64,000 nucleotides of DNA, taken from contig NZ_JASVWF010000002.1 of assembly GCF_030286555.1 (NCBI RefSeq), forward strand, positions 372,001 through 436,000, in the 5' to 3' direction. Every line of letters begins with the position of its first letter. Within the stretch, counting starts at the first letter, position 1. The notes beneath the pieces are model-generated. The model had not been told where the DNA came from, searched no databases, and saw only the letters and a list, made by a program, of their open reading frames with translations. The translations under genes were made by a program, and so were the position numbers. Below are positions 1-64,000 of the stretch, piece after piece. Source of the DNA: Actinomycetospora termitidis (GTDB lineage Bacteria; Actinomycetota; Actinomycetes; Mycobacteriales; Pseudonocardiaceae).

Positions 1-564
1 ACGACGGCCAGCATCCGGCTGCCCCTGGTGCTCGGGCCGGGGAACTACATCGCTCGCGAGGAATTCGTCCTCAACCGGCTCCTCGACGCCGAGACCATCC
101 TGCTCTCCGGGGACGGCCAGGCCGTGCACCAGTACGTCTGGCTCCGCCACGCCGCGGCCGCGTTGGCCCGGGCCACGGAGCTGGCCGTCGAGGGGTTCGC
201 CGCCTACAACGTCGCCTCCCGACGGTGCATCACCTCACTGGAGGGGTTCGTCGAGGTGTGCGCAGAGGTGTCGGGGACGACGCCACGCCTGCGGACCGTC
301 GGCGGCGGCCCCACCGGTGAGGACCTCGCGGTGTTCAACGGCGTGGATTGCGTGTTCCCGTTCAGCAACGAGAACACGGTCGGCGACATCGGCGCTGCGG
401 ACGCCGCGGGCCTGCTCGAGCCCTACCTCCCCCTGCACGAGATGATCGCCGCGGCCCTGGAGCACCTGCTGGCCCACCCGGAGCGGCGCAGCTGGTCGCG
501 CACCGAGGCGGAGAAGCGGGTGCTGGCCCGCGTCGGCGACGAGCAGCTCACCAGGGCCCGCTGA
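1..564 (+). CDS. NAD-dependent epimerase/dehydratase (extended SDR), C-terminal part
   Basis: The window opens inside this gene, so only 187 codons remain and the N-terminal Rossmann half with GxxGxxG and YxxxK is missing. The retained part begins with an R-LP-LVLGPGNY strand, which in extended SDR proteins follows the catalytic helix, and continues with a substrate-binding domain. The family acts on nucleotide sugars, sugar acids or other hydroxy compounds; the substrate here cannot be told. The stop codon overlaps the next start (ATGA at 562-566), so the gene is translationally coupled to the hydrolase, aldehyde dehydrogenase and ring-cleavage dioxygenase that follow. That suggests a role in the same catabolic route. 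Confidence 0.75.
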   Translation, partial: TTASIRLPLVLGPGNYIAREEFVLNRLLDAETILLSGDGQAVHQYVWLRHAAAALARATELAVEGFAAYNVASRRCITSLEGFVEVCAEVSGTTPRLRTVGGGPTGEDLAVFNGVDCVFPFSNENTVGDIGAADAAGLLEPYLPLHEMIAAALEHLLAHPERRSWSRTEAEKRVLARVGDEQLTRAR

Positions 565-1373
565 TGGGCTCCCGCGATCACTCCGGAGCGGTACGACCTC
601 TGCCGGCGATGTCGGTCTCCGACCACGGCGACGGCCCGCCGGTGCTGTTGCTGCACGGCACGGCCCCCGGAACCACCGCCGAGGGCAACTTCTCCGCCCT
701 GCGACCCGAACTCGCCGGCTTCCGGACCGTGGCGCCGGACCTGCTCGGGTTCGGCGCCAGTGCCAAGCCCCTGGACCTGCCCTACGGGCCGGAGCTCTGG
801 GCCCGGCAGGCCTGGCATCTCCTCGACGAACGAGGCATCGACCGGGTGGTCGTGATCGGGAACTCGATGGGCGCCCGCGTCGCGCTCACGATGGCATCGA
901 CGACGCCGTCGCGTATCCGGGGCCTGGTCCTGCTCAGCACTCGTGTCCTGCCCTCCAGGACATCCGCGCAGACCCTGATGCGCCGCTACACGCCCGACCT
1001 CGCGGCGATGGAACGACTCGTCCGCGAATGCTTCGTCACCGATCCCGCCGTCGTCACCGCAGACCTGATCCGGCGGCGCTTCGAGGCCAGCGCCGCGCCC
1101 GGCGCCCACGAGGCGATGCAGGCCGTCTTCGCGGGCCTGGCCGCCGACACCGGACTCTCGGAGGACGACCTGGCGAGGGTGGCGACGCCGGCGTTGGTGC
1201 TGCACGGGCGGGGGGACCGGGTGGTGCCCGCCGAGAACGCCGTCCGCCTCGCCGAGCTCCTGCCCCACGCCGACGTACACCTGCTCGCAGGCACCGGGCA
1301 CTGGCTCCAGATCGAGCGCGCGGCACTCGTCGGAGCCCTCATCCGTGACTTCCTCGACCGCTGCCCCGCCTGA
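564..1373 (+). CDS. Alpha/beta-fold hydrolase, meta-cleavage-product hydrolase type
   Basis: This 269-residue alpha/beta hydrolase has a complete visible catalytic set. It has an HGT oxyanion strand at residues 31-33, nucleophile Ser101 in GNSMG, Asp218 in RGDRVVP and His246 in GTGHW. Enzymes of this size and motif pattern include MhpC/BphD-type C-C hydrolases that split ring-fission products of catechols. The MhpB-like dioxygenase two genes downstream supports that role, although ester or lactone hydrolysis is also possible. I chose the ATG overlapping the upstream stop; a second ATG at 609 would remove 15 residues. It is the second gene of a four-gene coupled operon. Confidence 0.8.
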   Translation: MGSRDHSGAVRPLPAMSVSDHGDGPPVLLLHGTAPGTTAEGNFSALRPELAGFRTVAPDLLGFGASAKPLDLPYGPELWARQAWHLLDERGIDRVVVIGNSMGARVALTMASTTPSRIRGLVLLSTRVLPSRTSAQTLMRRYTPDLAAMERLVRECFVTDPAVVTADLIRRRFEASAAPGAHEAMQAVFAGLAADTGLSEDDLARVATPALVLHGRGDRVVPAENAVRLAELLPHADVHLLAGTGHWLQIERAALVGALIRDFLDRCPA

Positions 1374-1388
1374 CCCGGGAGGACACCC

Positions 1389-2810
1389 ATGACCGCTCTC
1401 GGTATCCGGCCCGAGGAGGCCCTCGCCGCCGTCGACACGGCAGCGCCGGTGCTGGCACGAACCGCACCGGTGATCCGCGCGAGCTGGCTGCGAGCCATCG
1501 CCGACGCCCTCGACACCGCCCGCGACGACCTCGTCGAGCTCGCCGCCGCGGAGACCCACCTCACCGCGCAGCGGCTGCAGGGGGAGCTCCGCCGCACCTC
1601 GTTCCAGGCCCGCCTGCTCGCAGAGCGGCTCGCGACGGGCGCGCTGCACGACGTCCGCATCGACCACGCCGATCCCGCCTGGCCGATGGGCGCACGTCCG
1701 GACATCCGCCGCACGCAGCTCCCGATCGGGCCGGTGCTGGTGTTCGGCGCCGGGAACTTCCCCTTCGCCTTCGGAGTCCTCGGCGGCGACACGGTCAGCG
1801 CGCTGGCCGCCGGCTGCCCGGTCCTCGTCAAGGCGCACCCGGGTCACCCCCGGCTGTGCCGTCGCCTGGCCGAGCTCACCGCGCGGGTGCTGGTCGCCGT
1901 GGACGCCCCAGCGGGCGCCTTCGGGCTGATCGAGGACATCGACGCGGGGGCGCGGGCCGTTCAGGACCGCCGCGTCAAGGCAGTCGCCTTCACCGGGTCG
2001 ACCCGGGGTGGCCGGGCCCTGTTCGACCTCGCCGCCGCCCGCCCCGACCCCGTCCCGTTCTACGGCGAGCTGGGCAGCACCAACCCCGTGATCGTGTCAC
2101 CGGAGGGCTGGCGGACGCGTGCCTCCACCATCGCCGAGGGGTTCGCGGCCTCCGTCACGCTCGGCGCCGGGCAGTTCTGCACCAAACCCGGGGTCGTCCT
2201 GGTCCCCTACGCGGACGACTTCCTCGCCCACCTGCCCCCGCTGCCGACGGCGCCGATGCTCGAGGCGCGCATCGTCGCGCAGTACGTCGACGCCACCACG
2301 GAGATGGCGGGGCGGGCACGCCTCGCCGCCGGCGAGCTCCCGGGTCGGCAGCCGACGCCGGTGCTGTTCCGCGCCACCGTCGCCGACCTCCGCCGGGACC
2401 CGGACCTGCTCGATCTCGAGATGTTCGGCCCCGCCGCCCTGATCGTCGACTACGACGAGCTGGACGAGCTCCGCGCCGTCGTCGACGCCCTTCCCGGTCA
2501 ACTGACCGGTACCGTGCAGGGCGGCGACGAGCCGACCGAGACCGAGACCGACCTGCTCCGCCGGCTCGCCGGCCGGGTCGGGCGGGTGCTGTGGAACGAC
2601 TGGCCGACCGGTGTCACCGTCAGCGACGCCCAGCACCACGGCGGTCCCTACCCGGCGACGACGGCCCCGTTGTCCACGTCGGTCGGGACCGCATCGGTGG
2701 CCCGCTTCCTGCGTCCCGTCGCGTTCCAGAACGTGCCGACCACCGCGTTGCCCACCGAACTGCGCGACCCCTCGACCGAGAACGGTCCCGCGGAAGGGAA
2801 CCCCGCATGA
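1389..2810 (+). CDS. Aldehyde dehydrogenase, 2,5-dioxovalerate (alpha-ketoglutarate semialdehyde) dehydrogenase-like
   Basis: This is a 473-residue NAD(P)-dependent aldehyde dehydrogenase. The catalytic Cys264 lies in GQFCTKPG and the general base Glu227 in YGELGSTNP. The cofactor strand FTGSTRGG precedes them. The FGAGNFPFAFG segment and GQFCTKPG version of the active site are typical of the group that oxidises alpha-ketoglutarate semialdehyde at the end of sugar-acid, hydroxyproline or glucarate breakdown. An aldehyde released from an aromatic side chain is an alternative substrate given the ring-cleavage neighbours. It starts 15 nt after the hydrolase with GGAGGAC as ribosome site, and its stop overlaps the next start. 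Confidence 0.8.
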   Translation: MTALGIRPEEALAAVDTAAPVLARTAPVIRASWLRAIADALDTARDDLVELAAAETHLTAQRLQGELRRTSFQARLLAERLATGALHDVRIDHADPAWPMGARPDIRRTQLPIGPVLVFGAGNFPFAFGVLGGDTVSALAAGCPVLVKAHPGHPRLCRRLAELTARVLVAVDAPAGAFGLIEDIDAGARAVQDRRVKAVAFTGSTRGGRALFDLAAARPDPVPFYGELGSTNPVIVSPEGWRTRASTIAEGFAASVTLGAGQFCTKPGVVLVPYADDFLAHLPPLPTAPMLEARIVAQYVDATTEMAGRARLAAGELPGRQPTPVLFRATVADLRRDPDLLDLEMFGPAALIVDYDELDELRAVVDALPGQLTGTVQGGDEPTETETDLLRRLAGRVGRVLWNDWPTGVTVSDAQHHGGPYPATTAPLSTSVGTASVARFLRPVAFQNVPTTALPTELRDPSTENGPAEGNPA

Positions 2811-3694
2811 ACGCATCGGCGGACGTCGCCGTCGTCGCCCTGTCCCACAGCCCCCAGATGGCCCAGGACCTCGAGCACCGGCAGGGTCTGGAGTTCCGCG
2901 CCGGCTTCGCGAGCGTCGCCCGCGACGTCGCCCGCTACGACCCGACCCTGGTCGTGTTCTTCGGGCCGGACCACATGCGGGCGCTCGCCGGGATCGCGCC
3001 GTGCTTCACCGTGGTGGAGTCCGCCACCGGCTACGGCGACTGGGGCAGCGCCCACGGCGACTACGACGTCCCGCACGATCTCGCGGTCGGGCTGGGGGCG
3101 CATCTGGCCGCCGCCGGCATCGACATCGCGATGGCCCCTGAGCTCCGCCTCGACCACGGGTTCGGCCAGTCCTACAGCGACCTGTTCGGCCCCCTCGCCG
3201 CGGTCCCCTGCCTGCCCGTCGTCATCAACTGCGTGGACCGGCCGCTGGCGACCGCCCGCCGCACCGCGGAACTGGGGCGGGCGGTGGGCACCTTCCTACG
3301 GACCCAGGTGCCGGCGGACGAACGTGTCCTCGTCGTCGGCTCCGGCGGCATCTCCCACGCCCCGCCCTCGTTGGTACCGGGCGCGCGGGACCTCGACGAG
3401 AAGGCCCGCCAGGCCCTCATCACCGACAACCTCGCCCGTGCCGCGGAGGCGATCAACCCCGACTGGGACCGTGCCTTCCTCGACCGGCTCGCCGGCGAAC
3501 GATGGTCCGAGCTGGCCGAGCTGACGGCCGGCGACCTCGCCCCGGCGGGAACGGGAGGCGCCGAGGTACGAACCTGGATCGCCGCGGCCTTCACCGGTGG
3601 CGAGCCGCTGTCGACGGTGGTGTACGAACCCGTGGAGGAATGGATCACGGGCATGGGCATCGCGGCCACCGCGAACGTCCTGAGCGGCACCTGA
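2807..3694 (+). CDS. mhpB: Extradiol (LigB/MhpB-type) catechol dioxygenase
   Basis: This 295-residue protein resembles 2,3-dihydroxyphenylpropionate 1,2-dioxygenase (MhpB) over its whole length. It has LSHSP with His14, GPDH with His56, LDHGFGQ with His117, GSGGISH with His184 and a C-terminal EEWITGMG segment that matches the MhpB PEWIAGFG. The corresponding His115 and His179 of the E. coli enzyme are catalytic. The family is a non-heme Fe(II) class III extradiol dioxygenase that opens catechols next to the diol. The ATG overlaps the aldehyde dehydrogenase stop, so it is the last gene of the coupled operon. The exact catechol is unknown; no MhpA, D, E or F partner lies in the window. Confidence 0.85.
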   Translation: MNASADVAVVALSHSPQMAQDLEHRQGLEFRAGFASVARDVARYDPTLVVFFGPDHMRALAGIAPCFTVVESATGYGDWGSAHGDYDVPHDLAVGLGAHLAAAGIDIAMAPELRLDHGFGQSYSDLFGPLAAVPCLPVVINCVDRPLATARRTAELGRAVGTFLRTQVPADERVLVVGSGGISHAPPSLVPGARDLDEKARQALITDNLARAAEAINPDWDRAFLDRLAGERWSELAELTAGDLAPAGTGGAEVRTWIAAAFTGGEPLSTVVYEPVEEWITGMGIAATANVLSGT

Positions 3695-3721
3695 TCGGTC
3701 CCCGGTCCGGCCCGGGGACGG

Positions 3722-4594
3722 CTACCCGTGCTCCGGGGCCGGGCCGAGGACCGCGGCCGCGTCGGTCAGGGCGTCGAGGTGCTCGGACATCGTCGTCGGC
3801 CCGGAGCGCAGGGTGTTCACCGACAGGTGGGTCGCGCCCTCGGCGCGCCACCGCTCGAACCCGGCCCGCAGCTCGTCGGCGTCCTCGGTCCAGGGCAGGC
3901 GGGCGTGCATCCCGATCGCGGCGACATCACGGCCTGCCTCAGCTGCGCTCTGCGCGATGACCGCGCGGGCGTCGTCGAGCTCGGGCCCGGGCTGCATCTC
4001 GGGGATCCAGCCGTCGGCGAGGCGGCCGATGCGGCGGTAGGCCGGCGCTGAGCGGCCGCCGAGCCAGATCGGGATCGTGCGTGCGGGCCGCGGCCGGATC
4101 CCGGCGGCGGTCACGGTGTCGTGGTCGCCGTGGAAGGTCACGACCGGTTCGCTCCAGAGCCGCCGCAGCAGGGTGATCTGCTCCTCCATCCGCCGTCCCC
4201 GGGCTCCGAACTGCTGGCCCAGCGCCTCGTACTCGACGTGGTTCCAGCCCACTCCGACGCCGAGCCGGAGCCGTCCGGGGGCGAGGAGCTCGACCTGGGC
4301 GGCCTGCTTGGCAACCAGGGCGGTCTGTCGCTGCGGGAGGACCAGTACCCCGCTGACCAGTTCCAGTGACGTCGTCGCGGCGAGGAACCCGAACAGGACG
4401 AACAGCTCGTGGAAGCTGGAGCTGATGTCGTAGGCGCGGTCCCAGGGCGCGTGGTGCTCCGGGTCGGCGCCCAGCACGTGGTCGTAGGCGAGCAGGTGGG
4501 TGTATCCCAGGTCTTCCACGGCGCGGGCGAAGTGGCGGACGTCCTGGGTCGTCGGCTCGACGGCGGCATGCGGGAACACGGCTCCGACCAGCAC
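3722..4594 (-). CDS. LLM-class flavin/F420-dependent oxidoreductase
   Basis: This 290-residue luciferase-like TIM barrel belongs to the actinobacterial group usually annotated F420-dependent. Supporting segments are the LAYDHVLG start of the cofactor pocket, GVLVLPQRQ, LGVGVGWNHVEYEALG and PIWLGGRSAPAYRRIGRLADGW. The GTG start is preceded by an AGGAG site. It is the last gene of a minus-strand operon after the epoxide hydrolase (26-nt gap) and faces the dioxygenase operon tail to tail. Members use reduced flavin or F420 for hydride transfer or monooxygenation. Neither substrate nor cofactor can be fixed from sequence. Confidence 0.8.
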   Translation of the reverse strand: MLVGAVFPHAAVEPTTQDVRHFARAVEDLGYTHLLAYDHVLGADPEHHAPWDRAYDISSSFHELFVLFGFLAATTSLELVSGVLVLPQRQTALVAKQAAQVELLAPGRLRLGVGVGWNHVEYEALGQQFGARGRRMEEQITLLRRLWSEPVVTFHGDHDTVTAAGIRPRPARTIPIWLGGRSAPAYRRIGRLADGWIPEMQPGPELDDARAVIAQSAAEAGRDVAAIGMHARLPWTEDADELRAGFERWRAEGATHLSVNTLRSGPTTMSEHLDALTDAAAVLGPAPEHG

Positions 4595-4620
4595 GGGTCA
4601 CTCCTGGTTCAGGGGGACGA

Positions 4621-5898
4621 TCAGGTCGTCGGGCGAGGGCGTGTCGGGCGGTGGGCCCGCAGGAACGTGGCGATGTCGTCGACGAAGAGGGCCGGGACCT
4701 CCGCCGGGGCGAGGTGACCGCCCTCGTCGTGGACGCGGTACTGCTGGAGGTTGAAGTACTTCTCGGTGAACGAGCGCGGCGGCTTGTAGCTCTCGCCGGC
4801 GAAGATGCTCACCGCGGTGGGCGCGCCCACCACCGGGAAGCGGTCGTGGGACCGGGTCCAGGGGTTGTTGCGGCATTCCCAGTAGTAGCGCGACGAGGTG
4901 CCGCCGGTGTTGGTGAGGAAGTAGATCGCCGCCGTGGTGATCAGGTCCTCCTTCGGCCAGGCTCGCTCGAACGCCTCGATCCCGCCGCCCCGCTCGGCGA
5001 GGCCGCCGATGTAGCGCCGGTCGGTGATCCACGCCAGCTGACCCGCGGGCGAGTCGGCGAGCAGGGCGGCGAGCGTCTGGGGCTTGGTCAGCTGGATGCT
5101 GCCGTAGCCGCTCTCGTTGCCGGCGAACTGCTGTCCGCGTTCGAACCAGCCGGCCTCGTCGTCGGCGTACTCGCTGCGGTCCGGGACGCCGAGGACGGGG
5201 TCGTAGTCGACGTCGGGTGGGGCGTCGGGGTGCGCGGGCAGGTAGTGGCTCAGCTGCGCCGGGAAGTGGGTGTACACCCCGATGACGTCCTGCTCGTACT
5301 TGTGGCCGTGCTGCTGGGCGATCAGCCCGCCCCAGTCGCCTCCGGCGGTGGCGTACCGCCGGTAGCCCAGGACGTCGCGCATGAGGACGTGCTCGAGGTC
5401 GGCGGTGGTCCACCAGTTCCAGCCGGTGTCGGCGATCGGCGAGGAGAAGCCGTGCCCGGGCAGGGAGATCAGGACGACGTCGAACGAGTCGGCCGGGTCC
5501 CGGCCGTGGGCTGCCGGGTCGGTGAGTGGCCCGATCACCTTGCGCAGTTCCCAGAAGGTCCACGGCCAGCCGTGGTGCAGCAGCAGCGGCATCGGGTCGG
5601 GCCCGGTACCCCTGACGTGGACGAAGTGCAGAGGCACGCCCATGAGGTCGACCGTGAAGTGCGGTAGCTCGTTCATCCGCCGTTCGACGTCGCGCCAGTC
5701 GTACTCGTCGACCCAGTACTCCACGAGACGGCGGTGGTACTCGCCGTGGTGGCCGTACCGCCAGTCGTCGTTGCCGAAGTCGGGCGCGAAGCGGGTGCGT
5801 CGCAGCCGTCGATCGAGGTCGTCGAGGTCCTGTTGCGCGATGTCGATGGTGAACGGGGTGACGGCGGCGCCGGTCGCCGTCGGGTCACGCCGCGCCAT
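4621..5898 (-). CDS. Epoxide hydrolase with EHN domain
   Basis: This 425-residue protein has the microsomal-type epoxide hydrolase layout. An N-terminal EHN domain spans about residues 14-125 and an alpha/beta core follows. The oxyanion motif HGWP is at 109-112, nucleophile Asp188 lies in GGDWGG, and a late His sits in DEGGHLAPAE. Such enzymes add water to an epoxide through an ester intermediate on the Asp. Its start overlaps the end of the upstream SMP-30 gene by 14 nt, so the two are probably translated together. In this operon it would open an epoxide made by a monooxygenase, possibly the LLM protein encoded just after it. Confidence 0.87.
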   Translation of the reverse strand: MARRDPTATGAAVTPFTIDIAQQDLDDLDRRLRRTRFAPDFGNDDWRYGHHGEYHRRLVEYWVDEYDWRDVERRMNELPHFTVDLMGVPLHFVHVRGTGPDPMPLLLHHGWPWTFWELRKVIGPLTDPAAHGRDPADSFDVVLISLPGHGFSSPIADTGWNWWTTADLEHVLMRDVLGYRRYATAGGDWGGLIAQQHGHKYEQDVIGVYTHFPAQLSHYLPAHPDAPPDVDYDPVLGVPDRSEYADDEAGWFERGQQFAGNESGYGSIQLTKPQTLAALLADSPAGQLAWITDRRYIGGLAERGGGIEAFERAWPKEDLITTAAIYFLTNTGGTSSRYYWECRNNPWTRSHDRFPVVGAPTAVSIFAGESYKPPRSFTEKYFNLQQYRVHDEGGHLAPAEVPALFVDDIATFLRAHRPTRPRPTT

Positions 5899-6862
5899 CG
5901 GCTTCCTCTCCAGCGCCCGCGGAGTCGGTGCGGGGGAGACGGACGTCGTTGAAATTCAGCTGCAGACCCGGTCCGGGCCACGGCATGGCGTACAGGCGCC
6001 CACGGCCACCCGAGGTGACGAAAGCCGTACCCATGTCGGTGCCGCCGAACGCGACGTTCGTGGTGAGGGGATCGGGTTCGGGCACGTCGTGCACGGCGAC
6101 GGTCTCGCCGTGGGGGCTGACGACGACGACGGACCCCTCGACGAGGGTCGCGGCCGCGATGTTCCCGGCCGCGTCGACGCCGATGGAGTCGAAGGTCTTG
6201 ACGTTCGGCAGCCGGTAGAGGAAGTGGGCGCCGCCGGCGTGGGGCCCGTGGGCGAGGACACCCCGGGACTCGACGTCCCAGTACCAGAGCGCCGAGGTCA
6301 TGGTGTCCGCGACGTAGACACGGGACCCGTCGGGGGAGAGTGCCACGCCGTTGGGGTGCTCGAGGGGGAAGGCGACCTCGGTGATGCGGTCGAGTCCGGG
6401 GGAGATGTAGTAGAGGCCGCCGCGGTCGTGGTGGCGTGGGTAGGTGGAGGCGTTGTCGGTGAAGTAGATGCCTCCGGCCCCGTCGAACACCAGATCGTTG
6501 GGCGCTCCCAGCGGTCGGCCGTCGCACTCGGTGAACAGTGTCTCGAGGGCGCCGGTGGCGAGGTCCGCGGCCTGGATGCTGCCGCCGATCCAGTCCTCGG
6601 CGCGGCCGCTGACGATGTCCAGCCCCTCGCGGCGGGTCCAGCTGAAGCCGCCGTTGTTGCAGAGGTAGAGCCGACCGTCGGGTCCGACGGCGGCGCCGTT
6701 CGGGCCGCCGGGGACCTCGAGGAGCCGCTCGAGGCGCCCGTCGGGGAAGACCCGGGTGACGGCCTGGCCGCGGATCTCGACGACCAGGACGGACCCGTCC
6801 GCCGTCACGACGGGGCCTTCCGGGAAACGCAGGCCGTCGGCGACGAGCTCCATCGTGGTCAT
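5885..6862 (-). CDS. SMP-30/gluconolactonase/LRE-like beta-propeller hydrolase
   Basis: This is a 325-residue six-bladed propeller of the SMP-30 family. The metal-binding positions are recognisable: Glu in RFPEGPV near the start, Asn in GAPNDLVFD, and Asp in LSPDGSRVYVADT. The family contains divalent-metal-dependent lactonases and related hydrolases. The start ATG shares bases with the stop of the upstream transporter (positions 6862-6864), so translation is coupled. The long open frame upstream of 6862 is not used. The combination with a transporter and an epoxide hydrolase suggests hydrolysis of a lactone in an imported compound; the substrate is unknown. Confidence 0.85.
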   Translation of the reverse strand: MTTMELVADGLRFPEGPVVTADGSVLVVEIRGQAVTRVFPDGRLERLLEVPGGPNGAAVGPDGRLYLCNNGGFSWTRREGLDIVSGRAEDWIGGSIQAADLATGALETLFTECDGRPLGAPNDLVFDGAGGIYFTDNASTYPRHHDRGGLYYISPGLDRITEVAFPLEHPNGVALSPDGSRVYVADTMTSALWYWDVESRGVLAHGPHAGGAHFLYRLPNVKTFDSIGVDAAGNIAAATLVEGSVVVVSPHGETVAVHDVPEPDPLTTNVAFGGTDMGTAFVTSGGRGRLYAMPWPGPGLQLNFNDVRLPRTDSAGAGEEADGAA

Positions 6863-8202
6863 CAGCGCTCCGAGCGGGTGATCGGGTTTCCGAGGTCCTG
6901 CAGGGACACCGTGCTGGTCTCCCGCGCCCACAACGCCGCGGCCGCCGCGACGACCGCCGTCATCGAGACGATCCACGCCGCCGGGGCCCAGTCCAGCGAG
7001 AGCCCGACCAGGGCGGTGGCCAGCAGCGGGGTGATGCCACAGACCACGAAGCCGATCTGCATGCCCAGGCCCATGCCGCTGTAGCGGACCCTGACGTTGA
7101 ACAGCTCGGCGAAGAACGCGGGGTAGACCGCGGTGGGCATGGCGCTGCCCACCGCGATGAGCAGGATGCCGACCGCGAAGACGAGCGGCACGTCGCGGGT
7201 CGCGATCGCGTGCAGGAAGGGCCAGATCAGGGCCGCGCAGAGCAGGATTCCGCCCGCGAAGACCGGGCGTCGCCCAGCGCGATCGGACAACAGAGCCATC
7301 AGGGGGATGGTGACCGACGACAGGACGTTCCCGCTGATCGTGACCCACAGCATCGTCGACGACGGGATTCCGGCGCGGACCGCGAAGGAGAGCCCGAAGG
7401 ACTGCATGACGATGAGCAGAACGCTCGACAGCGTCATGAGCGCGACCTGTGCGAGTTCCCGCGGGTGGCTGCGCAGCATGGTCACGACGGGCAGCTTCTC
7501 GACACCACGCTGCTCCGCGACCTGCTCGAAGATCACCGGCTCGGCCAGGGTGCGGCGGACGAGGAAGGCCGCCAGGAGCACCAGGACCGACGCCAGGAAC
7601 GGGATCCGCCAGCCCCACGTGAATCGGTCCCCCTCCGACATGGCGGCGACCGGCAGGAACGCCAGGGAGGCCAGGATGAGACCGCCCGCGATGCCGGACA
7701 TCGTGAACGAGGGGTAGAAGGCGCGTCGGCCGACCGGCGACTCCTCCATCGCCAGGGACGCCGCGCCCGCGGTCTCGCCGCCGGCCGACACGCCCTGCAA
7801 CACCCGCATGAGGACGAGGAGGACGGGCGCCCAGAGCCCCACCTGGCCGTAGGTCGGAAGCAGACCGATGAGGAACGTCGAGGTCCCCATCAGCGTCAGC
7901 GTCATCACCAGCGTGCGTTTGCGCCCGATGCGGTCGCCCAGATGCCCCCACAGCAGCGCGCCGAAGGGCCTCGCTCCGTAGGCGACCGCCAGGGTGGCGA
8001 AGGAGGAGATGGTGGCCAGCGCGGGGTTCCCGCCCGGGAAGAAGACGGTCGGGAAGACGATCGCGGCCGCGGTCCCGTAGAGGTAGAAGTCGTAGTACTC
8101 CAGAGTTCCACCGAGATAGGCGGCGAGAGCCGCCCGGCGCACCCGTCGGCGTTGCTCCGCCTCCGGCTCCGTGGCCACCTGGTACTCGATGCCGGCGCTC
8201 AT
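6862..8202 (-). CDS. MFS transporter, metabolite:H+ symporter (MHS) family
   Basis: A 446-residue 12-helix major facilitator. The signature between helices 2 and 3, HLGDRIGRKR, and the N-terminal GGTLEYYDFYLYGTAAA segment place it in the MHS group with shikimate, citrate and proline/betaine symporters. It would import an organic acid with protons. The ATG at 8202 follows GAGGAGAA at good spacing, so the upstream in-frame ATG at 8280 is unlikely. It is the first gene of the minus-strand operon symporter - SMP-30 - epoxide hydrolase - LLM. The substrate is probably the compound degraded by those enzymes. Confidence 0.87.
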   Translation of the reverse strand: MSAGIEYQVATEPEAEQRRRVRRAALAAYLGGTLEYYDFYLYGTAAAIVFPTVFFPGGNPALATISSFATLAVAYGARPFGALLWGHLGDRIGRKRTLVMTLTLMGTSTFLIGLLPTYGQVGLWAPVLLVLMRVLQGVSAGGETAGAASLAMEESPVGRRAFYPSFTMSGIAGGLILASLAFLPVAAMSEGDRFTWGWRIPFLASVLVLLAAFLVRRTLAEPVIFEQVAEQRGVEKLPVVTMLRSHPRELAQVALMTLSSVLLIVMQSFGLSFAVRAGIPSSTMLWVTISGNVLSSVTIPLMALLSDRAGRRPVFAGGILLCAALIWPFLHAIATRDVPLVFAVGILLIAVGSAMPTAVYPAFFAELFNVRVRYSGMGLGMQIGFVVCGITPLLATALVGLSLDWAPAAWIVSMTAVVAAAAALWARETSTVSLQDLGNPITRSER

Positions 8203-8318
8203 CTGTTCTCCTCGTCGATGTGGGGTGCGCGCGGGGCGCGTCGTCGCGCGCAGGACCCTGCGCCCGGGCGGCACCTGCACGCCTCGAGCAGCACGCCGGG
8301 ATCGACGCGTGACGTCGT

Positions 8319-8361
8319 CGGCTCCCGGGGCAGGGGCGTCAGCCGCCTCCGCCGGGAGCCG
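8319..8361 (-). terminator. Hairpin after FrhB-like gene
   Basis: An inverted repeat CGGCTCCCGG (8319-8328) and CCGGGAGCCG (8352-8361), with 10 perfect base pairs and a 23-nt loop, lies just downstream of the minus-strand FrhB-like gene. It is likely a transcription terminator that separates it from the symporter operon. There is no T-run, as is usual for this GC content. Confidence 0.45.
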
Positions 8362-8394
8362 CCCCGGCTCGGGTGCCGGGTGTCGTAGGCGGTT

Positions 8395-9735
8395 TCAGAT
8401 CACCGGTTCGCGGTTGTCGCCGCGCAGGACGCGGCGGAGCGTGCCCCGGAACTGCTGCCAGCTCGTCCGCACGCCGGCCCGCCGCACCGACCGCCAGGTC
8501 CGGTACCCGCGGATCGAGGGCCGCGGTTGCCGGCTGACCCGCAGTGCGAGGAACGTCGCCGGGGCGCCGACCTTGCGGGCGGGGTGGTTGCCGTGCATGG
8601 CCTCGAGCTCGGCCATCGAGACGGGGGCGAGTTCGATGTATCCCGCGGCCACGGCGGCGGCGAGGAGCTCGCGCCCCCGCTCGGTGCGGACCACGGCCAC
8701 GTTGCGCCCCGGCGCCTCGTCGTAGAGCGGTCGGCCGTCGGCCAGCAACCAGCCGTCCGGGGCGGAGATGTCGGCGACCTCTCCGACGGCATCCGGGCAG
8801 ATCTTGCATCGGAACTGCATGTCGTAGCCCCACGGACGGCCGGTGTAGGCGCTGCCGTAGGGGACGTCGAAGGTCCGGCCGTCGGAGGTCTCGACCCGGT
8901 GCGGGCCGGGCCACCCGTCGCCGCGGAACCGGAAGGTGGTGACCTCGGATTCCTTGACGCCGTGATGGCGGATCATCGCGCGGGGGATGTGGGCGTTCAG
9001 CACGCCACCGCAGAACAGGGTCAACATGTACGGAATCTGTTCCTCCACGCGCGGGTCCACCCGCGCGAGGGCACGCAGCGCCGAGATGTCGCACGGCTTG
9101 GCGATGACCGCGAACCGTTCGCCCGCGTCGAGCAGGGCGCGGACGTGCACGAGTGGCGCCGCGGGGCCGTAGCGCGACTGCGCGCCCGAGTACACCTCGG
9201 TCGCGCAGCGGGACACCTGTGCCTCGGTCAGCCACGGCGTCTCCTCCGAGGCCCGGACGTGCAACACCGCCGAGACCGAGCCGCTGTCGAGCAGGTAACG
9301 ACCGAGCCCGGTCAGGGTCCCGCCCGCCGCGGCGTGGTGCCGGACCTGCTCCTCGGCGGACCAGGAACGGTGCATCTCACGGATCGGCCCCCACACCGGG
9401 TGGGTGGCGACGCCCCCCGGGGCGCCCGGACCGGTGACGGTGGCGCCCGGGCAGCTCGCCAGGATGGTCCGGTTCACGTCCTCGTCCACCGGGTCGAGGA
9501 CGAGCGGCCGCATGTTGCCCTTCATGTTCAGACCCATGCGGATCTTCTCCGGGCCGGCGAGGCTCGCGCACAGACCGCACCCGCTGCACAGGCCGGACCG
9601 GACGACGTCCGTGACATCCCGAGGCGCGGTCGGCAGTCGGGTCGCGCTCCGGGCTCGCGGCTCCGGGTCGGCGAGACCGCGGACCTGGTCGGCGTGCTTC
9701 GGCATCCCCAGTGCAACCTTCCTGGTCCCGTTCAC
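8395..9735 (-). CDS. Coenzyme F420 hydrogenase/dehydrogenase beta-subunit (FrhB/FdhB) family protein
   Basis: This 446-residue protein has an N-terminal CxxCxxC cluster motif (LCSGCGLC, Cys50, Cys53, Cys56). A later Cys in SCPGA could complete a 4Fe-4S site, and a CKIC pair sits deeper in the catalytic part. The family moves electrons between F420 or other cofactors and substrates through FAD and Fe-S clusters. It includes F420-hydrogenase beta subunits, 8-vinyl-reductases and sulfite/glutamate-synthase-like enzymes. The GTG start overlaps the stop of the VOC gene (GTGA). No hydrogenase subunits are nearby, so it is probably a stand-alone oxidoreductase in this catabolic region; its substrate is unknown. 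Confidence 0.82.
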   Translation of the reverse strand: MNGTRKVALGMPKHADQVRGLADPEPRARSATRLPTAPRDVTDVVRSGLCSGCGLCASLAGPEKIRMGLNMKGNMRPLVLDPVDEDVNRTILASCPGATVTGPGAPGGVATHPVWGPIREMHRSWSAEEQVRHHAAAGGTLTGLGRYLLDSGSVSAVLHVRASEETPWLTEAQVSRCATEVYSGAQSRYGPAAPLVHVRALLDAGERFAVIAKPCDISALRALARVDPRVEEQIPYMLTLFCGGVLNAHIPRAMIRHHGVKESEVTTFRFRGDGWPGPHRVETSDGRTFDVPYGSAYTGRPWGYDMQFRCKICPDAVGEVADISAPDGWLLADGRPLYDEAPGRNVAVVRTERGRELLAAAVAAGYIELAPVSMAELEAMHGNHPARKVGAPATFLALRVSRQPRPSIRGYRTWRSVRRAGVRTSWQQFRGTLRRVLRGDNREPVI

Positions 9736-10199
9736 GCGGACTCGGCGTCGGGCGCGCCCTCGTGGCCCGGACCCGGTTGCAGGAATTCGACCGAGACGCC
9801 GTCCGGGTCTCTCGCATAGACCATGTAGCCGCCGGCATAGTCGCCGGAGTCGATGGGGTTGGGTTCGGAGTAGAACTCCACGCCCTGCGTCCGGAGGGTG
9901 TCGTAGAGCTCGGGCAGGTTCTCGACGGTGAAGGCCACGTGGGCGGCGCCGACGTCGCAGTTGTCCGAGGAGTACGCGCGCGACTCCGGAGCGCGGTACT
10001 GCAGCAGCTCCAGCACGAGCCCGTCGAACCGGATGAACCGGGTCTCCAGGTCCAGGGTCGACAGACCCAGCGCGCGAGCCGTGCCGACGTCGCCGAACCT
10101 CCCGCCGTGCATGACCTCGCCGCCGAACGACGTGTAGAAGGCGGTCGACCGCTCGACGTCGGACACCGTGATACCGACGTGGTTGACGGGCAGCTTCAT
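9732..10199 (-). CDS. VOC (glyoxalase/dioxygenase-fold) family protein
   Basis: This 155-residue protein starts with VNHVGITVSDVERSTAFY and ends with VYARDPDGVSVEFLQ, the two hallmark strands of the vicinal-oxygen-chelate fold. Metal-ligand candidates are His near the start, His in GAAHVAF and Glu in VEFLQ. Members include glyoxalase I, epimerases and extradiol dioxygenases. The chosen ATG follows a GAGGACG site; the longer upstream frame would run through the divergent promoter. Its stop is fused to the start of the FrhB-like gene, so the two proteins should be made together and may act on one substrate. Confidence 0.8.
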   Translation of the reverse strand: MKLPVNHVGITVSDVERSTAFYTSFGGEVMHGGRFGDVGTARALGLSTLDLETRFIRFDGLVLELLQYRAPESRAYSSDNCDVGAAHVAFTVENLPELYDTLRTQGVEFYSEPNPIDSGDYAGGYMVYARDPDGVSVEFLQPGPGHEGAPDAESA

Positions 10200-10299
10200 G
10201 CGAGTGACGTCCTCCTGATCGAGGCGCGGCCGGCTCTCCCCGACTGCGCCTCCGACGACGATGGCGTTGTCGGCATCACATCCCGGGGGGCGTGTCGTC

Positions 10300-10398
10300 G
10301 TCCAATAGAGTCTCGCCGCGAGCTGAGAACCAGCATCGATCAGGCCGCGACGGTCTGATCGGTGGTGCTTCTCAAGCGGCCGGAGTGCGGTATTGGAC
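10300..10398. promoter_or_regulatory. Symmetric divergent control region between VOC and SDR genes
   Basis: This region is symmetric about position 10349. Outer arms GTCCAATA (10300-10307) and TATTGGAC (10391-10398) are perfect inverted repeats. Inner arms 10325-10343 and 10355-10373 match at 16 of 19 positions (GAGAA and CGATCAG conserved). Both pairs share the same centre. The layout suits two divergent promoters sharing a regulator that binds the inner repeats. No regulator gene is adjacent. Confidence 0.55.
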
Positions 10399-10455
10399 CG
10401 AGCCGACCTCCTCGACCCAAGGTTCCAGCACCACCCGGGCAGAGAGGCAGGGACC

Positions 10456-11211
10456 ATGGGCAGCTCGAGGACAGTCATCGTGACCGGCGCGGCCGAGGGG
10501 CTCGGGCGCGCCATCGCGGGTCGGCTCGGCGCGGACGGCTACAGCGTCGTCGTCACGGACCTGAAGCTCGCCGGAGCGCAGGAGGTGGCCGAGGACATCG
10601 TCGGACGAGGTGGCGCCGCCATCGGCCTCGAGCTCGACGTCACCGACGCTGGATCGGTCCGAGCGGCGATCGACCGCTCGATCGAGGTGTACGGCGCCGT
10701 GTTCGGTCTGGTGAACAACGCCGGGATCGCGCGGGCCACGCGGTTCGTCGACATGACCGAGGCCGACTGGGACTCGGTGCAGCTCGTGAACTCCAAGGGG
10801 ACGTTCCTGACCTGCCGCCACGTGGTGCCCCACATGATCGCGCAGGGTGAGGGCGTCATCGTGAACATGTCATCCATCGGCGGGCGCGACGGCTTCGCCA
10901 ACTGGGCGCACTACAACGCCTCCAAACACGCCGTCATCGGACTCACCCGAGCGCTGGCGCGCGAGATCGGTCCCGACGGAGTCCGGGTCAACGCCGTCTG
11001 CCCCGGAGCCATCAGGACCCAGATGTGGGGAGCCGAGGCACAGGGGACCGACGACCCGGACGCCGCACTGGCCGCGATGGTCGCGAACATGCCGCTGCGG
11101 CGAGCGCAGACCCCCGGGGAGATCGCCGGAGCAGTCGCCTTTCTGCTCTCCGACGACGCCTACAGCATCACCGGCCAGTCCCTCGGGGTCGACGGCGGCC
11201 TGCTGACCTAG
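10456..11211 (+). CDS. Short-chain dehydrogenase/reductase (classical SDR)
   Basis: This 251-residue classical SDR has the cofactor motif TGAAEGLG at residues 10-17, NNAG in the middle, a catalytic Ser in NMSSIGG, YNASK with the catalytic Tyr and Lys, and a C-terminal SLGVDGG segment. It interconverts a hydroxyl and a keto group with NAD(P). The chosen ATG follows GAGAGGCAGGG. It is transcribed away from the VOC/FrhB pair across the symmetric control region and is followed by a second MHS transporter. It is probably an oxidoreductase of the same catabolic programme; its substrate is unknown. Confidence 0.87.
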   Translation: MGSSRTVIVTGAAEGLGRAIAGRLGADGYSVVVTDLKLAGAQEVAEDIVGRGGAAIGLELDVTDAGSVRAAIDRSIEVYGAVFGLVNNAGIARATRFVDMTEADWDSVQLVNSKGTFLTCRHVVPHMIAQGEGVIVNMSSIGGRDGFANWAHYNASKHAVIGLTRALAREIGPDGVRVNAVCPGAIRTQMWGAEAQGTDDPDAALAAMVANMPLRRAQTPGEIAGAVAFLLSDDAYSITGQSLGVDGGLLT

Positions 11212-11582
11212 CCGGCGAAGGGGCCCGACCAGGCGAACCGGGGGCGGCGACGGCGTCGGCTGGACAACCGTCGACCGTCTGTCGGGTCCACGGCAGCCGA
11301 ACCCGGGACCGGGAGGGGTCGCCACCCAACCCGGCGCCTCCGGCCCGTGTCGGGCTCCCGGCAATGCGGAGCTGCCGACGACGTCGGCGCGGCACGAGCC
11401 GCTCCGCTCGTCGCAGATGTCGCCGGTGGCATCGCGCCGCGCCCGAGCGCCCACCTCCAGGGCTCCCGCGGGTCCGAGTGCCGTCCCGACCTGCCTACGC
11501 GTCGCGAGCACTGCGGCCCGAGGCCTCTTCCCCCGCTCGGCCGCCGTTCAGGGCCGAACTCCGACAACAGAGAGGGATCCCC
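11212..11582. other. 371-bp intergenic leader before the second MHS transporter
   Basis: I see no gene here on either strand with a credible start or family. The frame of the following transporter is open upstream, but it overlaps the SDR gene and has no recognisable protein content. The right end carries AGAGAGG, the ribosome site for the GTG at 11583. No strong terminator or operator could be named. Confidence 0.5.
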
Positions 11583-12896
11583 GTGACGAACACCGATCCG
11601 GCGACGCCGAAGACCGACACCCCAGCTGACAGCGCTTCTGTCCCGACCCCGCCCGTCGACCCGCGTGAGGCGCGCACCGTCGTCCTCTCGAGCGCGGTCG
11701 GCACGACGATCGAGTTCTACGACTTCGCTCTGTACGGCCTTGCCTCGGCCCTGGTCTTCGCTCCTCAGTTCTTCCCGGCCGACAACCAGCTCGCCGGCCA
11801 ACTCGGCGCCCTCGCCTCCTTCGCCATCGGCTTCTTCTTCCGCCCCATCGGCGGGATCGTCGCCGGACACTTCGGAGATCGGATCGGCCGGAAGCGGGTG
11901 CTGGTCTGGAGCTTCATGGTGATGGGCCTGTCGACCATGCTGATCGCCTTCCTACCGACGTACGCCACGATCGGCCTGGCAGCTCCCGCTCTACTGGTGT
12001 TCCTGCGTGCCGTGCAGGGCGTCGCCGCCGGCGCCGAGTGGGGAGGGGCGGCCCTGATGGCCGTCGAACACGCGCCGCCGGGCAAACGCGGACTCTATGG
12101 ATCGGCTCCCGCATTCGGCACCACGGCGGGACCGCTGCTCGCGTCCACCATGTTCATCGTCGTCTCGACCCTCGATCCCGCCGGCTTCGCCGGCGGCGGC
12201 TGGCGCATCGCCTTCGGAATCAGCTTCGTCCTGCTCGTGTTCGGCTTCTACCTCCGCAAGCGGGTCACCGAAAGCCCTCTGTTCGAGTCGGCTCTGGCGC
12301 ACGAACCGCCGCGTGTGCCGCTGATCCCCGTCCTCCGCGAGCACCCGCTCGGGGTGCTGCGCGCGATGTCGTGGGTCCTCGTCAGCGGGGCGACGGGCTA
12401 CGTCGTCAACACCTACGGACTCACCTACGCGATCGAGACCACCGGCGCTTCCCGCGCGACGGTCCTCATGCTGCTCAATCTGGCCTACCTCGCGAGTCTG
12501 GTCGCGCTGTTCACCGTCGGGCGTCTCGTCGACCGTCGACGCCGCGTCGTCCTGATCACCGTCGCACTGCTCCAGATCCCGGCCGCGGTCCTCCTCTTCC
12601 CACTGCTGGCCTTGGGCGACGTCGCTGCGGTCGGCGTCGCCTTCTGCCTGGTGTGGCTGGCCGTGGGTGCGATCGAGGCAACTCGTGGCGCAGTGCTCGC
12701 CGACCTGTTCCCGGTCGAGGTCCGCTACAGCGGGGTGTCCCTGTCCTACAACCTCGCGTACGTGCTCGCGGGCCTCGCGCCACTTGCGACCGCTTCGATC
12801 GTGGCGGCCACCGGCAGCATCACCTGGATGGTCGTCATCCTCGCCATCGCCGCACTCATCGCTCTCCCCGTCGCACTGACCGGCCCACGTCGATAG
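11583..12896 (+). CDS. MFS transporter, metabolite:H+ symporter (MHS) family
   Basis: This 437-residue, 12-helix MFS protein has the MHS signatures: TTIEFYDFALYGLASALVF at the start of helix 1 and HFGDRIGRKR in loop 2-3. VRYSG near helix 10 also matches the other MHS transporters in this window. The GTG start at 11583 has an AGAGAGG site 5-6 nt upstream; about 30 hydrophilic residues precede helix 1. It lies downstream of the SDR gene in the same direction, but the 371-nt gap means it may have its own promoter. It likely imports an organic acid processed by the neighbouring enzymes. Confidence 0.85.
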   Translation: MTNTDPATPKTDTPADSASVPTPPVDPREARTVVLSSAVGTTIEFYDFALYGLASALVFAPQFFPADNQLAGQLGALASFAIGFFFRPIGGIVAGHFGDRIGRKRVLVWSFMVMGLSTMLIAFLPTYATIGLAAPALLVFLRAVQGVAAGAEWGGAALMAVEHAPPGKRGLYGSAPAFGTTAGPLLASTMFIVVSTLDPAGFAGGGWRIAFGISFVLLVFGFYLRKRVTESPLFESALAHEPPRVPLIPVLREHPLGVLRAMSWVLVSGATGYVVNTYGLTYAIETTGASRATVLMLLNLAYLASLVALFTVGRLVDRRRRVVLITVALLQIPAAVLLFPLLALGDVAAVGVAFCLVWLAVGAIEATRGAVLADLFPVEVRYSGVSLSYNLAYVLAGLAPLATASIVAATGSITWMVVILAIAALIALPVALTGPRR

Positions 12897-12954
12897 ACCT
12901 CGCGCCGGAGCCTCGCCGCCACCGGGGAGAGCGCGACGACGCGGACGGACGAGT

Positions 12955-13326
12955 TCAGGCCAGGAGGACGACCACGAGCGTCACGACGACGACCTTCACC
13001 AGCCAGTCCCCGGCGTGGACCACGGCCAGCCTCGGGTCGGTCCGCTCGTGGTAGACCGATCCGGTCAGGAGGACCAGCGGGAACGCCACCCACAGGGCCA
13101 GCGCGCCGAGCAGCGCCGTCCCCAGCGACGTTGTCAGGAAGAAGCCCGCCACGACCGAGGCGAGGACGACGTTGCGGACCAGCTCGACCACCACCGTCAG
13201 CCCTGCCGGTCGCGGGGTGGCATAGGCCGGCGACCACCGCGCCAGCCGTGCTCCGAGGACGGCGTAGTAGACGCTGCTGATGATGAAGACCGCGACCGCG
13301 GCCACCCCGACCGCGACGACGGTCAC
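12955..13326 (-). CDS. DUF1761-type small membrane protein
   Basis: This 123-residue protein is almost entirely hydrophobic with about four membrane helices. The N-terminal [17 protein letters not shown] and C-terminal [16 protein letters not shown] match the DUF1761 family of unknown function. The GTG start overlaps the stop of the DUF1905 gene (GTGA at 13323-13326), so the two small proteins are co-translated. No catalytic residues are apparent. Confidence 0.75.
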
Positions 13327-13622
13327 CGGCCGAGCCGCTCGAGCAGGTGCACGGTCACGGTGTCGCCGGCCTGCTTGGCGATCGCCGCGCGCAGGTCGGC
13401 GGGGAACGCCAGCTTGTGGGTGCCGTCGCCGAGGGCCATGAAGGAGCCGCGGAAGGGGTGCCCGTCGACGGTGCCGGTGACCTTGACCAGGCCGCGGGTG
13501 CCGAAGTAGGCCGCCGACCAGTCGGTGCGGACGTAGGTCCAGCCGCCCTTCGCGGAGCTGCGCTCGAGGGTGGCGGTGAAGGTGTGGTCGAGCGTTGTGG
13601 TGGAGGCGGTGTCGGTCGGCAT
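13323..13622 (-). CDS. DUF1905 domain protein
   Basis: This 99-residue protein has the DUF1905 pattern: a short beta-rich domain with [39 protein letters not shown] and a C-terminal [11 protein letters not shown] strand. The fold is a small barrel often fused to YdeI-like domains; no enzymatic role is established. The ATG at 13622 follows AAGGGAGC. It is the first gene of a two-gene unit with DUF1761 and is divergent from the gene at 13776. Confidence 0.8.
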
Positions 13623-13763
13623 CGGGGTGCTCCCTTCGGGGTGGACACCCGGATGTCGCGACGGACGGCTCCCGCTCGACACGAGGACCGTGACGACACC
13701 CGATCGGAGTAGTCGTCGCTCACACTCGGCCTCTCGTCGTCGTCGGAGTCGAACGCCCGGCCC

Positions 13764-13778
13764 TACGATCCGGCCGTG
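13764..13778 (+). promoter_or_regulatory. Leaderless promoter -10 box for gene 13776
   Basis: TACGAT at 13764-13769 is followed after 6 nt by the GTG start at 13776, and there is no ribosome site. The geometry is that of a leaderless actinobacterial transcript and recurs at other genes in this window. Confidence 0.5.
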
Positions 13779-14195
13779 CAGCACGACGACGCGATGGCCG
13801 TGCGGGAGGACCCTCGCGGCTTCCTCGTGCTGACGTGGACCCCGGGGCTGGACATCGACGGCGAGCTCGCCGACGCCGCGATCGGGCTCATCGACGACCT
13901 CAACGGCGACGAGATGCGCCCCCTGCTGGTGAAGATGGCCGGCACCCGCTCGTTGTCCCGCGACGCCCGACTCGAGTTCACCCGTCCCTGCTCGGTGTCG
14001 CGGCTCGCCCTGCTCGGCAGCTCCCGGGTGGACTCCATCATCGCGAACTTCGCGCTGGGGGTCGCGGCCCATCCGATGCCGATGCGGTTCTTCGTGGACG
14101 ACGACGATGCCGTGTCGTGGCTGCTCGGGACGGCGGACCCGCCGTCGGTCTTCCGCTGGTGGCGTGGCCGGGAGGGTGCGCGGCCGCCGCGGTGA
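13776..14195 (+). CDS. Small STAS/SpoIIAA-like hypothetical protein
   Basis: This 139-residue soluble protein has an alternating pattern: [20 protein letters not shown], then [16 protein letters not shown], then a hydrophobic helix and [15 protein letters not shown]. It is similar to actinobacterial proteins with a SpoIIAA-like or DUF7793-type fold, in which a conserved D-x-R segment ends a central strand. No function is assigned. The GTG start is probably leaderless (TACGAT 6 nt upstream). It stands alone between the DUF1905/DUF1761 pair and a methyltransferase gene. Confidence 0.55.
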
Positions 14196-14284
14196 GGCCC
14201 GGCGACGCCCGTTCGGCCCTGTGGACGGGTTCGCGCCGCGCCTAGCGTTCCTCGCGGCGATCCCGCACGCCGAGGGGGACGACG

Positions 14285-15148
14285 ATGCCGCTGCGCCGGT
14301 TGCTTCTGCTGCCCCACCTCGCGTGGTGGGGAGTCCGCGCTCCGCGCGGTGGCAGGGACCGGTGGGACCTCTACTGGGCCGGGGTCGGGTCCACGGGGGA
14401 CGGCGGAGACGTGCTGTGGGATTCCGGCGATCCGGCGGAGCCGGACCGGTACCTGGAACTCCTCGAGAGGTTCGCCGACCCGGCCCTCCCGGTGATCGAT
14501 CTCGGGTGCGGCAACGGTCGGTTCACCCGCGCGCTGTGTCGAGCGGGATGGCGGGGCATCGGGGTCGACGTGTCGGACGCGGCGATCGCGCTCGCCCGCG
14601 AGGAGGCCGACCGGGTCCCGGAGGAACCGGGGTTCCTGGTCGCCGACCTCGCGGCACCCGACGCGGTCGATCGGATCCGCGCGGATCCGGGCCCGGCGAA
14701 CGTGTTCGTGCGCGGCGTGCTGCACGTGCTCACCGCGGAGGCACGAGGACGGGCCGCGGCGAACATCGGGCGCCTCCTGGGCGACCGCGGCGTCGCGGTG
14801 ATCGCCGAGACCAACCACCGGGGATCCCTGCTGAGCTACGTGGAGAACCTGGGCGCCGGGCCCCGCGGGCTGCCGCACCCGCTGGCCCGGGCGATCGCCT
14901 CGGGTCTGCCCACCCCACGTCCCTTCGGCGGGGACGAGCTGGACCGGACGTTCCCGGCCGACGAGTGGGAGCGGGTGCACGTCGACGACACCGCGGTGAT
15001 CCACGCCGTCCCGATGCACCGCCGCAGCGAGGAACCCGAACGGATCCGGGGCCTCGTCGCCGTCGTCCGGCCTCGCCCCCGGATCCCCGAGCCCCGGCGG
15101 GGTGGGGAGGAGACCGGCCGGGTCGAGGTTGCTCCGAACGGCTCTTGA
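14285..15148 (+). CDS. Class I SAM-dependent methyltransferase
   Basis: This 287-residue protein carries the SAM-binding motif [12 protein letters not shown], an acidic second strand ([11 protein letters not shown]) and motif III/IV residues around VADLAAP and VRGVLHVL. That is a class I Rossmann methyltransferase of the type acting on small molecules. The Arg/Pro-rich C-terminal 40 residues look disordered. The ATG follows GAGGGGGACGACG. The stop overlaps the -35 box of the next gene, so the two are separately controlled. The acceptor is unknown. Confidence 0.75.
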
Positions 15149-15153
15149 TCTTC

Positions 15154-15169
15154 TCGAACACGTGTTCGA
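15154..15169. promoter_or_regulatory. LexA (SOS) box in the promoter of the HNH gene
   Basis: The site reads TCGAAC-ACGT-GTTCGA, a perfect match to the actinobacterial LexA operator TCGAAC-N4-GTTCGA. It sits between a TTGATC -35-like box (15145-15150) and a GACTAT -10-like box (15168-15173). The start codon at 15180 is 6 nt after the -10 box. LexA bound here would block RNA polymerase, so the downstream gene should be induced by DNA damage. Confidence 0.85.
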
Positions 15170-15179
15170 CTATGGGTGC

Positions 15180-16865
15180 ATGACGGCGGGCGTGTGGTAC
15201 CTGGATCCGAACGGGTCCTGGCAACCCCGCGCCGAGCGGACACCGATGCCGCCGCCCGGCGAGCCGGGTGAGCGGCTGGCGCGGGTCCTGCCGCTCCGCC
15301 CACCGGATCCTGAGCCCGACGCCGGGTGGGCGGTGCCCGGGGTCGAGCCCGAGACGTGCGACAGCGGTGAGGAGCGGCTGTCGCGGTCCTCGCGGGCGGC
15401 GCTGGCCGAGATCGCCGACGCGGTCACCGCCCACCGGCTGGCCGGGGCGCGCGTCTATCGGGCGATCCTGGCCCTGGAGGGCTCGGACGCGGTCGCCGAG
15501 TCCGGCTACCGCGACCTGCCGCGGCTGCTTTCCGACCACGTCCGGCTCGACCCCGCCGAATCCAGACGGCTGGCCAGGCATGCCGAGGCTCTGCACCCCA
15601 CGGTCACACCCGCGGGCGCCACGCTGGAACCGGACCTGCCGGCGACCTCGACGGTGGTCGACCACGGCGAGGCCGGCGACGGCCACGTCGAGGTGATCCG
15701 GAAGACCATGACCCGGCTGCGTGGGGTCGAGGACCTGCCCGCCGAGGTGCTGGCGACCACGGAGGAGCAGCTCGCGCAGCTGGCGCGCACCCACTGCCCG
15801 GCCGCACTCACCCGCGCCGCCGTGGTGATCGCCGACCGACTCGACCCCGACGGGGCCGCCCCGGCGGAGGATCCGGCGCCGGAGAACGAACTGACCTACA
15901 CCCGCCGCAAGAACGGTCACCTGCACGCCAAGACCATCCTGCGCGACCCGGTCGCCGCGGAGTTGTTCGACCAGGCCATCCGCGGGGCGACCTTGCCGCC
16001 CCAGTCGGCGGCCGTGGTCGACCCGGACACCGGGCAGCCGCCCACCGGTGCCGACGGGGCGCGTGGGGAAGACCCGCAGATCGAGGCGCGGGAGTCCAAG
16101 CCCTCCCGCCAGGCTGCGGCCCTGATGGACCTGATCGAGGCCGGCCACGCCGCCGGCCTCGACGAACCCGGCGACCCCGACGAGCCCGATGGGCAGAGGG
16201 AGTTCGGCGGCCCGGACAACGACGACGTCCACCCCGGCGAGGACCCCGGAGGAAACGCCGAGTCGGGCGTCGACGACGACCCGGGCGCGGGTCCTGCCAC
16301 CGATGCCGGCCTCGACGGCCCGGTAGCCCCACCTCCACGGCCGGCACCGGCGCGGGCCAGAGACGTCCCGTCGCTGCAGCTGACCGTGACCGTCGACTTC
16401 GACACCCTGCGCGACCAGCTCGCCGACCGCAGCAAGGCCCTCGCGCTGCTCGAGGACACCACGTGGATCCGCCCCGAGACCGTACGCCGCCTGGCATGTG
16501 ACGCGGAGATCATCCCGATGGTGATGGGGTCGAAGGGCGAGGTCCTCGACGTCGGGCGCAAGACCCGCAACCCACCCGCCGGGCTACGCCGCGCCGTGCG
16601 CCGCCGCGACCGGCACTGCGCCTTCCCCGGCTGCCGCCGAAGAGCCCGCCACACCCAGGTCCACCACATCGCGCACTGGGGCCACGGCGGTGAGACCGAG
16701 CTCGACAACCTCGTGTGCCTCTGCGGCTACCACCACACGCTGGTCCACCACTCCGGCTGGGAGATCGTCATGGACCAGCGCATGCCCTGGTTCATCCCAC
16801 CGAAGTGGCTCGACCCCACCCGCACCCCCCGACACAACCGCCCCTGGACCATCGAGGCGGCGTGA
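15180..16865 (+). CDS. DUF222 (13E12 repeat) protein with C-terminal HNH endonuclease domain
   Basis: This 561-residue protein has an N-terminal helical DUF222 region, an acidic, Pro-rich middle (about residues 300-390) and a C-terminal HNH nuclease. The nuclease contains CAFPGC, HHIAHW (first His pair near residue 495), GGETELDNLVCLC and YHHTLVH; its Cys pairs would bind a structural zinc. The family is the mycobacterial 13E12 repeat group, some members of which are known to be LexA-controlled. The ATG at 15180 lies directly after a perfect SOS box with -10-like spacing, so the transcript is probably leaderless and damage-inducible. Whether it acts in repair, recombination or defence is not known. 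Confidence 0.88.
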   Translation: MTAGVWYLDPNGSWQPRAERTPMPPPGEPGERLARVLPLRPPDPEPDAGWAVPGVEPETCDSGEERLSRSSRAALAEIADAVTAHRLAGARVYRAILALEGSDAVAESGYRDLPRLLSDHVRLDPAESRRLARHAEALHPTVTPAGATLEPDLPATSTVVDHGEAGDGHVEVIRKTMTRLRGVEDLPAEVLATTEEQLAQLARTHCPAALTRAAVVIADRLDPDGAAPAEDPAPENELTYTRRKNGHLHAKTILRDPVAAELFDQAIRGATLPPQSAAVVDPDTGQPPTGADGARGEDPQIEARESKPSRQAAALMDLIEAGHAAGLDEPGDPDEPDGQREFGGPDNDDVHPGEDPGGNAESGVDDDPGAGPATDAGLDGPVAPPPRPAPARARDVPSLQLTVTVDFDTLRDQLADRSKALALLEDTTWIRPETVRRLACDAEIIPMVMGSKGEVLDVGRKTRNPPAGLRRAVRRRDRHCAFPGCRRRARHTQVHHIAHWGHGGETELDNLVCLCGYHHTLVHHSGWEIVMDQRMPWFIPPKWLDPTRTPRHNRPWTIEAA

Positions 16866-16890
16866 GCTGGAGTCGACCCGGGTGTCGGTG

Positions 16891-18624
16891 TCAGGGGCAT
16901 GCGCTCTCCAACGCTCGCCGTTCGGTGCGCACCTCGTCGGCGAGGGCGGACAGGACACCGCTCGGGGCGTCGGGCGCGTCGACCAACAGCCGTGTCCGGG
17001 CCTCGATGAGCGGGACGGACCCGTCGTCGGGACCGGTCCGGGTGACGGTGGCCAGCAGGGCGAGATCGTCGAGCCCGAGGCGGACCCGCTCGAGCTGTTC
17101 GGTCTGGTGGTCGGTGAGCCGGTCGTGCTCCCCGACGAGGTCGCGGCGGGCGCGGGCGGCGTCCCGCCAGGCGGAAGCCACCCGCGTCCGGTCCGGGGCG
17201 TCCTCGGCGAGGGCGTCGAGCGCGGTGACCGTCGCGGCGACGGCGGCTTCGAGTCGCCGGCGGAGGTCGGGCCGGCGGCGGGAGGGGACGACGGCGAAGG
17301 CGACGACCACGCTGACCAGGACCGCGACCACCATGAGGATCCCGTACTCGACGAGCACGGCGACCGGGTCGAGGCCGCGCAGTGAGCTGGAGAAGCCGAC
17401 GCTGACGCAGACCATGGCCGCACTGCCGAGGGTCGGGCGGGAGGTGATCGTCGCGAGCCCCAGGACGAGGGCGACGAGGGCGATCGGGAGCAGGGTCGCC
17501 GGGGGGAGGACGAGGATGATCGCGACCGCCACGGCCGCCCCGGCGAGGAGCCCGAGAATCTTGGGGCGGGCGCGGGCCAGGGTGGCGCCCCAGCTGGTCT
17601 GCAGGATCGAGAAGGTCGTCATGAGCAGCGTCGGCAGGAGCGGGTCCCCGGGCCGCAGCGTCAGGGAGACCAGCAGGACGAGCAGCACCCCCAGCGTGGT
17701 GCGGAGTGCGTGCCGCACCTGGGTCGAGCGCCAGGCGTCGGTGCTCGCCAGGGCCGCGCGGAGCCCGTGGTGGGCGCGGTCGTCGTCGGCGAGAGGCGTG
17801 GCGTCGCGCCGGACGACGAGTTCGGCGACCCGGTCGAGGGCGTCGTCGGCGGTGCGCAACGGGTCCTCGAGCTCCGGCACGGGGGTGGCGCGGCCGGGCG
17901 GCTCGTCGGACGGCCGCTTCGCGCGGACGGCGGCGGCGAGGCTCCGTGCCCGCTCGCGGACGGCCTCCACGGCCCGGTCCCCTGCGGCGCGGTCCTCGAC
18001 CGGCAGCCGTCGGACCGTGGCGTCCGCGGTGGCGACGGCCAGGCGGGTCCGGACGGCGGCCGTGATCACGGCTGCGAGCCAGGTCGGCCGGCCGTCCCGG
18101 AGCCAGAGGTCCACCGCGCCGGCCACCGAGGGCTCGGGCTCGTCGAGGAGCCCCGCGACCTTCGCGCGCGCCGGCCCGTGGGGGTCCCGGAGCCCGGTGA
18201 CGCACCGGAACAGCGCCGCGACGACGAGCCCGGCCACAGTGGCGACGACGAGCTGCAGTGCCGGGATCCCGCCGCCGATCGGGAGGCCGTAGCTGATCAG
18301 CGTCAGCAGGCCCAGGCCGAGGCCCAACGTCGTCAGGCCGGGACGACGCAGCGGGAGCAGCCCGGCGATCAGGACGAGCGCGAGGATGAGCGCGAAGGCC
18401 GCGGGACGGGACCACTCGGCGAGGAGTCGGGGGCCGCACGCCGCGACGAGGAGTACCGGGCTGGACGCCGCCAGCGCCCGCAGGTCGGACCACAGCGGCC
18501 CGCCGGCGACGCCGATGAAGGAGAACAGCCCGGCGAACGCGCCCACGATCGCGGCCGGCCCGGCGCCGAAGAGCAGACCCAGCGCGAACGCCGGAACGAC
18601 GAGGACGACGAAGAGCCCGAGCAC
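16891..18624 (-). CDS. FUSC-family (aromatic acid exporter-like) membrane protein
   Basis: This 577-residue protein has the duplicated FUSC layout. An N-terminal block of about six helices spans residues 1-150. A cytoplasmic helical stretch runs about 150-310, and a second six-helix block (VRHALRTTLGVLLVLLVSL through AVLVSVVVAFAVV) ends near 460. A cytoplasmic helical tail follows. The family includes YccS and p-hydroxybenzoic acid exporters such as AaeB, but many members have no known substrate. The GTG start at 18624 lies only 23 bp from the divergent LLM gene, so the two promoters must overlap. It is convergent with the HNH gene. Confidence 0.75.
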   Translation of the reverse strand: MLGLFVVLVVPAFALGLLFGAGPAAIVGAFAGLFSFIGVAGGPLWSDLRALAASSPVLLVAACGPRLLAEWSRPAAFALILALVLIAGLLPLRRPGLTTLGLGLGLLTLISYGLPIGGGIPALQLVVATVAGLVVAALFRCVTGLRDPHGPARAKVAGLLDEPEPSVAGAVDLWLRDGRPTWLAAVITAAVRTRLAVATADATVRRLPVEDRAAGDRAVEAVRERARSLAAAVRAKRPSDEPPGRATPVPELEDPLRTADDALDRVAELVVRRDATPLADDDRAHHGLRAALASTDAWRSTQVRHALRTTLGVLLVLLVSLTLRPGDPLLPTLLMTTFSILQTSWGATLARARPKILGLLAGAAVAVAIILVLPPATLLPIALVALVLGLATITSRPTLGSAAMVCVSVGFSSSLRGLDPVAVLVEYGILMVVAVLVSVVVAFAVVPSRRRPDLRRRLEAAVAATVTALDALAEDAPDRTRVASAWRDAARARRDLVGEHDRLTDHQTEQLERVRLGLDDLALLATVTRTGPDDGSVPLIEARTRLLVDAPDAPSGVLSALADEVRTERRALESACP

Positions 18625-18635
18625 CGTCCTGACCC

Positions 18636-18641
18636 TAGGGT
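18636..18641 (+). promoter_or_regulatory. Leaderless promoter -10 box for LLM gene 18648
   Basis: TAGGGT at 18636-18641 lies 6 nt upstream of the GTG at 18648. The whole gap to the divergent FUSC gene is 23 bp, so this box and the opposite promoter overlap the FUSC start region. Confidence 0.45.
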
Positions 18642-18647
18642 GCCCTC

Positions 18648-19631
18648 GTGAAGATCGACGCGAGGCTCCGGGCGACGCTGGCCGACGTGGCCGCAGACGT
18701 CCGGGAGTGCGAGGAGATCGGCTTCGACGGCGCCTGGAACAACGAGAACCAGCACGACCCGTTCCTGTCGCTCGCGCTCGCGTGCGAGCACTCCACGCGC
18801 CTCGAACTCGGACCGTCGGTGGCGATCGCGTTCGCCCGGACCCCGATGACGGTGGCCCACCCGGCCTGGGACCTGCAGGGGTTCTCGGACGGGCGGTTGG
18901 TGGTCGGGCTGGGGCCGCAGATCCGGCCGCACGTCACGAACCGCTTCTCCATGCCGTGGTCGCAGCCCGCCGAGCGGATGCGCGAGTTCGTGACGGCGTT
19001 GCGTGCGATCTGGCATGCGTGGGAGACCGGCGAGCCGCTCGACCACCGCGGCTCGTTCTACCGTCACACGCTGATGACCCCGGCCTTCACGCCGCCGTTC
19101 CACAGGGCCGGGCCGCCACCGGTGTACCTGGCCGCGGTCGGCCCGCGGATGCTGCGCGTCGCCGCCGAGGTCGCGGACGGGCTGTTCGTGCACCCGTTCT
19201 GCGGCCCGCGCTACCTGACCGAGGTCATCCTGGCCGCGGTGGCCCGGCACCGTCCGGCCGACCGGGCGCCGCTGCAGATCGCGCTGTCCCCGTTCGTCGC
19301 CCTCGACGAGGCCGACCGCGAGGCGACCCGCCGCCAGATCGCCTTCTACGCCTCCACCCCCGCCTACCGGCCGGTGCTCGAACAGCACGGGCGGGAGGAC
19401 CTGCAGGAGGTTCTCCGGACGCTGTCGAAGGAGGGACGCTGGGACGACATGACCGCGCTCGTCGACGACGACCTGCTCGACGAGATGTGCTCCAGCGGCT
19501 CCGCGACCGAGGTGGCCGCCGACCTGCGGCGGCGCTACGGCGCGGTGGCGGATCGAGTGCGGCTCAACCGGCCCGGCGACACGCCGCCACCCCGCCACTT
19601 CGCCGGCGTGGTGGAGGCGTTGAGGGCCTGA
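18648..19631 (+). CDS. LLM-class F420-dependent oxidoreductase (TIGR03617-like)
   Basis: This 327-residue luciferase-like TIM barrel has ARLRATLADVAADVRECEEIGFDGAW at the start, then LELGPSVAIAFARTPM, DGRLVVGLGPQI and PPVYLAAVGPRMLRVAAEVADG. This pattern fits the mycobacterial F420-linked LLM subgroup best described as TIGR03617. No nearby pathway gene fixes its substrate. The GTG start lacks a ribosome site and is probably leaderless. It is divergent from the FUSC gene and convergent with the next LLM gene. Confidence 0.78.
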   Translation: MKIDARLRATLADVAADVRECEEIGFDGAWNNENQHDPFLSLALACEHSTRLELGPSVAIAFARTPMTVAHPAWDLQGFSDGRLVVGLGPQIRPHVTNRFSMPWSQPAERMREFVTALRAIWHAWETGEPLDHRGSFYRHTLMTPAFTPPFHRAGPPPVYLAAVGPRMLRVAAEVADGLFVHPFCGPRYLTEVILAAVARHRPADRAPLQIALSPFVALDEADREATRRQIAFYASTPAYRPVLEQHGREDLQEVLRTLSKEGRWDDMTALVDDDLLDEMCSSGSATEVAADLRRRYGAVADRVRLNRPGDTPPPRHFAGVVEALRA

Positions 19632-19648
19632 CCCGCGACCAGGTCACA

Positions 19649-20680
19649 TCAGGAAGCGGCCAGCGCGGGCTCGGTCAGGACTCGCCGGTCCGGGGCGGGG
19701 GCCAGCAACTCGAGGGTCCGGTGCTGGTGCTGCTCCTCGGTGGCGGCGTTGACGACGATGAGCTCGTCGGCGTGGACCTCCTCGGCCAGTGCGTCCAGTC
19801 CGGCGACGACCTCGGGGCCGGTGCCGACCAGGGTGCGGCGCAGCATGCCGAGGACCTGCCGGCCCTGCGGGTGGTCGCGGAGGACGGCGAGCTGGTCGTC
19901 GGTGAGGTCCCGGCCGCGGCCCAGGATGGAGCGCAGCCACTCCAACTCGGTCTTGCGGTACTGCTCGGTGGCGGTGTCCGCGTCGTCGGCGGCGATGACG
20001 TTGGCCGCGGCGATGAAGTGCGGGGCCGCGTCCGGGCCCGCCAGGGGGCCGGACGGGTCGAACCGCGTCCGGTAGATCTCGGCCGCCTCCTCGAGGGCCT
20101 CCGGGGCGAAGTGGGAGGCGAACGCGTACGGCAGGCCGAGGTGCGCGGCGAGCTGCGCGCCGTAGAGCGACGAGCCCAGGATGTACAGCGGTACGCCGGA
20201 GCTGCGGTGCGGGTAGGCCTGGACGCCGGGGACCTTGGTGGCGCCGGTCAGGAACCCGTCGAGCTCGACGATGTCGGACGGGAAGTGCTCGGAGGCGCGG
20301 GCATCGCGGCGCAGGGCCTGCATGGTGGGGCCGTCGGTGCCGGGGGCGCGCCCGAGGCCGAGGTCGATCCGCCCGGGGAAGAGGGTCTCCAGCAGCCCGA
20401 ACTGCTCGGCGATCACCAGCGGGGAGTGGTTCGGCAGCATGATCCCGCCGGACCCGACGCGCACGGTCGTGGTGTGCGCGGCGATGTGCTGGATGTACAG
20501 CGACGTCGCCGAGGACGCGAGACCGGGCATGTTGTGGTGCTCGGAGATCCAGATGCGGCGGTAGCCCAGGCCGTCCGCCGTCTGCGCGAGGCGCACGCTG
20601 CGGGCGATGCCCTCGGACGCGGTCTCCGTGGGCAGGACCCGGGCCAGGTCCAGGAGGGAGAGCGGGACGGACGCGGGCAT
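19649..20680 (-). CDS. LLM-class flavin-dependent oxidoreductase (luciferase group 1, TIGR03558-like)
   Basis: This 343-residue protein has the [10 protein letters not shown] start, [28 protein letters not shown] and [11 protein letters not shown]. These are the hallmarks of the alkanal-monooxygenase-like group with YhbW, which is FMN- rather than F420-linked. The ATG at 20680 follows AGGACCACC. Its promoter region is shared with the divergent TetR gene and contains two identical palindromes, so it is very probably the regulated target of that TetR protein. The substrate is unknown. Confidence 0.82.
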
Positions 20681-20706
20681 GGTGGTCCTCTCGTGGACGA
20701 CGGGAG

Positions 20707-20747
20707 CGGAGGCAGCCTCCGGTCAGCGTACACGGAGGCTCCCTCCG
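20707..20747. promoter_or_regulatory. Twin palindromic operators between LLM and TetR genes
   Basis: CGGAGG-CAG-CCTCCG at 20707-20721 and CGGAGG-CTC-CCTCCG at 20733-20747 are two copies of the same 15-bp palindrome with centres 26 bp apart. A wider inverted repeat CACGGAG (20731-20737) and CTCCGTG (20753-20759) overlaps the second. They lie in the only gap between divergent genes and are the obvious binding sites for the TetR protein at 20781. Confidence 0.7.
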
Positions 20748-20780
20748 GTAAGCTCCGTGAGGTCAGGAGAGGACGGTCCG

Positions 20781-21356
20781 ATGGCGAGCACCGATCGAGC
20801 GATGCGCGCGGACGCCCGCAAGAACCGCGACCTGCTGATCGCGGTCGCGCGCGAGCACGTGCGACGCCACGGCGTCACGACGTCGCTGGAGGCCATCGCC
20901 CGGGACGCCGGGGTGGGGCCGGGGACGCTCTACCGGCACTTCCCCGACCGCGAGTGCCTGCTCGCCGAGGTCCTGCGCCTCGAGAGCGACGAGCTCGACG
21001 AGGCCCGCGACCGCGTGGCCCGCGAGGTCGACGTCGCCCGGCGGTTGGACGCGTGGCTGGGCGAGGTGGAGCAGCACATGGCGACCTACCGAGGGCTGTC
21101 CGGCCCGCTCGTCGGGGCCCTCGAGGGCGCGGAGCCCACGCCGCTCGGTCTCGCGTGCCAGGAGATGATCGCGACGACCGAGCGGTTCCTGGCGGAGGCC
21201 CAGGAGGCCGGCGTGGCTCGCACCGACGTCACCGCCCACGACCTCGTCGGGTGCGCCGCCATGCTGGCGTGGCTCGGGTCCACCGGCCCCGCGGGCACCC
21301 GCCAGGCCGACGGGGCGCGGGACATCCTCCGGCACGGGTACCGCGCCGGAGCGTGA
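20781..21356 (+). CDS. TetR-family transcriptional regulator
   Basis: This 191-residue regulator has an N-terminal helix-turn-helix: RDLLIAVAREHVRRHG, then TTSLEAIARDAGVGPGTLYRHFPDREC. A helical ligand and dimer domain (SBD-type) follows. The ATG at 20781 follows AGGAGAGGACGG. It is divergent from the LLM gene at 20680 with twin CGGAGG-N3-CCTCCG palindromes in between. It therefore likely represses both itself and that LLM oxidoreductase until a small ligand is bound. Confidence 0.88.
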   Translation: MASTDRAMRADARKNRDLLIAVAREHVRRHGVTTSLEAIARDAGVGPGTLYRHFPDRECLLAEVLRLESDELDEARDRVAREVDVARRLDAWLGEVEQHMATYRGLSGPLVGALEGAEPTPLGLACQEMIATTERFLAEAQEAGVARTDVTAHDLVGCAAMLAWLGSTGPAGTRQADGARDILRHGYRAGA

Positions 21357-21397
21357 GCCCGGCGCCCCGGGTACCCCGGCCCGTCGGGACGACGTCG

Positions 21398-22387
21398 CTA
21401 TCTCTGCACTGCCTCGTGGAAGCGCTCGAGCTCGGAACGCGTGTCGGGGCCGCACGGCTGGAAGACGATCTCGGTGACCCCTTGCTCACCGAGCTCGTCC
21501 ACCCGCCGGCGAACCTCGTCGCGGGTTCCGCTGACGGTGACGTCCGGGAGCATGGCGGCCCCGCCGGCGTCCCACGCCGCGCGGTCGGCGTCGTTGAGCT
21601 CGACGCAGTGGCCCTGGTGCACCGCGAGGTGGTGCTGCCCGTCGGGTGCCTTCTCGACGGTGTCCATCCAGGCGTCACCGCCCGGCATCGCCCGGACGGC
21701 CTCGGGACCGCCGAACTCGTAGGCCCCGTGGTAGGCCAACGCCCATCCCGGCCCGCCGGCCGCACGGGCGTGGTCCGAGGTCGCCGGCTCACCCTCGTCG
21801 AGCACGGTGCCCCACGCCAGGAAGGGCACCCAGGAGTACTCCCCGAGGAAGTCGGGCACCTGCAGCGTCGCGAAGAGCCCGTCCCCGAGCTCGCGCGCCA
21901 CCGCGTTGCCCTTCGGGCCCAGCGCTCCGATCAGGACGGGCACGTCGACCGGGCGCGCGGGCGCGTGGCCATCGGGGTGCATCATCCGCATCTGCGCGCC
22001 CTCCCACTCGACGACCTCGCCGCGCAGGAGACCGCGGTAGGCGCGGAGATAGGACTCCATGAACGCCCAGGTGATGGCCCGGTAACCCATCGCGCGGCGG
22101 CCGGTGAACCCCGTGCCGAACGCCACGGCCGTGCGTTCGGGTGCGAGGGCGGCGAGCGTGGCGGTGGCGGCCGCGTTGACCATCGGGTGGCGCAGGCTCG
22201 GGATCAGCACACCGGGTCCGAGCCCGATACGGCTGGTGCGCTGTGCGGCCAGCGCGAGGACCATCCAGACGTCCGGGCTCTGCTGGGGTGTGTCGTAGAC
22301 CCAGGCGCGGTCGAAGCCGAGTTCCTCGGCGAGCGCGATGTCGTCCGGTGAGCTCAGGGCGGTGGGGAACGCGCACGACACCTGCAT
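21398..22387 (-). CDS. LLM-class flavin/F420-dependent oxidoreductase
   Basis: This 329-residue luciferase-like barrel has VSCAFPTALSSPDDIALAEELGFDRAW, then IGLGPGVLIPSLRHPM, VAFGTGFTGRRAMG and VPVLIGALGPKGNAVARELGDG. This resembles the 5,10-methylene-tetrahydromethanopterin reductase-type F420 group found in many copies in actinomycetes. It follows the S9 peptidase gene on the same strand after a 201-bp gap and therefore probably has its own promoter. It is the fourth LLM protein in the window; the substrate is unknown. Confidence 0.78.
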   Translation of the reverse strand: MQVSCAFPTALSSPDDIALAEELGFDRAWVYDTPQQSPDVWMVLALAAQRTSRIGLGPGVLIPSLRHPMVNAAATATLAALAPERTAVAFGTGFTGRRAMGYRAITWAFMESYLRAYRGLLRGEVVEWEGAQMRMMHPDGHAPARPVDVPVLIGALGPKGNAVARELGDGLFATLQVPDFLGEYSWVPFLAWGTVLDEGEPATSDHARAAGGPGWALAYHGAYEFGGPEAVRAMPGGDAWMDTVEKAPDGQHHLAVHQGHCVELNDADRAAWDAGGAAMLPDVTVSGTRDEVRRRVDELGEQGVTEIVFQPCGPDTRSELERFHEAVQR

Positions 22388-22588
22388 GGGGACCTCCGGT
22401 CCGACTGCCGAGCCGGGGCCGGCGCCCGGCGACCGCAGTTGGTGTGACTCACGACACCGCCGACGTGCTCATCGTCACGTGACCGCCCCGGCCCCGGCAA
22501 GGTCCCTCGCTTCGGCGGAAGCTGTGCCACGTCTCCGACGGCTTCTCCGACAGGCGCGGGCTCCGTCATCAGCTGCGAGACGCCGCCG

Positions 22589-24523
22589 TCAGGAACGCTC
22601 TTCCCGACGGCGCCCGCCCAGGTGCTCGGCGAAGTGTGCCTCGATGGCCCGGTAGAGCCGGAACTGGTTCTCCGGGTTCGCGAAGCCGTGGCCCTCGTCG
22701 TCGGCGAGCAGGTACTCCACCGGGACGCCGCGCTCGCGCAGCGACGCGACGATGTTGTCGGACTCGGCCTGCACCACGCGGGCGTCGTTCGCGCCCTGGG
22801 CGACCAGCAGCGGGGTGCGGATGCGGTCGACCATGGTGATGGGGGAGCGGGCGAGCATGTCCGCCTCCTGGGCCGGGTCGTCCGGGTCGCCGGCGTAGAG
22901 CAGCCAGTTCGTGGCCTGGAAGGGGCGGCTGAACGCCGGGAGGCTGCGCATGAAGTTCGGCAGGTCGGAGACGCCGACGTAGTCGACGGCGGCGGCGAAC
23001 AGGTCGGGGGTGACGGTGACGCCGACGAGTGCGGCGTACCCGCCGTAGGAGCCGCCGTAGATGCCCACGCGGTCCGGGTCGGCGATCCCCTCGGCGACGG
23101 CCCAGCGGACGGCGTCGACGAGGTCGTCGTGCATCGCGCCGGCCAGCTCGCCCACCGCCGACGTGGTGTGCCGCTTCCCGTAGCCGGACGAGCCCCGGAA
23201 GTTGAGGTGGAGCACCGCGTAGCCCCGGTTGGCCAGGAACTGCGACTCCGGGTCGTAGCCCCAGGCGTCGTGGGCCCACGGTCCGCCGTGCACGACGAGC
23301 ACGAGCGGCAGGTCCCGCGGCTCCACACCGACCGGGAGGCTGAGGAAGCCGTGCAGCGGCAGCCCGTCGCGGGCGGTCAGGGCGACCGGCTCCATCGTCG
23401 CGAGCTCCGCCCGGTCGAGGTGCGTGTGCAGCCGGAAGAGCAGCCGGCTCTCCCCGGTCTCGCGGTCGTAGAGCCACGTGCCGCCGGGCTCGCGGTCGCC
23501 GCCGATGTTCGCGACCCAGAGGCGTTCCGCGTCGTCCGAGGACGCCGAGCGCAGCACGCCGTCGGCCAGCCCGCCCAGCGCGGCGAAGACGTCGTCGTAG
23601 CCGTGATCGACCACCTCGACCGTCGACCGCTCGCCGACGAAGCGCACGGCGATCACCTCGCCGGTCCGGGCGCTGGTGAACACGGTGGACGGCAGGCCCG
23701 GGGCCAGCAGCCCCATGGTGTCCACGCTGCGGCCCTCGACCGCGGCGACCACGCTCTCCTCGCCGGTCTCCCGGTCGACGCGCGCCAACCGCAGGTCGTC
23801 GGAGTCCTGGTAGAGCCCGAGCAGCAGGCCCGAGCCGTCCGGCGTCGCCATCTGCGGCTGCACGCCCAGCGGGTGCTCCGCGCCGCCGACGCGGCGCAGG
23901 AACCGCGTCGCCCCGGTGTCCGGGTCGACCGCGGAGAACTCGTAGTGGCCGTCCTCGGTGAGCGTCGAGAGGAACGCGGGCCGGCCGCTGCGGTCGAACA
24001 GATAGTTCGACGTCAGGCCCGGCTGCTCGACGAGCAGGGTGGTCTCGCCGGTCGCCACCTCGATCCGGAAGGTGTCGAAGAACATCGGCCGGCGGTTCAT
24101 CCACACCAGGACGTGCCCCGGCTCGTCCGGCAGCGGCGCCACGTCGACCACGCGGGAGCCCGGCTCGAGCGGGGTCAGGTCGACGGCGGGCTCCTCGGGT
24201 GCGGTGAGGTCCACGCGGAACAGGTGCCAGTCCTCGTTGCCGTCGGTGTCCTGCTGGTAGAGCAGCCACTGGGGGTCGTCGGTCCAGGAGTAGGTCTTCA
24301 CGCCGCGGCGACGGTCGTCGGTGACACAGACGGCCTCGTCGTGACCCTCGTCGATCCCGCGGACCCACACCTGGGTGCGGCCGTGGCGCGGGGCGAGGTA
24401 GGCGAGGCGGGTGGCGTCCGGCGAGATCGTCGCGCGGGAGAAGTCGGGGTCGGCGAAGTACTCCTCGACGTCCCGGAGGCGGGGGAGGGCCGTGGACTGC
24501 GTCGTCTGCGTCATGGCAGCCAT
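22589..24523 (-). CDS. S9-family prolyl oligopeptidase-like serine peptidase
   Basis: This is a 644-residue protein with an N-terminal beta-propeller of WD40-like strands (about residues 30-400) and a C-terminal alpha/beta hydrolase domain. The nucleophile Ser492 lies in GGSYGG. The Asp is in QGANDARV and the His in DEGHGF, the complete acylaminoacyl-peptidase/prolyl-oligopeptidase triad. It should cleave short peptides or N-acyl amino acids. No signal peptide is visible, so it is probably cytoplasmic. Two ATG codons (24523 and 24514) are both possible starts. A long in-frame extension upstream overlaps cobQ and is not real. Confidence 0.88.
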
Positions 24524-24577
24524 GCGACCCCGTGCCGTCGCGGCACACTCCAGGCGATGTGACCCGGGTCTCGCACC

Positions 24578-24592
24578 TAGGCTCGGACCGTG
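24578..24592 (+). promoter_or_regulatory. cobQ: Leaderless promoter -10 box for cobQ
   Basis: TAGGCT at 24578-24583 is 6 nt upstream of the cobQ GTG start at 24590. There is no ribosome site between. The same arrangement with the same TAGGCT box occurs in front of proS. Confidence 0.5.
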
Positions 24593-26110
24593 CAGGGCGC
24601 CCTCCTCGTGGCCGGGACCACCAGCGACGCCGGGAAGAGCGTCCTCGTCGCGGGAATCTGCCGCTGGCTCGCCCGCCAGGGCGTCGACGTGGCGCCGTTC
24701 AAGGCGCAGAACATGAGCAACAACTCCGTCGTCACGCTCGACGGCGGGGAGATCGGTCGCGCCCAGGCGCTGCAAGCGGTGGCGTGCGGGCTCGCGCCGA
24801 GCGTCGCGTTCAACCCGGTGCTGCTCAAGCCGGGGTCGGACCGCACGAGCCAGGTCGTCGTGCACGGCCGGGTCGACGGCAGCGTCTCGGCGATGTCCTA
24901 CCGCGAGCGCAAGCCGGCCCTGCTCGAGATCGTGACGGCGGGTCTGGCGCGGCTGCGCACGCAGCACGACGTCGTGATCTGCGAGGGCGCCGGCTCCCCG
25001 GCCGAGATCAACCTGCGCGCCACCGACATCGCCAACATGGGCCTCGCCCGCGCCGGGTCGCTGCCGACGATCGTGGTCGGCGACATCGACCGCGGCGGGG
25101 TGCTCGCGCACCTCTTCGGCACGCTGGCGGTGCTCGAGCCGGACGACCAGGCGCTGGTCGCGGGCTTCGTCGTGAACAAGTTCCGGGGCGACCCGGCGCT
25201 GCTGGAGCCGGGGCTGGCCCAGCTCGAGCGACTCACCGGTCGACCGACCCTGGGGGTGCTGCCGTACGCGACCGACCTGTGGATCGACGCGGAGGATTCC
25301 CTGGGTCACGACGGTGCCGTGGGTCGGCCCGCGCCGCCGCTGGGGCGGGACTGGCTGCGGGTGGCGGTCGTGCGGCTCCCGCGGGTCTCGAACGGCACCG
25401 ACGTCGACGCGCTGGCCTCGGAGCCCGGGGTGTCGGTGCGCTACGTGACCGCGCCCTCGGAGCTGGTCGGGGCGGACCTCGTGGTGCTGCCGGGGTCGAA
25501 GACGACCGTGTCGGACCTGGCGTGGTTGCGGTCGTCGGGCCTGGCGGTCGCGGTGCTCGCGCACGCGCGGGCGGGTCGGCCGCTGCTCGGGATCTGCGGC
25601 GGCTACCAGATGCTGGGCGGCACGATCGACGATCCGCACGGGGTCGAGGCCGCGCCCGGCCGGCACGCGGGCCTGGGCCTGGGCGAGTTCGACGTGGTCT
25701 TCGACGTCGACAAACACCTCGGCAACCCGGTGGGCGAGGCGCTGGGCGAGACGGTGGCCGGCTACGAGATCCACCACGGCCGCGAGCTGCGACGCGGTGC
25801 CGCCCCACTGGTGACGACGGCCGACGGAGCCCCGGAAGGGCTCGACGTCGGGAACGTGCTGGGGACGCACTGGCACGGCCTGCTGGAGAACGACGGGTTC
25901 CGACGGCGGGTCCTGGAGCGCGTGGCCGCGTTGACCGGACGCGACTTCCGGGTGTCGACGACGACCTCGTTCGCCGCGGCCCGGACCGCGCAGCTCGACC
26001 TGCTCGCCGATCTCGTGGAGGAGCACCTCGACACGGCGGCGTTGCGGGAGCTGATCGAGCGCGGCGCGCCGGCCGGGCTGCGCGTGGTGCCCCCGGCCGG
26101 CGCTCCGTGA
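24590..26110 (+). CDS. cobQ: Cobyric acid synthase CobQ (adenosylcobyrate amidotransferase)
   Basis: This 506-residue enzyme uses ATP and glutamine to amidate side chains b, d, e and g of adenosylcobyrinic a,c-diamide. It has an N-terminal ATP domain ([40 protein letters not shown]) and a C-terminal class I glutamine amidotransferase domain. In the latter, Cys336 lies in [11 protein letters not shown] and the His in THWHGLL. The length is normal for the family. It stands apart from the other corrin genes at 44079-48555. The GTG start looks leaderless, and no cobalamin riboswitch is seen in the 66-bp upstream gap. Confidence 0.95.
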
Positions 26111-26113
26111 GAC

Positions 26114-26590
26114 CTACTTCGCGGCGTTCGCGACCTTGTCGATGGAGGCCGAGAGCTGGTCCTCGGTGAGCATCGGGAAGAAGCCGCGGAAGTTCTCGTC
26201 CTTCACGCCGGACCAGTCGTAGGTCTGCGTGACCTTCGTGCCGGACCCGGCGGGCTCGAGCTCCCACGTGTAGGAGTGACCGGTCGCCTTCGTGTCGCCG
26301 AGCTTGTCGGTGTAGCCGTCGATCGGGTGGAGCGTGGGCGCCCAGCCGATCTTCCGGTTCTCCTCGTACGCGACGACGGTGTTCTTCATCTGGTACGCGC
26401 CGAGCGCGTCGTTCTCCATGTTCATGACGAACTCGTCGCCGGTGCCCGTGACCTTCTCGCTGCCGGGCTCGACCCCGCGGAGCATGTTCGCGCCGTCGAA
26501 CTCGGTGTGCCGGGCGGGCTGGGAGAGCAGCGAGAACATCTGCTCGGGGCTGGCGTCCACGGTCTTGGTGACCTGAAGCTGGTCGCTCAC
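26114..26590 (-). CDS. SRPBCC (START-like) family protein
   Basis: This 158-residue protein has the polyketide-cyclase/START-like pattern: QVTKTVDASPEQMFSLLSQPARH at the start, a central beta region and a late helix with GFFPMLTEDQLSASIDKVANAA. Such proteins bind hydrophobic ligands in a large cavity. The GTG at 26590 follows AAGGACG; the frame upstream is GC-rich intergenic DNA. It is convergent with cobQ with only three bases between the stops. No ligand can be assigned. Confidence 0.78.
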   Translation of the reverse strand: MSDQLQVTKTVDASPEQMFSLLSQPARHTEFDGANMLRGVEPGSEKVTGTGDEFVMNMENDALGAYQMKNTVVAYEENRKIGWAPTLHPIDGYTDKLGDTKATGHSYTWELEPAGSGTKVTQTYDWSGVKDENFRGFFPMLTEDQLSASIDKVANAAK

Positions 26591-26698
26591 GATCGTCCTT
26601 CCGTCCACGTCGGTGGGGGGACCGGCGCGCCGGGACGGCCACCGGTCGGCACCGAGGAGCGTGCCCCGGTCGTGCACGTCCCAATCGTGGACGGTAGG

Positions 26699-26722
26699 CC
26701 GTTCGGCCCTGCCCGTTCGGCC
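26699..26722. repeat. Tandem CCGTTCGGCC decamers upstream of SRPBCC gene
   Basis: CCGTTCGGCC occurs at 26699-26708 and again at 26713-26722, a 14-bp period, about 110-130 bp upstream of the SRPBCC start. These could be regulator half-sites. Nothing else is seen in the 26591-26739 gap. Confidence 0.3.
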
Positions 26723-26739
26723 GGACACGGCCCCGCCCT

Positions 26740-26796
26740 CCCGAACGAGCGGCACCTTCGCAGCTTCTATGCGCGCGAGAGTGCCGTTCGCTCGGG
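26740..26796 (-). terminator. Hairpin terminator after saccharopine-dehydrogenase-like gene
   Basis: Arms 26740-26755 and 26781-26796 pair at 14 of 16 positions with a 25-nt loop. They begin 9 nt beyond the stop of the minus-strand gene at 26806. The arm sequence GAGCGAACGGCAC resembles the GAGCGAAGGGCAC repeat at 63170, so it may belong to a dispersed repeat family used as terminators. Confidence 0.5.
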
Positions 26797-26805
26797 ACGG
26801 GGGGA

Positions 26806-28032
26806 TCAGGACGCGCGCGACGCCTCGTAGACGTGGCCCGCGGTGCGGAGGCGCTCGACGAGGGCCGGGCCCATCGCGGTGGCGGGGGTCAGGGAGCCGG
26901 CGCGGGCGGGGAGTCGGTCGCCGTCGAGGGCCAGGCAGAGCACGGACTCGCCGAGCATGACCGCGGTCGCCGCGTAGCCCGGGTCCCCGGAGCCGGAGAC
27001 GCGCCCGGTGTAGCGCGCACCCGTCGTCGTGACCGCGTCCAGGTCGTGGCGGAACCAGCCCTTCTCGCGCGTCGACTCCGACGGGCCCTCACCGGGCTTG
27101 GGCAGGACCCGGTCGAGCAGCTGGCGTGCACCCGGCGTCGCGAAGCCCGCGAGCATCGCCCCGAGGCCCGCCGTCACGGCGCCCGCCGTGACCGCGCCGA
27201 CCGGGCCGGACCCCGTGCCCATCACCTCGCCGTAGCGCAGCCCCTTGCCGTAGGAGTAGCCGGCGATCGCGTTGGAGCGCCGCACGATGCGGGTGTTGTA
27301 CGAGGCCATGACGAACGGGGCGGCCCACTTCCCGTCGGGCAGGCGGTGCGGGGCGGGGTTGTCGCTCGGCTGGCGGGTGTCCGGCTCGCCCTCGCGGTCG
27401 GGAGAGAGACCGTAGGGGTCGCGCATCAGCTTCATCGTCGAGCGGTCCGCCTTGGCGGTGTCGGCGATCCCGCGCATCGAGTCGATCGTGCCGCCGGAGA
27501 CGCCGCCACGGACCCGGGCGACCGCGGTGACGTCGGTCAGCTCACCCTCGCCGTCGGCCTGGACCTGCGAGTGCAGGAGCAGGACGCCGAGGTCGGAGGG
27601 CACGGAGTCGTAGCCGCAGGAGTGCACGATCCGCGCGCCGGTGCGCTGGGCGACCGCGTCCGTGGCGTCGATCGCCTCGCGGGCGAAGGTGACCTCGCCG
27701 GTGAGGTCGGCGTAGTGCGTCCCCGCGGCGGCGGCCGCCTCGACCAGGGGCAGGCCGTACTTCGCGTACGGGCCGACGGTCGTGGCGATGGCCGTCGTGG
27801 ACGCGACCATCTGCTCCAGGGCGGCGTGATCGGTGGAGTCGGCGACGATCAGCGGCCAGTCGCTGCCGGGGGACGGGAGCCCGGCGCGGACGGACTCGAG
27901 CTTCTGCCGCGACCGGCCGGCCAGGGCGATCCGCGAGCCGGTCGGGGCGTGGCGCGCCAGGTAGTCCGCGGTGAGGGCACCGACGAAGCTGGTGGCCCCG
28001 TAGAGGACGACGTCGTGTTCGCGCTCGCTCAT
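26806..28032 (-). CDS. Saccharopine dehydrogenase-like / trans-acting enoyl reductase family protein
   Basis: This 408-residue protein begins with VVLYGATSFVGALTADYL, a Rossmann NADP site. It then shows ATTVGPYAKYGLPLVEAAAAAGTHYADLTGE, the conserved block of the saccharopine-dehydrogenase-like family. The group includes the mycobacterial trans-acting enoyl reductase acting with lipid polyketide synthases. No polyketide synthase is present here, so a reductase role on another lipid-like substrate is equally possible. The neighbouring DUF385 gene ends 9 nt before its start and is transcribed in the same direction, so the two form an operon. Confidence 0.75.
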   Translation of the reverse strand: MSEREHDVVLYGATSFVGALTADYLARHAPTGSRIALAGRSRQKLESVRAGLPSPGSDWPLIVADSTDHAALEQMVASTTAIATTVGPYAKYGLPLVEAAAAAGTHYADLTGEVTFAREAIDATDAVAQRTGARIVHSCGYDSVPSDLGVLLLHSQVQADGEGELTDVTAVARVRGGVSGGTIDSMRGIADTAKADRSTMKLMRDPYGLSPDREGEPDTRQPSDNPAPHRLPDGKWAAPFVMASYNTRIVRRSNAIAGYSYGKGLRYGEVMGTGSGPVGAVTAGAVTAGLGAMLAGFATPGARQLLDRVLPKPGEGPSESTREKGWFRHDLDAVTTTGARYTGRVSGSGDPGYAATAVMLGESVLCLALDGDRLPARAGSLTPATAMGPALVERLRTAGHVYEASRAS

Positions 28033-28041
28033 GGCGGCACG

Positions 28042-28512
28042 CTATCGGCGCGGCGCCTGCTCCGCCGGGGTGATCACGAAGACCGGGTGGCGCGGCGCGA
28101 TGGCGGCGAGCTCGTCGTCGCTCGCGTCCGCTCCGACGCCGTCGAAGAACGCCCCGACCTCCCAGGCCCAGGCCTTCAGGTAGGCGCGGAGCACCGGGAC
28201 GACCTCGGCGGGCTCGGTGAGCTCGCGGACGACGACGTCCTCGGTGCGGCGACCGATCGTGAGCTGGGCGGCGCCGGCGACCCGGACGTTGCGCACCCAC
28301 TGCGTCTGCCCGCGCGCCGCGACGAGGTAGCGGGCGCCGTCGAGCGTCAGCGGGTTGACCGGGGTCGTGCGCACCTCCCCGCTGGTCCGGCCACGGACTC
28401 CGAGCACGGCCGAGCCCGCGAGGGACAGCCCGCGGCGGGTGAAGAAGGCGACGAGCGGGTTCATGACGCGGCGGGTGACGAAGCCGGGCTGCTGGTAGTG
28501 GACGGCGCTCAT
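28042..28512 (-). CDS. Nitroreductase-family deazaflavin (F420)-dependent oxidoreductase (DUF385/Ddn-like)
   Basis: This 156-residue protein has the split-barrel F420-binding pattern of the Ddn/DUF385 family: VLGVRGRTSGEVRTTPVNPLTLDGARYLVAARGQTQWVRNVR. The TTPV and W-x-RN-x segments are typical of the cofactor site. The family uses F420H2 for reduction of quinones, nitro compounds or enones. The ATG at 28512 follows GAGGAGACCGACC. It leads a two-gene operon with the saccharopine-dehydrogenase-like gene, and its promoter region holds three copies of GAGCA-N-TGCTC shared with a divergent TetR gene. Confidence 0.85.
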   Translation of the reverse strand: MSAVHYQQPGFVTRRVMNPLVAFFTRRGLSLAGSAVLGVRGRTSGEVRTTPVNPLTLDGARYLVAARGQTQWVRNVRVAGAAQLTIGRRTEDVVVRELTEPAEVVPVLRAYLKAWAWEVGAFFDGVGADASDDELAAIAPRHPVFVITPAEQAPRR

Positions 28513-28529
28513 GGTCGGTCTCCTCGTGT

Positions 28530-28597
28530 GAGCACTGCTCTCTGTTTGTGAGAGCAATGCTCTTCCTTCGCGGGCGACGTGTCAAGAGCACTGCTCT
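28530..28597. promoter_or_regulatory. Triple GAGCA-N-TGCTC operator between DUF385 and TetR genes
   Basis: Perfect palindromes GAGCACTGCTC (28530-28540), AGAGCAATGCTCT (28551-28563) and AGAGCACTGCTCT (28585-28597) lie in a 101-bp divergent gap. The first two centres are 22 bp apart (two helical turns) and the third 34 bp further. They are very likely the operators of the TetR regulator at 28614. Confidence 0.8.
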
Positions 28598-28613
28598 CTG
28601 ACATGCTCGGCGC

Positions 28614-29258
28614 ATGCCCACCCGCCGCGAGCAGGCCCGAGTCGAGACCACCGAGCGGATCCTGGCCGCGGCGCGCACGCAGCTGGCCGAGGTCGGGGCG
28701 GCGGCGCTGTCGCTGCGGGCGGTGACGCGCGAGGTCGGGATGGTGTCCTCGGCGGTCTACCGCTACTTCCCGAGCCGCGACGACCTGCTGACCGCGCTGA
28801 TCATCGAGGCCTACGACGCCGTCGGAGAGGCGGCGGAGGGTGCCGACGTCGGGTCGACCGGCCTCGAGCGGTGGGTCGCGGTGTGGCGGGCGGTGCGCCG
28901 GTGGGCGCACGCGCACCCTGCGCAGTACGCGCTGATCTACGGCTCACCGGTGCCGGGCTACGCGGCGCCGGCGGACACGCTGCCGGCGGCCGGGCGGGTG
29001 GCGGCGGTGCTCGTGCGGATCGCGGCGGACGGGACCGGCGCGCGCGACGACCCGGGACCCGCCGTCCGGAACGCGATCGCCCCCGACGTGCTGCCCGAGC
29101 TCGACCCGGCGCTCGCGCCCGCCGCGATCGCGGCCTTCACGCAGCTCTTCGGCACTGTGGGGTTCGAGCTGTTCGGGCAGTACAAGAACGTCGTGGCCGA
29201 CCGGGACGTGTTCTTCGACCACGTGGCCCGGACGGCCGGACGTGCCTGCGGCCTCTAG
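28614..29258 (+). CDS. TetR-family regulator with WHG-type C-terminal domain
   Basis: This 214-residue regulator has an N-terminal helix-turn-helix (TTERILAAARTQLAEVG, then LSLRAVTREVGMVSSAVYRYFPSRDDLL). Its ligand domain has the WAHAHPAQYALIYGSPVPGY segment typical of the TetR_C_13/WHG class. It is divergent from the F420-type DUF385 gene with three GAGCA-N-TGCTC palindromes between, so it probably represses that operon and itself. Its TAG stop shares the four bases CTAG (29255-29258) with the stop of the convergent gene. Confidence 0.88.
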   Translation: MPTRREQARVETTERILAAARTQLAEVGAAALSLRAVTREVGMVSSAVYRYFPSRDDLLTALIIEAYDAVGEAAEGADVGSTGLERWVAVWRAVRRWAHAHPAQYALIYGSPVPGYAAPADTLPAAGRVAAVLVRIAADGTGARDDPGPAVRNAIAPDVLPELDPALAPAAIAAFTQLFGTVGFELFGQYKNVVADRDVFFDHVARTAGRACGL

Positions 29259-29716
29259 GGACGCGGCTGCGGCGGCCGGTCCAGCTTGGCCGACTCCGGC
29301 ACCTCGCCGCCCATGACGAGCGCGCCGGTCAGCCCGCGGCCCTCGTCGTTGCCGGTGGTGGAGCCGTAGTAGTAGGCGCCGGGACCGTCGAGGTCGAGGT
29401 GGGCGACGCCCCGGGAGTGGTTGACCAGCCAGATGAGCTTCGGGTCGCCGTTGCACGGCAGCAGCGCGCAGTGGGTGTTCTTGTCGTCGTTCGTGATCGT
29501 CAGCTCGATCCGGCCACCGTGCGGGAACACGAGGATCGCCGGCTCCCACACCAGCTCGTCCTCGGGGATGCGCACGCTGGCGCGCATGACGCCGTCGTCG
29601 CCCTCCTCGGCGTAGCCGATCTCCCCGGTGCCGAGCATCCGTCCGAGCGTGGCCCGGTTCTGCCCGTCGAGCCCGGCCTCGCGGAGCTTCGCGTCGCGGT
29701 CCTCGGTCGTGGTCAT
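29255..29716 (-). CDS. Cupredoxin-fold-like cytoplasmic protein lacking the usual copper loop
   Basis: This 153-residue protein has an internal block ILVFPHGGRIELTITNDDKNTHCALLP followed by GVAHLDLDGPGAYYYGSTTG and GLTGALVMGGE. It resembles the last strands of cupredoxin or multicopper-oxidase domains. Where those proteins carry C-x2-H-x4-M copper ligands, this one has YYGSTTGNDEGRGLTG with no Cys, His or Met, so an ordinary type 1 copper site is unlikely. No signal peptide is seen. The ATG at 29716 follows GGAGGCGG. It lies downstream of the TetR gene at 30396 in the same direction. Its function is unknown. Confidence 0.55.
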   Translation of the reverse strand: MTTTEDRDAKLREAGLDGQNRATLGRMLGTGEIGYAEEGDDGVMRASVRIPEDELVWEPAILVFPHGGRIELTITNDDKNTHCALLPCNGDPKLIWLVNHSRGVAHLDLDGPGAYYYGSTTGNDEGRGLTGALVMGGEVPESAKLDRPPQPRP

Positions 29717-29781
29717 CGTCCGCCTCCTGGCCTCGGTGGAGAAGCTCATGATCCAGCTCACACCCCGCCCATTCAAGCTGC

Positions 29782-30396
29782 TCACGAGCGTGTGGCGCGC
29801 AACCCACGGATCATCGTCGCCAGCCCGGTCTCGAACGTGGCCTCGCCGGTCGCGTCCGTGCGCGACGTGGCGGCCGCGTGCAGGGTCGGCAGCTCCGCGA
29901 GCCGGGCGAGGACGTCGGGGTCCGGCGGCGTGGCGGAGCGGGCCGCCTCGGCGTGGTACTCGAGCGCCGCGCCCAGGACGTAGTGGCCGAGGCCGAACAC
30001 CGCGTCCATCGCCTCCGACGGGGTGAACCCGGCGTCGACGAGCACGGCGAGGGTGCGCTCGATCTGGTCCAACGACGCCGTCGTCGGGCGGTTGCCGGCG
30101 ACGACGAGGGCGGCGTCGCGGTGGGCAGTGAACGCGCGGTAGCGCACGCGGGCGGACTCCGCCAGCCACTCCCACCACGGCTGACCGGGCGCGGGGGCCT
30201 CGGGCGGCGCGTGCTCGGCGACCATGCGCTCGGCGACGAGGTCCAGCAGGGCGCGCTTGTCGGTGACGTGCCAGTACAACGTCGGCGCGCTGACCCCGAG
30301 CTCGGCCGCGACCTTGCGCAGCGACAGCGCCGCCAGCCCGCCCTCGTCGAGCAGGCGCACGGCCGCCGTCACGATCGCGTCACGGCTGATGGCCAC
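29782..30396 (-). CDS. TetR-family regulator (tetracycline-repressor-like C-terminal domain)
   Basis: This 204-residue regulator has SRDAIVTAAVRLLDEGGLAALSLRKVAAELGVSAPTLYWHVTDKRALL. This is the helix-turn-helix of the TetR class whose C-terminal domain is like that of the tetracycline repressor. It is divergent from a DrrAB-like ABC exporter, with a perfect 17-bp palindrome in the 62-bp gap. It therefore very likely represses the exporter and itself and releases them when an exported drug-like compound binds. Confidence 0.9.
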   Translation of the reverse strand: MAISRDAIVTAAVRLLDEGGLAALSLRKVAAELGVSAPTLYWHVTDKRALLDLVAERMVAEHAPPEAPAPGQPWWEWLAESARVRYRAFTAHRDAALVVAGNRPTTASLDQIERTLAVLVDAGFTPSEAMDAVFGLGHYVLGAALEYHAEAARSATPPDPDVLARLAELPTLHAAATSRTDATGEATFETGLATMIRGLRATRS

Positions 30397-30431
30397 CGGC
30401 CGGAACCTCCTTGCGCACCCGAGTAGCGTGA

Positions 30432-30448
30432 CTCTAACACTGTTAGAG
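30432..30448. promoter_or_regulatory. 17-bp perfect TetR operator before ABC exporter
   Basis: CTCTAACA-C-TGTTAGAG is a perfect palindrome in the gap between the divergent TetR and ABC exporter genes. It overlaps a TAGAGT -10-like box for the TetR direction and ends 10 nt before the GTG start of the ATPase gene. This is the expected arrangement of an autorepressing TetR operator. Confidence 0.85.
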
Positions 30449-30458
30449 GGGGACGCGG

Positions 30459-31445
30459 GTGGACGAACCGGCCGTATCGGTCAGGGGACTGGTCAAGCGC
30501 TACGGCGACGTCGAGGCCGTGCGCGGCATCGACCTGGAGGTGGCACGCGGGGAGACGTTCGGGTTCCTCGGCCCGAACGGGGCGGGCAAGTCGACCACGA
30601 TCAACATCCTGTGCACGCTCGTCGAGCCGACGGCGGGCGAGGCGGCGGTCGCCGGGCTGGACGTGGTGCGTGAGCGGGCGGCCGTCCGGCGCCGGATCGG
30701 CCTGGTGTTCCAGGAGCCGACCCTGGACGGGCCGATGTCCGGCGAGCAGAACCTGCGCTTCCACGGGGAGCTGTACGGCGTCGACCGGCGCACCGCGGCC
30801 GCGCGGCGCGAGGAGGTGCTGCGGACCGTCGGGCTGTTCGAGCGCCGCAAGGACCCGGTCTCGACCTACTCGGGCGGGATGCGGCGCCGCCTCGAGATCG
30901 CCCGCGGGCTGCTCCATTCGCCGCAGGTACTCTTCCTCGACGAGCCCACGATCGGCCTGGACCCGCAGACCCGGGCGTCGATCTGGAACTACCTCGCGCG
31001 GTTGCACGAGACCCAGCCGATCACCGTCTTCGTCACCACCCACTACATGGACGAGGCCGAGAACTGCGACCGGATCGCGATCATGAACGAGGGTCGGATC
31101 GTCGCGCTGGACACCCCGGAGGCGCTGAAGGCGCAGGTCGGGGCGGACCGGGTGGTCGTCGCGACCGGGGACGACGACGCCGCGATCGCCGCCGTGCGCC
31201 GCGAGTTCGGGCTCGAGGCCGGCATGCACGACGGGGCGGTGACGATCTCCGTGCCCGACGGCGCCGGGTTCGTGCCGCGGCTGTTCGCAGCACTGACGGC
31301 GGCCGGCGTCGACGTGCGGTCGGTGTCGGTGACCCGGCCCTCGCTCGACGACGTGTTCCTGGCCCACACCGGGACGACGCTGCGCGACGCCGAGGCGCGC
31401 GGGCCGTCGATGCACCCGATGGCGATGCGGATGAGGGGGCGCTGA
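30459..31445 (+). CDS. ABC transporter ATP-binding protein, DrrA type
   Basis: This 328-residue ATPase has Walker A GPNGAGKST, a Q-loop in VFQEPTLDGPM, signature YSGGMRRRLEIARG, Walker B VLFLDEPTIGLDP and the switch His in TTHYMDEAE. The C-terminal DUF4162-type extension (from about residue 235) is typical of the daunorubicin-resistance DrrA class. It energises export through the permease encoded 2 nt downstream. The GTG start follows GAGGGGGA. Expression should be controlled by the adjacent TetR protein through the 17-bp operator. Confidence 0.92.
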   Translation: MDEPAVSVRGLVKRYGDVEAVRGIDLEVARGETFGFLGPNGAGKSTTINILCTLVEPTAGEAAVAGLDVVRERAAVRRRIGLVFQEPTLDGPMSGEQNLRFHGELYGVDRRTAAARREEVLRTVGLFERRKDPVSTYSGGMRRRLEIARGLLHSPQVLFLDEPTIGLDPQTRASIWNYLARLHETQPITVFVTTHYMDEAENCDRIAIMNEGRIVALDTPEALKAQVGADRVVVATGDDDAAIAAVRREFGLEAGMHDGAVTISVPDGAGFVPRLFAALTAAGVDVRSVSVTRPSLDDVFLAHTGTTLRDAEARGPSMHPMAMRMRGR

Positions 31446-31447
31446 CC

Positions 31448-32317
31448 ATGACCGAGCTGCGCGAACCGTTGCGCGTGGAGGCGGTGCGGGTCCCGGAGAG
31501 CGGGCTCGCGACGGAGGCCCGCGCGGCCGCCGTCGTCTGGCAGCGGGAGATGATCCGGTTCGTCAAGGACCGGGCGCGGATCCTGTCGTCGCTGGCCCAG
31601 CCGCTGCTGTTCCTGTTCGTGCTGGGCAGTGGCCTCGGGTCGCTGCTGGGGTCGAGCGGGTCCGGGGTCGCGCTGCCGACGTTCCTGTTCCCCGGCGTGC
31701 TGGCGATCTCGGTGCTGTTCACCGCGGCGTTCTCGGGCATCTCGATCGTCTGGGACCGCGAGTTCGGGTTCCTGCGCGAGATGCTGGTGGCGCCGGTGTC
31801 GACGACGTCGATCCTGGTCGGGAAGGCGGTCGGCGGGTCGACGGTGGCGACGCTGCAGTGCGTGCTGCTGCTCGCGCTCGCGGGGCTCGTGGGCGTGCCC
31901 TACGACCCGCTGATGTTCCTCGAGCTGCTCGTGCTGATCTTCCTCATGGCGTTCATGATCTGCTGCCTCGGGCTGATGCTCGCCGCGCGGTTGAAGCAGG
32001 TGCAGACCGCGATGCCGATGGTCCAGCTGATCATCACGCCGCTGATGTTCCTGTCCGGCGCGCTGTTCCCGCTCGGCAACCTGCCGACGTGGCTGACGGT
32101 GCTCACGCACGTCAACCCGATGACCTACGCCGTCGAGCCGCTGCGCCACGTCGTGTTCTCGCGGCTCGACGTCTCGGCCGCCGACCTCGCGCGGTACGAC
32201 CCGGGCATCCGGTGGGGGTCGTTCCTGGTGCCCACGTGGCTGGAGATCCTGCTGACGATCGCCTTCAGCGCCCTGCTGCTCGCGCTCGCCGTGACGCGGT
32301 TCCGCCGGACCGAGTAG
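31448..32317 (+). CDS. ABC-2 type transporter permease, DrrB type
   Basis: This 289-residue membrane protein has six hydrophobic segments and the ABC-2 motifs: RILSSLAQPLLFLFVLGSGLG in the first helix region, FLFPGVLAISVLFTAAFSG, and SGALFPLGNLPTWLTVLTHVNPMTY before the last helices. It forms the pore for the DrrA-like ATPase directly upstream. The pair resembles drug or lipid exporters of the daunorubicin-resistance family; the cargo is unknown. It is the second gene of the TetR-controlled exporter operon. Confidence 0.9.
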   Translation: MTELREPLRVEAVRVPESGLATEARAAAVVWQREMIRFVKDRARILSSLAQPLLFLFVLGSGLGSLLGSSGSGVALPTFLFPGVLAISVLFTAAFSGISIVWDREFGFLREMLVAPVSTTSILVGKAVGGSTVATLQCVLLLALAGLVGVPYDPLMFLELLVLIFLMAFMICCLGLMLAARLKQVQTAMPMVQLIITPLMFLSGALFPLGNLPTWLTVLTHVNPMTYAVEPLRHVVFSRLDVSAADLARYDPGIRWGSFLVPTWLEILLTIAFSALLLALAVTRFRRTE

Positions 32318-32401
32318 ATGTCGGAGCCCACATGCCGTTTCGACGACCGGTCGGTGCGGTCATCCGCCGCGGTCATCGAGGACGTGGACCGGAGGTGTGC
32401 G

Positions 32402-32908
32402 GTGGTGGACGAGGGCAGGGACCGGCCGCCGGACGAGGCACCGGAGGATCTCGCGAAGGAGATCTCCGACGGCGCCGATCGGGACGGGCGCCGCATCGCG
32501 GTGGTGGAGTCGCTGACCGGCGGGCTGGTCTCGAGCGACCTGGCCGCGGCGCCGGGATCGAGCGAGTGGTTCCGCGGCGGTGTCGTCGCCTACGACCGCA
32601 CCACCAAGCACGGGGTCCTCGGCGTGCCGGACGGCCCCGTCGTCGCCGAGCCCGCGGTCCGCGCGATGGCGGAGAGCGCGGCCGAGATGTTCGGGGCGGA
32701 CGTCGTCGTGGCCGTGAGCGGCGCCGGCGGGCCCGACCCGCAGGACGACCAGCCTCCCGGCACGGTCTGGTTCGCCGTCAGCGACCACGGGACGACCGAC
32801 GCCTGGGTCAAGCGGTTCCCGGGGGACCCGCCGGACGTGCTGAAGGCGACCCGCATCGAGGCCCTGCACGCGCTGCGCGAGCACACGGCCGCCGCCCACG
32901 CGGACTAG
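32402..32908 (+). CDS. CinA C-terminal domain protein (nicotinamide-nucleotide amidohydrolase, PncC type)
   Basis: This 168-residue protein has the PncC/CinA-C core: VVESLTGGLVSSDLA, SEWFRGGVVAYDRTTKHGVLGVP, and SGAGGPDP in place of the common SGIAGPGG. The family deamidates nicotinamide mononucleotide in NAD salvage. I chose GTG 32402 because GGAGG lies 6 nt upstream. The ATG at 32318, immediately after the permease stop, has no ribosome site and would add 28 poorly conserved residues. The altered glycine motif leaves some doubt about catalytic activity. It follows the exporter operon and is convergent with a TetR gene. Confidence 0.8.
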   Translation: MVDEGRDRPPDEAPEDLAKEISDGADRDGRRIAVVESLTGGLVSSDLAAAPGSSEWFRGGVVAYDRTTKHGVLGVPDGPVVAEPAVRAMAESAAEMFGADVVVAVSGAGGPDPQDDQPPGTVWFAVSDHGTTDAWVKRFPGDPPDVLKATRIEALHALREHTAAAHAD

Positions 32909-32914
32909 CGCGGA

Positions 32915-33505
32915 CTAAGCCAGCACGGCCTGCCAGTGCGCGCGCAGCGCCCGGCCGGCCGCGGCGGTGTCGATCGAGTCCGGGGCCACGAGGTACTGCA
33001 GCGCGAGGCCCCGGAGCTCGGCCACCACGATCGCCGCGACGACCGACGGGTCGACGTCGGGCCGCACCTCCCCGGCGGCCCGCCCGGCCTCGACGTCGGC
33101 GGCGATGTCGGCGCGGAAGAGGGCATCGCGTTCGCGGAACACCGGGCCGAGGTCGGCGTCGGCGACGGACTCGGCCCAGAGCACGAGGAACGCCCGGGAG
33201 AGCGACCCGATCCGCGCGACGGCGCCGAGGTAGCGCTCGACCAGGACGAGCAGGCGCTCCCGCCCGGGCGCGAACTCGTCGACCCCCGGGACGAACCCGG
33301 CCTGGCTCGCCGTCACCAGCGCCTCGACGAGCGCCTGCTTGGACCCGAAGTGGTGCGTGACGATGCCGCGGCTGTAGCCCGCGCGCCGGCCGACCTCGGC
33401 GAGCGTCACCGATCGCAGGCCGGACTCCACGACGAGGTCGGCCGCCGCCGTGAGCAGGGCCCGTTCGGTGGCCTCGCGTCGCTCCTGCTGGGTGCGCCGT
33501 TCCAT
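32915..33505 (-). CDS. TetR-family transcriptional regulator
   Basis: This 196-residue regulator has an N-terminal helix-turn-helix (RALLTAAADLVVESG, then VTLAEVGRRAGYSRGIVTHHFGSKQALVEALV) and a helical ligand domain. The ATG at 33505 follows GGAG. It is divergent from an alpha/beta hydrolase gene 54 bp away. The gap contains the inverted arms ACTTG and CAAGT, so repression of the hydrolase and of itself is the likely mode. Confidence 0.88.
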   Translation of the reverse strand: MERRTQQERREATERALLTAAADLVVESGLRSVTLAEVGRRAGYSRGIVTHHFGSKQALVEALVTASQAGFVPGVDEFAPGRERLLVLVERYLGAVARIGSLSRAFLVLWAESVADADLGPVFRERDALFRADIAADVEAGRAAGEVRPDVDPSVVAAIVVAELRGLALQYLVAPDSIDTAAAGRALRAHWQAVLA

Positions 33506-33523
33506 CGGAGGAGCATAGCGTGG

Positions 33524-33549
33524 TAACTTGCGTGTCAGCCGACAAGTAA
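33524..33549. promoter_or_regulatory. Candidate TetR operator before alpha/beta hydrolase
   Basis: Arms TAACTTG (33524-33530) and CAAGTAA (33543-33549) form an imperfect inverted repeat (ACTTG/CAAGT perfect) with a 12-bp spacer in the 54-bp gap of the divergent pair. It ends about 10 bp before the hydrolase ATG, as expected for an operator of the adjacent TetR protein. Confidence 0.5.
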
Positions 33550-33559
33550 GTGAGGGACC

Positions 33560-34435
33560 ATGACCGCTGTCTTCGTCCACGGCAACCCCATGACGGCCGC
33601 CGTGTGGGAGGGGCTGCTCGCGGAGCTGGGCCGCGAGGACGTCGTGTGCCTGTCGCCGCCCGGGTTCGGCGCACCCCTGCCCGGCGGGTTCGACGTGACG
33701 CCGGAGGGCTACCGCGACTGGCTGGTGGGCGAGCTCGAGCGTCTCGACGGGCCGGTCGACCTCGTCGGGCACGACTGGGGCGGGGCCCACGTCGTGCGCG
33801 TCGCGATGGACCGCCCGGACCTGCTGCGCAGCTGGGTGAGCGACACGCTCGGCGTGTTCCACCCCGACTACGTCTGGCACGACCTCGCGGTGACCTGGCA
33901 GACCCCGGGGGCGGGGGAGCGGCAGCTCGCCGGCCTCGCGGACCGTCCCGCGTGGACGGCGCGGCTGACCGGCCGGGGTATGCCGCTCGCCGTCGCCGAG
34001 CGCATCGTCGACGGCTACGACCCGGCCATGGCCCACGCGATCCTCGCGCTCTACCGGGCGGCCGCCCAGCCGGCGATGGCACGCGCCGGGCGGGACCTGG
34101 AGCGCGCCGCCGCGCGTCCGGGGCTCGCGGTGGTGGCCACCGGGGACCCCGTCGGCGGGACGATCGCGCAACGCCGCGAGTCCGCGGCGCGGGCGGGCGC
34201 CCAGCTCGGGGTGCTGGAGGGTCTGGGCCACTGGTGGCCCGCCCGCTACCCGGTGCGGGCGGCCCAGCTCCTCGGGCGGTTCTGGGCGTCGCTCGACGGC
34301 CTCACGACGACAGTGGGAGCCCCAGCAGTGCGTTCTCGATCAGTTCGGGCAGTGCCGGGTGGATCCAGTACTGCGCGGTGGCGACCTCCGGTGCGCTCTG
34401 CCCGAACACCATGGCCTGGACGAGCAGCTGGATGA
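33560..34435 (+). CDS. Alpha/beta-fold hydrolase with Asp nucleophile (epoxide hydrolase/dehalogenase-like)
   Basis: This 291-residue protein has the oxyanion motif VHGNPM at residues 5-10 and nucleophile Asp in VGHDWGG. The late His is in [10 protein letters not shown]. An Asp nucleophile is usual for epoxide hydrolases and haloalkane dehalogenases. The recognisable fold ends near FWASLDG. The remaining 44 or so residues are Arg/Pro/Ser-rich and read through the antisense 3' end of the mtr gene, so the two genes overlap tail to tail by 134 bp. It is likely regulated by the divergent TetR. A hydrolase next to mtr is also seen in mycobacteria (Rv2854). Confidence 0.75.
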
Positions 34436-35684
34436 GCGAGGAGGCCTGCGGGCCCATGAGGTGCGCCCCGAGGAGCTCCCCGGACGGTGAGGCGAGCACC
34501 TTGGCGAAGCCGGTGGTGTCCTCCATCGCCCAGCCGAAGGCGACGTCGCCGTAGGCCTGGACCTTCGAGACGTAGGGCGTGCCGTCCGCGCGCAGGTCCT
34601 GCTCGCGGCGGCCCACCGAGGCGACCTGCGGGTCGGTGAACACCGCGGAGGGGACGAACCGGTGCGACGTCGCCCGGGGCGCGTCGGGGTGCAGCAGGTT
34701 GTGCTGCACGACCTTCGACTCGTGGTTCGCGACGTGCTTGAGCTGGTAGGGCGAGCTGACGTCGCCGAGCGCGAAGATCCCCTCGACGGGCGTGCGCTGG
34801 TACTCGTCGACCTCGACGCGGCCGTCGTCGGTCAGGGTCAGGCCGGTCTTCCCGACGTCGAGGCGGTCCCCGTTGGGCACGCGCCCGGTCGCGACGAGCA
34901 GGGCGTCGCTCTCGATCGTCGAGCCCTCCGGGCAGGTGAGCACGATCGTCCCGTCCGCGCGCTGCTCGGCCGCGGTCGGCTCGGCGTTCAGGTACACGTT
35001 CCAGCGGTCCTGCGCGAGCCGCGTGAAGCGCTCGGAGACCAGCTCGTCCTGCTCGCGCAGCAGCGCCGGCCCGCGGGTGACGACGGTGACCTCGGTGCCC
35101 AGCGCGGAGAACACGTGCGCGAACTCGCAGGCGATGTAGCCGCCGCCGACGATGGTCAGCCGCCGGGGGAGGTCGGGCAGGCGCATGACGTCGTCGGAGG
35201 TGTGGAACGGCACCCCGGAGTCGGCGATGACCGGCGGCACCGTCGGCCGGGACCCGGCGGCGATGACGACCTGGTCCGCGGTCACGGTCTCCCCGGCGCC
35301 ACCGGCGGTCGGGGTGATCGAGAGCTCCCGGTCGCCGGTGAACGTCGCGTGCCCCTGGTAGACGGTGACGTTGGCGTTCTCCTGGTCGCGGTAGCGCAGG
35401 CCGCCGGCGGAGATCGGGTCGATGCGCCCGAAGACGCGGTCGCGGATGTCCGACCAGCGCACCTTGTCGATGCTCGCGTCCACGCCGTAGGTGCTCGCCC
35501 GCCGGATCGTCTCGGCGACGTCGGAGGCGTAGACGTACATCTTCGTCGGGATGCAGCCGACGTTCAGGCACGTCCCGCCGAACACGCCGTGCTCGACGAT
35601 CGCGACGTCCCAGTCGTCGAAGCGGGAGTCCAGGATCGAGTTGCCCGATCCCGAGCCGATGATGACGAGGTCGTGGTGGGGCAC
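34302..35684 (-). CDS. mtr: Mycothione reductase
   Basis: This 460-residue flavoprotein disulfide reductase keeps mycothiol reduced, using NADPH and FAD. It has the FAD motif [10 protein letters not shown], the redox disulfide [13 protein letters not shown], the NADPH motif [19 protein letters not shown], the ALGDV FAD segment and the C-terminal His-Glu pair in [17 protein letters not shown]. The whole resembles Rv2855 closely. I chose the GTG at 35684, because TACAGT (35692-35697, reading leftward) lies 7 nt upstream and gives a leaderless start and normal length; the frame is open to 35705. Presence of this gene implies a mycothiol-producing actinobacterium. Confidence 0.94.
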
Positions 35685-35705
35685 GCCCTCAACTGTATTG
35701 AGCAC

Positions 35706-36023
35706 GCTCGCTCGTGGCTCGTCCTCCTCGATCTCACCCCGTGTGTTCCTGACGACGACGGTTCGTCACGATCCGCTCGTCGCGGAACGACCACCGATGG
35801 ACGGTCGTCGACGACCGCTCGTCGCGCTGTGCTCACTCGCCGGTGACGTTTATCGTCCGAAATCGACCGCTCGTCGTCGCTCGGCGGGGCGAACTCCCGC
35901 CGCTCGGCTTGTCCGGCCCCGGCGATCTCTGGTCAGGTTCTGCTCCGTCGGACGGTGAGCGGTACGCCGGACGGTCCCCGGGTCGGGGTGGCGGAGCAGC
36001 GGTGAGTGAGCGGAGGCGGCGGG
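35706..36023. other. 318-bp intergenic region between mtr and protease
   Basis: There is no credible gene. It holds a perfect 16-bp palindrome, CGGTCGTC-GACGACCG (35802-35817), and several copies of CGCTCGTCG. These include one before the palindrome, one after it and one near 35870. They may be binding sites or a repeat remnant. The right end supplies GGAGG (36012-36016) for the protease start. Confidence 0.4.
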
Positions 36024-36980
36024 ATGCGGGGTCATGGGCGGCATCGTGCCGAGGTGGTCAGGCGTCCGCGCGGCCCTGTGGTCCGGCGGGTCGTCCTGCT
36101 GGCGTCGACCGCGGTGGCGGTCCTCGCGGTCGTGGCCGTGGGCCTGGTGGGCTTCGGCGGGCGCAGCTCGGCGGTGACGACCGGTGCGGTCGTCGAGGAC
36201 GGGTCGGTGGTGGCGGTCGGGTCCGGGAGCTCCGGCCCCGACGGCGGCGGCAGTGACGGCGGCAGCGGTGACGGCGGCGGTGACGGGGTGGCGCAGGCGC
36301 GCATCGTCGGTGGCGAGAAGACCAGCACGGCCGCCGAGCCTTGGGTGGTCTACCTGACCGACTCCTCGGGCTTCCAGTTCTGCGGCGGAACGCTCGTGGC
36401 GCCGACCAAGGTGGTCACGGCGGCGCACTGCACCGCCTCGTCGCCGGAGCGGAAGATGTTCGCCGTCGTCGGGCGGGACGACAAGGACTCGAAGGCCGGC
36501 ACGTCGGTCCCCATCGCGAAGACGTGGGTGAGCCCGACGTTCAGCGCCGTGGGCAACGGCCTGGACGTCTCCGTGCTGACGCTGGAGAAGCCGGTCGACG
36601 GCCCGACCCTGCCGCTCGCGACCGCCGCCGACTCCGCCCTGTACGGCGCCGGGACCGCCGCCCGCATCTACGGCTGGGGGGCGACCTCGGAGAACGGGAC
36701 CCCCTCGCGGTACCTGCTCGGCGCAACGGTCCCGATCCGCGACGACTCCTACTGCAAGGGCTCCGCCGCCTCCTACGACCCGGAGCTGCTCACCTGCGCC
36801 GGCTTCGACTCCGGCGGCGTGGACACCTGCCAGGGCGACTCGGGCGGACCGCTCGTGGCCGGCGGCAAGCTCATCGGGATCACCAGCTACGGCGACGGCT
36901 GCGCCCGGGCGGGCAAGCCGGGCTACTACACCCGGGTCGGCGCGAACTCCGCGCTGATCCAGAAGCAGATCGCCTCGTAG
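36024..36980 (+). CDS. Membrane-anchored trypsin-like serine protease (S1 family)
   Basis: This 318-residue protein has a basic N-terminus, a membrane segment at about 21-45 and a Gly/Ser/Asp-rich linker (70-90). A complete chymotrypsin-fold domain then starts at Ile94 of IVGG. The triad is His135 in TAAHC, Asp181 in GLDVSVL and Ser273 in CQGDSGGP; two or more Cys pairs fit disulfides. The IVGG following a linker suggests activation by cleavage outside the membrane. The ATG at 36024 has GGAGG 7 nt upstream, so the GTG at 36006 is less likely. No inhibitor or substrate gene is adjacent. Confidence 0.9.
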   Translation: MRGHGRHRAEVVRRPRGPVVRRVVLLASTAVAVLAVVAVGLVGFGGRSSAVTTGAVVEDGSVVAVGSGSSGPDGGGSDGGSGDGGGDGVAQARIVGGEKTSTAAEPWVVYLTDSSGFQFCGGTLVAPTKVVTAAHCTASSPERKMFAVVGRDDKDSKAGTSVPIAKTWVSPTFSAVGNGLDVSVLTLEKPVDGPTLPLATAADSALYGAGTAARIYGWGATSENGTPSRYLLGATVPIRDDSYCKGSAASYDPELLTCAGFDSGGVDTCQGDSGGPLVAGGKLIGITSYGDGCARAGKPGYYTRVGANSALIQKQIAS

Positions 36981-37067
36981 GCGGTCAGGCGTCCCTGGTC
37001 GGAGGGCAGACCGGACGGGGGGAGATCGAGGGCGGATCGGCGGGCAGGCCGGTCCGCCCCCGGTCGT

Positions 37068-37111
37068 TTGACGGGCTGTCGTCGCCGTGCCTAGTCTGAA
37101 CTCACCAGTTC
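37068..37111 (+). promoter_or_regulatory. Promoter and overlapping operator of the quinate/shikimate operon
   Basis: TTGACG (37068-37073) and TAGTCT (37092-37097), spaced by 18 bp, form a good -35/-10 pair. GAACT-CACC-AGTTC (37098-37111) is a perfect inverted repeat covering the expected transcription start. This places a repressor site exactly where it would block initiation and release it with an aromatic inducer. The cognate regulator is not certain. Confidence 0.7.
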
Positions 37112-37127
37112 GTACATGGAGGCTCCG

Positions 37128-38021
37128 GTGACCCTGACGCTGCCCGAAATCCCGTCCCTGGTGGGGGTCGGTCACCTCCTCGGGCTCGTCGGTACCGGCA
37201 TCGGCCCCTCGCTCACGCCCGCCCTGCACGAGCGGGAGGGCGACGCGCAGGGCATGCGGACCCTCTACCGCCGGCTCGACCTCGACGCGCTCGAACTGGC
37301 CGCGGACGACGTCGGGCGGGTCCTCGACGCCGCGCGGCTCACCGGCTTCTCCGGGCTGAACGTCACCCATCCCGCCAAGCAGACCGTCCTGCGCCACCTC
37401 GACCGGATCGACCCGGACGCGGCGGCGCTCGGCGCGGTCAACACCGTGGTGTTCGGTCCGCACGGCGCCATCGGTCACAACACCGACCGGTCCGGGTTCG
37501 CGCGCTCGTTCCGGCGCGGGCTGCCCGGCGCCGCGGTCGACCGGGTCCTGCTGCTCGGGGCCGGCGGAGCGGGGGCGGCCGTCGCGCACGCGATGACCGA
37601 CGTCGGGGTGGGCGAGCTGCTGGTCGCCGACGCCGACCGCGCGCGGGCCGAGGCGCTCGCCGCCGCGGTGCGGGAGACCGGCCGGGCGACCACGGCCGTC
37701 GTCGCGAAGGCTGACGTGGAGGACGCCCTGGCGACGGTCGACGGGCTCGTTCACGCGACCCCGACCGGGATGGCGGCGCACCCGGGGACGCCGGTCGCGC
37801 CGCACGCGCTGCACGAGCGGCTGTGGGTCGCCGACGTCGTGTACCGGCCGCTGGCGACGGCGCTGGTCACGGCCGCGCGGGCCCGCGGCGCGCGGGTGCT
37901 CGACGGCGGCGGGATGGCCGTGTTCCAGGCCGTGGACGCCTTCCGGCTCTTCACCGGCGTCGAGCCGGACGCGGACCGGATGCTCGACCACTTCGCCGGG
38001 CTCGTCGCCGCGGGGGCCTGA
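37128..38021 (+). CDS. aroE: Quinate/shikimate dehydrogenase (AroE family)
   Basis: This 297-residue AroE-fold enzyme has GLVGTGIGPSLTPALHE for substrate Ser/Thr, LNVTHPAKQ with the catalytic Lys, GHNTDRSGF with the catalytic Asp and the NAD(P) motif LLGAGGAGAAVAHAM. The start GTG at 37128 follows GGAGG by 5 nt; an ATG at 37116 lies inside that site. It is immediately followed by a dehydroshikimate dehydratase, so it very probably works in the catabolic direction: quinate or shikimate to dehydroquinate or dehydroshikimate, like the corynebacterial Qsu system. It could not be the only anabolic AroE with confidence. Confidence 0.85.
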   Translation: MTLTLPEIPSLVGVGHLLGLVGTGIGPSLTPALHEREGDAQGMRTLYRRLDLDALELAADDVGRVLDAARLTGFSGLNVTHPAKQTVLRHLDRIDPDAAALGAVNTVVFGPHGAIGHNTDRSGFARSFRRGLPGAAVDRVLLLGAGGAGAAVAHAMTDVGVGELLVADADRARAEALAAAVRETGRATTAVVAKADVEDALATVDGLVHATPTGMAAHPGTPVAPHALHERLWVADVVYRPLATALVTAARARGARVLDGGGMAVFQAVDAFRLFTGVEPDADRMLDHFAGLVAAGA

Positions 38022-38022
38022 C

Positions 38023-39849
38023 GTGCCCGGTGGGCGACGACGCCACGGCATCGCCACCGCCTGTCTGTCCGGGCTGCTCGAGGACAAGCTCGCCGCGGCG
38101 GCCGCCGCCGGGTTCGACGGCGTCGAGCTCTTCGTCCCGGACCTGCTCGGCTCGCCCGAGCCGCCCGGGGACGTCGCGCGCCGGTGCGCCGACCTCGGCC
38201 TCGCGATCGACCTCTACCAGCCGATCCGGGACGTCGAGGCCCTCCCGCCGGACGCGTTCGCGGCCGCGCTGCGCCGCGTCGAGCACGCCTTCGACGTCAT
38301 GGAGCGGCTGGGCACGACGACCGCGCTGATCTGCTCGTCGGTCGACCCGCGCGCGGTCGACGACGACGAGCTCGCGGCCCGGCAGCTGGCCGAGGTCGCC
38401 GACCGGGCCGCGGACCGCGGGCTGAGGATCGCCTACGAGGCGCTGGCCTGGGGCCGGCACGTGAACACCTGGGACCACTCCTGGCGGATCGTCGAGCTGG
38501 CCGACCACCCCGCGCTCGGCCTGTGCGTCGACTCCTTCCACCTCTACGCGCGCGGCGGTGACCCGTCCGGGCTGCGCGACGTGCCGGGCGAGAAGATCTT
38601 CTTCCTGCAGCTCGCCGACGCCCCGCGGCTGGACATGGACGTGCTGCCCTGGAGCCGCCACCACCGTCTCTTCCCGGGCCAGGGCGACTTCGACCTGACC
38701 GCGCTGGTGCGCCACCTCGACGTCGCCGGCTACGACGGCCCGTGGTCGCTCGAGGTGTTCAACGACGTGTTCCGGCAGGCCGACCCCGGCCCGGCCGCCG
38801 TCGACGCGCGGCGGTCGCTGCTCGGGCTGGGGGAGGCGCTCGCGGGCCTGCCCGCGGTCGACCTGGGCGGGACGGCGTTCGTGGAGCTGGCCGCCGACCC
38901 CGACACCTGCCGCGAGGTCACCGACGCGCTCGCCGCGTTCGGCTTCGCGCGCACGGGGGAGCACCGCAGCAAGCCGGTCGGCCTGTGGGAGGCGGGCGGC
39001 GCCCGGGTGGTGGTGCGCGAGGAGGCGGCGCCGGGCCCCGCGGCCGTGGCCGCCCTCGCCGTCCGGACCCCGGACCCGGAGGCGCTGGCCCGCCGCGGGA
39101 CGGAGCTGCTGGCCCCCCGCGTGCCGCTGCCGCACGCGGGCGACGAGGCCGAGCTGCGCGCCGTCGCCGCGCCCGACGGCACCCTGTTGTTCTGCTGCCC
39201 GGAGCGCCCCGAGCCGGGCGCCGACGACTTCTGGCCCGGGGACTTCCGTCCCACCGGGATGCGCCCCGCGACGGGGCAGGTGCTGGGCATCGACCACGTC
39301 GCGCTCAGCCCGCCGTTCGACCTGACCGCGGAGGCCGAGCTGTTCCTGCGCACCGTCGTCGGCCTCGGGGCGGTCGGTCCGCAGAGCGAGGTCGTCGCCC
39401 CGTTCGGGGTGGTGCGGAGCCGACTGTTCGCGTCGCCCGGGCCCGACCCGGTGCGGGTGGTGCTCTCGTCCTCGCTGGTCCGCCGCGGCGGGTGGGCGCC
39501 GGGGGTGCCGGCGCCGCAGAGCGTGGCGTTCGCGGTGGACGACGTGCTCGCGGTGTCGCGGGCGGCGCGCGCGGCCGGTCTGGCGCTGCTCGGGGTGGGG
39601 CCGAACTACTACGAGGACCTGGCGGCCCGCGGGGTCGAGGACGTCGACGGGCTCGCCGAGCACCGGGTGCTCGTGGACGTCGACCCCTCCGGCGGGCAGT
39701 ACCGCCACGTCGTCACGCCCGTGCTGGGTGGGCGCGTGTTCCTGGAGGCGGTGCAGCGGGTCGGCGGCCACGCGGGGCACGGGGCCGCGGACGCGCCGGT
39801 GCGGATGGCCGCCCAGCGCCGGGCGCGCATCGAGGTGTCGGGCCGCTAG
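38023..39849 (+). CDS. qsuB: Two-domain 3-dehydroshikimate dehydratase (QsuB/QuiC-like)
   Basis: This 608-residue fusion has an N-terminal TIM-barrel sugar-isomerase-like domain of about 280 residues. That domain shows ATACLSGLLEDKLAAAAAAGFDGVELF, YEALAWGRHVNTW and GLCVDSFHLYARG with metal ligands Glu, Asp and His. A C-terminal 4-hydroxyphenylpyruvate dioxygenase-like VOC domain follows (GIDHVALS, FLEAVQR). This is the architecture of bacterial dehydroshikimate dehydratases that make protocatechuate. Catalysis is in the N-terminal domain. The GTG start is 2 nt after the dehydrogenase stop, so the two form an operon. Confidence 0.88.
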   Translation: MPGGRRRHGIATACLSGLLEDKLAAAAAAGFDGVELFVPDLLGSPEPPGDVARRCADLGLAIDLYQPIRDVEALPPDAFAAALRRVEHAFDVMERLGTTTALICSSVDPRAVDDDELAARQLAEVADRAADRGLRIAYEALAWGRHVNTWDHSWRIVELADHPALGLCVDSFHLYARGGDPSGLRDVPGEKIFFLQLADAPRLDMDVLPWSRHHRLFPGQGDFDLTALVRHLDVAGYDGPWSLEVFNDVFRQADPGPAAVDARRSLLGLGEALAGLPAVDLGGTAFVELAADPDTCREVTDALAAFGFARTGEHRSKPVGLWEAGGARVVVREEAAPGPAAVAALAVRTPDPEALARRGTELLAPRVPLPHAGDEAELRAVAAPDGTLLFCCPERPEPGADDFWPGDFRPTGMRPATGQVLGIDHVALSPPFDLTAEAELFLRTVVGLGAVGPQSEVVAPFGVVRSRLFASPGPDPVRVVLSSSLVRRGGWAPGVPAPQSVAFAVDDVLAVSRAARAAGLALLGVGPNYYEDLAARGVEDVDGLAEHRVLVDVDPSGGQYRHVVTPVLGGRVFLEAVQRVGGHAGHGAADAPVRMAAQRRARIEVSGR

Positions 39850-39898
39850 GTCGGTGACCGGCGTGTGTGGTGCACAGGATTCCTGTCGGTGCTTCGTC

Positions 39899-39919
39899 GA
39901 GCGAGGGGGCCCCTCGCTC
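39899..39919. repeat. 21-bp palindrome GAGCGAGGGG-G-CCCCTCGCTC
   Basis: Perfect 10-bp arms around a single G lie 50 bp beyond the dehydratase stop. It belongs with the GAGCGAAGGG-type palindromes at 63234. The following segment GGGCGCCCTTCGCCAG (39932-39947) also occurs near 63206. Likely a terminator-like dispersed repeat. Confidence 0.6.
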
Positions 39920-39972
39920 GGTGGAGCCGCCCGTGGGCGCCCTTCGCCAGGAGCGCCCTCCCGGCGGCCGTT

Positions 39973-40032
39973 CGCGAGAGGTACGTGAGGCACCTCGGCG
40001 GGCCCACCGGCGTGCGTGGTGTGCCTCTCGCG
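39973..40032. repeat. Long hairpin with CGCGAGAGG/CCTCTCGCG arms
   Basis: CGCGAGAGG at 39973-39981 pairs perfectly with CCTCTCGCG at 40024-40032, enclosing 42 nt that can fold further (GAGGCACCTCGG). It lies in the convergent gap after the dehydratase gene and is probably part of the same repeat cluster. Confidence 0.4.
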
Positions 40033-40113
40033 ACGGCGGGCCCGCGCCGTGATGTGCGAGCGGCGCCGCGCTGATGTCATGTGCGGGGGATGTGCCGGCG
40101 CTGACACGACGAC

Positions 40114-40151
40114 GGCCCCACGGGCACCCGTCGTCGGGAGCCCGTGGGGCC
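40114..40151. terminator. Bidirectional terminator between convergent dehydratase and MHS transporter
   Basis: GGCCCCACGGGC (40114-40125) and GCCCGTGGGGCC (40140-40151) give a perfect 12-bp stem with a 14-nt loop, located 15 nt from the stop of the minus-strand transporter. An alternative stem, CGACGACGG (40107-40115) with CCGTCGTCG (40128-40136), overlaps it. It should serve genes on both strands. Confidence 0.75.
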
Positions 40152-40165
40152 GCAGGGCCGTGCGA

Positions 40166-41509
40166 TCAGACGGCCGCCGGAGTGGCCGCGGGGGTGCCGT
40201 GGTCGGCGACGCGGTCGAGGTCGGCGGTCGGGACGTGGGCGGTCTCGGTGGCCGTGAGGGCCGCGACCGCCGCGAGCAGGCAGAGCCCGGCGCCCAGGAC
40301 CGCGACCGGCACCCACCCGCCGGCACCCTTCCCGACCAGGGCCTCGGCGATCGTCGGGACGAACCCGCCGACCGCGAACCCGATCTGCGTGCCCACCGCC
40401 ATACCGGTCAGCCGGACGCGCGCCGGGAACATCTCGCCGTAGAACGCGGGCCACACCCCGTTCGCGGCGCTGTAGACCACGCCGGAGAGCAGGATGCCGA
40501 ACACGAAGACCAGCGCGTAGCTCGCCGTCGAGATCGACCAGAGGTAGCAGGCGAGCAGGACGGCGCTGGCCACGCAGCCGAACACGAACACCGGCTTGCG
40601 GCCCGTGCGGTCGGCGTAGCGGGCGAACAACGGGATCGCCGCCAGGGCGACGACGTTCGCGGCCACCGAGACCCACAGCATCGTCGCGCGGTCGAGTCCC
40701 TGGGTGCTGGTGGCGTAGGACAACGCCCACACGCTGACCAGCGTGCTGACCGACGAGACCAGCGCGGCGAGCACGACCCGCAGGACCGCGGCCCAGTGGT
40801 CGCGGAGCAGGGCGACGATCGGCAGGCCCTCGGTGCGGCCCCGCGAGCGCTCCTGCTCGAAGACCGGGGTCTCGGACAGCGTGCGGCGGATGACGATGCC
40901 CGCGGCGACGACCACGACCGACAGCCAGAACGGCACGCGCCAGCCCCAGCTGAGCAGGGCGTCCTCGGGGAGGGCCGCGATCGGCAGGAAGACCAGCGTC
41001 GCGATGATCATGCCCGCCTGGGTGCCGCCGAGAGTGAAGCTGGAGAAGAAGGCGCGGCGGTCGTCCGGGGCGTGCTCGAGGGTCATCGAGTTGGCGCCCG
41101 CCTGCTCGCCGCCGGCCGAGAAGCCCTGCAGCAGTCGGCACGTCACGAGCAGCGCCGGGCCGACGGCGCCGGCGGTCGCGTAGTCGGGCAGGCACCCGAT
41201 CGCGAAGGTCGACGCGCCCATGAGGATCAGCGTGAAGATCAGGACCCGCCGACGGCCGACCCGGTCGCCGACGTGCCCCAGCACCACCGCACCGAGCGGG
41301 CGGGCGACGTAGCCGACGCCGAAGGTCGCCAGCGCGAGGAGCGTCCCGGCGGTCGGGCTCGACGACGGGAAGAACACCTTGCTGAACACGAGCGCGGCCG
41401 CCGTGCCGTAGATGAAGAAGTCGTAGTACTCGAGGGCGCTGCCGATCCAGGCGGCGAGTGCCGCCCGGGCGGGCTGCGCGCCGGCGGGCGCGGCGGGGGC
41501 GGAGGACAT
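40166..41509 (-). CDS. MHS-family MFS transporter, probable shikimate/quinate-type symporter
   Basis: This 447-residue, 12-helix MFS protein has the MHS signatures: GSALEYYDFFIYGTAAALVF, GHVGDRVGRRR and FSAGGEQAGANSMTLEHAP, close to the shikimate permease ShiA pattern. The ATG at 41509 follows AGGAG. It is convergent with the quinate/shikimate dehydrogenase-dehydratase pair, which strengthens the case that it imports quinate, shikimate or dehydroshikimate. A TetR gene lies upstream on the same strand, with a palindromic operator in the 113-bp gap. Confidence 0.87.
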   Translation of the reverse strand: MSSAPAAPAGAQPARAALAAWIGSALEYYDFFIYGTAAALVFSKVFFPSSSPTAGTLLALATFGVGYVARPLGAVVLGHVGDRVGRRRVLIFTLILMGASTFAIGCLPDYATAGAVGPALLVTCRLLQGFSAGGEQAGANSMTLEHAPDDRRAFFSSFTLGGTQAGMIIATLVFLPIAALPEDALLSWGWRVPFWLSVVVVAAGIVIRRTLSETPVFEQERSRGRTEGLPIVALLRDHWAAVLRVVLAALVSSVSTLVSVWALSYATSTQGLDRATMLWVSVAANVVALAAIPLFARYADRTGRKPVFVFGCVASAVLLACYLWSISTASYALVFVFGILLSGVVYSAANGVWPAFYGEMFPARVRLTGMAVGTQIGFAVGGFVPTIAEALVGKGAGGWVPVAVLGAGLCLLAAVAALTATETAHVPTADLDRVADHGTPAATPAAV

Positions 41510-41540
41510 CGTCGGGCTCCTGGGGTGCGCTTATGTACCG

Positions 41541-41557
41541 TCTGGTTACGTACCAGA
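41541..41557. promoter_or_regulatory. Operator TCTGGT-N5-ACCAGA before MHS transporter
   Basis: TCTGGT (41541-41546), TACGT spacer and ACCAGA (41552-41557) form a perfect 6-bp-arm palindrome about 32 bp upstream of the transporter start. It is the likely target of the TetR protein encoded just upstream on the same strand. Confidence 0.65.
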
Positions 41558-41622
41558 TAGTGAGTTGTCGCGAGCGCAGCTGTCAAGGAGGAGCGTGCTC
41601 CCGATCACGACGACCGGTGTGG

Positions 41623-42273
41623 TCAGGCTCTCCCGACGTGCGCGGTCAGGAACTCGACGACCAGGTCGGCGAGCATCCGGCGGTAGTGGTCGCGCCGGTC
41701 CGGGTCGAGCATGTCGCGGTCGAAGATGGCCGCGATGGTGTGCCGGTTCGCCGTCCGGAAGATGCAGAACGAGCTGATCAGCAGGTGGATGTCGAGGGCG
41801 TCCACGTCGTCGCGGAAGAGGCCGGCGTCCCGACCCCGCGCGAGGATCCGCTCCAGCACGTCCAGCGCCGGCCCGGACAGGCCCGAACGGATCGGCGACG
41901 CCCGCAGGTGCTCCGCGTGGTGGATGTTCTCGATGCTCACGAGGCGGATGAAGTCGGGGTGGGCCTCGTGGTGGTCGAAGGTCAGGTCGCAGAGCCGGCG
42001 CAGGGCGGCGGTGGGCGGCAGGCCGTCGACCGCGAGGTGCGACTCCAGGGCGCGGATGCCCAGGTAGGCCCGCTCCAGGACCGCCAGGTAGAGGCCGTCC
42101 TTGCTGCCGAAGTAGTAGTAGAGCATCCGCTTGGTGGTACGGGTCCGGGCCGCGATCTCGTCGACCCGGGCACCCGCGAGCCCGCGGGTCGAGAACTCCT
42201 CGGTGGCGACGTCGAGGATCTCCGCCCGCGTGCGCTCGGCGTCGCGCTGCCGCGGCTGGGGGTCAGCGCTCAC
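41623..42273 (-). CDS. TetR-family transcriptional regulator
   Basis: This 216-residue regulator has ERTRAEILDVATEEFSTRG and VDEIAARTRTTKRMLYYYFGSKDGLYLAVLE. The RMLYYYFGSK recognition helix and the C-terminal HHAEHLR and DIHLLISSFCIFRTANRHT segments are typical of a TetR subgroup often found beside aromatic-acid or shikimate-uptake genes. The GTG start is used. It is encoded upstream of the MHS transporter on the same strand and probably regulates it, and perhaps the convergent quinate/shikimate operon. Confidence 0.87.
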   Translation of the reverse strand: MSADPQPRQRDAERTRAEILDVATEEFSTRGLAGARVDEIAARTRTTKRMLYYYFGSKDGLYLAVLERAYLGIRALESHLAVDGLPPTAALRRLCDLTFDHHEAHPDFIRLVSIENIHHAEHLRASPIRSGLSGPALDVLERILARGRDAGLFRDDVDALDIHLLISSFCIFRTANRHTIAAIFDRDMLDPDRRDHYRRMLADLVVEFLTAHVGRA

Positions 42274-42323
42274 GGTCGTCTCCGTCCCGCCCGCCTCGCC
42301 ACGGACTCACCGGGCAGTACATC

Positions 42324-43133
42324 ATGTCGGCCGTGAACCGCGTCGCCGTGCACCACTCCGTCCTCGACCCCAGCGACCCGGTCGCGTGCGTCCTGGCCGC
42401 CCGGGCGGGCGGGCTCGACGCGGTGGGGCTGCACGTCGCGGCCGAGCCGGGCGCGGAACGGGCGTGGGAGCACGGGGCGGGCGCGCCGCTGCTGGCCGCG
42501 CTGGTCGACGCCCTGCTGGTGACGCGTATCGGCGCCCTGGACGTCGGGCGCGTCGACCTCGGCGTCCCGGCCGGGACCGGCGCGGACGATCCCCGCCGTC
42601 GCTCCCTCGACCTCGCCGCCCGACTCGGCGCGCAGTTCGTGACGGCCCGCGCGGCGACCGACGGCGATCCGGTCGACACCGCGGACGCTCTCGCGAGCCT
42701 CGCGGTGCAGGCCGAGCCGTTCCGGGTGCGCCCGGTCCTGGTGCCGACCCCGGGGACGGCCGTCGCCGACCCGCACGCGGCGCTCGCGGCCGTGCGGGGC
42801 ACGCGGGCGGGCGTCGTCCTGGACGTCGTCCCCTCCGCGGCGGACCCGGAGGCGGTCGCCGAGCTGATCGTCGAGGCCGGCGACGCCCTCGGCTACGTCC
42901 GCGTCCCGGCCGACGAGCTCGGGGCCGACATGGGCGACGCGACCTCCCTGCTCGCGACGCTCCCGCCGTGGGTGCCGGTCGTGGTCGGCGCTCCCCGCGT
43001 GCCGCCGACGCCCCGCGATCCCGCCGACCCGATCACCCCGGCCCGCGCCGGTGCGTTCCTCGCCGCCTGCCGCGTCGGCGTCGACCGGCTGCTGATCCAC
43101 CCGCGGGCCCTCGCCGCCGAGCGGGGGCAGTGA
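42324..43133 (+). CDS. Putative TIM-barrel protein (xylose-isomerase/AP-endonuclease-2-like)
   Basis: This 269-residue Ala/Val-rich protein has a pattern of strands ending in acidic residues (AGGLDAVGLHV, LGAQFVTARAA, FRVRPVLVPTPG, GVVLDVVPS, LGYVRVPADEL). This is compatible with the sugar-isomerase/AP-endonuclease-2 barrel also seen in the dehydratase at 38023. Usual metal ligands (Glu, Asp-x-x-His) are not clearly present, so it may be inactive or use another chemistry. It is divergent from the TetR gene and may belong to the quinate/shikimate region. I do not recognise a specific function. Confidence 0.45.
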   Translation: MSAVNRVAVHHSVLDPSDPVACVLAARAGGLDAVGLHVAAEPGAERAWEHGAGAPLLAALVDALLVTRIGALDVGRVDLGVPAGTGADDPRRRSLDLAARLGAQFVTARAATDGDPVDTADALASLAVQAEPFRVRPVLVPTPGTAVADPHAALAAVRGTRAGVVLDVVPSAADPEAVAELIVEAGDALGYVRVPADELGADMGDATSLLATLPPWVPVVVGAPRVPPTPRDPADPITPARAGAFLAACRVGVDRLLIHPRALAAERGQ

Positions 43134-43178
43134 GGCCGCACAGGGAACGCTCACGTGACCACACCCGTCGTCGCGAAG

Positions 43179-43197
43179 TAAGGTGAGCCTCACCTAT
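43179..43197. promoter_or_regulatory. Iron box (IdeR/DtxR operator) before siderophore-interacting protein
   Basis: The 19-bp site contains AGGTGAG-C-CTCACCT, a perfect palindrome flanked by TA and AT. It matches the IdeR/DtxR consensus TTAGGTTAGSCTAACCTAA at its key AGGT and ACCT positions. It lies 19 bp upstream of the ATG at 43216, so iron-loaded IdeR should repress this gene. Confidence 0.85.
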
Positions 43198-43215
43198 CGA
43201 GGAAGGGTGAGGTGC

Positions 43216-44013
43216 ATGGCGAAGGGCGGACCGGGACACCGGCTCGAGGTGCTGCGCAGCGAGCAGTTGACCCCGCACCTGCGGCGGGTCGTGCTCGGTG
43301 GTCCGGGCCTGGCGGGGATCGAGGACAACGGCTTCACCGACCGCTACGTGAAGCTCGCGTTCCGGCGGCCCGGGGTGAGCTACGACGAGCCGCTCGACGT
43401 CGGCGCGGTGCGTGCGGAGCGCCCCCGGGACGAATGGCCGATCTCGCGCACCTACACCGTCCGCTCGCTCGACCACGCGGCCGGCGAGATGGTGATCGAC
43501 TTCGTGGTGCACGGCGACACGGGCGTGGCGGGCCCGTGGGCGCTCGCGGCGCAGCCCGGCGACGAGCTGATCCTGCTCGGCCCGGGTGGGGCCTACGCGC
43601 CGGCCGTCGACGTGGACGCGCACGTCCTGATCGGCGACGAGGCCGCGCTGCCGGCGATCGCCGCGGCGGCGGAGCGGGTCGCGCCCGGCGTGCCGGTGCT
43701 GGCGTTCGTCGAGGTCGACGGGTCGGCCGACGAGCTGCCCCTGACGTGCGCGGGCGACCTGACGCTGCGCTGGGTGCACCGGGAGGCGGGCGAGTCGCTG
43801 GTCGACGTCGTGCGGGAGTCGGCCTGGCCGGCCGGGCGCGTGCAGGCGTTCGTGCACGGCGAGACGGCGTCGATGAAGGCCCTGCGCGGGCACCTGCGCG
43901 ACGAGCGCGGGCTGCCGAAGGAGCTGCTCTCGATCTCCGGCTACTGGCGGCGCGGGATGGACGAGGAGTCGTTCCAGGCCGACAAGCGCGCCGGGAACGG
44001 GGTGGCGGCCTGA
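43216..44013 (+). CDS. Siderophore-interacting protein (FAD-dependent ferric-siderophore reductase)
   Basis: This 265-residue protein has the SIP layout. An N-terminal FAD-binding barrel carries ISRTYTVRSLD and VIDFVVHGDTGVAGPWA. The C-terminal NAD(P)H domain has VLIGDEAALPAIAAAAE, AFVHGETASMKALRGHL and the terminal LSISGYWRRGMDEE. It reduces ferric siderophores in the cytoplasm to free iron. I chose ATG 43216 after GTGAGG; the earlier GTG at 43183 lies inside the iron box. Regulation by IdeR is strongly suggested by that box. No siderophore genes are adjacent. Confidence 0.92.
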   Translation: MAKGGPGHRLEVLRSEQLTPHLRRVVLGGPGLAGIEDNGFTDRYVKLAFRRPGVSYDEPLDVGAVRAERPRDEWPISRTYTVRSLDHAAGEMVIDFVVHGDTGVAGPWALAAQPGDELILLGPGGAYAPAVDVDAHVLIGDEAALPAIAAAAERVAPGVPVLAFVEVDGSADELPLTCAGDLTLRWVHREAGESLVDVVRESAWPAGRVQAFVHGETASMKALRGHLRDERGLPKELLSISGYWRRGMDEESFQADKRAGNGVAA

Positions 44014-44023
44014 TCGGAGGCGC

Positions 44024-44047
44024 ACATCTCAGCGCTCACTGAGATGT
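44024..44047. terminator. Hairpin ACATCTCAG/CTGAGATGT between SIP and chelatase genes
   Basis: A perfect 9-bp stem (44024-44032 with 44039-44047) and 6-nt loop begins 10 nt after the siderophore-interacting protein stop. It probably terminates the iron-regulated transcript before the corrin operon, which has its own TAGGGT box at 44065-44070. Confidence 0.55.
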
Positions 44048-44078
44048 CGTCCCCGACGCCGGGTTAGGGTCGCGTCCC

Positions 44079-46214
44079 GTGGCGTTCCCCTTCTCGGCCG
44101 TCGTCGGCCACCCGGACCTGCGGCTCGCGCTCCTGCTCTCCGCGGTCGACCCCGGGATCGGCGGCGTGCTGGTGCGCGGGGAGAAGGGCACCGCGAAGTC
44201 GACGATCGTCCGCGCGCTCGCGGCGCTGCTGCCCGCGGTGGCCGTCCGCGCCGGCGACCGGTTCGGCGTCGACGTCGAGGCGGGGGAGGAGAGCCCGGAC
44301 GGACCGTTCCCCTCCGGCACCCCGGTCGAACGGCGTCCGGCCCGCCTCGTCGAGCTCCCGGTCGGCGCCTCCGAGGACCGGCTGATCGGCTCGCTGGACC
44401 TGCAGGAGGTCCTCGCCCACGGCCGCGGTTCGGTGCAACCCGGGCTGCTCGCGCTCGCGCACCGCGGGGTGCTGTACGTCGACGAGGTCAACCTGCTCCA
44501 CGACCACCTCGTCGACCTCCTCCTCGACGCCGCCGCCTCCGGGCGCTCGCACGTCGAGCGCGACGGGGTGTCGTTCACGCACCCGGCGCGGTTCCTGCTG
44601 GTCGGGACGATGAACCCGGAGGAGGGCGAGCTCCGGCCGCAGCTGCTCGACCGCTTCGGGCTGACGGTGCGCGTCGAGGCCTCGCGGGCGGTCGCGGAGC
44701 GGACCGAGGTGGTGCGCCGCCGGCTCGCGCACGACGCGGACCCGGCCGGGTTCTCCGCACGGTTCGCCCCCGACGAGGACGCCCTGCGCACCCAGCTCGG
44801 TGCGGCCCGCTCGCGGCTGGGGTCGGTGTCCCTGACCGATCGTGAACTCGTGCGCATCTCCGCGGTCTGCGCGTTCGTGGACGTCGACGGGATGCGCGCG
44901 GACGTCGTGGTGGCCCGCACGGCGGTCGCCCACGCGGCGTGGCGCGCGGCGGAGGCGGTCGAGGTCGACGACGTCCGGGCCGCCGCCCGCCTCGCCTTGC
45001 CGCACCGCCGTCGTCGCGACCCCTTCGACGAGCCGCACCTCTCCGAGGACGAGCTCGAGAAGGCGATGCAGGCCGCCGAGCAGGCGGTGCAGGACTTCGA
45101 CGACGATCAGGGTCCCGAGGACGATCCGGGCGGGCCGGGCTCCGACGGTCCCGACGACGGGTCCGGTCCGGACGACGGCGCGGACGCTCCTGCTCCCGAG
45201 GACGGCGGCGGCTCCGAGGGCTCCGACCCACAGGGTGGTGGCGGAACCATGTCCGACGGACAGGGTTCGACCGAGGCGCCGTCCTCACCCAGTCAGCCAC
45301 CGCCGCCGTCGGGAACGGGGAGCGGCCCCGACGATGCGGGTTCTCTGCCACCGGATGACAGCAACGACGCTTCGCTGTCACCGCCGGTCGGTGCCCCGCA
45401 GCAGGTCCGGCTGAAGCAGCGGCGGTTCGAGGTGCGCGGGGTCGGCGAGGGCGTGCCGGGGCGGCGGTCACGGGCGCGGGGTCGGCGGGGTCGCACCGTC
45501 CGGGCGGTCGCCGAGGCGCCCGAGTCCGGGCCCGCGCCGCACGTCCCGGCGACGGTGCTGGCGAGCGTGCGCAGCGGCCGCCGCGGCCGGCCGGGCCCCG
45601 ACGACCTCCGCCACGCCCACCGCGAGGGGCGCGAGGGGAACCTCGTGCTGTTCTGCGTGGACGCGTCCGGGTCGATGGCCGCGCGGAAGCGGATGACCGC
45701 GGTGACCGGGGCGGTCGACGCGCTGCTGCGGGACGCCTACCAGCGGCGGGACAAGGTCGGGGTGGTGACGTTCAACGGGACCGGCGCATCGGTCGCCCTG
45801 CCCCCGACCTCCAGCGTGCACACCGCCCACGCCCGTCTCGCCGACCTGCGGACCGGCGGGCGCACCCCGCTCGCGGACGGTCTGCGGACCGCCCGCCGCG
45901 TGCTGCGCGCCGAGCGCGTGCGCGACCCCCGGCGTCGCGGTCTGCTCGTCGTGCTCACCGACGGTCGGGCGACCGTGGGCGGCCCGAAGCCCCTCGACGC
46001 CGCGCTGGAGGCCGCCCGCGGTCTCGCCCGCGAGGCCGGGCCCGGGCGCGGCGGCGCGGCGATGAGCACCGTCGTCGTGGACTGCGAGTCCGGGCACGTG
46101 CGGCTGGGTCTCGCGGGCCGGATCGCGGGGGCCGCCGCCGGGTCGATCGTGACCCTCGACGACCTGACCGGCGAGAGTGTCGCGGCGGTGGCCCGGACCG
46201 CCGTCGGCGTCTGA
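44079..46214 (+). CDS. Fused Mg/Co-chelatase-type AAA+/VWA protein (ChlI-ChlD-like)
   Basis: This 711-residue protein joins a ChlI-type AAA+ module to a ChlD-type integrin-like module. The AAA+ part has Walker A GEKGTAKS at about 34-41, Walker B LYVDEVNLL, and a TMNPEEGELRPQLLDRF sensor segment. An acidic, Pro/Gly-rich linker runs about 340-450. The C-terminal VWA domain has the MIDAS motif DASGSM at 528-533. Directly upstream of cobO and cobB, it is probably the ATPase part of the metal chelatase of adenosylcobalamin synthesis. No large CobN-type subunit is present here. The GTG start has no ribosome site. Confidence 0.85.
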   Translation: MAFPFSAVVGHPDLRLALLLSAVDPGIGGVLVRGEKGTAKSTIVRALAALLPAVAVRAGDRFGVDVEAGEESPDGPFPSGTPVERRPARLVELPVGASEDRLIGSLDLQEVLAHGRGSVQPGLLALAHRGVLYVDEVNLLHDHLVDLLLDAAASGRSHVERDGVSFTHPARFLLVGTMNPEEGELRPQLLDRFGLTVRVEASRAVAERTEVVRRRLAHDADPAGFSARFAPDEDALRTQLGAARSRLGSVSLTDRELVRISAVCAFVDVDGMRADVVVARTAVAHAAWRAAEAVEVDDVRAAARLALPHRRRRDPFDEPHLSEDELEKAMQAAEQAVQDFDDDQGPEDDPGGPGSDGPDDGSGPDDGADAPAPEDGGGSEGSDPQGGGGTMSDGQGSTEAPSSPSQPPPPSGTGSGPDDAGSLPPDDSNDASLSPPVGAPQQVRLKQRRFEVRGVGEGVPGRRSRARGRRGRTVRAVAEAPESGPAPHVPATVLASVRSGRRGRPGPDDLRHAHREGREGNLVLFCVDASGSMAARKRMTAVTGAVDALLRDAYQRRDKVGVVTFNGTGASVALPPTSSVHTAHARLADLRTGGRTPLADGLRTARRVLRAERVRDPRRRGLLVVLTDGRATVGGPKPLDAALEAARGLAREAGPGRGGAAMSTVVVDCESGHVRLGLAGRIAGAAAGSIVTLDDLTGESVAAVARTAVGV

Positions 46215-46236
46215 TCGACATCCAGGAGGAGGAACC

Positions 46237-46851
46237 GTGCCGCAGGGCGTCCCCACCACCGTTCCCGACGACGGCCTGACCACCCGCCAGCGTCGTCGTC
46301 GCCCGCTGCTGGTCGTGCACACCGGGGTCAACAAGGGCAAGTCGACGGCGGCGTTCGGGCTGGCACTGCGACAGTGGACCGCGGGCAACTCGGTCGCGGT
46401 GTTCCAGTTCGTGAAGTCGGCGAAGTGGCGCGTCGGCGAGGAGACCGCGCTGAAGGCCCTCGGCGAGCTGCACGCCTCGACCGGCCAGGGCGGGCCGGTG
46501 GAGTGGCACAAGATGGGCGAGGGCTGGTCGTGGAGCCGCAAGCCGGGCTCCGACGAGGACCACGCCGAGGCCGCGCGCGAGGGCTGGGCGGAGATCCGGC
46601 GCCGGCTCGAGGGCGCCGCGCACGACTTCTACGTCCTCGACGAGTTCACCTACCCGCTGAAGTGGGGGTGGATCGACGTCGACGAGGTGGTCTCCGTGCT
46701 CACCGACCGGCCGGGCTTCCAGCACGTCGTCATCACCGGGCGGGACGCCCCGCCCGCCCTGGTGGAGGCGGCGGACCTCGTCACCGAGATGACGAAGATC
46801 AAGCACCCGATGGACGCCGGGCAGAAGGGTCAGAAGGGCATCGAGTGGTGA
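46237..46851 (+). CDS. cobO: Cob(I)yrinic acid a,c-diamide adenosyltransferase
   Basis: This 204-residue enzyme adds the adenosyl group from ATP to reduced corrinoid. It has the nucleotide loop VHTGVNKGKSTAAFGLALR, FVKSAKWRVGEE, a VLDEFTYPLKWGW acidic motif and ITGRDAPPALVEAADLVTEM, all typical of CobO/BtuR. I chose GTG 46237, with AGGAGGAGG 4-5 nt upstream; the longer frame overlaps the chelatase gene. It is the second gene of the corrin operon and is followed 4 nt later by cobB. Confidence 0.93.
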   Translation: MPQGVPTTVPDDGLTTRQRRRRPLLVVHTGVNKGKSTAAFGLALRQWTAGNSVAVFQFVKSAKWRVGEETALKALGELHASTGQGGPVEWHKMGEGWSWSRKPGSDEDHAEAAREGWAEIRRRLEGAAHDFYVLDEFTYPLKWGWIDVDEVVSVLTDRPGFQHVVITGRDAPPALVEAADLVTEMTKIKHPMDAGQKGQKGIEW

Positions 46852-46855
46852 CCTC

Positions 46856-48217
46856 GTGAGCGCCGTGCTGCCGCCCCGGGTGGTGATCGCGGCGCCGTCG
46901 TCGGGAAGCGGGAAGACCACGATCACGACGGGCCTGCTGGGCGCGCTGGCGGCGCGGGGCACGGTCCCGGCGCCGTTCAAGATCGGGCCGGACTACGTCG
47001 ACCCCGGCTACCACGCGCTCGCCTCGGGCCGCCCCGGACGCAACCTCGACCCCGTCCTCTGCGGCGTCGAGCGACTCGCACCGCTCGTGGCGCACGGGGC
47101 CGCCGGAGCCGCGGTGGCCGTCGTCGAGGGCGTGATGGGCCTGTTCGACGGGCGGCTGGGATCGGCTCCCGACGATGGATCGACCGCGCACGTCGCGCGG
47201 GTGCTCCGGGCGCCGGTGGTCCTCGTGGTCGACGCGCGCGGCCAGCACCGGTCCGTCGCGGCTCTGCTGCACGGGTTCCGCACGTTCGACCCCGCCGTGG
47301 CGCCGGCCGGGGTGATCCTCAACCGGGTCGGCACCGAGCGGCACGCGGACGCGCTGCGGGCGGCCTGCGCGGAGGTCGGGGTGCCGGTGCTCGGCGTGGT
47401 GCCGCGCCGGGCGGAGCTCGCCGTCCCGTCCCGCCATCTCGGACTGATCACCGCCGCCGAGCACGGGGCCGCCGCGCGCGACGCCGTCGACGCCATGACC
47501 GCTCTCGTCGCCGCGCACGTCGACCTCGACGGGGTCGAACGTCTGGCGCGCTCGGCGCCGGCGACCCCCATGGACCCCTGGGACCCGGTGCAGGAGGTCG
47601 GCCCGACCGACCGGCGCGCGCCCCGCGTGGTCGCCGTCGCCGGTGGACCGGCGTTCACGTTCGGCTACCCGGAGCACGCGGAGCTGCTGCGGGCCGCGGG
47701 AGGCGACGTCGTCGTCGTCGACCCGCTGCGCGACGAGGCGCTGCCCGAGCGCACGGCCGCGCTCGTCCTGCCGGGCGGCTTCCCGGAGGAGCACCTCGAG
47801 GATCTCTCGGCCAACGTGGCCCTGCGTTCCGCGGTGCGTTCCTTCACGACGGCCGGTGGTGCGGTCCACGCCGAGTGCGGCGGCCTGCTCTACCTCGGCC
47901 GGTCGCTCGACGGGTCGCCGATGTGCGGGGTGCTCGACGCCGACGCCGCGATGGGCCCGCGCCTGACGCTGGGCTACCGGACGGCGACGGCTCTCGCGGA
48001 CTCGCCGGTCGCCGCCCGTGGGGACGTCGTCACGGGGCACGAGTTCCACCGCACGGTGACCACCCCGCGGGCCGGCGCCGACCCGGCGTGGCAGTGGGAC
48101 GACGTGACCGAGGGGTTCGTCCAGGGGAACGTGCACGCCTCCTACCTGCACACCCATCCCGCCGGGCGACCGGAGGCGGTCCGGCGGTTCGTCGCCGGTC
48201 TGGTCGGCCCGCCGTGA
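46856..48217 (+). CDS. cobB: Cobyrinic acid a,c-diamide synthase
   Basis: This 453-residue glutamine amidotransferase amidates carboxylates a and c of the corrin ring. The N-terminal ATP domain has IAAPSSGSGKTTITTGLLGAL and FKIGPDYVDPGYH. The C-terminal amidotransferase domain has Cys341 in HAECGGLLYLG and the His in GNVHASYLHTHPAG. Together with cobO and the chelatase it gives the late adenosylcobalamin steps before CobQ, which is encoded separately at 24590. Its stop overlaps the next start (GTGA). Confidence 0.94.
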   Translation: MSAVLPPRVVIAAPSSGSGKTTITTGLLGALAARGTVPAPFKIGPDYVDPGYHALASGRPGRNLDPVLCGVERLAPLVAHGAAGAAVAVVEGVMGLFDGRLGSAPDDGSTAHVARVLRAPVVLVVDARGQHRSVAALLHGFRTFDPAVAPAGVILNRVGTERHADALRAACAEVGVPVLGVVPRRAELAVPSRHLGLITAAEHGAAARDAVDAMTALVAAHVDLDGVERLARSAPATPMDPWDPVQEVGPTDRRAPRVVAVAGGPAFTFGYPEHAELLRAAGGDVVVVDPLRDEALPERTAALVLPGGFPEEHLEDLSANVALRSAVRSFTTAGGAVHAECGGLLYLGRSLDGSPMCGVLDADAAMGPRLTLGYRTATALADSPVAARGDVVTGHEFHRTVTTPRAGADPAWQWDDVTEGFVQGNVHASYLHTHPAGRPEAVRRFVAGLVGPP

Positions 48218-48555
48218 TCGTGCTGGGCGTGGGCGTCGAGCCCGGAACGCCCGTGGAGTACCTGCTGGAGGCCGTCGGCGGGCTGGAGTACGACGCCGTC
48301 GCGACGATCGACCGGCGCCTCGGCGAGCCGTCGGTCGCCGCGGTCGCCGAGGGCCGGAAGCTCCTGGCGTACGGCACCGCCGACCTCGACGCCGTGGACG
48401 TGCCGAACCCGTCCGCGGTGGTCCGCCGTCTCACCGGCACGGGGTCGGTCGCGGAGGCCGCCGCGATCCTGGCGGCACGGGAGCTCGGGGGAGCGGGAGA
48501 GCTCGTCGTCGAGAAGCAGCGGGGCCGGATGGTGACGGTGGCGCTGGCGCGCTGA
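48214..48555 (+). CDS. Cobalamin biosynthesis CobE/CbiG C-terminal-domain protein
   Basis: This 113-residue protein has the pattern VLGVGVEPGTPVEYLLEAV, ATIDRRLGEPSVAAVAEGRKLLAYGTADLDAVDVPNPS and GSVAEAAAILAAR. That is the fold of CobE and of the C-terminal domain of CbiG, proteins of corrin ring contraction and maturation. The GTG start overlaps the cobB stop, so it is co-translated. The ORF appears complete and matches the short stand-alone form. It is the last gene of the corrin operon. Confidence 0.82.
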   Translation: MIVLGVGVEPGTPVEYLLEAVGGLEYDAVATIDRRLGEPSVAAVAEGRKLLAYGTADLDAVDVPNPSAVVRRLTGTGSVAEAAAILAARELGGAGELVVEKQRGRMVTVALAR

Positions 48556-48579
48556 TCCGTCTCGCCGGCCGCGCTCGGG

Positions 48580-48660
48580 TGTGCGTGGCGCACACGGTCG
48601 GGGCAGGTCGCGTCGGTCCGCGGGTGGTGTGCGCGGCGCACACGGTCAGCGGCGGTCGCG
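48580..48660. repeat. Two copies of a GTGTGCG-GGCGCACACGGTC element
   Basis: Just after the corrin operon, GTGTGCGTGGCGCACACGGTC (near 48580) is repeated as GTGTGCGCGGCGCACACGGTC (near 48627), and an inverted variant GACCGTGTGCGCGGCGCAACGC occurs near 48803. Each unit is itself a near-palindrome (GTGTGCG/CGCACAC). Confidence 0.55.
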
Positions 48661-48713
48661 CCGAGCTGGATCGGCGTTGCGTGCCGCAACGGCGGTCCGA
48701 GAGCCCGCGGCGA

Positions 48714-48787
48714 GGGCAAGATCCTCAACGTGGGAGCGGACCGATCGGTCCCCGCCCCACCTCGCTCGGCAGAACGAGATCTTGCCC
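48714..48787. repeat. 74-bp nested palindrome with GGGCAAGATC ends
   Basis: Perfect 10-bp ends GGGCAAGATC (48714-48723) and GATCTTGCCC (48778-48787) enclose a perfect inner palindrome GGACCGATCGGTCC (48738-48751). The left decamer recurs exactly at 56409-56418 together with a GATCTTG partner. This gap of 354 bp (48556-48909) otherwise holds no gene; it looks like a repeat island. Confidence 0.6.
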
Positions 48788-48909
48788 CGTGACCGGCCTG
48801 ACCGTGTGCGCGGCGCAACGCACGGCGGATGCCCCGACCGGCCACTGCGCCCGGCGGATCCCGGACGTGTCGTCTCCCCAGCGCGTGCCCGAGACGCCAG
48901 GATGTGCCC

Positions 48910-49344
48910 ATGACCGAGAAGGACGGGGCGGCCACGCCCGACCTCACCGCGCCGTCCCCCGCCGACGGCCCGACCGTCGAGCACTCGACGGTCACCCGTC
49001 GGGAGAGCGTGCCGCCGGCCGAGCGCGAGACCGAGCGCATGCCGGGCGGCACCGCGGGCGCTCCCACGCGCACGCACGCGACGCCGAGGACGGGGCCCGG
49101 CCGGACCCGCATCGGCGGTGCGTGGATCGGGCTGATCCTGGGCGCGGTGGTCCTGGTCTTCCTGCTGATCTTCATCCTGCAGAACCTGGACCCGGCCCGC
49201 GTGCAGTTCCTGGGCATGCAGGCGGAGCTGCCGCTCGGCATCTGGATGCTGTTCTCGGCGATCGCGGGCGTGCTGCTCCTCGCGATCCCGGGACTCGGGC
49301 GGATGATCCAGTGGCGGCGCGCCTCGCGGCACCCGCGCCGGTAG
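48910..49344 (+). CDS. LapA-domain (DUF1049) membrane protein
   Basis: This 144-residue protein has a hydrophilic, Pro/Thr-rich N-terminus of about 70 residues. The LapA domain follows: a membrane helix (WIGLILGAVVLVFLLIFILQN), the conserved QNLDPARVQFLGMQAELPLGIWML turn and a second helix ending in basic residues. The family includes lipopolysaccharide-assembly LapA in Gram-negatives; in actinobacteria its role is unknown. The start ATG has no good ribosome site. It lies after the repeat island and before the MshC-like gene. Confidence 0.82.
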   Translation: MTEKDGAATPDLTAPSPADGPTVEHSTVTRRESVPPAERETERMPGGTAGAPTRTHATPRTGPGRTRIGGAWIGLILGAVVLVFLLIFILQNLDPARVQFLGMQAELPLGIWMLFSAIAGVLLLAIPGLGRMIQWRRASRHPRR

Positions 49345-49366
49345 ACCCGCGGGGCAGGATGGGGGC

Positions 49367-50446
49367 GTGACTCCCACCCTCGCCCTCGCCGGGGAGCCGT
49401 TGCCGCTGGTCGGGCACGCCCGCGCCTACGTCTGCGGCATCACCCCGTACGACACCACGCACCTCGGCCACGCCTCGACCTTCGTGTGGGCGGACGTCGC
49501 GACCCGCGTCCTGCGCCGCACCGGGGTGTCGGTCGAGGTGTGCCGCAACGTGACCGACGTCGACGACGTCCTCGACGCCGCCGCCGAGCGCGCGGGGAGC
49601 CGCTTCGACAGCTTCGCGGCGGTCGGGCAGTTCCGCTTCGACCGCGACATGGCCGCGCTCGGCGTCCGCCCGCCGGCTCACGAGCCGCGGGCCCACAACC
49701 ACGTCGACGACACCGTCCGTCTCGCCGCCGGGCTGCTCGCCCGCGGCGTCGCCTACGAGCGGGACGGCGAGGTCCTGCTGCGTGCCTCCGCGGTCGGCAT
49801 CACGGACGTCCCCGACGATGCCTCGTCCCAGGTCCCGCCGTCGGCCCGCGCCGACGACCCGGCCGACCCGACCATCTGGCGGCCCGCCCAGCCCGGGGAG
49901 GCGGCGTGGCCGAGCCCGTGGGGCGACGGCCGCCCGGGCTGGCACGCCGAGTGCGCGGCGATGGCGCTCTCGGTGCTCGGCCCGTCGGTGGACCTGCACG
50001 TCGGCGGGGCCGATCTGCGCCACCCGCACCACACCGGGATGGCCGCGATGGCGGAGGCGATGACCGGGGTGCGGCCCTTCGCCCGGGCCCGGCTGCACGT
50101 CGGGACGGTGCGGGTCGACGGGGCCAAGATGGCGAAGTCGGCCGGGAACCTCGTGCTGGTGTCGGACCTCCTGGAGTCCTGGCCGGCGGCCGCGGTGCGG
50201 CTCCTCGTGCTCGACCGGCCGTGGGCGCAGGCCTGGGACGTCAGCCCCGACGACGTGGCCGCGGCCGCCGACCGCCTCGAGCGGCTCTTCTCCGCGGCGG
50301 GCCGGCACGTCGATGGCGAGGCGGCCGCCGACGCGGTGCTCGCGGCACTGCTGGACGACCTCGACGTGCCCGCCGCGCTCGCTCTGGCCGAGTCCGAGGG
50401 GGGCGAGGCAGCCCGGCTGGCGCTCTCGGTGCTCGGCCTGACCTGA
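49367..50446 (+). CDS. Short CysRS/MshC-like class I ligase
   Basis: This 359-residue protein has the class I synthetase core of CysRS and the mycothiol ligase MshC: CGITPYDTTHLGHA (Cys23, HLGHA), VTDVDD, WPSPWGDGRPGWHAECAAMALS with Cys196, LRHPHH (His219-222) and KMAKS in place of KMSKS. Cys23, Cys196 and a late His could bind zinc as in CysRS. It is shorter than typical MshC (about 410 residues), lacks the ERGGDP stretch and has no tRNA-binding domain. It may be the genuine MshC of this organism or a paralog that activates cysteine for another purpose. The GTG start is probably leaderless. Confidence 0.7.
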   Translation: MTPTLALAGEPLPLVGHARAYVCGITPYDTTHLGHASTFVWADVATRVLRRTGVSVEVCRNVTDVDDVLDAAAERAGSRFDSFAAVGQFRFDRDMAALGVRPPAHEPRAHNHVDDTVRLAAGLLARGVAYERDGEVLLRASAVGITDVPDDASSQVPPSARADDPADPTIWRPAQPGEAAWPSPWGDGRPGWHAECAAMALSVLGPSVDLHVGGADLRHPHHTGMAAMAEAMTGVRPFARARLHVGTVRVDGAKMAKSAGNLVLVSDLLESWPAAAVRLLVLDRPWAQAWDVSPDDVAAAADRLERLFSAAGRHVDGEAAADAVLAALLDDLDVPAALALAESEGGEAARLALSVLGLT

Positions 50447-50509
50447 TCTTCGAGGTGATACGCCTGTGACACGCGGGGCCGATGTGCCGCGAAAAGTGCC
50501 GCCGCTGCC

Positions 50510-50515
50510 TACGGT
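50510..50515 (+). promoter_or_regulatory. Possible -10 box before repeat-rich membrane protein
   Basis: TACGGT in the 121-bp gap upstream of gene 50568 is a possible -10 element. A strong GGAGGAGGG ribosome site lies just before the ATG. No -35 of consensus type is clear. Confidence 0.3.
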
Positions 50516-50567
50516 GTGACGTCGGGTGTGGCGCTGCGTCGCGCCCGGGGCAGCGGAGGAGGGCGTG

Positions 50568-53351
50568 ATGCGCTGGGGCGGTCCCGACGAGGTGACGCTG
50601 AAGCCGATGGAGCCGCCCGCACCGCGGGAGTCGCCGGAGAACCTTCCCGACGACGAGCCGCGCGGCGGCGAGGCCCCGGAGCGGCGCCGCCCCGGGTCGG
50701 GGGCCCGGTCGTTCCTGCGGCCGCGCCGACGGGGCGGGGAGGATCGGCGCCCGTCCCCCTCGCAGGACGAGCCGGAGCCCGCGCGCTCGGAACCCGCGGA
50801 GCAGGAGCCTGCGAACGCCGTGCCGGTCGCCGACCCCGCGCCGACCGCCGACGACGAGCCCGGGCCCAGCGCCGCCTCCGCGCCCACGGAGGCACCTCGG
50901 GAGGACGTCACACCGGAGCCGCCCGTCCCTCCGACCCGCGAACGCTCGCCCGACCGTGGGTCCCGCCCACCCGCCGGGCCCCCGCGGCGATCCGTCTTCG
51001 GCCGCGGGCGCACCGCCCCGCCGACGGCGCCGCCCGACGCGCCCTCCCGCCCCGCCGCCCGTGCGGGCTCGCCCGCGATGGCCCCGCGCACCCCGCCTTG
51101 GCGGACGTCGGGTGCCGCCGCCGAGGGCGAGACGGACACCGGCTCCCCGAGCGAAGCGGCCACCCTGCCCGCCGCCAAGCTCCCGACCGCCTCCGAGACC
51201 GCGGCCGCCGAGAAGGTCGCCGCGACCGAGAAGGCGGCGGCCGAGAAGGCGGCGGCGGAGAAGGCGGCGGCGGAGAAGGCGGCGGCGGAGAAGGCGGCGG
51301 CGGAGAAGGCGGCGGCGGAGAAGGCGGCGGCTGACAAGGCGGCCGCTGACAAGGCGGCCGCGGACAAGGCGGCCGCTGACAAGGCGGCCGCTGACAAGGC
51401 GGCCGCTGACAAGGCGGCCGCGGACAAGGCGGCCGCGGACAAGGCGGCCGCGGACAAGGCTGCCGCGGACAAGGCTGCTGCGGAGAAGGCCGCTCGCGAC
51501 AAGGCGGCGGCTGAGAAGGCGGCGGCTGAGAAGGCCGCTGCCGAGAGGGCGGCTCGCGAGAAGGCCGCAGCCGAGAAGGCCGCAGCCGAGAAAGCCGCAG
51601 CCGAGAAGGCCGCAGCCGAGCAGGCCGGACCGTCGGAGCGTGAGACGGTGCGGACCCCATCGCCCGTCCCGGCGACCGCATCGGTCGACGACCGCGCCAC
51701 CGGACTGCTCCGCAAGGTCGACGCGGACGACGACGGCGACGGGTCCACGCGTGGTGGTCGGAGCAAGGGCGCCGCGGCCTTTGGTGCGGCGGCAGCCGGG
51801 GCCGGGGCGGTGGTGGGCGCGATCGCGGGCCGCTACCGGCGTCGCACCGACGACGACACCGAGGACACGCCGGCCTCCGGCCCCGAGGCGCGCGCCGCGA
51901 CCACTGACCGCCCGCGCACGGAGCCGTCCACCCCGGACCAGCCCGGCCGGACCGCGTCCGATGGAAGCGGTTCTGCGGGGGTTGCCGGCGCGACGGCGCC
52001 CGCGCCGGCCCGCAAGGGCAAGACCGAGTCCGCCGGAAGCGGTTCTGCGGGGGCCGGTGGAGCGACGGCGCCCGCGCCCGCCCGCAGGGAGAAGACCGAG
52101 TCCGCCGGAAGCGGTTCTGCGAGGGCGGCCACGGCGCCCGCCCCCGCCCGCGAGGGCAAGACCGAGTCCGCCGGAAGCGGTTCTGCGACCGCTGCGGCAG
52201 CCGCCGCCACGGCTGCCGCCCCCTCCGACACGATCTCCGAGGCGCCGACCACGCCGTCCAGCCCGGCCGTCGAGCCCGAGTCGGCGGCCGAGCGCACCGA
52301 GATCACGCCGTCGGACCGCACGGACGTGATGTCCCCGGTCGAGGAGCCGCCGCCGGCGGGACCGCGGCCGGGCGTCGTCCGGGACCGCCGCCGCCGTCGG
52401 CGCGTGCTGTTCGCATTCGTGCTCGCGGCGCTGGTGCTCGCGGCGTTCCTCGGGCTGGTCGCCCTGATCACCGACCACGCCTCCGGCTCCGGAGAGCCGG
52501 CCGCGGCTCCGGCGCCGAACACGGCGATCCCGGCCCCCGCGAACAGCCCGGCCCCACCGCCGGGCCCGCCGCAGCTCCCGCGGGGTGGCACGACCTTCTT
52601 CCCCCAGCACCGCATCGTCGCCTACTACGGCACCGCCGGGACCGACTCGCTCGGCATCCTCGGCGAGGGCTCGCCCCAGGACGCGGCGACGAAGCTCGAG
52701 GCCGCGGCGGCACCGTTCGCGTCGCCGGGGAAGTCGGTGCTGCCCGCGATGGAGCTCATCGTCGGCATCGCGAACAGCACGCCCGGCCCGGACGGGACGT
52801 ACCACAGCAACATCGACGAGGGCGAGGCCCGCCAGTACCTCGCCGCGGCGCGCGCGAAGCAGCAGGTCATGATCATCGACATCCAGCCGGGGCGGGCCGA
52901 CTTCATGACGGCCGTCCGTCCCTGGGAGGCCCTCCTCCGCGAGCCGGACGTCAGCCTCGCGCTGGACCCGGAGTGGCGGATGGGCGCCGGACAGGTTCCC
53001 GGGGAGCAGATCGGGACCGTGAGCGCCGATGAGGTCAACCAGGTCTCGAGCTGGCTCGCGAACATCGTGCAGACGGCGAACCTGCCGCAGAAGCTCTTCG
53101 TCCTGCACCAGTTCACGCCGAACATGATCACGAACCCGGAGCGGCTGCAGACCCCGCCGCAGCTCGCCGTCGTGCAGCACATCGACGGCTTCGGCGCCCC
53201 GCCGAACAAGATCGGCAAGTACCAGCAGCTCCAGCGCCCGCAGCAGCTGCACCTCGGCTTCAAGCTGTTCATCGACGAGGACACCCCGACGCTGACTCCG
53301 GAGCAGGCCCTCACGCTGCAGCCCGCGCCGGACCTGATCACCTACCAGTAG
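50568..53351 (+). CDS. Large repeat-rich single-pass membrane protein with C-terminal extracytoplasmic domain
   Basis: This 927-residue protein has a disordered Pro/Arg/Glu-rich N-terminus. Residues about 215-353 form a long run of A(E/D)KAA pentapeptides. A region of three to four SAGSGSAG...APAPAR...KTE units lies at about 465-545. One membrane helix (613-635, with RRRRR before it) and a folded C-terminal domain of about 250 residues follow. The N-terminal 610 residues should be cytoplasmic and the end outside. The outer domain ([50 protein letters not shown]) has a TIM-barrel-like, glycosidase-like pattern but no family I can name. The start ATG follows GGAGGAGGG. Confidence 0.7.
51210..51626 (+). 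repeat. 15-bp coding tandem repeat ([10 protein letters not shown] units)
   Basis: About 27 units of GAG/GAC-AAG-GCG-GCG/GCC-GCN repeat with little variation inside gene 50568. The first block is mainly GAGAAGGCGGCGGCG, then GACAAGGCGGCCGCT, then mixed units. In protein they form a highly charged Ala-rich helix resembling TolA or histone-H1 tails. Copy number is probably variable between strains through slippage. Confidence 0.85.
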
Positions 53352-54500
53352 TCAGCGCAGCCCGACGACGACGGTCGTCGACGACCGGTTCGCGACGGCG
53401 ACGGCACCCGGGCCGGCCACCACCATCGGGCCCTCGGGGAGGCGCTCGGGCCGACCGAGCGGGACCCCGTCCGCGGGCGCGAGCTCACCGAGCGGGATCG
53501 GTGCCCCGCCGTCGACGGTCGCGGAGTCTCCGAGCTCGTCGGAGCACACCTGCACGACGGCTGCGGGCAGGACGAGCAGGCTCGGCCCCTCGCACGGCGC
53601 AGGCGGTGGAGGGACGGCCGTGCCGGTCGTGAGGTCCAGCCCGGCGACCGACGGCACGATCCGGGACAGCAGCTCGACCTGCGGCAGCCCCTCGCCGAGC
53701 AGCGGGCTGCCCGCCGTCCGCGGCACCCGGACCCGCACCGTGCCGGTCCGCGGGTCGACCAGCAGCCGCGGTCGCGGTCCGGTCGCGACGACGAGCGAAC
53801 CGTCGGTCGTGGACCCGAGCCCGGACCCCCCGGACGCCTCCGACGGGCCGGCGTCGACGGCCCACCGGTCCTGCCCCGTGCTCTCGTCGAGGCCCCGGAG
53901 CACCGTGCGGCCCGCGCACCACTCGGCGACCGGCACTGATTCGAGGGCGTGCTGCGGGGCGAGCGTCCGCTGCTCGCAGCCGGGGGTGGTCCGGCGGGTC
54001 CAGCGGTCGTCGCCGCTCGCCAGGTCCCTCGCCCGATGCTCGACGACGGTGCCCTCGGCGTGGGCGAGCACGACGACGTCGTCGGTCAGCAGCAGCGTCG
54101 GCTCGACGTCGACCTCGTCGTCCCACCGCACCGCACCGGTGGAACCGTCGAGCACGGTCACCGACCACGACTCGGCGTCGTCGTGCACGAGCACCACCGA
54201 CCCGCCGTCGGGCGAGACCTCCAGGGCCGTGAGTGCGGCGCCGGGGCGGGCGTACCGCCAGCGCTCGCGTCCCGTCGACCCGTCCAGCGCCGTGACGCCG
54301 TCGTCACCGGCGACCACGACGCCGGCCCCCGCCGCGGCGAGCGCGTGGACCGGGCCGGGCGCCGCCCAACGCCACGCGACCCCGGTCGGTCGAGCCGGGA
54401 CGGGGGCGGAGGCGACGGGCGGGGCCGTCGTCGTGACCACGGCCGGACCGGAGCACCCGGCGAGCACCGCGACGACGACCACCAGGAGCACGCGCCACAC
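53352..54500 (-). CDS. Putative PQQ-like beta-propeller lipoprotein
   Basis: This 382-residue protein has a short signal MWRVLLVVVVAVLAGCSG with the lipobox LAGC, so it is exported and lipid-anchored. Repeating strands such as VVVAGDDGVTALDGSTGRERWRY, SVTVLDGSTGAVRWDD and GLDESTGQDRWAVDAG give a PQQ-like (BamB-type) propeller; ALDGSTG recurs. I chose GTG 54500 because it puts the lipobox in place. The ATG at 54578 would cross the proS start on the other strand. It is convergent with the repeat protein with no gap and divergent from proS. Ligand unknown. Confidence 0.75.
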   Translation of the reverse strand: MWRVLLVVVVAVLAGCSGPAVVTTTAPPVASAPVPARPTGVAWRWAAPGPVHALAAAGAGVVVAGDDGVTALDGSTGRERWRYARPGAALTALEVSPDGGSVVLVHDDAESWSVTVLDGSTGAVRWDDEVDVEPTLLLTDDVVVLAHAEGTVVEHRARDLASGDDRWTRRTTPGCEQRTLAPQHALESVPVAEWCAGRTVLRGLDESTGQDRWAVDAGPSEASGGSGLGSTTDGSLVVATGPRPRLLVDPRTGTVRVRVPRTAGSPLLGEGLPQVELLSRIVPSVAGLDLTTGTAVPPPPAPCEGPSLLVLPAAVVQVCSDELGDSATVDGGAPIPLGELAPADGVPLGRPERLPEGPMVVAGPGAVAVANRSSTTVVVGLR

Positions 54501-54559
54501 GACGTGCAGTCTGGCCCGCTCGGGCGACCTCCGGACGAATCCGGGATGCGGGCCGTCGT

Positions 54560-54574
54560 TAGGCTCTCGACATG
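54560..54574 (+). promoter_or_regulatory. proS: Leaderless promoter -10 box for proS
   Basis: TAGGCT at 54560-54565 lies 6 nt upstream of the proS ATG at 54572, without a ribosome site. It uses the same hexamer and spacing as cobQ. Confidence 0.5.
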
Positions 54575-56323
54575 GCACGAGGCGTCACCCGCATGTCCGA
54601 GTTGTTCCTGCGCACGCTGCGCGAGGACCCGGCCGACGCCGAGGTGACCAGCCACAAGCTGCTCGTGCGGGCCGGGTACGTCCGGCGGATCGCGCCGGGC
54701 ATCTACTCGTGGCTGCCGCTGGGGATGCGCGTGCTGCGCAACGTCGAGCGCATCGTCCGCGAGGAGATGGATGCCATCGGCGCCCAGGAGGTGCACTTCC
54801 CGGCGCTGCTGCCCCGCGAGCCCTACGAGGCGACCGGCCGCTGGACGGAGTACGGGGACACGCTCTTCCGGCTCAAGGACCGCAAGCAGGCGGACTACCT
54901 GCTCGGGCCGACGCACGAGGAGCTCTTCACGCTGATGGTGAAGGGGGAGACGTCGTCGTACCGGGACTTCCCGGTGACGCTCTACCAGATCCAGACGAAG
55001 TACCGGGACGAGGAGCGGCCGCGCGCGGGCATCCTGCGTGGGCGCGAGTTCGTCATGAAGGACTCGTACTCGTTCGACCTGACCGACGAGGGCCTGGCGG
55101 AGTCCTACGCCGCGCACCGGGTCGCCTACCAGAAGCTGTTCGACCGGCTCGGCCTGGAGATCCAGATCGTCTCGGCGATGTCCGGGGCGATGGGCGGGTC
55201 GGCGTCCGAGGAGTTCCTCGCGCCGTGCGAGGCGGGCGAGGACACTTACGTGCGGTGCCTGGAGTCGGGCTACGCGGCCAACGTCGAGGCGGTCACCACG
55301 CCCGCCCCGCCGGAGCAGTCGGTCGACGACCAGCCCGAGGCGGTCGTCCACGACACCCCGGACACCCCGACGATCGACTCGCTGGTCGCCGTCGCCCGCG
55401 AGGTCGCCCCGGAGCGGGACTACACCGCGGCGGACACGCTGAAGAACGTCATGGTCAAGACGCGGCTGCCGGGCGCCGACGAGTGGCAGCTGCTGGGCGT
55501 CGGGGTCCCCGGCGACCGCGAGGTCGACATGAAGCGGCTCGAGGCGGCGGTCTCGCCCGCGGAGGTCGCCCTGCTCGAGGACGCCGACTTCGCCCGCAAC
55601 CCGTTCCTGACCAAGGGCTACATCGGGCCGGTCGGGCTGGCCAAGAACGGTGTGCGCTACCTGGTCGACCCGCGGATCGTCACGGGGACGGCGTGGGTCA
55701 CGGGCGCCGACGAGCCCGGGCGGCACGTCTTCGACCTCGTCGCCGGCCGCGACTTCACCCCGGACGGCACGATCGAGGCCGCCGAGGTCCGGGCGGGTGA
55801 CCCGTCGCCCGACGGCGCCGGTCCGCTGGTCGCCGCGCGCGGCATCGAGATGGGCCACATCTTCCAACTCGGCCGCAAGTACGCCCAGGCACTGGGGCTC
55901 ACCGCCCTGGGCTCCGACGGGAAGCCGGCGACGATCACGATGGGCTCCTACGGCGTGGGCGTGTCCCGCGCCGTCGCGGCGATCACCGAGCAGCACGCGG
56001 ACGCCAAGGGCCTGGTGTGGCCGCGCGAGGTGGCGCCGTACGACGCCCACATCGTCATCGCCGGCAAGGACGACGCCCAGCGCGCGGCCGCCGAGACGAT
56101 CGCCGCCGGACTCGCCGAGGCCGGGCTCGAGGTGCTCCTCGACGACCGCAAGGCCTCGCCGGGCGTGAAGTTCGCCGACGCCGAGCTGCTCGGGATGCCG
56201 ACCTCGATCACGGTCGGCCGCGGCCTGGCGAACGGCGTCGTCGAGGTGACGGACCGTCGTTCCGGCGAGCGGCGCGAGGTACCGGTCGACGAGGTCGTCT
56301 CGGCGCTCACCGGCGGGGTCTGA
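54572..56323 (+). CDS. proS: Prolyl-tRNA synthetase (bacterial type with insertion domain)
   Basis: This 583-residue class II synthetase charges tRNA-Pro with proline. It has an N-terminal catalytic core with [50 protein letters not shown] and [30 protein letters not shown] (motif 2). The bacterial editing insertion follows at about 235-395 ([28 protein letters not shown]). Then come motif 3 ([15 protein letters not shown]) and an anticodon-binding domain to the end. The length is normal. It is essential and single-copy in most bacteria. The ATG at 54572 looks leaderless. ATG 54593 (MSELF) would be the alternative start. Confidence 0.96.
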
Positions 56324-56408
56324 GCATCTACCGGTGCCAGCAATGCGTCACTGCAGTCGTCTGGTGACAGGGAACCCGGCACCGTCATGACGGCTGGCCG
56401 GGGCCAGC

Positions 56409-56459
56409 GGGCAAGATCCGAACTCGTGGGGCGTGTCGTCCCAGATCTTGGGCGTGTCG
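56409..56459. repeat. GGGCAAGATC / GATCTTG element with tandem GGGCGTGTCG
   Basis: GGGCAAGATC (56409-56418) and GATCTTG (56444-56450) form inverted ends like those at 48714-48787. GGGCGTGTCG is repeated directly at 56429-56438 and 56450-56459. The 217-bp gap after proS contains no gene; this repeat is its main feature. Confidence 0.5.
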
Positions 56460-56540
56460 CCACAGAATTCGAGATCTCGCTCGCCGGCCCACCCGGATGA
56501 CCCCGTCTGGGACTGTGCGGGGTTGGGTTACTCCGCCGGG

Positions 56541-57746
56541 TCAGGCCGTCTGTCGCCGCTCCAGCGCGACGCTGACGCCGAACACCGCCAGGCCGAGCAA
56601 CGGCAGGGCCGCGCCGACCAGGGCCGGGGCGTCGTAGCCCAGGCCCGCGGCGAGGACCGCCCCGCCAAGGGCCGCACCGATCGCGTTGGCGACGTTGAAC
56701 GCGGAGTGGAAGCTCGCGGCGGCCAGCGACGGGCCCTCCGCGGCGAAGTCCATCAGCCGGCCCATCAGCGCAGGTCCGGCCGACAGCCCGACGAACCCGA
56801 GCAGGAACAGCCCGACGGCGGCCGTCGCCGCCTGGTAGGAGGCGAACACGAAACCGATCAGCACCAGCGTGTAGACGCCGAGCGCGACCGCGATCGTCGC
56901 CCGCGGGGCCCGCTCGGCGAGCCGGCCGCCGACCACGTTGCCGACGGTCATGCCGATGCCGAGGGCGCCCAGCAGGAGGGCGATGGTCGTGGGGTCGATG
57001 CCGGCGTTCGCCGTCAGGATCGGGTTGATGTAGCTGTACACCGCGAACAGGCCGCCGAAGCCGGCGGCGATCGCGCCGAGGGTCAGCCAGACCTGTGGGC
57101 GGGTGTAGGCGGTCAGCTCGCCGCGGATGCTGCCGCCCTGCGCCTGCGGGGGGTCCGGCACGAGGAACACGACGGCGGCGACCGTGATCAGCGCGATCAC
57201 GGTGACCGCGACGTAGGCCGAGCGCCAGCCGAACGTCTCGCCCAGCCACGTGGCGGCGGGGACGCCGATGATGTTCGCGATCGTCAGCCCGAGCATCACC
57301 GTCGCGAGGGCCCGGGCGCGCTTCGCCGGCTCGACGAGCGCGGCGCCCAGCACGGCCGCCGTCCCGAAGTAGGCGCCGTGGGGCAGGCCGGAGAGGAAGC
57401 GCAGGGCCACGAACGGCAGGAACGACGACGCGACCGCGGACAGGGCGTTGAACACGACCAGCGTGACCGCGAGGGCGACGATCAGCTTCTTGCGGGACCA
57501 CCGGGCGCCGGCGATCGCGATCAGCGGGGCGCCGACCACCACGCCGAGGGCGTAGGCGCTGATGGCCGCCCCCGCCGTCGGGACGGAGACGCCGAGGTCG
57601 GCCGCGAAGCCGGGGAGCACGCCCATGGAGGCGAACTCGGTGGTGCCGATCGCGAGGCCGCCCAGCGAGAGCGCGGCCAGGCTGACGGCGGCGGGGATGC
57701 GCGTGCGACGGGTGTCGGTGGTCGCAGGCTCGAGCACCGTGCTCAA
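56541..57746 (-). CDS. MFS transporter, DHA1 (AraJ/Cmx-like) type
   Basis: This 401-residue, 12-helix major facilitator has the GGLAIGTTEFASMGVLPGFAADLGVS N-terminus, GGRLAERAPR in the mid loop and the RFLSGLPHGAYFGTAAVL motif of the AraJ/chloramphenicol-efflux group. It is likely an exporter of sugars or drugs; the cargo is unknown. The start TTG at 57746 overlaps the stop of the upstream HAD gene (TTGA), with a GTG at 57737 as alternative. It forms a two-gene unit with the HAD phosphatase. Confidence 0.85.
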   Translation of the reverse strand: MSTVLEPATTDTRRTRIPAAVSLAALSLGGLAIGTTEFASMGVLPGFAADLGVSVPTAGAAISAYALGVVVGAPLIAIAGARWSRKKLIVALAVTLVVFNALSAVASSFLPFVALRFLSGLPHGAYFGTAAVLGAALVEPAKRARALATVMLGLTIANIIGVPAATWLGETFGWRSAYVAVTVIALITVAAVVFLVPDPPQAQGGSIRGELTAYTRPQVWLTLGAIAAGFGGLFAVYSYINPILTANAGIDPTTIALLLGALGIGMTVGNVVGGRLAERAPRATIAVALGVYTLVLIGFVFASYQAATAAVGLFLLGFVGLSAGPALMGRLMDFAAEGPSLAAASFHSAFNVANAIGAALGGAVLAAGLGYDAPALVGAALPLLGLAVFGVSVALERRQTA

Positions 57747-58336
57747 CGGGTCACTCCCAGGAGATCGTTCAGGGTGGTCAGGGGGAGATCGGCGCTGATC
57801 CCCTTCAGGCCGGCGACGCGGGCGCCGGCCGCGCGGCCGGCGTCAGCGCCGGTCGCGGTGTCCTCGACGACGAGGCAGTGGGTCGGGTCGACGCCGAGCT
57901 CCTCCGCCGCCCGCAGGTAGCCCTCGGGGTGGGGCTTGCCGTGGGTGAGCTGGTCGCGGGTGACCAGCAGCGGGGGCGTGATGCCGGCGGCGCCCAGGCG
58001 CAACGCCGCGAGCTTCGCGTCCGCACTGGTGACGACGGCCCACGGGATGCCGTCCCGGCCCAGCGCGGCGATCAGGTCGTGCGCACCTGGCGTCGCGACG
58101 ACCCCGTCGAGGTCGACGTACTCCTTCTCCAACTGAGCACGGCCCTCGGCCTCGGCGTCGAGGTCCGGGCGCAGGAGACGGATCGTGTCGGCCGCGGGAC
58201 GACCGGGCATCGTCGTGAGCACGAGGTCCTCGTCGACGGCGTGGTCGCGGGCCCAGGCGCGCCAGACCCGCTCGACGACGGCGTCGGAGTCCACGAGGGT
58301 GCCGTCCATGTCGAACAGCACCGCGTCCATCGTCAT
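57743..58336 (-). CDS. HAD-family phosphatase (sugar-phosphatase-like)
   Basis: This 197-residue protein has all HAD motifs: DMDGTLVDSD (motif I), VVTSADAKLAALRLG (motif II Thr/Ser), GKPHPEGYL (motif III Lys) and VVEDTATGADAGRAAG (motif IV Asp). It hydrolyses a small phosphate ester, typically a sugar phosphate. The ATG at 58336 follows GGAGGGG; the longer frame adds nothing. It is first in an operon with the MFS transporter and divergent from the ROK regulator, which may sense its substrate. Confidence 0.87.
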   Translation of the reverse strand: MTMDAVLFDMDGTLVDSDAVVERVWRAWARDHAVDEDLVLTTMPGRPAADTIRLLRPDLDAEAEGRAQLEKEYVDLDGVVATPGAHDLIAALGRDGIPWAVVTSADAKLAALRLGAAGITPPLLVTRDQLTHGKPHPEGYLRAAEELGVDPTHCLVVEDTATGADAGRAAGARVAGLKGISADLPLTTLNDLLGVTR

Positions 58337-58380
58337 GACCCCTCCGTTCACCTCGACGTCGACTTTTCTCGCCAACCGAG

Positions 58381-58395
58381 GATAATGGCGGGATG
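58381..58395 (+). promoter_or_regulatory. Leaderless promoter -10 box for ROK gene
   Basis: GATAAT (58381-58386) lies 6 nt upstream of the ATG at 58393, without a ribosome site. The box is near-consensus. The gap to the divergent HAD gene is only 56 bp. Confidence 0.5.
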
Positions 58396-59664
58396 TTCCC
58401 GATGTGGGGTGACGACGAGCACGGTGAGGCCGGTCGCCCTTCGCGGGCGGCGGCGGACCGCTGGCGCACGGCCGCTCGGGTGCTCGACGAGGTCCGCCGC
58501 GAGCCGGGCCTGACGCGCGTCGTCCTGGCGGACCGTCTGGGGCTGTCCAGCGCGACGACGACGGAGACCGTGGCCCGGCTGCGCACGGCGGGCTGGGTGG
58601 CGGAGGAGAAGGCGCCCGTGTCCGGCCGGGGTCGCCCGACCACCCGCCTCGTCCCCGATCCCGCCGGACCGACGGTGCTCGCGCTCGACCTGCGTCACGA
58701 GGACTGGCGGCTGGGCGTCGCGGGGCTCGACGGGATCCCCACGGTGGTCGCGTCCGGCTGGCGGGTCCGGGAGTGCCCCGACGAGGTGGCGGGTGCGGTC
58801 ACCGCGCGGGAGGGGTCGCCGCTCGCCCTGGCCGTGTCGTTCCCGGCCCCGATGGCCGACGGGCGGGTGGTGCGCTCGGGCGAGCTGGACTGGACCTCGC
58901 TGGACCTCGCGCGGGTGGTCGGTGGCGCGCCGCTGCCGGTGCTGCAGGGCAACGACGCGACGCTCGCCGGGCTCGCCGAGGCCCGCACCGGGGCGGCGGC
59001 CGGGGCCGGGACGGCGCTGTCGCTGCTGGTCGAGGTCGGGCTCGGCGGGACGCTCCTGATCGACGGCCGCCCGCAGACCGGCGCGCAGGGGGCGGCGGGG
59101 GAGTTCGGGCACCTGCCCTTCGGCGACCCCGCCGTCGAGTGCCCGTGCGGGGCGCGGGGGTGCTGGGGCCCGGAGGTCGACGGCTACGGGATGGCCCGGC
59201 GTCTCGGGGTCCCGGCGCCGTCCGACCCGCGGACGTTCGCCGCGTCGGTGCTCGACCGTCCCGACCCGCCGGCCCGCGCCGCGGCGACGGCGGCGGGTGC
59301 GGCGCTGGGTCGGGGTGTCGCGGGTCTGGTGAACGCGCACGACCCCGACGTCGTCGTGCTCGGCGGCCTGGCGCCGCGGCTGCGGGGCCCGGCGTTCGAC
59401 GAGGCGTACCGGGCCGGGCTGATGGGGTGGCGACGGCCGGTGCCCACGCCGGTCCGCGACGGGGTCCACGGTCCGGACGCCGCGCTGCACGGGGCCGTCG
59501 CCCTGGCGCTCGACGAGGTGACGAGCGCGGAGGGCCTGGCGCGGGCGGCTCTCGACCCGGAGGAACGTGCGGGCCCCGCCGCCCGGCTGGACGCCCTGGA
59601 CACCGAGGTGCGCCGCGGCCGGCGTGCCCGACGAGAGGAGACGCATCGTGACCGCACCGGCTGA
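58393..59664 (+). CDS. ROK-family transcriptional regulator
   Basis: This 423-residue protein has an N-terminal winged helix (TRVVLADRLGLSSATTTETVARLRTAGWV). The ROK sugar-kinase-like domain carries VLALDLRHEDWRLGVAGLDG, EVGLGGTLLIDG, EFGHLPFG and the zinc motif CPCGARGCW. Strictly conserved kinase residues are only partly visible, as in NagC- or XylR-type regulators. It should bind a sugar and control the divergent HAD/MFS genes. The basic C-terminal 25 residues overlap the start of the next gene. Confidence 0.87.
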   Translation: MFPMWGDDEHGEAGRPSRAAADRWRTAARVLDEVRREPGLTRVVLADRLGLSSATTTETVARLRTAGWVAEEKAPVSGRGRPTTRLVPDPAGPTVLALDLRHEDWRLGVAGLDGIPTVVASGWRVRECPDEVAGAVTAREGSPLALAVSFPAPMADGRVVRSGELDWTSLDLARVVGGAPLPVLQGNDATLAGLAEARTGAAAGAGTALSLLVEVGLGGTLLIDGRPQTGAQGAAGEFGHLPFGDPAVECPCGARGCWGPEVDGYGMARRLGVPAPSDPRTFAASVLDRPDPPARAAATAAGAALGRGVAGLVNAHDPDVVVLGGLAPRLRGPAFDEAYRAGLMGWRRPVPTPVRDGVHGPDAALHGAVALALDEVTSAEGLARAALDPEERAGPAARLDALDTEVRRGRRARREETHRDRTG

Positions 59665-60085
59665 GGACCTCGTCGTCCGCCGCACCTACCCCGACCCGGT
59701 CGAGGACATCTGGTCCGCGATCACCGAGTCCGAGCGGCTGGGTCGCTGGATCGGCACGTGGACCGGTGATCCGACGACGGGCACGGTCTCGTTCACGATG
59801 ACCGGCGAGGTCGACGCGGGTGGGGAGGAAGACGACCCCGTCGACGTGACGATCGAGGTCTGCGAGCCGCCGCATCGTCTGGTGGTCGACTTTCCGGCGG
59901 GCGACGCGTCGTGGCACCTGGACGTGACCGTGTCCCCGCACGGCGGCGGCAGCGAGCTGGTGCTCGTGCAGCGCCTCGACGGCAGCGTCCCCCGCGAGGA
60001 CCTCGCCGCCGGCTGGACCTGGTACCTGGCCCGCCTCGCGGCCGCGCAGTCGGGCGAGCCGATGCCGCCGTGGGATCCCGCCTGA
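59648..60085 (+). CDS. SRPBCC/AHSA1-like protein
   Basis: This 145-residue protein has VVRRTYPDPVEDIWSAITESERLGRWIGTWTGDP, then ELVLVQRLDGSVPREDLAAGWTWYLARLAAA. This is the START/AHSA1-like pattern of a ligand-binding domain. The GTG start overlaps the ROK gene end by 17 nt, so the two are probably translated together. It is a likely small-molecule-binding or stress-related protein; no ligand can be named. Confidence 0.8.
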   Translation: MTAPAEDLVVRRTYPDPVEDIWSAITESERLGRWIGTWTGDPTTGTVSFTMTGEVDAGGEEDDPVDVTIEVCEPPHRLVVDFPAGDASWHLDVTVSPHGGGSELVLVQRLDGSVPREDLAAGWTWYLARLAAAQSGEPMPPWDPA

Positions 60086-60154
60086 GGCGTGCAGGGTCTG
60101 CTCCTCGGAGCGGTTTCTGGTGGGCGGTCGGGCAGCCGTCCTACCGTGCTCGAC

Positions 60155-61960
60155 GTGACGTCGGGGCGCGTGCTCGACGCTGCCCGGATCCGGTTCCGGC
60201 GCGGCGGGCGCTCCGCGCTGCCCCCGGGCGTGGTGCGCGAGGAGATCGTCGCCTCGTGGGAGCGCTCCGGGACGCCCGGCGACCCGCCCTTCGTCGGTCA
60301 TCACGACGGCGGCCCGCTGGTCGCGGCCGCCGACTCCGTGCTGCACCGCTTCGTCCGCGAGAACCCGGAGGCCGGCTGCTCCGTCGCGCTGGTCGGCGAC
60401 GACGGCGTCGTGCGGGTCCGCTACGACACCGACCCGGCGCTCGGCGAGCTCCTCGACGTCGCGGGGTTCGTGCCGGGGCACCGGTGTGACGAGGCCTCCG
60501 TCGGGACGACGGCGGCGTCCGTGGCCGCCCACCTCGGCCGGGCCGTCGTCGTCGGGGGCGCCGAGCACCTCCACCCCGCGTGGCGGGTGTTGCGCGAGGC
60601 CGCGGCGCCGGTGGCCGGGGGCCAGGTCGTGGTGGTCACCCATCTCGACGAGCCGGTGTCGCTCGCCGTGGCCCGCCTGCTCGCCGATGCGGTGGCCGAC
60701 CACGGCGAGCGCGACCGGCGCCGGCGGGTCCTCGCGGTCCACGACGCGATGTCCGCGCTGCGGGCCGAGGGCGTGCCGTGGGTGGTGGCCGCGACGGGCG
60801 ACGAGACGTGGCTCGGCCGGGAGGTCACGGCCCTGCCCGATCCCGACCGGCAGGCCCTGGGCGACGCCCTCACCACGAGCGTCCTGCTCGACGAGACCGG
60901 CGGGCCGCGCCACCTCGACCTCCCCTCGGGCGGGTGTGCCGAGGTGGATCTGCGGGAGGTCCGTGGCGAGGACGGCGAGGTGTTCGGGGCCGTGCTCGCG
61001 GGTGGGCCGGTCGCCTCGCACGCCGTCGGGCGGGTCGGGGCCGCCGCGCGGGAGGCCCGCCGACGGCAGGGCTCGCACGTGGCGCCGACCGGGCGCCGGG
61101 ACTTCGCCGCGGACCTGCGCCGCGACCCGTCGTCGGGAACGGACGAGGCGCGCCGGCGGGCGACCCAGGAGCTGTTCGGCCCCTACGAGCGCATGCGGCG
61201 CGACGCGACCGCCGCCCTCGGCCACCGGCGGCACCTGCTGCTGGTCGGCGAGACCGGGGTCGGGAAGCGGACCCTGGCGCGCGAACGGTTCACGCACCTG
61301 TTCCCGCGCGGCACGTCCACGACCGTCGACTGCTCGGGCGCCCTGGACGACCTCCGCCTCGACCCCGGCGGTGACGCCCACCTGGTGCTGCTCGACCAGG
61401 TGCACGCCCTGAGCCCGGTCGCGGCCCGCCGCCTGGACGAGGCGCTCCGGCCGCTGACGGCGATGCCGGGCCGGGTGGTCGTCATCGGCTGCCTGGACTC
61501 GGCGGCGGTGGACGCGGGCCGTCCGTATGGCCTGCTGCTGCGGCACTTCCACGACACCGTGCGGGTCCCCGCGCTGCGCCACCGGTCCGACGAGCTCGCC
61601 GGCATCGCGGCGGCCGTGCTGCGGTCCATGAGCGGGGCGCGGTCACTGCGGCTGTCGCACCAGGTCGTGCGCGTGCTCGAGGGCTACGCGTGGCCCGGCA
61701 ACATCGCGGAGCTCGAGGACGTGCTGCGCTACGTGGTGGCCCGCAAGCCGGTCGGGATCGTGCAGCCGCCCGACCTGCCCGCGCTGTGCTTCACCAGCGC
61801 CCCGCGCCTGACGATGCTGGAGACCGCCCAGGCCGACGCGATCATCCACGCCCTCTACGAGACGCGCGGCAACCGCTACAAGGCGGCCGCCATGCTCGGG
61901 ATCGCCCGCTCGTCGCTCTACCGCAAGATCGACGCGTTCGGCATCAGCTACATCGCCTGA
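60155..61960 (+). CDS. AcoR/MimR-like activator with degenerate NtrC-type AAA+ domain
   Basis: This 601-residue regulator has an N-terminal sensory region with a GAF-like segment (LVGDDGVVRVRYDTDP, GFVPGHRCDEASVGTTAASVAAHLGR). A central AAA+ domain follows (Walker A VGETGVGKRTLARERF near residue 367, VLLDQVHALSP as Walker B). The C-terminal Fis-type helix-turn-helix is YKAAAMLGIARSSLYRKID. The GAFTGA loop that contacts sigma-54 is not present, so it probably works with other sigma factors, as other actinobacterial AcoR-like proteins do. Start is uncertain: GTG at 60155 has a TACCGT box upstream, but the frame is open from 60089. It controls the adjacent alcohol dehydrogenase. Confidence 0.8.
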   Translation: MTSGRVLDAARIRFRRGGRSALPPGVVREEIVASWERSGTPGDPPFVGHHDGGPLVAAADSVLHRFVRENPEAGCSVALVGDDGVVRVRYDTDPALGELLDVAGFVPGHRCDEASVGTTAASVAAHLGRAVVVGGAEHLHPAWRVLREAAAPVAGGQVVVVTHLDEPVSLAVARLLADAVADHGERDRRRRVLAVHDAMSALRAEGVPWVVAATGDETWLGREVTALPDPDRQALGDALTTSVLLDETGGPRHLDLPSGGCAEVDLREVRGEDGEVFGAVLAGGPVASHAVGRVGAAAREARRRQGSHVAPTGRRDFAADLRRDPSSGTDEARRRATQELFGPYERMRRDATAALGHRRHLLLVGETGVGKRTLARERFTHLFPRGTSTTVDCSGALDDLRLDPGGDAHLVLLDQVHALSPVAARRLDEALRPLTAMPGRVVVIGCLDSAAVDAGRPYGLLLRHFHDTVRVPALRHRSDELAGIAAAVLRSMSGARSLRLSHQVVRVLEGYAWPGNIAELEDVLRYVVARKPVGIVQPPDLPALCFTSAPRLTMLETAQADAIIHALYETRGNRYKAAAMLGIARSSLYRKIDAFGISYIA

Positions 61961-61975
61961 CCCGGCGGTCCCTGC

Positions 61976-62049
61976 TGTCCCGGGACCGGGACAGTCGACC
62001 TCCGGCGGGTTCCCGACGGCGGGTCGGGTCGTCCCGATATCGGACAGTC
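61976..62049. promoter_or_regulatory. Two activator sites between AcoR-like regulator and alcohol dehydrogenase
   Basis: TGTCCC-N6-GGGACA at 61976-61993 is a perfect palindrome. A second, slightly degenerate copy lies at 62031-62046 (GTCCC-N6-GGACA) centred on GATATC. GGACAGTC occurs at both (61989-61996 and 62042-62049), 53 bp apart. They precede a TAGCGT box (62069-62074) and suit an upstream-activating sequence for the AcoR-like regulator. Confidence 0.7.
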
Positions 62050-62110
62050 CGGGTGTGTGCTGCGCCACTAGCGTCGAGGACGCTCAGGTGGCGAACCAGC
62101 GGAGGTCGCG

Positions 62111-63154
62111 ATGAAGGCCCTTGTCTACCACGGTCCCGGTCGGAAGGCCTGGGAGGACGTCCCGGACGCGACGGTGGCGGAACCCACCGACGTCGTCGTC
62201 AAGGTCGAGACGACGACGATCTGCGGCACCGACCTGCACATCCTGCAGGGCGACGTGGCGGCCGTGACCGACGGACGCATCCTGGGGCACGAGGCGGTCG
62301 GGACGATCACGGCGGTCGGCGACGCGGTCCGCGGGTTCTCGGTGGGCGACCGGGTGCTCGTCCCGGCGATCACCAAGTGCGGTCGCTGCGAGTACTGCCA
62401 GCGCGGGATGCCCTCGCACTGCCAGACCGTCGGTGGGATCGGCTGGATCTTCGGCCACCTCATCGACGGCACCCAGGCCGAGTACGTGCGCGTGCCCTAC
62501 GCGGACACCTCCCTCTACCTCGTGCCGCCGGAGGTCACCGACGAGCAGGCGATCTTCCTGGCCGACTCCCTGCCCACGGGCTACGAGGTCGGCGTGCTGG
62601 CCGGCGGCGTGCGGCCCGGGCACACCGTGGCGGTGGTCGGTGCCGGGGCCGTGGGCCTGTCGGCGGTGCTGACGACGGGTCTGTGGGGCGCCTCCAAGGT
62701 GATCGCGATCGACTCGAACAAGTTCCGGCTCGAGAAGGCCCTCGAGTTCGGGGCCACGGACGCGATCGAGGTCGGACCGGGGACGGTGTCGGACGTGGTC
62801 GGGCTGACCGACGGGCTCGGCGTCGACGTCGCCATCGAGGCGGTCGGCTACCCGGAGACCCTCCTGACGGCGGCCTCGCTCGTGCGCCCGGGCGGGACGA
62901 TCGCCAACGTCGGTGTGCACGGCACCCCGGTGGAGCTGCCGATGCAGGACATGTGGATCGCCAACGTGACGCTGACGATGGGCCTGGTCGACACCGTGTC
63001 GATCCCGACGCTGCTCAAGATGGTCGCGTCGGGCCGCATCCCCGCCGAGAAGATGGGGACGCACTCGTTCACGTTCGACCAGATCGACGAGGCCTACGAC
63101 GTCTTCGCCAACGCCGCGGCCAACCTGGCGCTGAAGGTCGTCATCACGCCCTGA
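62111..63154 (+). CDS. Zinc-dependent (secondary/short-chain) alcohol dehydrogenase
   Basis: This 347-residue MDR alcohol dehydrogenase oxidises an alcohol with NAD(P). Catalytic zinc ligands are Cys38 and His60-Glu61 (GHEAVG). Structural zinc ligands are Cys90, 93, 96 and 104 (CGRCEYC...SHC). The cofactor fold is AVVGAGAVGLSAV. The ATG follows GGAGG. The gene lies 150 bp downstream of an AcoR/MimR-like activator with two operator-like palindromes between. Such regulators control secondary-alcohol and related dehydrogenases in mycobacteria. The substrate alcohol is unknown. Confidence 0.92.
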   Translation: MKALVYHGPGRKAWEDVPDATVAEPTDVVVKVETTTICGTDLHILQGDVAAVTDGRILGHEAVGTITAVGDAVRGFSVGDRVLVPAITKCGRCEYCQRGMPSHCQTVGGIGWIFGHLIDGTQAEYVRVPYADTSLYLVPPEVTDEQAIFLADSLPTGYEVGVLAGGVRPGHTVAVVGAGAVGLSAVLTTGLWGASKVIAIDSNKFRLEKALEFGATDAIEVGPGTVSDVVGLTDGLGVDVAIEAVGYPETLLTAASLVRPGGTIANVGVHGTPVELPMQDMWIANVTLTMGLVDTVSIPTLLKMVASGRIPAEKMGTHSFTFDQIDEAYDVFANAAANLALKVVITP

Positions 63155-63162
63155 GTGAGCAC

Positions 63163-63244
63163 GCCGTCGAGCGAAGGGCACCTTCCGTCGGGTAGACGGG
63201 CCAGGGGCGCCCTTCGCCAGTACGGCCGCCGTCGAGCGAAGGGC
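63163..63244. repeat. 17-bp direct repeat GCCGTCGAGCGAAGGGC, 65-bp period
   Basis: The 17-mer occurs exactly at 63163-63179 and 63228-63244. GGGCGCCCTTCGCCAG near 63206 is shared with 39932-39947. These are units of the same dispersed family as the 23-bp stem that follows. Confidence 0.65.
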
Positions 63245-63284
63245 CCCTCCGGTCGATCTACTCGACCGAAGGGGCCCTTCGCTC
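63234..63284. terminator. 23-bp stem hairpin between convergent alcohol dehydrogenase and reductase
   Basis: Arms 63234-63256 and 63262-63284 (GAGCGAAGGGCCCCT... and its complement) pair at 22 of 23 positions with a 5-nt TCTAC loop, 80 bp beyond one stop and 19 bp from the other. It is the strongest hairpin in the window and a likely bidirectional terminator built from a dispersed repeat. Confidence 0.8.
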
Positions 63285-63302
63285 AGTCCAGGGGGCCTGC
63301 GC

Positions 63303-64000
63303 TCAGCCCGCCGCGACCGGCGTCCGCAGGTCCGCGGCGGGGAACGGCGGCAGGTCGTCGGCGCGCAGCGAGGCCCGGCCGGCCAGCCGCCAGGCCCGCG
63401 CGACGACGTCGTGGTCCTCCTCGGTGACGAGGTTGCCCATGACGCGCAGGGCCACCGTCATCAACGCCTTCGACCGCATGCCGACCGGACCCGCCAGCGG
63501 CAGCAGGCGCGGCATCGTCAGGAGCTTCGCCAACCGGCGCGCGATCGAGAACGCGGAGCCGTAGTGCTCGCGGAGGGTCGCGGGCCAGGCGAGGGACCAG
63601 TCGTCGGTGCCGAGCAGGTCGACCACCAGGCGCCCCGTCTCGAGGCCGTAGTCGATCCCCTCGCCGTTGAGCGGGTTCACGCAGCCGGCGGCGTCGCCGA
63701 CCAGCGCCCAGTTCCGCCCGGCGACACCCGACACCGCGCCGCCCATCGGCAGCAGCGCCGACGCGACGTCGCGGACCTCGCCGTCGAGCTGCCAGTCCTC
63801 GCGGCGCTGGGCGGCGTAGTGCTCGATCAGGGAGCGGAGCCGGACGTTGGCGGGGCGCTTGTCGGTCGCGAGCGTCCCGACCCCGATGTTCACCGACCCG
63901 TCGTGCAGCGGGAACACCCAGCCGTAGCCGGAGAGGACCTCGTCGTCGGTGCCGCGCAGCTCGAGGTGCGAGGAGATCCAGGGGTCGTCGTGGCGCCCGG
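63303..64000 (-). CDS. Geranylgeranyl reductase-family FAD oxidoreductase (partial)
   Basis: The last 232 residues are visible; the N-terminal FAD/Rossmann part lies beyond the window end. The retained part has GYGWVFPLHDGSVNIGVGTL, ALVGDAAGCVNPLNGEGIDYGLETGRL (second FAD motif) and a C-terminal helical domain. This is the pattern of geranylgeranyl/menaquinone-type reductases (as Rv0561c). It would saturate isoprenoid side chains, typically of menaquinone. It is convergent with the alcohol dehydrogenase across a strong terminator. Confidence 0.85.
   Translation of the reverse strand, partial: GRHDDPWISSHLELRGTDDEVLSGYGWVFPLHDGSVNIGVGTLATDKRPANVRLRSLIEHYAAQRREDWQLDGEVRDVASALLPMGGAVSGVAGRNWALVGDAAGCVNPLNGEGIDYGLETGRLVVDLLGTDDWSLAWPATLREHYGSAFSIARRLAKLLTMPRLLPLAGPVGMRSKALMTVALRVMGNLVTEEDHDVVARAWRLAGRASLRADDLPPFPAADLRTPVAAG

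Follow-up and report, generated by a model that had tools for sequence, protein, structure and literature searches.

Why should the gene of a putative DUF222/HNH nuclease appear to be placed under the DNA-damage response, with its start codon directly behind the predicted promoter, and what would such a nuclease do once it is made? The question is raised by a locus in the 64,000-nucleotide stretch of the Actinomycetospora termitidis genome analysed here (the window), for which the following promoter features and gene were assigned.

15145 to 15150, + strand: -35-like box TTGATC, 17 bp from the -10
15154 to 15169, + strand: predicted LexA operator (SOS box), a perfect palindrome TCGAACACGTGTTCGA with zero mismatches
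15168 to 15173, + strand: -10-like box GACTAT, which shares GA with the operator end
15180 to 16865, + strand: DUF222-HNH gene P0001 (561 aa) with a predicted leaderless start at ATG 15180

Promoter, operator and start codon

Judged from its sequence, the DUF222-HNH gene has a perfect LexA operator within a promoter-like stretch, and its ATG follows the end of the -10 by 6 nt. The initial annotation had placed a perfect operator between two promoter boxes and the start codon 6 nt after the -10. The palindrome, both boxes and the 6-nt distance from the GACTAT hexamer to ATG 15180 were all recovered, but the operator does not lie strictly between the boxes, as its last two bases (GA) open the -10 hexamer. 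GACTAT is a weak -10, for which only A-11 and T-7 match TANNNT, and the operator's G occupies position -12, where TANNNT has T.

This geometry was compared among 29 close copies with a 5' end (P0001-type), which were chosen by protein similarity among the matches listed and come from eight genomes of the genus. The set was fixed after the operator results, including those for L140 and L141, had been seen. Four copies without a 5' end (L126, L138, L139 and L143) and the two copies of a more distant kind (L140 and L141) stand outside it, and the latter two exhibited no perfect operator. Among the 29 listed copies, a perfect operator was present in every one. In 27 of them, 10 nt separate the operator and 6 nt the -10 hexamer from the start codon; in the other two, these distances are 11 and 7 nt. 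All 27 copies with the 10-nt spacing have GANNNT as the hexamer that overlaps the operator, and the final T of the -10 is present in 29/29. The start codons are ATG or GTG, and a Shine-Dalgarno-like string was detected in just one of the 29 operator-start spacers. Since the 11-nt spacing of two copies shifts the upstream frame, the sequence directly ahead of the start codon is non-coding. The -35 varies more, with TTGATC in 14 and TGGATC in 6 of the 27 copies with 10-nt spacing; its role as an essential element is weakened by the low count of TTGATC.

Two other ways of controlling the window gene were considered. The PafBC motif (TTGTCRGTG-N8-TANNNT with at most one mismatch, 5–8 nt before the start) gave no match at this gene (L021), so that PafBC control was rejected and the gene was assigned to the LexA type only. 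A three-codon upstream ORF (ATG GGT GCA TGA, 15172–15183), whose stop overlaps the start codon, could have indicated translational coupling. Its ATG occurs in 5/5 copies of the own genome and in most copies of G001 and G016, where the stop is lacking. This candidate was dropped because the ATG is missing from the copies of G003, G009, G013, G014 and G015.

LexA and PafBC motifs across DUF222 genes

A search of the genome for further operators upstream of DUF222 genes had been proposed along with the initial annotation. It gave 14 perfect operators in 6.56 Mb versus none for the pattern read backwards, which places their number above chance; six of the 14 sit 10 nt upstream of a DUF222 start. 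Among the eight remaining, one each precedes a dnaE2-like gene (PHP/DNA polymerase III alpha), a radical SAM gene and a gene for an AlkB-like 2OG-Fe(II) oxygenase, while the frames tested at the other five gave RibD_C, LppM or no Pfam match. The genome contains a single lexA (one PF01726 match, 90.2 bits), and its locus (L252, G000:C11) carries three one-mismatch operators 5' of the DNA-binding domain, two of them abutting, as predicted sites. Because damage genes and the lexA locus carry operators, it is well founded to regard the motif as that of LexA in this genome. The LexA control put forward in the initial annotation gains support from the constancy of the operator in close copies, the single lexA and the damage genes behind other operators, all of which are sequence observations. 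Two adjoining WYL-domain genes on one strand fit pafB-pafC.

Several of these operators have surroundings of their own. Before the radical SAM gene (L009, G000:C25:52052-52067), LexA-type palindromes stand in tandem, one perfect and followed by ACGAACACGTGTTCGA with one mismatch. The AlkB-like gene (L010, G000:C26:279691-279706) has its perfect operator 9 nt before the ATG, and is probably leaderless too. At L001 (G000:C1:1255519), a PafBC motif free of mismatches stands together with a perfect LexA operator before a gene without Pfam match, 5 kb from the dnaE2-like gene; we take this gene to be possibly imuA-like.

The DUF222 family of the own genome was found to be covered by two damage-type motifs, as all 18 genes with a 5' end carry one of them, 6 of the LexA and 12 of the PafBC type. 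The six have the perfect operator at 10 nt from the start. The twelve have a promoter of the form YTGTCGGNGG...TANNNT, which ends 6–7 nt before the start and resembles the published RecA-NDp/PafBC promoter consensus tTGTCRgtg - 8 nt - TannnT (PMC5656591), with one mismatch in 2 genes and two in 10. A one-mismatch LexA-like palindrome was also observed in 8 of these 12. Two further HNH matches (L048 and L050) showed neither motif near a start, and their 5' ends possibly lie outside the stretch searched. In 464 kb of own-genome sequence, the relaxed PafBC pattern was detected at two places, neither of which has a start codon 5–9 nt on.

A census with strict geometry (at most one mismatch, at a set distance to an in-frame ATG or GTG) was performed on 95 DUF222 genes, of which 54 fit the LexA or PafBC motif: 14/17 in the own genome, 16/28 at order level, 13/26 at phylum level and 11/24 in the named genus set. 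The own-genome passes comprise 13 by LexA and 2 by PafBC, one of them by both. The loci of the order and phylum levels are the best DUF222 match per genome, so these counts lean to well-conserved members, and the 95 genes are not independent, as several come from one species or genus. The first count, in which the strand was that of the longest open frame, gave 18/30 for the order and 11/26 for the phylum. The figures given above are a recount with listed strands, without L197 and L198, for which no strand is listed and which both carried the operator in the first census. The named set covers 24 of 29 loci (L089, L091, L101, L103 and L108 left out). As a control, we examined 774 open frames, collected mechanically from the own genome only with a minimum length of 300 codons; the sole match was the window gene, and none of the 773 other frames passed. 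The PafBC form was also detected in named organisms including Actinomycetospora succinea, Actinopolymorpha pittospori, Terrabacter strains and a member of the Intrasporangiaceae, and one locus (L172) fits both motifs. In some genes the start codon falls within the operator itself, as in TCGAACATGAGTTCGA of L170 and TCGAACATATGTTCGA of L217 and L221, and within a one-mismatch operator in five own-genome cases (L015–L019). Such an arrangement would couple the repressor to the start of translation in an unusually direct way.

A start of transcription further upstream, which would leave the operator inside a leader, was weighed against this picture. The weak -10 (GANNNT) and a further conserved block GTTGCTCC approximately 52 nt before the start are what one would expect of it. 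It is difficult to reconcile with the 10–11-nt operator-to-start gap and the final T of the -10, which are kept throughout the 29 listed close copies, with the near absence of Shine-Dalgarno-like strings from their spacers, and with the other DUF222 genes, in which the start codon either forms part of the operator or follows the -10 by 5–8 nt. We consider a leader improbable. The leaderless start suggested in the initial annotation is hence retained as the predicted one, supported by the spacing and the final T. In M. tuberculosis, roughly one in four genes with a primary start is leaderless; the common -10 there is TANNNT, and a -35 motif was not found (PMC3898074). The main text of this study does not mention 13E12.

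The repeated unit and its probable homogenisation

The window gene belongs to a dispersed family. PF02720 gave 20 matches in the own genome (G000), some of which are two parts of one gene, and DUF222 protein matches ranged from 1 to 39 per genome among the matches listed, with fragments counted, and were lacking in 6 of 41 genomes. The limits of the repeated unit, or cassette, and its neighbours in the window were located as follows.

14285 to 15148, + strand: methyltransferase-like ORF P0002, upstream, with its TGA within the -35 and its last residues within the cassette edge
15128 to 15150, + strand: left cassette edge GTTGCTCCGAACGGCTCTTGATC, a candidate upstream promoter element, regulator site or element end
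16832 to 16850, + strand: right cassette edge ACACAACCGCCCCTGG..., where the stop codon is set by the local flank
16891 to 18624, - strand: FUSC_2-like membrane protein P0003, downstream

The left edge was found at five places of the genome with at most 3 mismatches, all of them 5' of P0001-type copies, and the flanks diverge just upstream; agreement between copies begins at the GTTGCTCC block. On the right, DNA similarity of the window copy to the copies of G003, G016, G001 and G014 stops at 16847–16867, and most copies cease to agree near the gene end, so that the stop codon varies with the flank. At the level of DNA comparison, the predicted promoter belongs to the repeated unit, alongside the gene. 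A conserved GTTGCTCCG block was also seen approximately 52 nt before the start, at 15128–15136 of the window and upstream of L114, L117, L118, L128 and L129. Some genomes have a second GTTGATCC- or TGATCC-like copy approximately 23 nt further upstream of the block, which is a candidate regulator site or element end.

Eight of the sites occupied by copies are common to several species by their upstream flank, and some by the downstream flank too. At site D, synteny extends on both sides over many kilobases in three genomes; at site C (G009 and G000), the upstream side alone is shared over the 14.5 and 15.9 kb compared. Recent transposition is weakened by these shared sites and by the two-sided synteny of site D. 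The window copy itself is placed by its flanks at a synteny breakpoint. P0002 has a single close relative in the genus (G014, 77% identity over residues 1–271, to 277 with a gap), around which 5 kb contains no cassette-like DNA. In G003, G001 and G016, the relative of P0003 and a DUF222 copy, or a fragment of one, lie approximately 3.5–5 kb apart (site A). The own genome has the upstream flank of site A on a different contig, where the stretch examined around this flank gave no P0001-like match. The two flanks of the window copy thus represent two different loci, which fits insertion and rearrangement alike.

The copies of one genome resemble each other more closely than their sites would suggest. 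A protein tree of 24 complete copies, which leaves out five incomplete ones of the 29, grouped them wholly by genome, with 6 changes for 7 genomes (the minimum possible); each of the five genomes with several copies formed a group supported at 100/99 or 100/100. Protein identity had a median of 88% (range 69–97%) in the 43 same-genome pairs, 66% in the 11 pairs that share a site but not a genome, and 58% in the remaining 222 pairs. Of the 11 same-site pairs, 9 yielded a dS, of 0.57–0.67, and two yielded none; same-genome dS was 0.105–0.66 in the 15 of 34 pairs listed, the highest involving the window copy. Conversion between copies was read from this by-genome grouping, identity and dS, which hold despite the shared sites; independent insertion at the same sites would be a less simple alternative. 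Concerted evolution or conversion between copies, a homing endonuclease-like feature, is supported for the family, most weakly for the window copy itself. dN/dS was below 1 in 34 pairs from the five genomes tested, a sample of 20 of the 24 complete copies. The PafBC-type promoters of sister DUF222 genes and a promoter-gene unit that behaves as if homogenised within genomes form a larger pattern, which reaches beyond the initial annotation.

Some copies coincide with assembly limits. In G001, contigs end at the DUF222 copies L131 and L132, both of which reach a stop and continue into a common TGTCTCAGCACAT-type sequence; this would fit a split by an insertion sequence. Contig ends inside DUF222 copies were also observed for C5, C25, C26 and C27 of G000 and for some contigs of G001 and G014, which suggests unresolved near-identical stretches.

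The protein, its proposed function and related systems

P0001 matched PF02720 (DUF222) with 76 bits (cut-off 24.4) and PF01844 (HNH) with 21.3 bits, just below the cut-off of 21.4, and two domains were delimited.

15384 to 15842, + strand: DUF222 helical core, residues 69–221, AlphaFold2 pLDDT at least 85 by blocks of ten
16578 to 16799, + strand: HNH nuclease domain, residues 467–540, with C480, C485, H495, H496, N510, C515, H518, H519 and H523

Across 16 aligned sequences, P0001 among them, the HNH residues show little or no variation, and they are kept in 24/24 complete copies. Superposition of the DUF222 core by VIA-align gave top rows that were all ParB/Noc/Spo0J, with approximately 100 residues at 2.1–2.9 Å and an identity of 7–15%. 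With Foldseek alone, neither the whole protein nor its DUF222 part gave a significant structural match, no ParB family appeared among the Pfam matches of the 16 sequences at E up to 10, and a PDB sequence search gave no match for P0001. The nearest solved structures of the HNH domain are EcoKMcrA, IscB-HNH and TagI. These models hint that P0001 may combine a ParB/Noc-like helix-turn-helix domain with a McrA-like HNH. PADLOC returned no match, and the NCBIfam model of a phosphorothioate-DNA restriction enzyme scored 18.7 bits against a cut-off of 180, on the HNH part only. A weak DUF3322 match (E 0.044) was also observed on P0001.

The explanation that we prefer as a whole, with a probability of roughly 0.6, is a LexA-blocked leaderless nuclease gene, the product of which cuts near sister copies and so drives their conversion. 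We are highly confident of its first part, in which LexA, covering the spacer together with the two opening bases of the -10, would block RNA polymerase, and RecA filaments would induce self-cleavage of LexA, leading to a leaderless mRNA that starts at the AUG. With moderate confidence, sister DUF222 genes would reach the same outcome through PafBC activation, and the protein would bind DNA by its ParB/Noc-like helical domain and cut it by its McrA-like HNH, as the structural models suggest. The further steps are less certain: the cuts may be made within other copies of the unit, or close to them, and be repaired by RecA-dependent recombination from a sister copy, by which the copies of one genome would remain alike, and the host may survive because the nuclease is made only during recombination repair. 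In function, P0001 would hence most likely be a nuclease timed by DNA damage that brings about conversion between copies of its own gene. The extension to DUF222-HNH genes in general is tentative and rather doubtful. They would then be damage-timed gene-conversion elements, in which a ParB/Noc-like and HNH protein travels with a leaderless promoter opened by LexA cleavage or PafBC, and cuts sister loci, over which recombination enzymes induced by the same signal would then copy the element.

Other functions for such a nuclease were weighed against the same evidence. A host repair nuclease, which would act with the SOS machinery on damaged or mismatched DNA in place of the missing mismatch repair, shares its operator type with dnaE2-like and other damage genes, and a system of this kind has been proposed for the 13E12 HNH proteins of M. 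tuberculosis (PMC4181829). The copy number, which varies from 1 to 39 among the matches listed and is zero in some genomes, the dispersed-repeat behavior and the flank-dependent stop codons are unlike those of a core repair gene, and we regard this role as unlikely. The retained HNH residues bear on two readings at once. If the family were a mobile element or remnant copied by something else, with damage control as a by-product and the nuclease without part in its spread, neither these residues in all complete copies nor dN/dS below 1 would be expected, and the many sites common to several species do not need recent hopping. The dispersal of the copies, the breakpoint at the window copy and the early end of two G001 copies in a common sequence agree with it, leaving it quite unlikely in our judgement. 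If the enzyme were instead to degrade the chromosome under heavy damage, as a means of cell suicide or clean-up, many copies with retained HNH residues would burden the host heavily. MSMEG_1275, an HNH protein of M. smegmatis, does cut DNA at many sites and inhibits growth on overexpression, but just one of the five HNH genes tested there was lethal, and the main text of that report contains neither DUF222 nor 13E12 (PMC9416677); this is the reading to which we give the least credence. A damage-triggered, restriction-like defence against phage, mobile or modified DNA could be argued from the structural nearness of the HNH to modification-dependent McrA-type enzymes and from the weak NCBIfam similarity. 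That similarity is confined to the HNH part and PADLOC found nothing, which makes defence improbable.

If the doubtful extension to DUF222-HNH genes in general is true, the nuclease would be what turns REP13E12 loci into conversion hotspots. Many actinobacteria have 13E12/DUF222 genes in abundance, and the common leaderless and damage-switched rule (LexA or PafBC) indicates when they may act, while the by-genome homogenisation and the model of DNA binding plus HNH indicate what their proteins may do. An annotated repeat thereby becomes a testable hypothesis, namely that a nuclease couples the conversion of its own gene in time with the DNA-damage response.

The closest known system is 13E12/REP13E12 of Mycobacterium tuberculosis, which matches P0001 by family name and by domains. 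The statement of the initial annotation that LexA control is established for some mycobacterial 13E12 genes agrees with print, as four named members are described in the M. tuberculosis LexA regulon and termed mobile-element-like and damage-active (PMC5005354). REP13E12 loci are reported as gene-conversion hotspots in a preprint (PMC13061034), in the main text of which neither HNH nor LexA appears as a word. The passages of these reports on 13E12 make no mention of PafBC promoters, leaderless starts or a nuclease role in conversion. Within the open-licence literature, no paper among the matches listed treats 13E12 and PafBC together, and no published statement of a link from nuclease to conversion was found. 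Among damage-induced genes that depend on RecA, five HNH genes are described (PMC8151990). P1 Ref and phage Gp16 are described as RecA-dependent HNH or other nucleases (PMC4713147, PMC12817073) and resemble P0001 by description as nucleases tied to RecA, whereas the RecA link of P0001 would run via expression only. RecA-NDp/PafBC-dependent promoters are represented by the sister DUF222 genes, which fit the consensus, and not by the window gene. The McrA-type enzymes (EcoKMcrA, TagI and ScoMcrA) are among the nearest solved structures of the modeled HNH, in a match limited to that part, and the DNA-binding domain of ParB/Noc superposes on the modeled DUF222 core, yet with the low identity given above. 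Compared with these systems, and as far as the open-licence literature was searched, the leaderless rule, PafBC as an alternative switch, start codons inside operators and a promoter and gene that evolve as one unit are apparently new.
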